Shown here: piece by piece, positions 1 to 14,846 of the stretch
Layout of the letters: each line of letters begins with the position of its first letter
How positions within the stretch are numbered: the stretch's first letter is position 1
Origin: an uncultured Bacteroidota bacterium
Lineage (GTDB): Bacteria > Bacteroidota > Bacteroidia > Chitinophagales > Chitinophagaceae
Length of the DNA: 14,846 bases
NCBI GenBank assembly: GCA_903906615.1
Contig: CAIVKT010000162.1
Span: forward strand, 1-14,846
Direction: 5' to 3'
Program-made: the position numbers and the translations under genes
Notes under the pieces: model-generated
The model's database searches: none
What the model was told of the DNA's origin: nothing
What the model saw: the letters and a program-made list of their open reading frames with translations, nothing else

Positions 1-308
1 AGCCTATTCAGTCTTCCCTGTTAAAGAACCTGCAGTTGGTTGCCTTTATGGATATAGGATCTGCCTGGAAAGGCTTCATACCTGATGTTGGAAACTCAGG
101 AGCTACCTATTCTTACCCTACATTAGGCTCCAACACCGGGATTAATAATGTATATGTACAATTCACGGTGCCTGCCGGCGTGGCCCTTGGCTATGGCGGC
201 GGTTTGCGCACTTCTATTTTTGGCTACTTCATTCGGTTAGATGAGGGATGGAGCATAGATACCCCAAAGAAGCCCGTCACTTACTTTTCATTGGGCACGG
301 ATTTTTAG
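1..308 (+). CDS. C-terminal fragment of an outer-membrane beta-barrel protein
   Basis: The reading frame is open from the left edge (first full codon at position 3) to a TAG at 306-308, so this is the 3' end of a gene that begins outside the window. About 101 residues are visible. They alternate hydrophobic and polar residues, with glycine- and aromatic-rich strands such as GYGGGLRTSIFGYFIRLDEG, and end in a C-terminal phenylalanine (SLGTDF). That ending is the usual beta-barrel signature recognised by the BAM machinery. The pattern resembles the last strands of Omp85/surface-antigen or TolB-like barrel proteins of Bacteroidota, but the fragment is too short to choose a family. It lies 94 bp upstream of an MlaD gene that has its own -7 element, so it need not be in the same operon. 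Confidence 0.75.
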   Translation, partial: PIQSSLLKNLQLVAFMDIGSAWKGFIPDVGNSGATYSYPTLGSNTGINNVYVQFTVPAGVALGYGGGLRTSIFGYFIRLDEGWSIDTPKKPVTYFSLGTDF

Positions 309-376
309 ATTTTTTTGATTGGCAGGGGATATAGATATTTTTATTTATATCAAATCGGTATTAGCTCTGTTTTCGT

Positions 377-384
377 TACTTTTG
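377..384 (+). promoter_or_regulatory. Bacteroidota -7 promoter element for the MlaD operon
   Basis: TACTTTTG fits the Bacteroidota -7 consensus TAnnTTTG and ends 18 nt before the ATG at 403. Transcription would start near 390, giving a leader of only about a dozen nucleotides. No clear -33 TTTG is visible about 20 bp upstream. Confidence 0.5.
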
Positions 385-402
385 CACTCTTCAATACACG
401 CT

Positions 403-1350
403 ATGAGTTTATCAAAAGAAGCAAGGATCGGGTTGTTGGTGACAATTTCACTGGTCATTTTCTTCATAGGTTTTTATTTTCTTAAGGGCGCCGATATATT
501 CTCCAATGAACGCGAATATTATTGTTACTATAACAATGTAGACGGGCTGCTTACCTCTGCCAATGTGCAGATCAAGGGACTGAATGTAGGCCATGTAGCC
601 CATATGCAACTGGAGAATGGCAAGGGCGTGCGGGTGAGTATTATGGTGGATAAGAGCATAGCACTACCTGAGGGCAGTGTAGCCAGCCTGCAATCGCTTG
701 ACCTTCTCGGCACAAAGATCATAACAATAGCCCCCGGCAATGGCCCCGGCATATTGCCCAAGGGTGCAGAGCTTGTTACCGAGAAGCAAGGTGGGATAGT
801 GGATAATGTGACCGCAGAGCTGACGCCAAGGCTACAGGAAATGAAGGGCACTATTATAGAATTGGATACAGCCTTAGCTGGCATCAATGATGTGGTAGGT
901 GCAGACAACCAAAAACAGATATCTGCTGCGCTCAAGTCTATAAAAGCTACTGCTGATAATATGGCTGCCCTCTCGGCCGTTCTGGGCAAAGAAAGCGGCG
1001 AGATCACCAGCATACTGCATAACCTTAATAGCGTTACCGGCAACCTGGCGCAAAGCAATGATACCGTGCGAATGATACTTGCCAATGTGAACAACGTAAC
1101 CCGCCAATTATCTAATGCGCCTATACAACAGACGTTTGCCAGCCTGCAAAGCGTATCCGCTCAGTTACATGATGTAATGGCCAAGATCAACAACGGCGAT
1201 GGTTCGCTGGGCAAAATGGTCAATGACAAAGCCTTGTACGACAACCTCACTAAATCGCTGCACTCATTAGACAGCCTGATGGGCGATATAAATGCGCATC
1301 CTCACCGTTATATCAATATAGCCATCTTTGGTGGTAAGAAAAAAGACTAA
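403..1350 (+). CDS. MlaD/MCE-family lipid-binding protein
   Basis: A 315-residue protein. It probably binds phospholipid or another lipid in the periplasm as the substrate-binding part of an Mla-type ABC lipid transporter. A single N-terminal membrane helix (about residues 8-28, IGLLVTISLVIFFIGFYFLKG) is followed by an MCE domain at about residues 37-115 (DGLL..ANVQIKGLNVGHV). A long helical region follows with many Asn/Leu/Ser heptad-like segments (about 130-290), typical of the MCE tail. The C-terminus, LHSLDSLMGDINAHPHRYI then FGGKKKD, matches the usual ending of Bacteroidota MCE proteins. The open frame extends upstream to 319, but the ATG at 403 gives the expected N-terminus and lies just after a -7 element. 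Its stop shares one base with the next ATG (TAATG), suggesting translational coupling to the OstA-like gene. No MlaE or MlaF partner is in the window. Confidence 0.9.
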   Translation: MSLSKEARIGLLVTISLVIFFIGFYFLKGADIFSNEREYYCYYNNVDGLLTSANVQIKGLNVGHVAHMQLENGKGVRVSIMVDKSIALPEGSVASLQSLDLLGTKIITIAPGNGPGILPKGAELVTEKQGGIVDNVTAELTPRLQEMKGTIIELDTALAGINDVVGADNQKQISAALKSIKATADNMAALSAVLGKESGEITSILHNLNSVTGNLAQSNDTVRMILANVNNVTRQLSNAPIQQTFASLQSVSAQLHDVMAKINNGDGSLGKMVNDKALYDNLTKSLHSLDSLMGDINAHPHRYINIAIFGGKKKD

Positions 1351-3209
1351 TGCCTGCAAAGCGCTTCCTGATACATCATACGGTAACTGCCATCGCTATG
1401 TGTATGGCCCTGCTGCTGCTAGGCATATCTGCAAACGCCCAACAGGAAGATACTGCGAATAAAGTAAAGATCAACCTGGTACATGCAGATAATCTAATAC
1501 ACAATAAAACAGACTCGGGCGAATACAATAAATTCATAGGCGGGGTGATCCTGCAACAGGGAAGTGATACCCTGTATAGCGACAGCGCCTACCAGAATAG
1601 TACAACAAGGAATTTTGAGGCCTTCGGAGATGTGCGTATAGCCCAGCAGGATGGAACACAGGGCACCAGCGACTATCTCAAATATACCGCTGCGAAACGG
1701 CAGGCTTTCATGCAGAACAATGTAAGGCTCACCGATGGCAAGAACCACCTGGAATGCAGTGAGCTGACATACGACCTGGGTACGAAGATAGGCGTATACG
1801 ATAAAGGAGGTACGCTGCACAACGACAGTACTACCATTACCAGCAATGCAGGTGTGTATAATGCCAACACCAAGACCGCACACTTCACCGGAAATGTATT
1901 TATTGATGACCCGCAATACAAGATCAACTCCGAAGACCTCGATTATAATACGGAGAACAAGGTGACGATATTCTATGCGCAATCTACCGTGAGAAGGGAT
2001 AGTGGCAGGGGATTATTGCAAACAAAAAATGGAACTTATGACGGCCGTAATGGCATAGCACATTTTGTAGGCCACTCATCTATATGGAATGATGGGGAGT
2101 ATATAGAAGGAGATACGCTGAACTATAACAAGCACACAGGCTTTGGCCTGGCCATAGGCAATGTGATCACCTGGGACACAGCGCACCACTCGTGGATGTA
2201 TTGCGGCCGCGCAGAGTATTACCAGTACAAGCGCATATCGTGGGCGTTTATTAATCCCGTGCTGGTGCAGGCTAATGGCAAGGATACCCTGTATATGCGG
2301 GCGGATACCTTTTACTCTGCGCCCATGGTGCTGATGCCCACAGGAGAGTACAAAGCAGGCAAGATACCACAGCCTACAGATACGCTGCACTACGATAGCC
2401 TGAAGGTAAAGGAACAGGTAGTGGGCGGCCACTCAATGCGCACCGATACGCTGATAAAAGACCATGATTTTGATGACGTGAAGACACCCCTGCAAAGTAC
2501 CCGTTACAAAATACCTGCCTCAAAAAACGATACCGCGTCTGTGGCCATTAAGCCTGGTAAGAAAAATAAGAAAAAGAAAAAAGAAGAGGCCACCGACAAG
2601 ATAGCAGTAACCGATACCACACAGGCCGATACTACAGCCCCTATATACTTTATAGGCTACCACCATGTGCTCATATTCTCAGACTCGCTGCAAGGGAAGT
2701 GCGACAGCGTATCCTACACCCGAGCCGACTCTATGATCAGGATGATCTACTCGCCTATAGTGTGGTCGCACCACAGCCAGATAACGGGAGACACCATATT
2801 GCTGCAATTAGACAGCAGCCAGTTGCGGCGTATGTATGTGCCTAATAATGCCACAGTAATATCCCAATCGGGCCCCGATAAAGCGCAACTCTTTGACCAG
2901 GTGCAGGGCAAGACGCTGACTTCGTATTTTAAGGACAACACCGTTACTAAAATGATCGTTTATCCCAATTCGGAATGTATATACTACCCCAAGGATGATA
3001 AAGGCTATTACCTGGGTGTAGACCAGAGCAACAGTGTGCGGATGCGTATATTCTTTGAAGACCAGAAGATAAAAAGCATAAAATTTGAGCAGGACGTTCA
3101 CGAAACAATGACACCGCTCGAAAAAGCTGACCTGCCCTCCATGCACCTCAGCCGCTTCAAATGGCTGATAGACCAGCGCCCTAAAACCAAGGAAGAATTG
3201 TTTCAGTAG
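1350..3209 (+). CDS. OstA-like (LptA/LptD N-terminal family) periplasmic protein
   Basis: A 619-residue protein with a signal peptide (about residues 1-30, hydrophobic core then SANAQ). A long repetitive beta-rich region follows, with recurrent motifs of the type D.L.Y...G...A.G.V.. (for example SDSAYQN, ECSELTYDL, DTLNYN, TLYMRADTF). This is the OstA/LptA fold, whose members bridge LPS between inner and outer membrane. Bacteroidota carry a longer OstA-like family than the roughly 180-residue proteobacterial LptA, and the length here fits that. A lysine-rich linker (KKNKKKKKEE, about residues 405-415) separates two beta-rich halves. The region after about residue 425 (PIYFIGYHHVLIFSDSLQGK) restarts the same repeat. 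The gene begins in the stop codon of the MlaD gene, so the two are probably co-translated and share a role in outer-membrane lipid asymmetry or LPS export. The assignment is by motif only. Confidence 0.85.
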   Translation: MPAKRFLIHHTVTAIAMCMALLLLGISANAQQEDTANKVKINLVHADNLIHNKTDSGEYNKFIGGVILQQGSDTLYSDSAYQNSTTRNFEAFGDVRIAQQDGTQGTSDYLKYTAAKRQAFMQNNVRLTDGKNHLECSELTYDLGTKIGVYDKGGTLHNDSTTITSNAGVYNANTKTAHFTGNVFIDDPQYKINSEDLDYNTENKVTIFYAQSTVRRDSGRGLLQTKNGTYDGRNGIAHFVGHSSIWNDGEYIEGDTLNYNKHTGFGLAIGNVITWDTAHHSWMYCGRAEYYQYKRISWAFINPVLVQANGKDTLYMRADTFYSAPMVLMPTGEYKAGKIPQPTDTLHYDSLKVKEQVVGGHSMRTDTLIKDHDFDDVKTPLQSTRYKIPASKNDTASVAIKPGKKNKKKKKEEATDKIAVTDTTQADTTAPIYFIGYHHVLIFSDSLQGKCDSVSYTRADSMIRMIYSPIVWSHHSQITGDTILLQLDSSQLRRMYVPNNATVISQSGPDKAQLFDQVQGKTLTSYFKDNTVTKMIVYPNSECIYYPKDDKGYYLGVDQSNSVRMRIFFEDQKIKSIKFEQDVHETMTPLEKADLPSMHLSRFKWLIDQRPKTKEELFQ

Positions 3210-3242
3210 CATAGTGTCTTCGCATAGACAGGAAATAAGTAA

Positions 3243-3266
3243 CTCCCCTCCTGCAAAGGAGGGGAG
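3243..3266 (+). terminator. GC-rich hairpin after the OstA-like gene, likely terminator
   Basis: CTCCCCTCC and GGAGGGGAG form a perfect 9-bp stem around the loop TGCAAA, starting 33 bp after the OstA-like stop. No clean T-tract follows on either strand, so termination is inferred from stem strength and its place between convergent genes. It may equally be part of a repeated intergenic element. Confidence 0.5.
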
Positions 3267-3268
3267 AA

Positions 3269-3297
3269 TGAAAACAATAGCGAAGCAATTGTTTTCA
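3269..3297. repeat. Second inverted repeat (10-bp stem) in the convergent gap
   Basis: TGAAAACAAT and ATTGTTTTCA pair perfectly over 10 bp. Within the loop AGCGAAGCA a further GC/GC pair can form around GAA. Placed two bases after the preceding hairpin, it makes a double-hairpin unit like the REP-type elements scattered between genes in many Bacteroidota. Confidence 0.6.
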
Positions 3298-3360
3298 GGC
3301 GGGGGTGGTCGCACTCGCGCAGCGCAAATAACACAACCACATGCAACCAAACTTCCCGGC

Positions 3361-3388
3361 ACAAGGTCCCGATTTTCTGCGGGAGGGT
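3361..3388. repeat. 28-bp intergenic repeat, copy 1
   Basis: A 28-bp segment that recurs at 5726-5753 with a single mismatch. It contains TCCCG (3367-3371) and CGGGA (3380-3384), which can form a 5-bp stem. It lies just past the 3' end of the ABC transporter gene in a convergent gap of about 190 bp. The whole gap 3210-3397 holds two hairpins, this repeat, and a degenerate stretch at 3314-3355 resembling the repeats at 12.45 kb. No gene is seen there. Confidence 0.7.
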
Positions 3389-3397
3389 CGGCTTGGG

Positions 3398-5188
3398 TTA
3401 ATGCCTTACTTTTGTCCCCGGCTCCTTCCGTTCCCCTATCTGCTGGCGCCACATGGCATAATACAACCCCTTTTCATCAAGCAGCGACTGGTGGTTGCCC
3501 GTTTCGATCACATGGCCTTTTTCCAGTACATAGATACGGTCGGCGTGCATGATGGTAGACAGCCTGTGCGCGATCATGATCGTGATGTGCTGGCGCTGCG
3601 AGGTGATGCTGCGGATAGTAGTGGATATCTCATCCTCGGTAAGTGAGTCGAGTGCTGAGGTAGCCTCATCAAAGATCATGAGCCTTGGCTGGCGCAGCAA
3701 TGCGCGCGCTATAGATACACGTTGGCGCTCACCGCCGGATAGCTTCAGGCCACCTTCTCCAATAATCGTGTCCAGCCCGTTATCAGCGCGGGACAGTAAT
3801 GTTTGGCAAGATGCTTTTTGCAGCACCGAGATAATGTCTTCATCAGTAGCTCCCGGGTTCACAAACAGCAGGTTTTCCCTGATGGTACCCGAGAACAGTT
3901 GCGGGTCTTGTGTTACGAGGCCCATCTGGCGGCGCAGCTCTTCGTAGTCTATATTGGCTTCTTCGTGCCCGTTATAAAATATGTTGCCGGTAATAGGGTG
4001 ATACAGGCCCACCAGCAGCTTCACCAATGTGGTCTTGCCGCTGCCCGAAGGGCCTACAAAGGCCACTGTCTCGCCCAGCTTCACATCAAACGAAATGCCG
4101 TCAAGCGCGGGGCGCGATGCGCTGTTGTGCTGGAAAACCACGTTAGTGAACTTCACTTCCTCAATGCTGTGTATAGCCTCGGGGTTATCGGGTGTAAAGG
4201 CTATAGGTTTTTTGAAGAGCTCTTCCATATTGTTCAGGCTAGCTTCTGCTTCGCGGTAAGAAAGAATCACGTTGCCTATTTCCTGCATAGGGCCGAAGAT
4301 AAAGAAGGAGAAGAACGTAAGGCTAAGGTATTGGCCGGGGTTGATAATGCCCCTGAAAATGTAGAACAACAGGCACATCACAATTACCTGTTGCAGAAAA
4401 TTCACAAAAGTGCCTTGTATGAAGGATATGGTACGGATGCTGCGTACTTTCTTCAACTCCAGTTTCAGTATCTTGATGGTGGTGGTGTTGAGCCTGCGTA
4501 TCTCCTGGTTGGTGAGCCCCAGGCTTTTTACCAGTTCTATATTACGCAGTGATTCGGTGGTAGAGCCGGCAAGCTGGTTGGTTTCGCGTACTATATTTTT
4601 CTGTACGCTTTTTATCCGCTTGCTCAGCACACTTGTCAGGAAGCCTAAGACCGCCGCTCCACCCAGGTATACCAGTGGCAGGTAAGGATTAATAGGAGCC
4701 GTATAAACGATAACGAACACAATACCCACTATGGTAGGCAGCAGCACATTGAAGAACGCATTGATGAATTTCTCGCAATCGGCGCGTACTTTTTGCAATA
4801 CAGAAAGTGTTTGTCCGCTGCTTTGGTCTTCAAAGTCCTGGTAGGGCAGGCGCAGTGCATGGCGCAGGCCATCGGTATATAGTTGTGCGCCATATTTTTG
4901 TATCACCACATTCACCACATAATCCTGGAAGTTTTTGGCGATCCTGGACACCATGGCGATGCCCATGATGTAAGCAATAAAGCGCAGCGCGAGGTGGTAA
5001 TAGGCTGTTTCACCCCTGTGTATCTTGTGGGCCAGGTCGTAAAAATGTGGATGGGTAACCAGTTGCTGTAGTATTCTACCGGCCATTATCGGGTTAAGCA
5101 GCGAAAAACTTTGGTTTACAGCCGCCAGAATAATAGCAAGAAAGATCATGGCCTTATAACGGCCGAGGTAGTGAAGAAGTAGTTTCAT
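3398..5188 (-). CDS. MsbA-type ABC exporter, fused permease and ATPase
   Basis: A 596-residue half-transporter with an N-terminal six-helix exporter domain (about residues 1-310) and a C-terminal ATPase (about 340-585). All nucleotide-binding motifs are intact: Walker A GPSGSGKTT (379-387), Q-loop Q427 in VTQDPQLFSGTIREN, signature LSGGERQR (483-490), Walker B LMIFDE (503-508) and H-loop H541 in IAHRLSTI. It should act as a homodimer exporting a lipid or amphipathic compound across the inner membrane. The substrate cannot be read from the sequence. A TTG codon at 5197 lies in frame but is part of the -7 element TACTTTTG, so the ATG at 5188 is chosen. It is convergent with the OstA-like gene. 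The NUDIX gene lies 63 bp upstream on the same strand, but this gene has its own promoter. Confidence 0.93.
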   Translation of the reverse strand: MKLLLHYLGRYKAMIFLAIILAAVNQSFSLLNPIMAGRILQQLVTHPHFYDLAHKIHRGETAYYHLALRFIAYIMGIAMVSRIAKNFQDYVVNVVIQKYGAQLYTDGLRHALRLPYQDFEDQSSGQTLSVLQKVRADCEKFINAFFNVLLPTIVGIVFVIVYTAPINPYLPLVYLGGAAVLGFLTSVLSKRIKSVQKNIVRETNQLAGSTTESLRNIELVKSLGLTNQEIRRLNTTTIKILKLELKKVRSIRTISFIQGTFVNFLQQVIVMCLLFYIFRGIINPGQYLSLTFFSFFIFGPMQEIGNVILSYREAEASLNNMEELFKKPIAFTPDNPEAIHSIEEVKFTNVVFQHNSASRPALDGISFDVKLGETVAFVGPSGSGKTTLVKLLVGLYHPITGNIFYNGHEEANIDYEELRRQMGLVTQDPQLFSGTIRENLLFVNPGATDEDIISVLQKASCQTLLSRADNGLDTIIGEGGLKLSGGERQRVSIARALLRQPRLMIFDEATSALDSLTEDEISTTIRSITSQRQHITIMIAHRLSTIMHADRIYVLEKGHVIETGNHQSLLDEKGLYYAMWRQQIGERKEPGTKVRH

Positions 5189-5194
5189 GTGCTG

Positions 5195-5227
5195 CAAAAG
5201 TAAGGGGTAAACACCCTAATCCATCAA
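5195..5227 (-). promoter_or_regulatory. Promoter of the ABC exporter gene
   Basis: On the minus strand TACTTTTG (5195-5202) matches TAnnTTTG. A TTG at 5225-5227 lies 22 bp upstream, close to the usual 19-21 bp spacing. The -7 element ends only 6 nt before the ATG at 5188, so the transcript would be leaderless or nearly so. Confidence 0.55.
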
Positions 5228-5251
5228 TAGCTATATTGATAATAATTATAA

Positions 5252-5674
5252 CTATGACTGTGTTGCATACAAATCTTGCAATAAACCACCCACCTTTTTG
5301 TCTATCGGCAGTGTAAAAGTATCGGGCGACACATCTTTGAGTTCCATCCAATAGGTGCGTTCGTTGTACATTTGGTTGGTAAAAGTATCAGGCACCTTGC
5401 CGGATATAAGATAATAAATACTGATCACCTGGGAATTATCGTAAGCGGAGGCCTGGAAAAAATCTGTGGTGTAGAAATGCTGCTTTATTTCCACATCAAG
5501 CCCCAGCTCTTCCTGCCATTCCCGTTTCAGGCAGTCGAGCGTGCTTTCGCCCCAGTCCAGCCCGCCACCTGGGAATTTAACGACCGCTTTACCTTTTATC
5601 TGCTCCTCGTTCACCAGCAGCCGGCCATTATCTATCCATATCCCGTATACCCGCACATTGAAGCGTCTTTCCAT
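5252..5674 (-). CDS. NUDIX hydrolase
   Basis: A 140-residue single-domain NUDIX protein. The Nudix box is complete at residues 37-59: G37, five residues, E43, seven residues, R51-E52, then E55-E56 and G58. These residues coordinate the divalent metal and catalyse hydrolysis of a nucleoside diphosphate linked to another group. FPGGGLDWGE and the following YYLISGKVP strand are typical of small MutT-like or ADP-ribose-type members, but the substrate cannot be predicted. The ATG at 5674 follows a good -7 element at 5679-5686 (minus strand), again implying an almost leaderless mRNA. It lies upstream of the ABC exporter on the same strand, with no evidence of functional linkage. Confidence 0.92.
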   Translation of the reverse strand: MERRFNVRVYGIWIDNGRLLVNEEQIKGKAVVKFPGGGLDWGESTLDCLKREWQEELGLDVEIKQHFYTTDFFQASAYDNSQVISIYYLISGKVPDTFTNQMYNERTYWMELKDVSPDTFTLPIDKKVGGLLQDLYATQS

Positions 5675-5678
5675 AACT

Positions 5679-5686
5679 CAAAGATA
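5679..5686 (-). promoter_or_regulatory. -7 element of the NUDIX gene
   Basis: Minus-strand TATCTTTG matches TAnnTTTG exactly and ends 4 nt before the ATG at 5674. No good -33 element is found at 19-21 bp. Confidence 0.45.
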
Positions 5687-5725
5687 AGTAAGGTATTAGC
5701 AAGTTTATTAATTACGGCTCCCCGA

Positions 5726-5753
5726 ACAAGGTCCCGCTTTTCTGCGGGAGGGT
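5726..5753. repeat. 28-bp intergenic repeat, copy 2
   Basis: Matches 3361-3388 at 27 of 28 positions. Here the internal inverted repeat is better: TCCCGC (5732-5737) and GCGGGA (5744-5749) form a 6-bp stem with a TTTTCT loop. It lies between the start of the NUDIX gene and the terminator of the small His-rich gene. Confidence 0.7.
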
Positions 5754-5759
5754 AGGGGT

Positions 5760-5803
5760 AAAAAAAGACCGGAACAACGCCCAATTAAGGGAGCTGCCCC
5801 GGT
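5760..5803 (-). terminator. Intrinsic terminator of the His-rich peptide gene
   Basis: Read on the minus strand, ACCGGGGCAGCTCCC (5803-5789) pairs with GGGCGTTGTTCCGGT (5782-5768) around the loop TTAATT. All 15 positions pair except one T/C mismatch, with several G-U pairs, and C plus seven T follow at 5767-5760. This is a classical rho-independent terminator 20 nt after the stop codon of the 40-residue peptide gene. Confidence 0.8.
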
Positions 5804-5822
5804 ACCCAAACACACACATTCT

Positions 5823-5945
5823 TTAGCGGTGGCCGTGATGATGGTGGTGCATACGATGGTGATGATGCCATGGCGCTGCACTGGCGCTGCTGATGGTTCC
5901 GAAGCTAATGCAAGCTACAAGGAACACGGTGATTATCTTTTTCAT
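5823..5945 (-). CDS. Small secreted histidine-rich peptide (40 aa)
   Basis: A 40-codon gene on the minus strand. Residues 1-23 form a clean signal peptide: MKK, a hydrophobic core IITVFLVACISFG, then a likely signal-peptidase I site after ASA. The mature product would be about 17 residues, APWHHHHRMHHHHHGHR, with ten histidines among its last 14 residues. Export to the periplasm and binding of a transition metal (Zn, Ni, Cu, Co) are inferences from composition. The gene is followed 20 nt later by a strong intrinsic terminator, which argues that it is real. It begins 77 nt after the stop of the MFS exporter on the same strand, so the two may share a transcript. No convincing -7 element lies directly upstream, and the only ribosome-binding hint is a purine run (GAAAAGC). 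No family was recognised. Confidence 0.72.
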   Translation of the reverse strand: MKKIITVFLVACISFGTISSASAAPWHHHHRMHHHHHGHR

Positions 5946-6021
5946 TGCTTTTCGTTTTTTGGTTACAGCATAGTAGTTACAAAATGCGAGCCACCGAATG
6001 TTAAGTCAGCGGCCGGTATTG

Positions 6022-7287
6022 TTAAAGTACCTCCTGCTCTTCTGCATCCGCTGCTTCTATAGCTGCCGCCCGCCTTTTGGCCATATACTCCTTGCGCAGG
6101 AAAGGGGAGAACAGCAGCGCGATGATAACCGCGATGATACCCTCTGCGAGAATTGTGTGCGGCGCACCAATGCGCTCCGAAATGATACCTATAAGCAGGC
6201 TGCCCAATGGCAGCATACCAAAGAAGGCCAGGGCGAAGTAGCTGATAACGCGGCCCCGCATACGCTGGTTCACTGTTGTTTGTATAATCGTATTGCAAAT
6301 GGTGGTTTGCGACATGGTGCCAAACCCGCAGACCACCGCAAAAGACATAGACCATACATAGCTGGTGGCATGGGAAAACAGCATAAGCCCTATGCCGAAA
6401 ATGATGGTATTAGCCAGCAGTATGATCTTGAGGTCGCTCCCCGGTTTTAGTGATGCGAGGAAGATGGTACCGCATACTGCGCCCAGCCCTATGAAGCTGG
6501 TGATGTATCCATAGGTGGCCGCATTGCCATGGAATATGTCGGCGGCATATATGGGCAGCAGTGTGTTGTACGGCAGCACGAACAAGCTGGTAAAGGCCAG
6601 CAGCAGTATCACCGCGCCTATAGTGGGTGTGCGCTTCAGGTAGATGTAGCCTTCGGCGAGCGCATCAAACGCATCCTTTTTCGTGGGGATCTGCTGATAG
6701 GGTGGCAACTTCATCAGCAGCAGCGAGGTGATCACTGCCACGAAGCTCACCGCATTAGCGCCGAAGCAGATGCTTGCCCCAAACTTTTGCAGCACTATCC
6801 CCGATATGGCCGGGCCTGCGAGCCGCGCCAGGTTCACCATAGAGGAGTTAAGCGCAATGGCATTGGATAAGTCTTCTTTTTTCTCGATCATATCATACAC
6901 CAGCGACTGCCGTGCCGGCACATCGAAGGCTGTAATAATGCCCAGTACCGCGCTGAGCGTAAGTATCTCCCACACCATATAATGCCCCGCCCACACCAGT
7001 ATAGTGAGCAATACGGCCTGCACCAGCGAAGCACATTGCGTGAACAGCAGCACCTTGTATTTATTAAACCTGTCGGAGACCACCCCGCCAAAAAGAGAAA
7101 GCAGGAAAGATGGGAACTGAACAGCAAAAACCGAAACCCCAAGCCAGAATGCAGAATGTGTCATGCTATAGACAAGCCACGTAACGGCTGTCTTCTGCAT
7201 CCATGTGCCTACCAGTGATAGCGACTGCCCGCTGAAATACAGCCGGTAATTGCGGCTGCCAAATGCCCTGAATGTGCTGATGGCCAT
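6022..7287 (-). CDS. MFS_3-type exporter (EntS-like)
   Basis: A 421-residue polytopic membrane protein of about 12 helices. The N-terminus FRAFGSRNYRLYFSGQSLSL followed by GTWMQKTAVTWLVY is the hallmark of the MFS_3 group, which includes the enterobactin exporter EntS and many uncharacterised drug or siderophore exporters. The loop 2-3 motif is present as GGVVSDRFNKYK (about residues 67-78). A second FGMLPLGSLLIG... stretch near residue 350 is also typical. The C-terminus is a charged cytoplasmic tail (KRRAAAIEAADAEEQEVL). The substrate is unknown. The start at 7287 is supported by an AGGAAGGAG run about 8 nt upstream, a Shine-Dalgarno-like site that is uncommon in this phylum. The small His-rich peptide gene follows 77 nt downstream and then a terminator. 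Confidence 0.9.
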   Translation of the reverse strand: MAISTFRAFGSRNYRLYFSGQSLSLVGTWMQKTAVTWLVYSMTHSAFWLGVSVFAVQFPSFLLSLFGGVVSDRFNKYKVLLFTQCASLVQAVLLTILVWAGHYMVWEILTLSAVLGIITAFDVPARQSLVYDMIEKKEDLSNAIALNSSMVNLARLAGPAISGIVLQKFGASICFGANAVSFVAVITSLLLMKLPPYQQIPTKKDAFDALAEGYIYLKRTPTIGAVILLLAFTSLFVLPYNTLLPIYAADIFHGNAATYGYITSFIGLGAVCGTIFLASLKPGSDLKIILLANTIIFGIGLMLFSHATSYVWSMSFAVVCGFGTMSQTTICNTIIQTTVNQRMRGRVISYFALAFFGMLPLGSLLIGIISERIGAPHTILAEGIIAVIIALLFSPFLRKEYMAKRRAAAIEAADAEEQEVL

Positions 7288-7361
7288 AGATGCTTCTCCT
7301 TCCTGACTGCAATATTATGCCAGATGAAGAAAGGAGGAGCGTTAAAATTAAGCGATAGATT

Positions 7362-7781
7362 TTATAGCGTTCCATAGGGATAAAAGAGACCGTATAAAAT
7401 ACAGGTGTCATTTTCTGCACCCATTGTAATTATAGTAAACGTCATAGTGTCGCCATTTACAATGCCGTTTCCTTTTACCGAATAGACGGAACCGCTTTGG
7501 GTTATAAAAGTAGTATCTCTCAATAATAAATGAGTATCGTCCACTATTGTTACATTTTCTTTGAAAGTATCATAGTTATTCCCGGAATGGAAATACCAAT
7601 AATCCACAATGTCACCATCAAAAAAGCCTATAGAATAAGGTTTCCCACAACTGGAAGTACCCTCAAAAAGACCTTCGTATTTTGATACAGGTACAAAAGT
7701 TGAAGAATTATTGCTTTTTTTCTTGCAGGAGATAAGAAATAGAGTAATGAAAAGGAAGGAAAAAGTGAGGATGTTTTTCAT
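7362..7781 (-). CDS. Small hypothetical lipoprotein
   Basis: A 139-residue protein with a lipoprotein signal: a hydrophobic stretch (ILTFSFLFITLF) and a lipobox LISC with Cys19, followed by KKKSNNSS. It is therefore expected to be lipidated and anchored in a membrane, or displayed at the surface as is common in Bacteroidota. The remainder has beta-rich character (YEGLFEGTSSCGKPYSIGFFDG; NGIVNGDTMTFTI) and two further cysteines, near residues 45 and 126, that could pair. The layout resembles small lipocalin-like or META-like lipoproteins, but no family is claimed. The open frame extends upstream to 7805 with a TTG. The ATG at 7781 gives the proper signal peptide and sits just downstream of a -7 element. 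The gene is AT-rich compared with the MFS gene next to it. Confidence 0.75.
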   Translation of the reverse strand: MKNILTFSFLFITLFLISCKKKSNNSSTFVPVSKYEGLFEGTSSCGKPYSIGFFDGDIVDYWYFHSGNNYDTFKENVTIVDDTHLLLRDTTFITQSGSVYSVKGNGIVNGDTMTFTIITMGAENDTCILYGLFYPYGTL

Positions 7782-7802
7782 CACATTTGTTTTAGGTGTA
7801 AA

Positions 7803-7810
7803 CAAATATA
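7803..7810 (-). promoter_or_regulatory. -7 element of the lipoprotein gene
   Basis: Minus-strand TATATTTG matches TAnnTTTG and ends 21 nt before the ATG at 7781. The surrounding sequence is very AT-rich, so a chance match is possible. Confidence 0.4.
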
Positions 7811-7849
7811 AAGAAATTTATTAAAAAAGATAGTCTGGTATCGCATGGA

Positions 7850-8383
7850 TCAATCTATGGATATTGTAAGGTGCCTGTTCAGGCCCGCTTCCACTATCTT
7901 TTTAAGGGTCATTACTTCCACATCCTGCTTGCCATTTTCGAGCCGGGTGATATACGTTCTTGATGTGCCGGAAAGCACTGCCACATCATTTTGAGAAAGT
8001 TTTGCTGCTAATCTTGCTCGTTTCAATAAGATGCCTACCGGGAATAAAAGTTGTTTATCCGGCACACTCAGTCCGTATAAAGTATCTGCGCCCACTTCGT
8101 AGGGCATTTTCTTTTTCTTGCCGTCAAAGCCTGTAATATATACGGTAACATTGCTCCATGACAGCGTATGATTATCAATATCCACTTTAGCAAATTCATT
8201 AGAATCGAAAAGAGCATATTCAGGGTCATCTGTTGTTACCTTCCATTCTTTTTTGAAAATATGGTTAAAGTCAAGTAGCCGGTCTTCTCCTGTACTGAAT
8301 AGCACAGAAATAGATAAATGTTGTTTATCGATCCGATTGATCTTTAAGATCTTTGGTAGCCGCTTTGATGGTTGGTCTTTCAT
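7850..8383 (-). CDS. DUF2442-like protein fused to an XRE-type HTH domain
   Basis: A 177-residue two-domain protein. Residues about 10-105 resemble DUF2442 (LSISVLFSTGEDRLLDFNHIF, then WSNVTVYITG and a C-terminal PYEVGADTLYG). Residues about 117-170 form a helix-turn-helix of the XRE/Cro class (LLKRARLAAKLSQNDVAVLS, then GTSRTYITRLENGKQDVEV). The HTH makes it the likely DNA-binding regulator of its own operon, comparable with antitoxin-type repressors. It begins one base after the stop of the upstream DUF4160 gene (TAA, C, ATG) and has a strong AAGGAGG ribosome-binding site 8 nt before the ATG. That is why the start at 8383 is preferred to the longer open frame reaching 8434. The palindrome in the shared promoter is its natural target. 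Gene and flanks are AT-rich. The toxin-antitoxin reading is an inference. Confidence 0.82.
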   Translation of the reverse strand: MKDQPSKRLPKILKINRIDKQHLSISVLFSTGEDRLLDFNHIFKKEWKVTTDDPEYALFDSNEFAKVDIDNHTLSWSNVTVYITGFDGKKKKMPYEVGADTLYGLSVPDKQLLFPVGILLKRARLAAKLSQNDVAVLSGTSRTYITRLENGKQDVEVMTLKKIVEAGLNRHLTISID

Positions 8384-8384
8384 G

Positions 8385-8683
8385 TTATTTGCCTCCTTTT
8401 CTTTTATTCTTTTTGTCTGCTGCTTTATTATCAATTGGTCTTAACCGTGGGTTCAACTCATAAAAGTTTTCTTCCACGATTTCCCTGTTACTTTCTTCAG
8501 CCAGCCATTCTTGTACTACTTTCAATTTCTTTCCCGGCAGATAGCCCCGAAATAGTTCACCTGTGCGGATGTTTATTAATGCTTCATCATCACCATAAGA
8601 GGCATGAATGTGAGGCGGCAAGTGTTCTCTTCCCTGTATGATTATGTTTACTCCGTCTTTATCAATTAATAAAAGGGGCCCAT
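8385..8683 (-). CDS. DUF4160 protein, start region possibly frameshifted
   Basis: The recognisable DUF4160 core is QGREHLPPHIHASYGDDEAL, then INIRTGELFRGYLPGKKLKVVQEW, with a lysine-rich tail; function is unknown. The frame remains open upstream to 8684, encoding DGPLLLIDKDGVNIII, but it contains no ATG there. The only standard start in frame is TTG at 8621, which would remove about 20 residues of the conserved domain. An ATG at 8683 overlaps in another frame: ATGGGCCCC would become an in-frame MGPLLLIDK if one more G were present. So either one base was lost in the G/C run, or a sequencing error occurred, or a -1 slip on the C run restores the frame. The span is annotated from that ATG and would give about 99 residues. 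It is the first gene of the pair with the HTH-DUF2442 protein. Confidence 0.7.
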
Positions 8684-8704
8684 CTTAGTAAGTCTATTCC
8701 AATA

Positions 8705-8735
8705 CAAATGTACCTAATTAGATACATATTTTCAA
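8705..8735 (-). promoter_or_regulatory. Promoter of the DUF4160/HTH operon
   Basis: On the minus strand TTG (8733-8735) and TACATTTG (8705-8712) are separated by exactly 20 bp, the ideal Bacteroidota -33/-7 arrangement. Transcription would start near 8698, about 15 nt before the ATG at 8683. The spacer is occupied by a palindrome listed separately. Confidence 0.75.
8708..8727. promoter_or_regulatory. Operator-like palindrome between -33 and -7
   Basis: ATGTACCTAATTAGATACAT is a 20-bp palindrome with only one mismatched pair (outer ATGTA/TACAT, inner CTAATTAG). It fills most of the spacer of the DUF4160/HTH promoter and overlaps its -7 element, the position expected for autorepression by the XRE-type protein encoded in the operon. 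Binding is inferred. Confidence 0.7.
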
Positions 8736-8839
8736 TTATACCGAAAATAAATTTTCTCCCCAATCCCAACGTTTTCCTGCTAAACAACGTCTTATTATTA
8801 AGGAAGGGTTAAAGAAGTGGTAAGAAAATTGTAAATAAA
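8736..8839. other. AT-rich intergenic stretch between divergent genes, no gene seen
   Basis: The divergent gap between the DUF4160 gene and the ECF sigma gene is about 307 bp (8684-8990). Its left part holds the DUF4160 promoter and its right part the sigma-gene promoter and structured leader. The middle is AT-rich, shows no open frame with coding character and no convincing repeat. Confidence 0.5.
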
Positions 8840-8870
8840 TTTGGTAATGCCGGGAATTTTAACTTTTTTG
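8840..8870 (+). promoter_or_regulatory. Possible promoter of the ECF sigma gene
   Basis: TTTG (8840-8843) is followed after 19 bp by CTTTTTTG (8863-8870), which deviates from TAnnTTTG at its first two bases. If used, it gives a leader of about 115 nt, enough to hold the hairpin at 8913-8994. A non-housekeeping sigma factor could also use this region. Confidence 0.35.
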
Positions 8871-8912
8871 CACCATTAATTAAGTAATCTCCTCACAAAA
8901 ACATCGCTTATA

Positions 8913-8994
8913 GCATAGAAACTTCTACATTAAACAATACATACGGTATGGTTTGACCTATACGTCACCCGTTTAAACCAAGTAGAAGCTATGC
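8913..8994 (+). promoter_or_regulatory. Structured leader hairpin that covers the ECF sigma start codon
   Basis: Nested complementary segments can form one long hairpin. GCATAG (8913-8918) pairs with CTATGC (8989-8994). CTTCTAC (8922-8928) pairs with GTAGAAG (8982-8988). TTAAAC (8930-8935) pairs with GTTTAA (8971-8976). At the tip GTATGGT (8946-8952) pairs with ACC-ATAC (8956-8963) with one bulged T and a TTG loop. That is about 26 base pairs, and the start codon 8991-8993 lies in the outer helix. A role in translational control is inferred. TAGAA-AC-TTCTA (8916-8927) is also a small palindrome, so a DNA operator is an alternative. Confidence 0.55.
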
Positions 8995-9569
8995 AATTAA
9001 CCCGCTTATCAGATGCCGAGCTGATCCATGCCTATACGCATGGTAACGAACATGCCCTTGAGGTAGTTATCAACAGGTACAAAGACAAGATATATACCTC
9101 CATATTCATGGTGGTAAAGGACAAATATCTTGCCGAGGATATTTTCCAGGATGCCTTCCTGAAGATCATTAAGACCATGAAAGATGGCCGTTATGCCGAG
9201 CAGGGCAAGTTTTTGCCCTGGGCCATACGTGTGGCGCACAATCTGTGCATGGACCATTTCCGTAAAACCCGCCAGTCGGTAGCCGTTACCCTGCCCGATG
9301 GCCAGGATATCTCCTATCTCTTTGGCCCCAGCGATATGGTTGCCGATGGTATAGAAAAGCGCGAAGTGCATACCAGCGTGCGCAAGCTGGTAGAGGGCCT
9401 GCCCTACGAGCAGCGCGAGGTAATAGTACTCCGCATCTATGCCGACCTCAGCTTTAAGGAAATATCAGACCTTACAGGTGTCAGCATCAATACTGCCCTG
9501 GGGCGTATGCGTTATGGGCTTATTAACTTAAGAAAGTTAATCACTGACAAAGAGCTGGTTTTACGTTAA
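8991..9569 (+). CDS. ECF-type RNA polymerase sigma factor
   Basis: A 192-residue sigma-70 family protein. Region 2 spans about residues 20-95 (VINRYKDKIYTSIFMVV, AEDIFQDAFLKI, WAIRVAHNLCMDHFRKTR), where the -10-type element and core polymerase are bound. Region 4 spans about 130-185 (LPYEQREVIVLRIYADLSFK, then EISDLTGVSINTALGRMRYG, the -35-binding HTH). There is no region 1 or 3, as in ECF sigmas. No anti-sigma gene or FecR-like partner is adjacent, so its control is not of the common two-gene kind. The long foldable leader that overlaps the ATG may instead set its level. The ATG at 8991 is the only sensible start. rsmE follows 24 bp downstream with its own -7 element. Confidence 0.92.
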   Translation: MQLTRLSDAELIHAYTHGNEHALEVVINRYKDKIYTSIFMVVKDKYLAEDIFQDAFLKIIKTMKDGRYAEQGKFLPWAIRVAHNLCMDHFRKTRQSVAVTLPDGQDISYLFGPSDMVADGIEKREVHTSVRKLVEGLPYEQREVIVLRIYADLSFKEISDLTGVSINTALGRMRYGLINLRKLITDKELVLR

Positions 9570-9578
9570 GGATATTCG

Positions 9579-9586
9579 TATTTTTG
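9579..9586 (+). promoter_or_regulatory. -7 element of rsmE
   Basis: TATTTTTG matches TAnnTTTG and ends 7 nt before the ATG at 9594, giving an almost leaderless transcript. The -33 region is not convincing. rsmE may also be reached by read-through from the sigma gene. Confidence 0.45.
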
Positions 9587-9593
9587 CTCCCTC

Positions 9594-10319
9594 ATGGCCC
9601 AAATACCCGGTTTCTTTTATGATGGCGCATTAGCCGCAAACAGTGTGATCACCCTCGATGGGGATACCGCCAAGCACATATGGCAGGTGCTCCGTATGGA
9701 GGCTGATGACAAGGTAATACTTACCGATGGTAAGGGCGCTATAGCCGAAGGTTCCATACATACCGTCGAGCGACATAAATGCAATGTGACCATCGAAAAA
9801 CTATCGGTACTGCCCCGCCGAGAGCATGTGCTGCACCTGGGCATCTGCTTTACCAAGAACAACAGCCGCAATGAGTGGCTGCTGGAAAAGGCCACCGAGC
9901 TGGGCGTAGCCTCCATTATACCCATCGCCTCTGCCCGGTCGGAGAAGACATACATCAGGAATGAGCGCTGGCAGAAGATATTGCAATCGGCCATACTGCA
10001 ATCCAAACAATATTACCTGCCCGATTTTTCGGAGATCAGACCCCTGCACCATATTTTAAAGCAGTACGAGGCCATACCACAAAAGCTGGTGGCCCACTGC
10101 ATAGAGCATACCGAAAGAAGGCCATTGGCTGAAATGTTAAAACCCACAGGCGCAGCCATTATATTAATAGGCCCGGAAGGGGATTTCACGCAGGATGAAG
10201 TAAATTTGTGTGTGGAGCATGGCTACAAGGCTGTCTCTATGGGCAGGCAAAGACTGCGCACAGAAACAGCAGCCATTACCGCCGCAGCTTACTTTAATGT
10301 GATGAATGATGGTGAATAG
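9594..10319 (+). CDS. rsmE: 16S rRNA (uracil-1498-N3)-methyltransferase RsmE
   Basis: A 241-residue SPOUT-class methyltransferase that methylates N3 of U1498 in 16S rRNA using S-adenosylmethionine. An N-terminal PUA-like RNA-binding part (about 1-75, ending in VERHKCNVTIEKL) is followed by the catalytic domain. The family signatures are present: EKATELGVASIIPIASARSE (about 103-122), RWQKILQSAILQSKQ, and the C-terminal knot IGPEGDFTQDEV (about 191-202) with MGRQRLRTETAAITAA (about 217-232) forming the SAM pocket. The length is normal for the family. Its last 14 nt overlap the start of the DUF4159 gene in a different frame, implying coupled translation. Confidence 0.95.
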   Translation: MAQIPGFFYDGALAANSVITLDGDTAKHIWQVLRMEADDKVILTDGKGAIAEGSIHTVERHKCNVTIEKLSVLPRREHVLHLGICFTKNNSRNEWLLEKATELGVASIIPIASARSEKTYIRNERWQKILQSAILQSKQYYLPDFSEIRPLHHILKQYEAIPQKLVAHCIEHTERRPLAEMLKPTGAAIILIGPEGDFTQDEVNLCVEHGYKAVSMGRQRLRTETAAITAAAYFNVMNDGE

Positions 10320-11001
10320 AATAAAGCTTTTAATACTTCCCTTACTTCTTGTCGTCTTTAGCCTCGCTACACATGCCCAGGGCATGAAGCTGGCCCTGCT
10401 GGTATATAACGGTGGTGGCGACTGGTATGCCAATCCTACCTCGCTCAAAAACCTGGCTATATTCTGCAACGATAACCTGCACACCAACTTCGACCCCATA
10501 GAAGCGCATGTGGAAGTAGGCAGCCCCGAAATTTTTAATTACCCTTTTATACACATGACCGGCCATGGCCGCTGGGCGCTGTCGGACGATGAAGCACAGA
10601 ACCTGCGCAAATACCTGGAGGGTGGCGGCTTCCTGCATATAGATGATAACTATGGGCTGGACCCCTATGTGCGGCCTGCCCTCAAAAAAGTATTCCCCGA
10701 TCTGGAGTTGGTAGAACTGCCATTCTCTTATCCCATCTATCATCAGAAGTACACCTTTACCAACGGCCTGCCCAAGATACACGAGCACGATGGCAAGCCA
10801 CCCAAGGGCTATGGACTGATATACAAGGGCCGCCTGGTATGCTTCTACAGCTACGAAACCGACCTTGGCGATGGCTGGGAAGACTTTGATGTGCACCGCG
10901 ACCCACCTGAGAAACACCAGGCTGCACTGCAAATGGGCGCTAACCTGATACAATATATCTTCACAGAAAACCCCGTCACAGAGAAGTCTGATGTGCAATA
11001 G
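10306..11001 (+). CDS. DUF4159 domain-containing secreted protein
   Basis: A 231-residue protein with an N-terminal signal peptide (about residues 5-24, ending in THAQG). The DUF4159 domain fills almost the whole mature part: LVYNGGGDWYANPTSLKNLA, FIHMTGHGRWALSDDEAQNL, LEGGGFLHIDDNYGLD and a closing HRDPPEKHQAALQMGANLIQ. The GHGRW and GGFLHIDD segments resemble glutamine-amidotransferase-like or DUF4159/BatA-associated domains that often occur beside aerotolerance or MoxR-type genes, but none of those is here and the function is unknown. Start: ATG at 10306 or the adjacent ATG at 10309. The overlap with rsmE holds for both. Confidence 0.88.
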   Translation: MMVNRIKLLILPLLLVVFSLATHAQGMKLALLVYNGGGDWYANPTSLKNLAIFCNDNLHTNFDPIEAHVEVGSPEIFNYPFIHMTGHGRWALSDDEAQNLRKYLEGGGFLHIDDNYGLDPYVRPALKKVFPDLELVELPFSYPIYHQKYTFTNGLPKIHEHDGKPPKGYGLIYKGRLVCFYSYETDLGDGWEDFDVHRDPPEKHQAALQMGANLIQYIFTENPVTEKSDVQ

Positions 11002-11002
11002 A

Positions 11003-11034
11003 TTGGGTAATTCAAGCGGGGTACTATACTTTTA
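11003..11034 (+). promoter_or_regulatory. Promoter of the serine hydrolase gene
   Basis: TTG (11003-11005) and TACTTTTA (11027-11034) are 21 bp apart. The -7 element differs from TAnnTTTG only at the last base. It ends 18 nt before the ATG at 11053. Confidence 0.5.
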
Positions 11035-11052
11035 CAGAAACGGGGGCTTTTG

Positions 11053-12393
11053 ATGCAAAAAAAATATTCCATACTCATAGCTACATGCTTATACGCGGCT
11101 ACCGCTTTGGCGCAAACACCAAAGGACAAGCTGAATAAGCTGATGGAATATTACACACAGAACGATGACTTTAGCGGCACTGTACTGGTGGCAAAGAAAG
11201 GAACCGTGCTGCTGGATAAAGGATACGGCTACAGCAACGTAGGGGCACGCACACCCAATACCGAGAACACCATTTACCAGATAGGCTCCAACACCAAGCA
11301 ATTTACCGCAGAAGTGATCGTGCAGTTGGACAGTAAAGGCCGCCTGGGTATAGAAGACAAAGTGAGCAAGTACATGCCCGGCTTTACAGATGGCGACCAG
11401 GTATCGCTCAAAAACCTGCTCACGCATACGTCAGGCATATACAACTATACTAAAGAAACAGAGTTCACCATCACGCACCCCGAAAAGGCGGTGAGCCACG
11501 AAACGATATTGGCTACGTTTAAGAACAAGCCACTTGAATTTACACCGGGCAGTAAATTTGAGTACAGCAACTCCAACTATTACTTGCTGGGTTGCATCAT
11601 AGAAAAGATAACAGGCATGAGGTACGAGACCGAGGTGCGCCGCAACATTTTTAATGTATGCGGTATGACGCATTCGGGGTTCGACTTCACGCACCTCCGT
11701 GACCCTAATAAAGCAACCGGCTACTACTACATACAGAGTGGCAAAGTATTGGAAGCGCCCATTACCGATTCCAGTATATCCTATGCCGCAGGCGCTATCT
11801 ACAGCACTGTGGGAGATATATACAAATGGCACCAGGCCCTGCACACGTACAAGCTGCTGCCCAAAGACTGGCAGACCCTGCCTTACAAACCTTTTAAGAA
11901 CCACTACGCATTTGGCTGGAGCATAGATAAAATAGATGGCAAAGAATACATGACCCATACCGGCGGTATTAGTGGCTTCACCAGCTACGAGCTGCGCAGC
12001 GACCCCGAAGACATCTTCATAGTGATACTGGAAAACAATATGAAGCCCGGTGTGGATAACGAAGCCATAGGCAAGAGCCTTCTTAAATGCCTGAACGACC
12101 CTGCATACAAACTGCCAACAGATAAATCAGTAGCTATAAAAGCAGATGTGCTGCAAGCCTACGCAGGCACTTACCAGGTCAATGCCGACTTTGCGATAAC
12201 CATACGCGCTAATGGCAACGAGCTCACCGCACAGGCCACCAACCAATCTGAAATAAGACTGAAAGCCGAAAGCCAGACCGTCTTCCACACCGTAGGGGTA
12301 GCCGCTACCATAGAATTTGTAAAAAGCAAAGACGGCTCCTGCAAAGAAATCGTCCTCCGCCAGAATGGTACTGAATTGACGGGTACGAGGTAG
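11053..12393 (+). CDS. Secreted serine hydrolase of the beta-lactamase (class C/PBP) fold
   Basis: A 446-residue exported enzyme with a signal peptide (residues 1-20, cleavage after ALA). The three active-site motifs of the family are intact: S79-N-T-K82 (nucleophile and general base), Y171-S-N173 and H302-T-G-G305. The helical segment LLTHTSGIYNY and the strand SFTSYELRSDPEDIFIVILE-like region (about 307-328) are also typical. A C-terminal beta domain (about 365-446, LQAYAGTYQVNADFAITI) resembles the DUF3471/lipocalin-like tail found on many such proteins. Activity may be D-aminopeptidase-, esterase- or peptidase-like. Resistance to beta-lactams cannot be concluded. A TTG at 11050 lies in frame but the ATG at 11053 is preferred. 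Confidence 0.9.
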   Translation: MQKKYSILIATCLYAATALAQTPKDKLNKLMEYYTQNDDFSGTVLVAKKGTVLLDKGYGYSNVGARTPNTENTIYQIGSNTKQFTAEVIVQLDSKGRLGIEDKVSKYMPGFTDGDQVSLKNLLTHTSGIYNYTKETEFTITHPEKAVSHETILATFKNKPLEFTPGSKFEYSNSNYYLLGCIIEKITGMRYETEVRRNIFNVCGMTHSGFDFTHLRDPNKATGYYYIQSGKVLEAPITDSSISYAAGAIYSTVGDIYKWHQALHTYKLLPKDWQTLPYKPFKNHYAFGWSIDKIDGKEYMTHTGGISGFTSYELRSDPEDIFIVILENNMKPGVDNEAIGKSLLKCLNDPAYKLPTDKSVAIKADVLQAYAGTYQVNADFAITIRANGNELTAQATNQSEIRLKAESQTVFHTVGVAATIEFVKSKDGSCKEIVLRQNGTELTGTR

Positions 12394-12447
12394 ATCAAAC
12401 AGTGCGGAAAGTTTCAGGCAGCCGGTGTTGGTATCATAACTAACGCC

Positions 12448-12518
12448 CTCGCGCGGGACAAGAAACACAACCAAACTTTCCCCATCCGACTCGCGTAGGA
12501 CAGGAAACACAACAAAAC
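12448..12518. repeat. Two tandem degenerate 29-bp repeats
   Basis: A 29-bp unit at 12448-12476 recurs at 12490-12518 with 25 of 29 bases identical (both start CTCGCG and contain GAAACACAAC). A looser relative lies at 3314-3355 (CTCGCGCAG, then ACACAACC and AACCAAACTT). The gap 12394-12553 contains no gene. Confidence 0.6.
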
Positions 12519-12525
12519 GCCCACC

Positions 12526-12557
12526 TTGGAATTTGTACCCTGGAATTTGGAATTTAG
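12526..12557. repeat. TGGAATTT short repeats at the 3' end of the glycosyltransferase gene
   Basis: TGGAATTT occurs at 12527 and again at 12541, and the next unit GGAATTTAG follows directly. The last one overlaps the minus-strand stop codon at 12554-12556. Similar AT-rich TGGAATTT arrays are seen between genes in Bacteroidota. Confidence 0.5.
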
Positions 12558-13474
12558 TATTTAAGCCTCGCCTCCACCCGCTTCAAATAATCAAGCGAAG
12601 CCTTACTGATCACCTTTCTTTTCTCGGTAAAGGGTATGCACAATATCTGCCACCACGAAGTGAAGAATGCGCCCAGGTGGCCCTTGGAGATACGCAGGTA
12701 TTGCAGTGACCAACTTGCGGCAGTCGTTACAAAATATTTGAAAGGCAGGTAGCGCCACGCCACCTTGCTTTTATTGATCCACTGCATTTGTAGCTTGCGG
12801 TAGCCCGGCGGGCGGCCCAGCGGCGATTCCTTATGCGCTATCGTTACGCTATCGTCATAGCCTATGGTGTAGCCTGCATCCAGCACACGATAGGCCAGGT
12901 CGTACTCCTCCATGCCATAATGAAAATCGGTAGGGTAGAGGCCGGTATGGTCTATCACCTCCCGCTTCATAATGTGCGCACCGCCGGCAAAGTAGTAGGT
13001 GAGAAAGCGCGGCATTGCCTTATACTTATCATACTGCTTATGCGGAAAGGCAGTTACCTGCACCTGCTTATTCTCATAATAGATCACCCTGAAGGTGATG
13101 ATGCCCGTATTGGATTCTTTAAAATAAGGTTCGTTGAACAGGCCCGACAGCTGTTGCAGGTCATCGGGCTTTGTAAATACCATATCATCGTCAATACTCA
13201 GCAGCAGGCTACCCTTGGATAAGGGTATGAGCTTATTGCGCCCCTTGGCCACGCCCAGGTTCACATCAGAGAAGATGTATTGCGCCTTTAGCTCGGGATG
13301 TGCAGCTATATAGTTAGCTACAGCATCGTAAGAGTCGGATGAATTATTGTTGAGTACCAATACCTCTTGGATCACCTCATCCTTATTGGTTTGCGCGTTC
13401 AGGTTCACCAGCAGTTCCAGCAGGTCGGCCGGCCGGTTGTAGGTGATAATGAGTATGGAAATACGGTCTGGCAT
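12554..13474 (-). CDS. Family 2 glycosyltransferase
   Basis: A 306-residue GT-A-fold glycosyltransferase. The N-terminus ISILIITYNRPADLLELLVN is the nucleotide-binding strand. LNNNSSDSYD and DVNLGVAKGRNKLI follow. The metal-binding DxD is S-I-D95-D96-D97 and the acceptor-side acidic motif is MEEYDLAYR (188-196). C-terminal helices with KVAWRYLPFKYFVTTAAS may contact the membrane. It would transfer a sugar from a nucleotide-sugar to an envelope glycan or glycolipid. The donor and acceptor are unknown and there is no surrounding polysaccharide cluster. The start at 13474 lies 11 nt from a TATATTTA element. It is transcribed divergently from the FAD oxidoreductase. Confidence 0.92.
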   Translation of the reverse strand: MPDRISILIITYNRPADLLELLVNLNAQTNKDEVIQEVLVLNNNSSDSYDAVANYIAAHPELKAQYIFSDVNLGVAKGRNKLIPLSKGSLLLSIDDDMVFTKPDDLQQLSGLFNEPYFKESNTGIITFRVIYYENKQVQVTAFPHKQYDKYKAMPRFLTYYFAGGAHIMKREVIDHTGLYPTDFHYGMEEYDLAYRVLDAGYTIGYDDSVTIAHKESPLGRPPGYRKLQMQWINKSKVAWRYLPFKYFVTTAASWSLQYLRISKGHLGAFFTSWWQILCIPFTEKRKVISKASLDYLKRVEARLKY

Positions 13475-13485
13475 GTATCAGGGGA

Positions 13486-13493
13486 TAAATATA
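13486..13493 (-). promoter_or_regulatory. -7-like element of the glycosyltransferase gene
   Basis: Minus-strand TATATTTA differs from TAnnTTTG at the last base and ends 11 nt before the ATG at 13474. No -33 match is seen. Confidence 0.35.
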
Positions 13494-13510
13494 CAGAAAT
13501 CCTGAAACCC

Positions 13511-13542
13511 TTTGGGCAGCGCAGCAGAAACTGCTATATTTA
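13511..13542 (+). promoter_or_regulatory. Promoter of the FAD oxidoreductase gene
   Basis: TTTG (13511-13514) and TATATTTA (13535-13542) are separated by exactly 20 bp. The -7 element ends 4 nt before the ATG at 13547, so transcription would begin at or next to the start codon. Confidence 0.6.
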
Positions 13543-13546
13543 GGCC

Positions 13547-14686
13547 ATGTTCAGCTACTGGGAGCAGCGGAGTTTTTCTTATTATGACCACATAGTGGTA
13601 GGGGCGGGCATAGTAGGCCTTAGCGCTTCTATAGAGCTAAAAGAAAAATACCCCCAACAGCGTGTGCTCGTATTAGAGCGCGGCCTGCTGCCTACAGGCG
13701 CCAGCACCCGCAACGCAGGCTTTGCCTGCATGGGCAGCGCCACCGAGCTGCTCGATGACCTGCAATACACACCCGAAGCAGATGTAGTAGCCCTCTTTGC
13801 CGCAAGAAAAAAGGGGCTCGATCAGTTGCGCGCCCGCCTGGGCGATGATAAGATAGGCTACCGGGCCAATGGCGGCCATGAGCTGATCAGTGATAAAGAG
13901 ATAAGTGTACTGGATAAACTGGACTACCTGAATGCCCTGCTGATGCCCATAACAGGCAAGGCCGCATTCCTGCCTGCTAATGACCGTATAGCCGCATTCG
14001 GCTTTAAAGGAGCCTACGCGAAAGCCCTTATAGCCCATACCTGCGAAGGCGAGCTGAACACCGGCATGATGATGCGGGCACTTACAGATATGGCCATGTA
14101 CAAGGGTGTAGAAATAAAGACAGGTGCCACGGTACAGAGTTATGAAGAAACGGGAAATCGTGTGAGCGTGCAGGTGCAAGATCCGTTCAGGAATGAGGTA
14201 TGGCCACTTGCCTGTGCCACGCTTACCATATGCACCAATGCCTTCACAAAACAGTTATTGCCCAATGAAGATATAACACCCGGCCGCGGACAAGTACTGA
14301 TAACAGACATTATACCCGGCCTGAAGATCAAAGGCATCTTTCATTTCGACCAGGGGTATTATTACTTCCGCGAGATAGATGGCCGTGTACTGTTTGGTGG
14401 TGGCCGCAACATAGACTTTGCCGGAGAAGAGACAACAGAAATAGCCCTCAACGAAAAGATACAAACAGACCTTGAAGAAAAACTAAGAACGATCATATTG
14501 CCTGACACAGACTATACGATCGCCAGTCGCTGGGCAGGCATTATGGCATTCGGGCAAACGAAATACCCTATCGTCAAAGCCTTTTCAGGCAGGGTGTTTG
14601 GCGCATTTCGGCTCGGCGGCATGGGCGTAGCCCTAGGCACAGAAGTAGCCCGCCAAGTGGTAGCGTTGAATAATATAATGTCGTAA
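13547..14686 (+). CDS. FAD-dependent oxidoreductase (DAO/glycine-oxidase-like)
   Basis: A 379-residue flavoenzyme of the D-amino-acid oxidase/glycine oxidase superfamily. The FAD-binding Rossmann motif is HIVVGAGIVGLSASIELKEK (G19-A-G21-I-V-G24), with the ribose-binding E44 at the end of VLVLE. The GASTRNAGFA segment (about 51-60) is the conserved stretch after the second strand. The C-terminal FAD-closing region is RWAGIMAFGQTKYPIV and FRLGGMGVALGTEVARQVV. YYYFREIDGRVLFGGGRN is the typical substrate-domain return strand. It would oxidise an amine or amino acid to the imino acid with transfer of electrons to oxygen or another acceptor. The substrate is not predictable, and no thiamine-synthesis neighbour supports a ThiO role. 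Length and motifs indicate an intact gene. Confidence 0.9.
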   Translation: MFSYWEQRSFSYYDHIVVGAGIVGLSASIELKEKYPQQRVLVLERGLLPTGASTRNAGFACMGSATELLDDLQYTPEADVVALFAARKKGLDQLRARLGDDKIGYRANGGHELISDKEISVLDKLDYLNALLMPITGKAAFLPANDRIAAFGFKGAYAKALIAHTCEGELNTGMMMRALTDMAMYKGVEIKTGATVQSYEETGNRVSVQVQDPFRNEVWPLACATLTICTNAFTKQLLPNEDITPGRGQVLITDIIPGLKIKGIFHFDQGYYYFREIDGRVLFGGGRNIDFAGEETTEIALNEKIQTDLEEKLRTIILPDTDYTIASRWAGIMAFGQTKYPIVKAFSGRVFGAFRLGGMGVALGTEVARQVVALNNIMS

Positions 14687-14691
14687 TTTTG
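14684..14691 (+). promoter_or_regulatory. -7 element of the terminal DUF2442 gene
   Basis: TAATTTTG matches TAnnTTTG and overlaps the stop codon of the oxidoreductase. It ends 16 nt before the ATG at 14708. The best TTG upstream is only 15 bp away, so the -33 is doubtful. Confidence 0.4.
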
Positions 14692-14707
14692 TAGAAAATA
14701 AGACATT

Positions 14708-14846
14708 ATGCAGGCGTTGGTAGTAACAGCAATTGATGGATATAGAATAAGGGTTTCGTTTATTGATGGCACTACTGGAATCGTTGAGTTAAGCGATTTT
14801 ATCGAAAAAGGCATTTTCAGAGATTTGAAAGACGAAAACCTATTTC
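14708..14846 (+). CDS. DUF2442 protein, 3' end outside the window
   Basis: Forty-six codons are visible before the window ends. The sequence MQALVVTAIDGYRIRVSFID then GTTGIVELSDFIEKGIFRDL and a final ENLF is characteristic of DUF2442: a short beta strand, a DG turn, an acidic strand and the closing helix with FRDLKDENLF. Such proteins are generally about 80-100 residues and are often encoded next to DUF4160 genes, as in the pair at 7850-8683 of this same window. No DUF4160 gene lies upstream here, so a partner may follow downstream. The gene has its own -7 element. Confidence 0.75.
   Translation, partial: MQALVVTAIDGYRIRVSFIDGTTGIVELSDFIEKGIFRDLKDENLF

Follow-up and report, generated by a model that had tools for sequence, protein, structure and literature searches.

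What kind of module is formed by two adjoining minus-strand frames, one a DUF4160 protein and the other a DUF2442 part joined to a helix-turn-helix (HTH), with a palindrome in their promoter, and is it still complete? The frames lie in an uncultured Bacteroidota bacterium of the Chitinophagaceae, in a stretch of 14,846 nucleotides that we call the window. An earlier note, made from the sequence alone, had proposed an autoregulated toxin-antitoxin-like module with its operator in the promoter. This proposal is well supported by the comparisons below, since the palindrome recurs before related genes and the control without the HTH is negative.

Layout of the module and its two frames

Read along the minus strand from 8735 to 7850, the layout alone gives a promoter, a DUF4160 frame and an antitoxin gene (Table 1). 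The toxin frame comes first with the antitoxin gene directly behind it, which is the gene order of DhiTA. The stop codon of the DUF4160 frame (8387-8385) is followed by a single C (8384) and then by the ATG of the antitoxin gene, and the ribosome-binding site AAAGGAGG is placed 8 nt ahead of that ATG. Bacteroidota promoters have the consensus TTG at -33 and TAnnTTTG at -7; here the TTG and TACATTTG are separated by a spacer of 20 nt (8732-8713). In 500-base windows, GC content falls to 0.35-0.40 between 7251 and 9250, compared with 0.42-0.55 elsewhere. The coordinates thus bear out the earlier description of two frames one base apart, a strong ribosome-binding site for the second gene, a -33/-7 pair with 20 bp spacing, and an AT-rich island. 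Among the 12 near loci, 9 have TAnnTTTG at the matching -7 position and 6 have the full TTG-N20-TAnnTTTG in register with the operator; in L043, one of the other six, the sequence stops short of where a -33 box would be. A scan of the window with Rfam at gathering thresholds gave zero matches, and on this result we rejected an RNA element there.

Table 1. Features of the module and its promoter, in window positions
Feature	Position	Strand	Basis or remark
DUF2442-HTH antitoxin-repressor, 177 aa	7850..8383	-	homologues, model
XRE-type HTH, residues 117-166, putative operator binder	7886..8035	-	
DUF2442 domain, residues 9-110, putative toxin-neutralising part	8054..8359	-	hhalign
DUF4160 (DhiT-like toxin) frame, no in-frame ATG/GTG/TTG at expected start	8385..8684	-	PF13711
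Ribosome-binding site AAAGGAGG of antitoxin gene	8392..8399	-	sequence
Out-of-frame ATG near relatives' toxin start	8681..8683	-	sequence, relatives
-7 element TACATTTG	8705..8712	-	sequence; first five bases are the operator end
Operator palindrome ATGTATCTAATTAGGTACAT (minus-strand reading)	8708..8727	.	putative binding site of an antitoxin dimer
-33 element TTG, Bacteroidota-type promoter	8733..8735	-	sequence

The second product carries the XRE-type HTH that had been recognized by eye (PF01381, E 4.1e-11, 43.2 bits, cut-off 23); it falls with the Cro/CI-type domains, and the fold agrees. For the remainder, which had been read as DUF2442, the Pfam scan of the window's own antitoxin did not call PF10387, but a profile-profile comparison with 11 HTH-less DUF2442 partners recovered the relationship (hhalign probability 98.9, E 2e-17), and in the relative P0058 the PF10387 match does pass its cut-off. 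Of 297 candidate proteins, 193 are homologous to the antitoxin at E <= 1e-3, and all 11 named contigs matched by the antitoxin profile bear titles naming Bacteroidota MAGs or members of that phylum. The AlphaFold2 model of the antitoxin has a mean pLDDT of 92. The best Foldseek match of the whole model is NE0471 of Nitrosomonas europaea (2auw; E 1.7e-5, probability 1.00), with a TM-score of only 0.35 over both domains and 18% identity. We take NE0471 to have the same DUF2442-plus-HTH architecture and know of no function for it; judging by this match of a predicted model, the fusion as an architecture is not new. Matches to the HTH half only (L014-L029), in open frames of mostly ~100-125 aa, were seen in the genus and order, and two C-terminal fragments of a decayed second DUF2442-HTH copy lie ~3.5 kb from the module of the genus genome G004 (L121, 2047-2309).

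The DUF4160 frame is a toxin homologue by PF13711 (E 8.2e-15, 55.2 bits, cut-off 23). Its score with NF048015 (toxin_DhiT) is 47 bits, under the cut-off of 100, and on sequence we place it in the same superfamily and not in the NCBIfam equivalog itself. The predicted DUF4160 model gave no convincing match among solved structures. The source genome has four more DUF4160 matches (L001, L002, L003 and L005, the last at a contig end), and L002 has an 88-aa HTH-less DUF2442 partner just downstream.

The surroundings can be compared with the genus genome G024, whose copy of the neighboring sigma-factor matches at 97% identity, more than in any other of the 35 genus genomes except the source genome itself. 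Homology between G024 and the window is interrupted from 7325 to 8750, the latter position lying just ahead of the promoter, and in G024 a 476-aa frame occupies the slot between the equivalents of these positions. Given this break and the different occupant, the module, together with a small lipoprotein-like gene, sits in a variable chromosomal slot. The lipoprotein-like gene (7362-7805, minus strand) lies within that slot and has no Pfam match at E 0.01. We found no relative with the antitoxin profile in viral_contigs (22 pattern-matching stretches, none confirmed), nor any relative of the window's antitoxin in the plasmid collection, which argues against phage or plasmid cargo.

A putative operator conserved with the helix-turn-helix

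The palindrome ATGTATCTAATTAGGTACAT is 20 bp long with 9/10 pairs complementary, and it extends from within the spacer, of which it takes up the final 15 bases, into the first 5 bases of the -7 box. The earlier note had placed a 20-bp palindrome here and equated it with the spacer; the palindrome exists, but its position is offset by 5 bp, so that it runs into the -7 box. About 7 in 100 Markov resamplings of this promoter reach its palindrome score, so a palindrome alone is not rare in such AT-rich DNA and conservation is what counts.

We scanned 126 loci and dropped 7 duplicates, and 61 had a near-full-length DUF2442-HTH, counting L035 although it is ended by a contig edge. In 56/61 there is a DUF4160 upstream on the same strand; two of the five without one are L052, truncated at a contig end, and L070, which has only 313 upstream bases. 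We scored 55 of the 56 paired loci, leaving out L043, whose upstream DNA is not long enough (the alignment of near loci does show its operator). The control was 28 DUF4160 loci without a full HTH, including L120, whose HTH is truncated; by eye, 20/27 of the others have a DUF2442-like frame of 78-96 aa just downstream.

With a score that combines palindromy and the CTAATTAG core (maximum 16), 44/55 HTH-bearing promoters reached at least 12, compared with 0/28 in the control (Fisher p 1.6e-13, a value that ignores relatedness) and 4.8% of resampled promoters. A direct search gave the same direction: GTAYCTAATTAGRTAC at <=3 mismatches is found in 26/55 promoters versus 0/28, and at <=4 mismatches in 35/55 versus 1/28, that one being 216 bp away. 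Only one pair among the 55 antitoxins is >90% identical (L068 and L112, both in one genome). In the 12 near loci the mean information is 1.76 bits in the operator columns and 0.50 and 0.41 bits in the flanks. Scores below 12 are found for the remaining 11/55 HTH-bearing promoters, including that of L008, which is closely related (69% identical) and has different upstream DNA. Recurrence of the palindrome before orthologous pairs, which the earlier note had suggested looking for, is thus found, and the HTH-less control lacks it. A conserved palindrome, predicted to be an operator, over the module's own promoter is what an XRE autorepressor would have.

In L120, DUF4160 and DUF2442 are kept, the HTH is truncated and the promoter has no operator, so that HTH loss and operator loss coincide in this one case.

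The operator is the sole match within the window at <=3 mismatches. The exact core, TAYCTAATTAGRTA, is found a single time in the source assembly (3.54 Mb in 757 contigs, 86% complete), in this promoter, and is present in 3/35 genus genomes (the source genome, G004 and G020) and absent from 32/35. In G004 it occurs once, before the orthologous module. One further site with one mismatch, seen at the sequence level only, is at G000:C270. In G020 there are three exact TACCTAATTAGGTA sites (L163, L164 and L165) that share their flanks and, from these flanks, probably lie within a dispersed repeat; we saw no DUF2442-HTH frame beside any of the three. Given that the exact core is otherwise confined to module promoters, the operator appears to be private to the DUF4160/DUF2442-HTH module. 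The uniqueness of the core in the source assembly argues against a wider regulon.

The half-sites vary among loci, and we compared their outer base with residue 142 in the recognition helix at the 43 loci scoring at least 12, leaving out L035, which lacks the helix. The pairs were 18 Arg with G, 2 Arg with T, 19 Lys with T and 0 Lys with G; the remaining 4 of the 43 have one G arm, and 3 of these have Ala or Ser at 142. The Fisher p of 3e-9 ignores relatedness: the tree has 3 changes per trait and 1 independent (starred) pair, so the association loses its significance when descent is taken into account. That residue 142 tracks the outer half-site base (Arg-G, Lys-T) is suggestive at this level.

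The state of the toxin frame

A feature that had gone unnoticed in the earlier note is that the DUF4160 frame has no proper start. It opens after the TAA at 8687-8685, and its first in-frame TTG is at 8621, within a conserved motif, with no earlier ATG, GTG or TTG. The consensus N-terminus of 76 DUF4160 relatives is MAPLLIDKDGV, and MAP is at or near the N-terminus in 11/14 among the relatives listed. The nearest relative, P0121, is an intact protein of 98 aa that is 95% identical over 96% of the length. Programmed frameshifting into the frame has no support by eye.

Similar damage is seen elsewhere. In 13/55 loci, the source locus included, DUF4160 is disrupted and the antitoxin frame covers its profile: the start is lost or shifted in L006, L047, L075 and L078 (L047 with a frame change too), L007 has a deletion, and L011, L038, L050, L051, L072, L074, L113 and L118 are interrupted by an internal stop or a change of frame. 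For L072, one TAA inside the antitoxin match was flagged in the first search. Since the loci were gathered by antitoxin homology, 13/55 is a description and not an unbiased rate.

We lean towards the view that the toxin has really been lost in the source genome. The main alternative, which we hold to be a serious possibility if somewhat short of even, is that the toxin is intact in the organism and the pair fully working, the start being missing through a mistake in assembly or sequencing, or else being a rare codon other than ATG. This alternative departs from our reading solely in the condition of the toxin. The frame is otherwise open as far as the antitoxin and nearly identical to P0121, and the fragmented, incomplete assembly would leave room for such an error. 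However, 12 more of the 55 loci are disrupted, including the start losses or shifts in L047, L075 and L078, which makes a real lesion plausible; many of those loci are also MAGs.

It is unlikely, in our judgment, that DUF2442-HTH is a stand-alone regulator for which the palindrome serves some other end, beside a DUF4160 that is a mere neighbor in the course of being lost. The disrupted toxins beside open antitoxin frames, the five loci with no DUF4160 upstream (two of them with truncated or short upstream DNA) and the G020 core sites, next to which we saw no DUF2442-HTH frame, would fit such a regulator. Yet the disruption count is biased by the choice of loci through their antitoxin, 56/61 do have DUF4160, and the exact core stands once each in the source assembly and in G004, both times before the module. 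With the core absent from 32/35 genus genomes and the G020 flanks repeat-like, no wider target set is visible. As for the palindrome being a chance feature of AT-rich DNA under ordinary regulation, the ~7/100 resamplings of this promoter are in its favor, but the operator is conserved in orthologues and absent before HTH-less pairs, and we reject this very improbable reading on 44/55 versus 0/28 and the 4.8% of resampled promoters.

Relation to DhiTA and a proposed model

The statement in the earlier note that neither DUF has an established role is out of date. DUF4160 and DUF2442 are DhiT and DhiA, a type II toxin-antitoxin system of Dickeya dadantii 3937, and a relative is known from Thermus (PMC8198452; PMC12724237, both as far as the available text goes). 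According to the available text on DhiTA, both Dickeya and E. coli are inhibited in growth by excess DhiT and not by the DhiTA pair; with the Dickeya genes in E. coli, DhiA lowers its own promoter by ~50%, and three toxin-antitoxin complexes including DhiTA lower their own promoters by 70-99% (PMC8198452). DhiTA and our module have in common a DUF4160 gene first and an adjoining DUF2442 gene second, and where the DhiTA promoter is autorepressed the module has a conserved predicted operator over its core promoter. Unlike DhiTA as presented in that text, the module has an XRE HTH in the antitoxin, a readable candidate operator and a toxin frame without a start; a word search of the DhiTA main text found no mention of HTH, DNA-binding, palindrome or inverted repeat (PMC8198452).

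The Thermus thermophilus plasmid pair PEM likewise has DUF4160 (87 aa) followed by DUF2442, and its DUF2442 gene is needed to tolerate DUF4160: in the portion of the report available, no transformants were obtained when the plasmid lacked the DUF2442 gene, and transformants were obtained when it lacked the DUF4160 gene (PMC12724237). Its antitoxin is plasmid-borne and 92 aa long, whereas that of the module is fused and 177 aa long. In E. coli the Thermus pair had no visible effect and its plasmids were stable (PMC12724237, same portion); a DUF4160 that is toxic in one host may thus be harmless in another.

HipB, C-protein and phage-type XRE repressors are without a DUF2442 part and have different partners. 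Aca10, according to the accessible text, binds as an HTH dimer to a palindrome of 19-21 bp that overlies the promoter of its own operon; it regulates anti-CRISPR genes and has NE0471 among its structural neighbors (PMC9410881). The module resembles Aca10 in having a palindrome over its own promoter, but nothing here suggests an anti-CRISPR function. In the mostly open-access DUF2442/DUF4160 literature, as far as its text was available and supplements aside, we found no description of an HTH-fused DhiA or of its operator. Within the mostly open-access papers covered, NE0471 is named in the Aca10 paper only.

The reading that we prefer is a DhiTA-type (DUF4160/DUF2442) type II operon in which the antitoxin has an XRE helix-turn-helix joined to it, and on comparative grounds we consider this module type, together with its autorepression, likely. 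We infer binding, repression and neutralization as follows. An antitoxin dimer would bind the single palindrome of 16-20 bp over the spacer and -7 box and, once bound, would exclude RNA polymerase from its own promoter; the DUF2442 part would be the part that binds the toxin, and the toxin, where made, may serve as co-repressor. With no usual DUF4160 start, the source locus probably survives as a self-repressing antitoxin whose toxin is dead or poorly made, unless the assembly is in error there.

More tentatively, and with considerable doubt, HTH-fused DhiA may be a family widespread in Bacteroidota, with a recognition rule in which residue 142 sets the outer base of the half-site, autoregulation freed from the toxin by the fused repressor, repeated toxin loss and the antitoxin kept as a self-limiting anti-addiction gene. 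If this is true, the window would be a snapshot of toxin loss. An uncharacterized gene pair of Bacteroidota is now placed in the young DhiTA superfamily with a concrete candidate operator, and the natural series of protein and operator variants offers direct tests of repression and DNA recognition. If the toxin is indeed lost with the repressor kept, the locus would be a clear case of an antitoxin with its own DNA-binding domain outliving its toxin.
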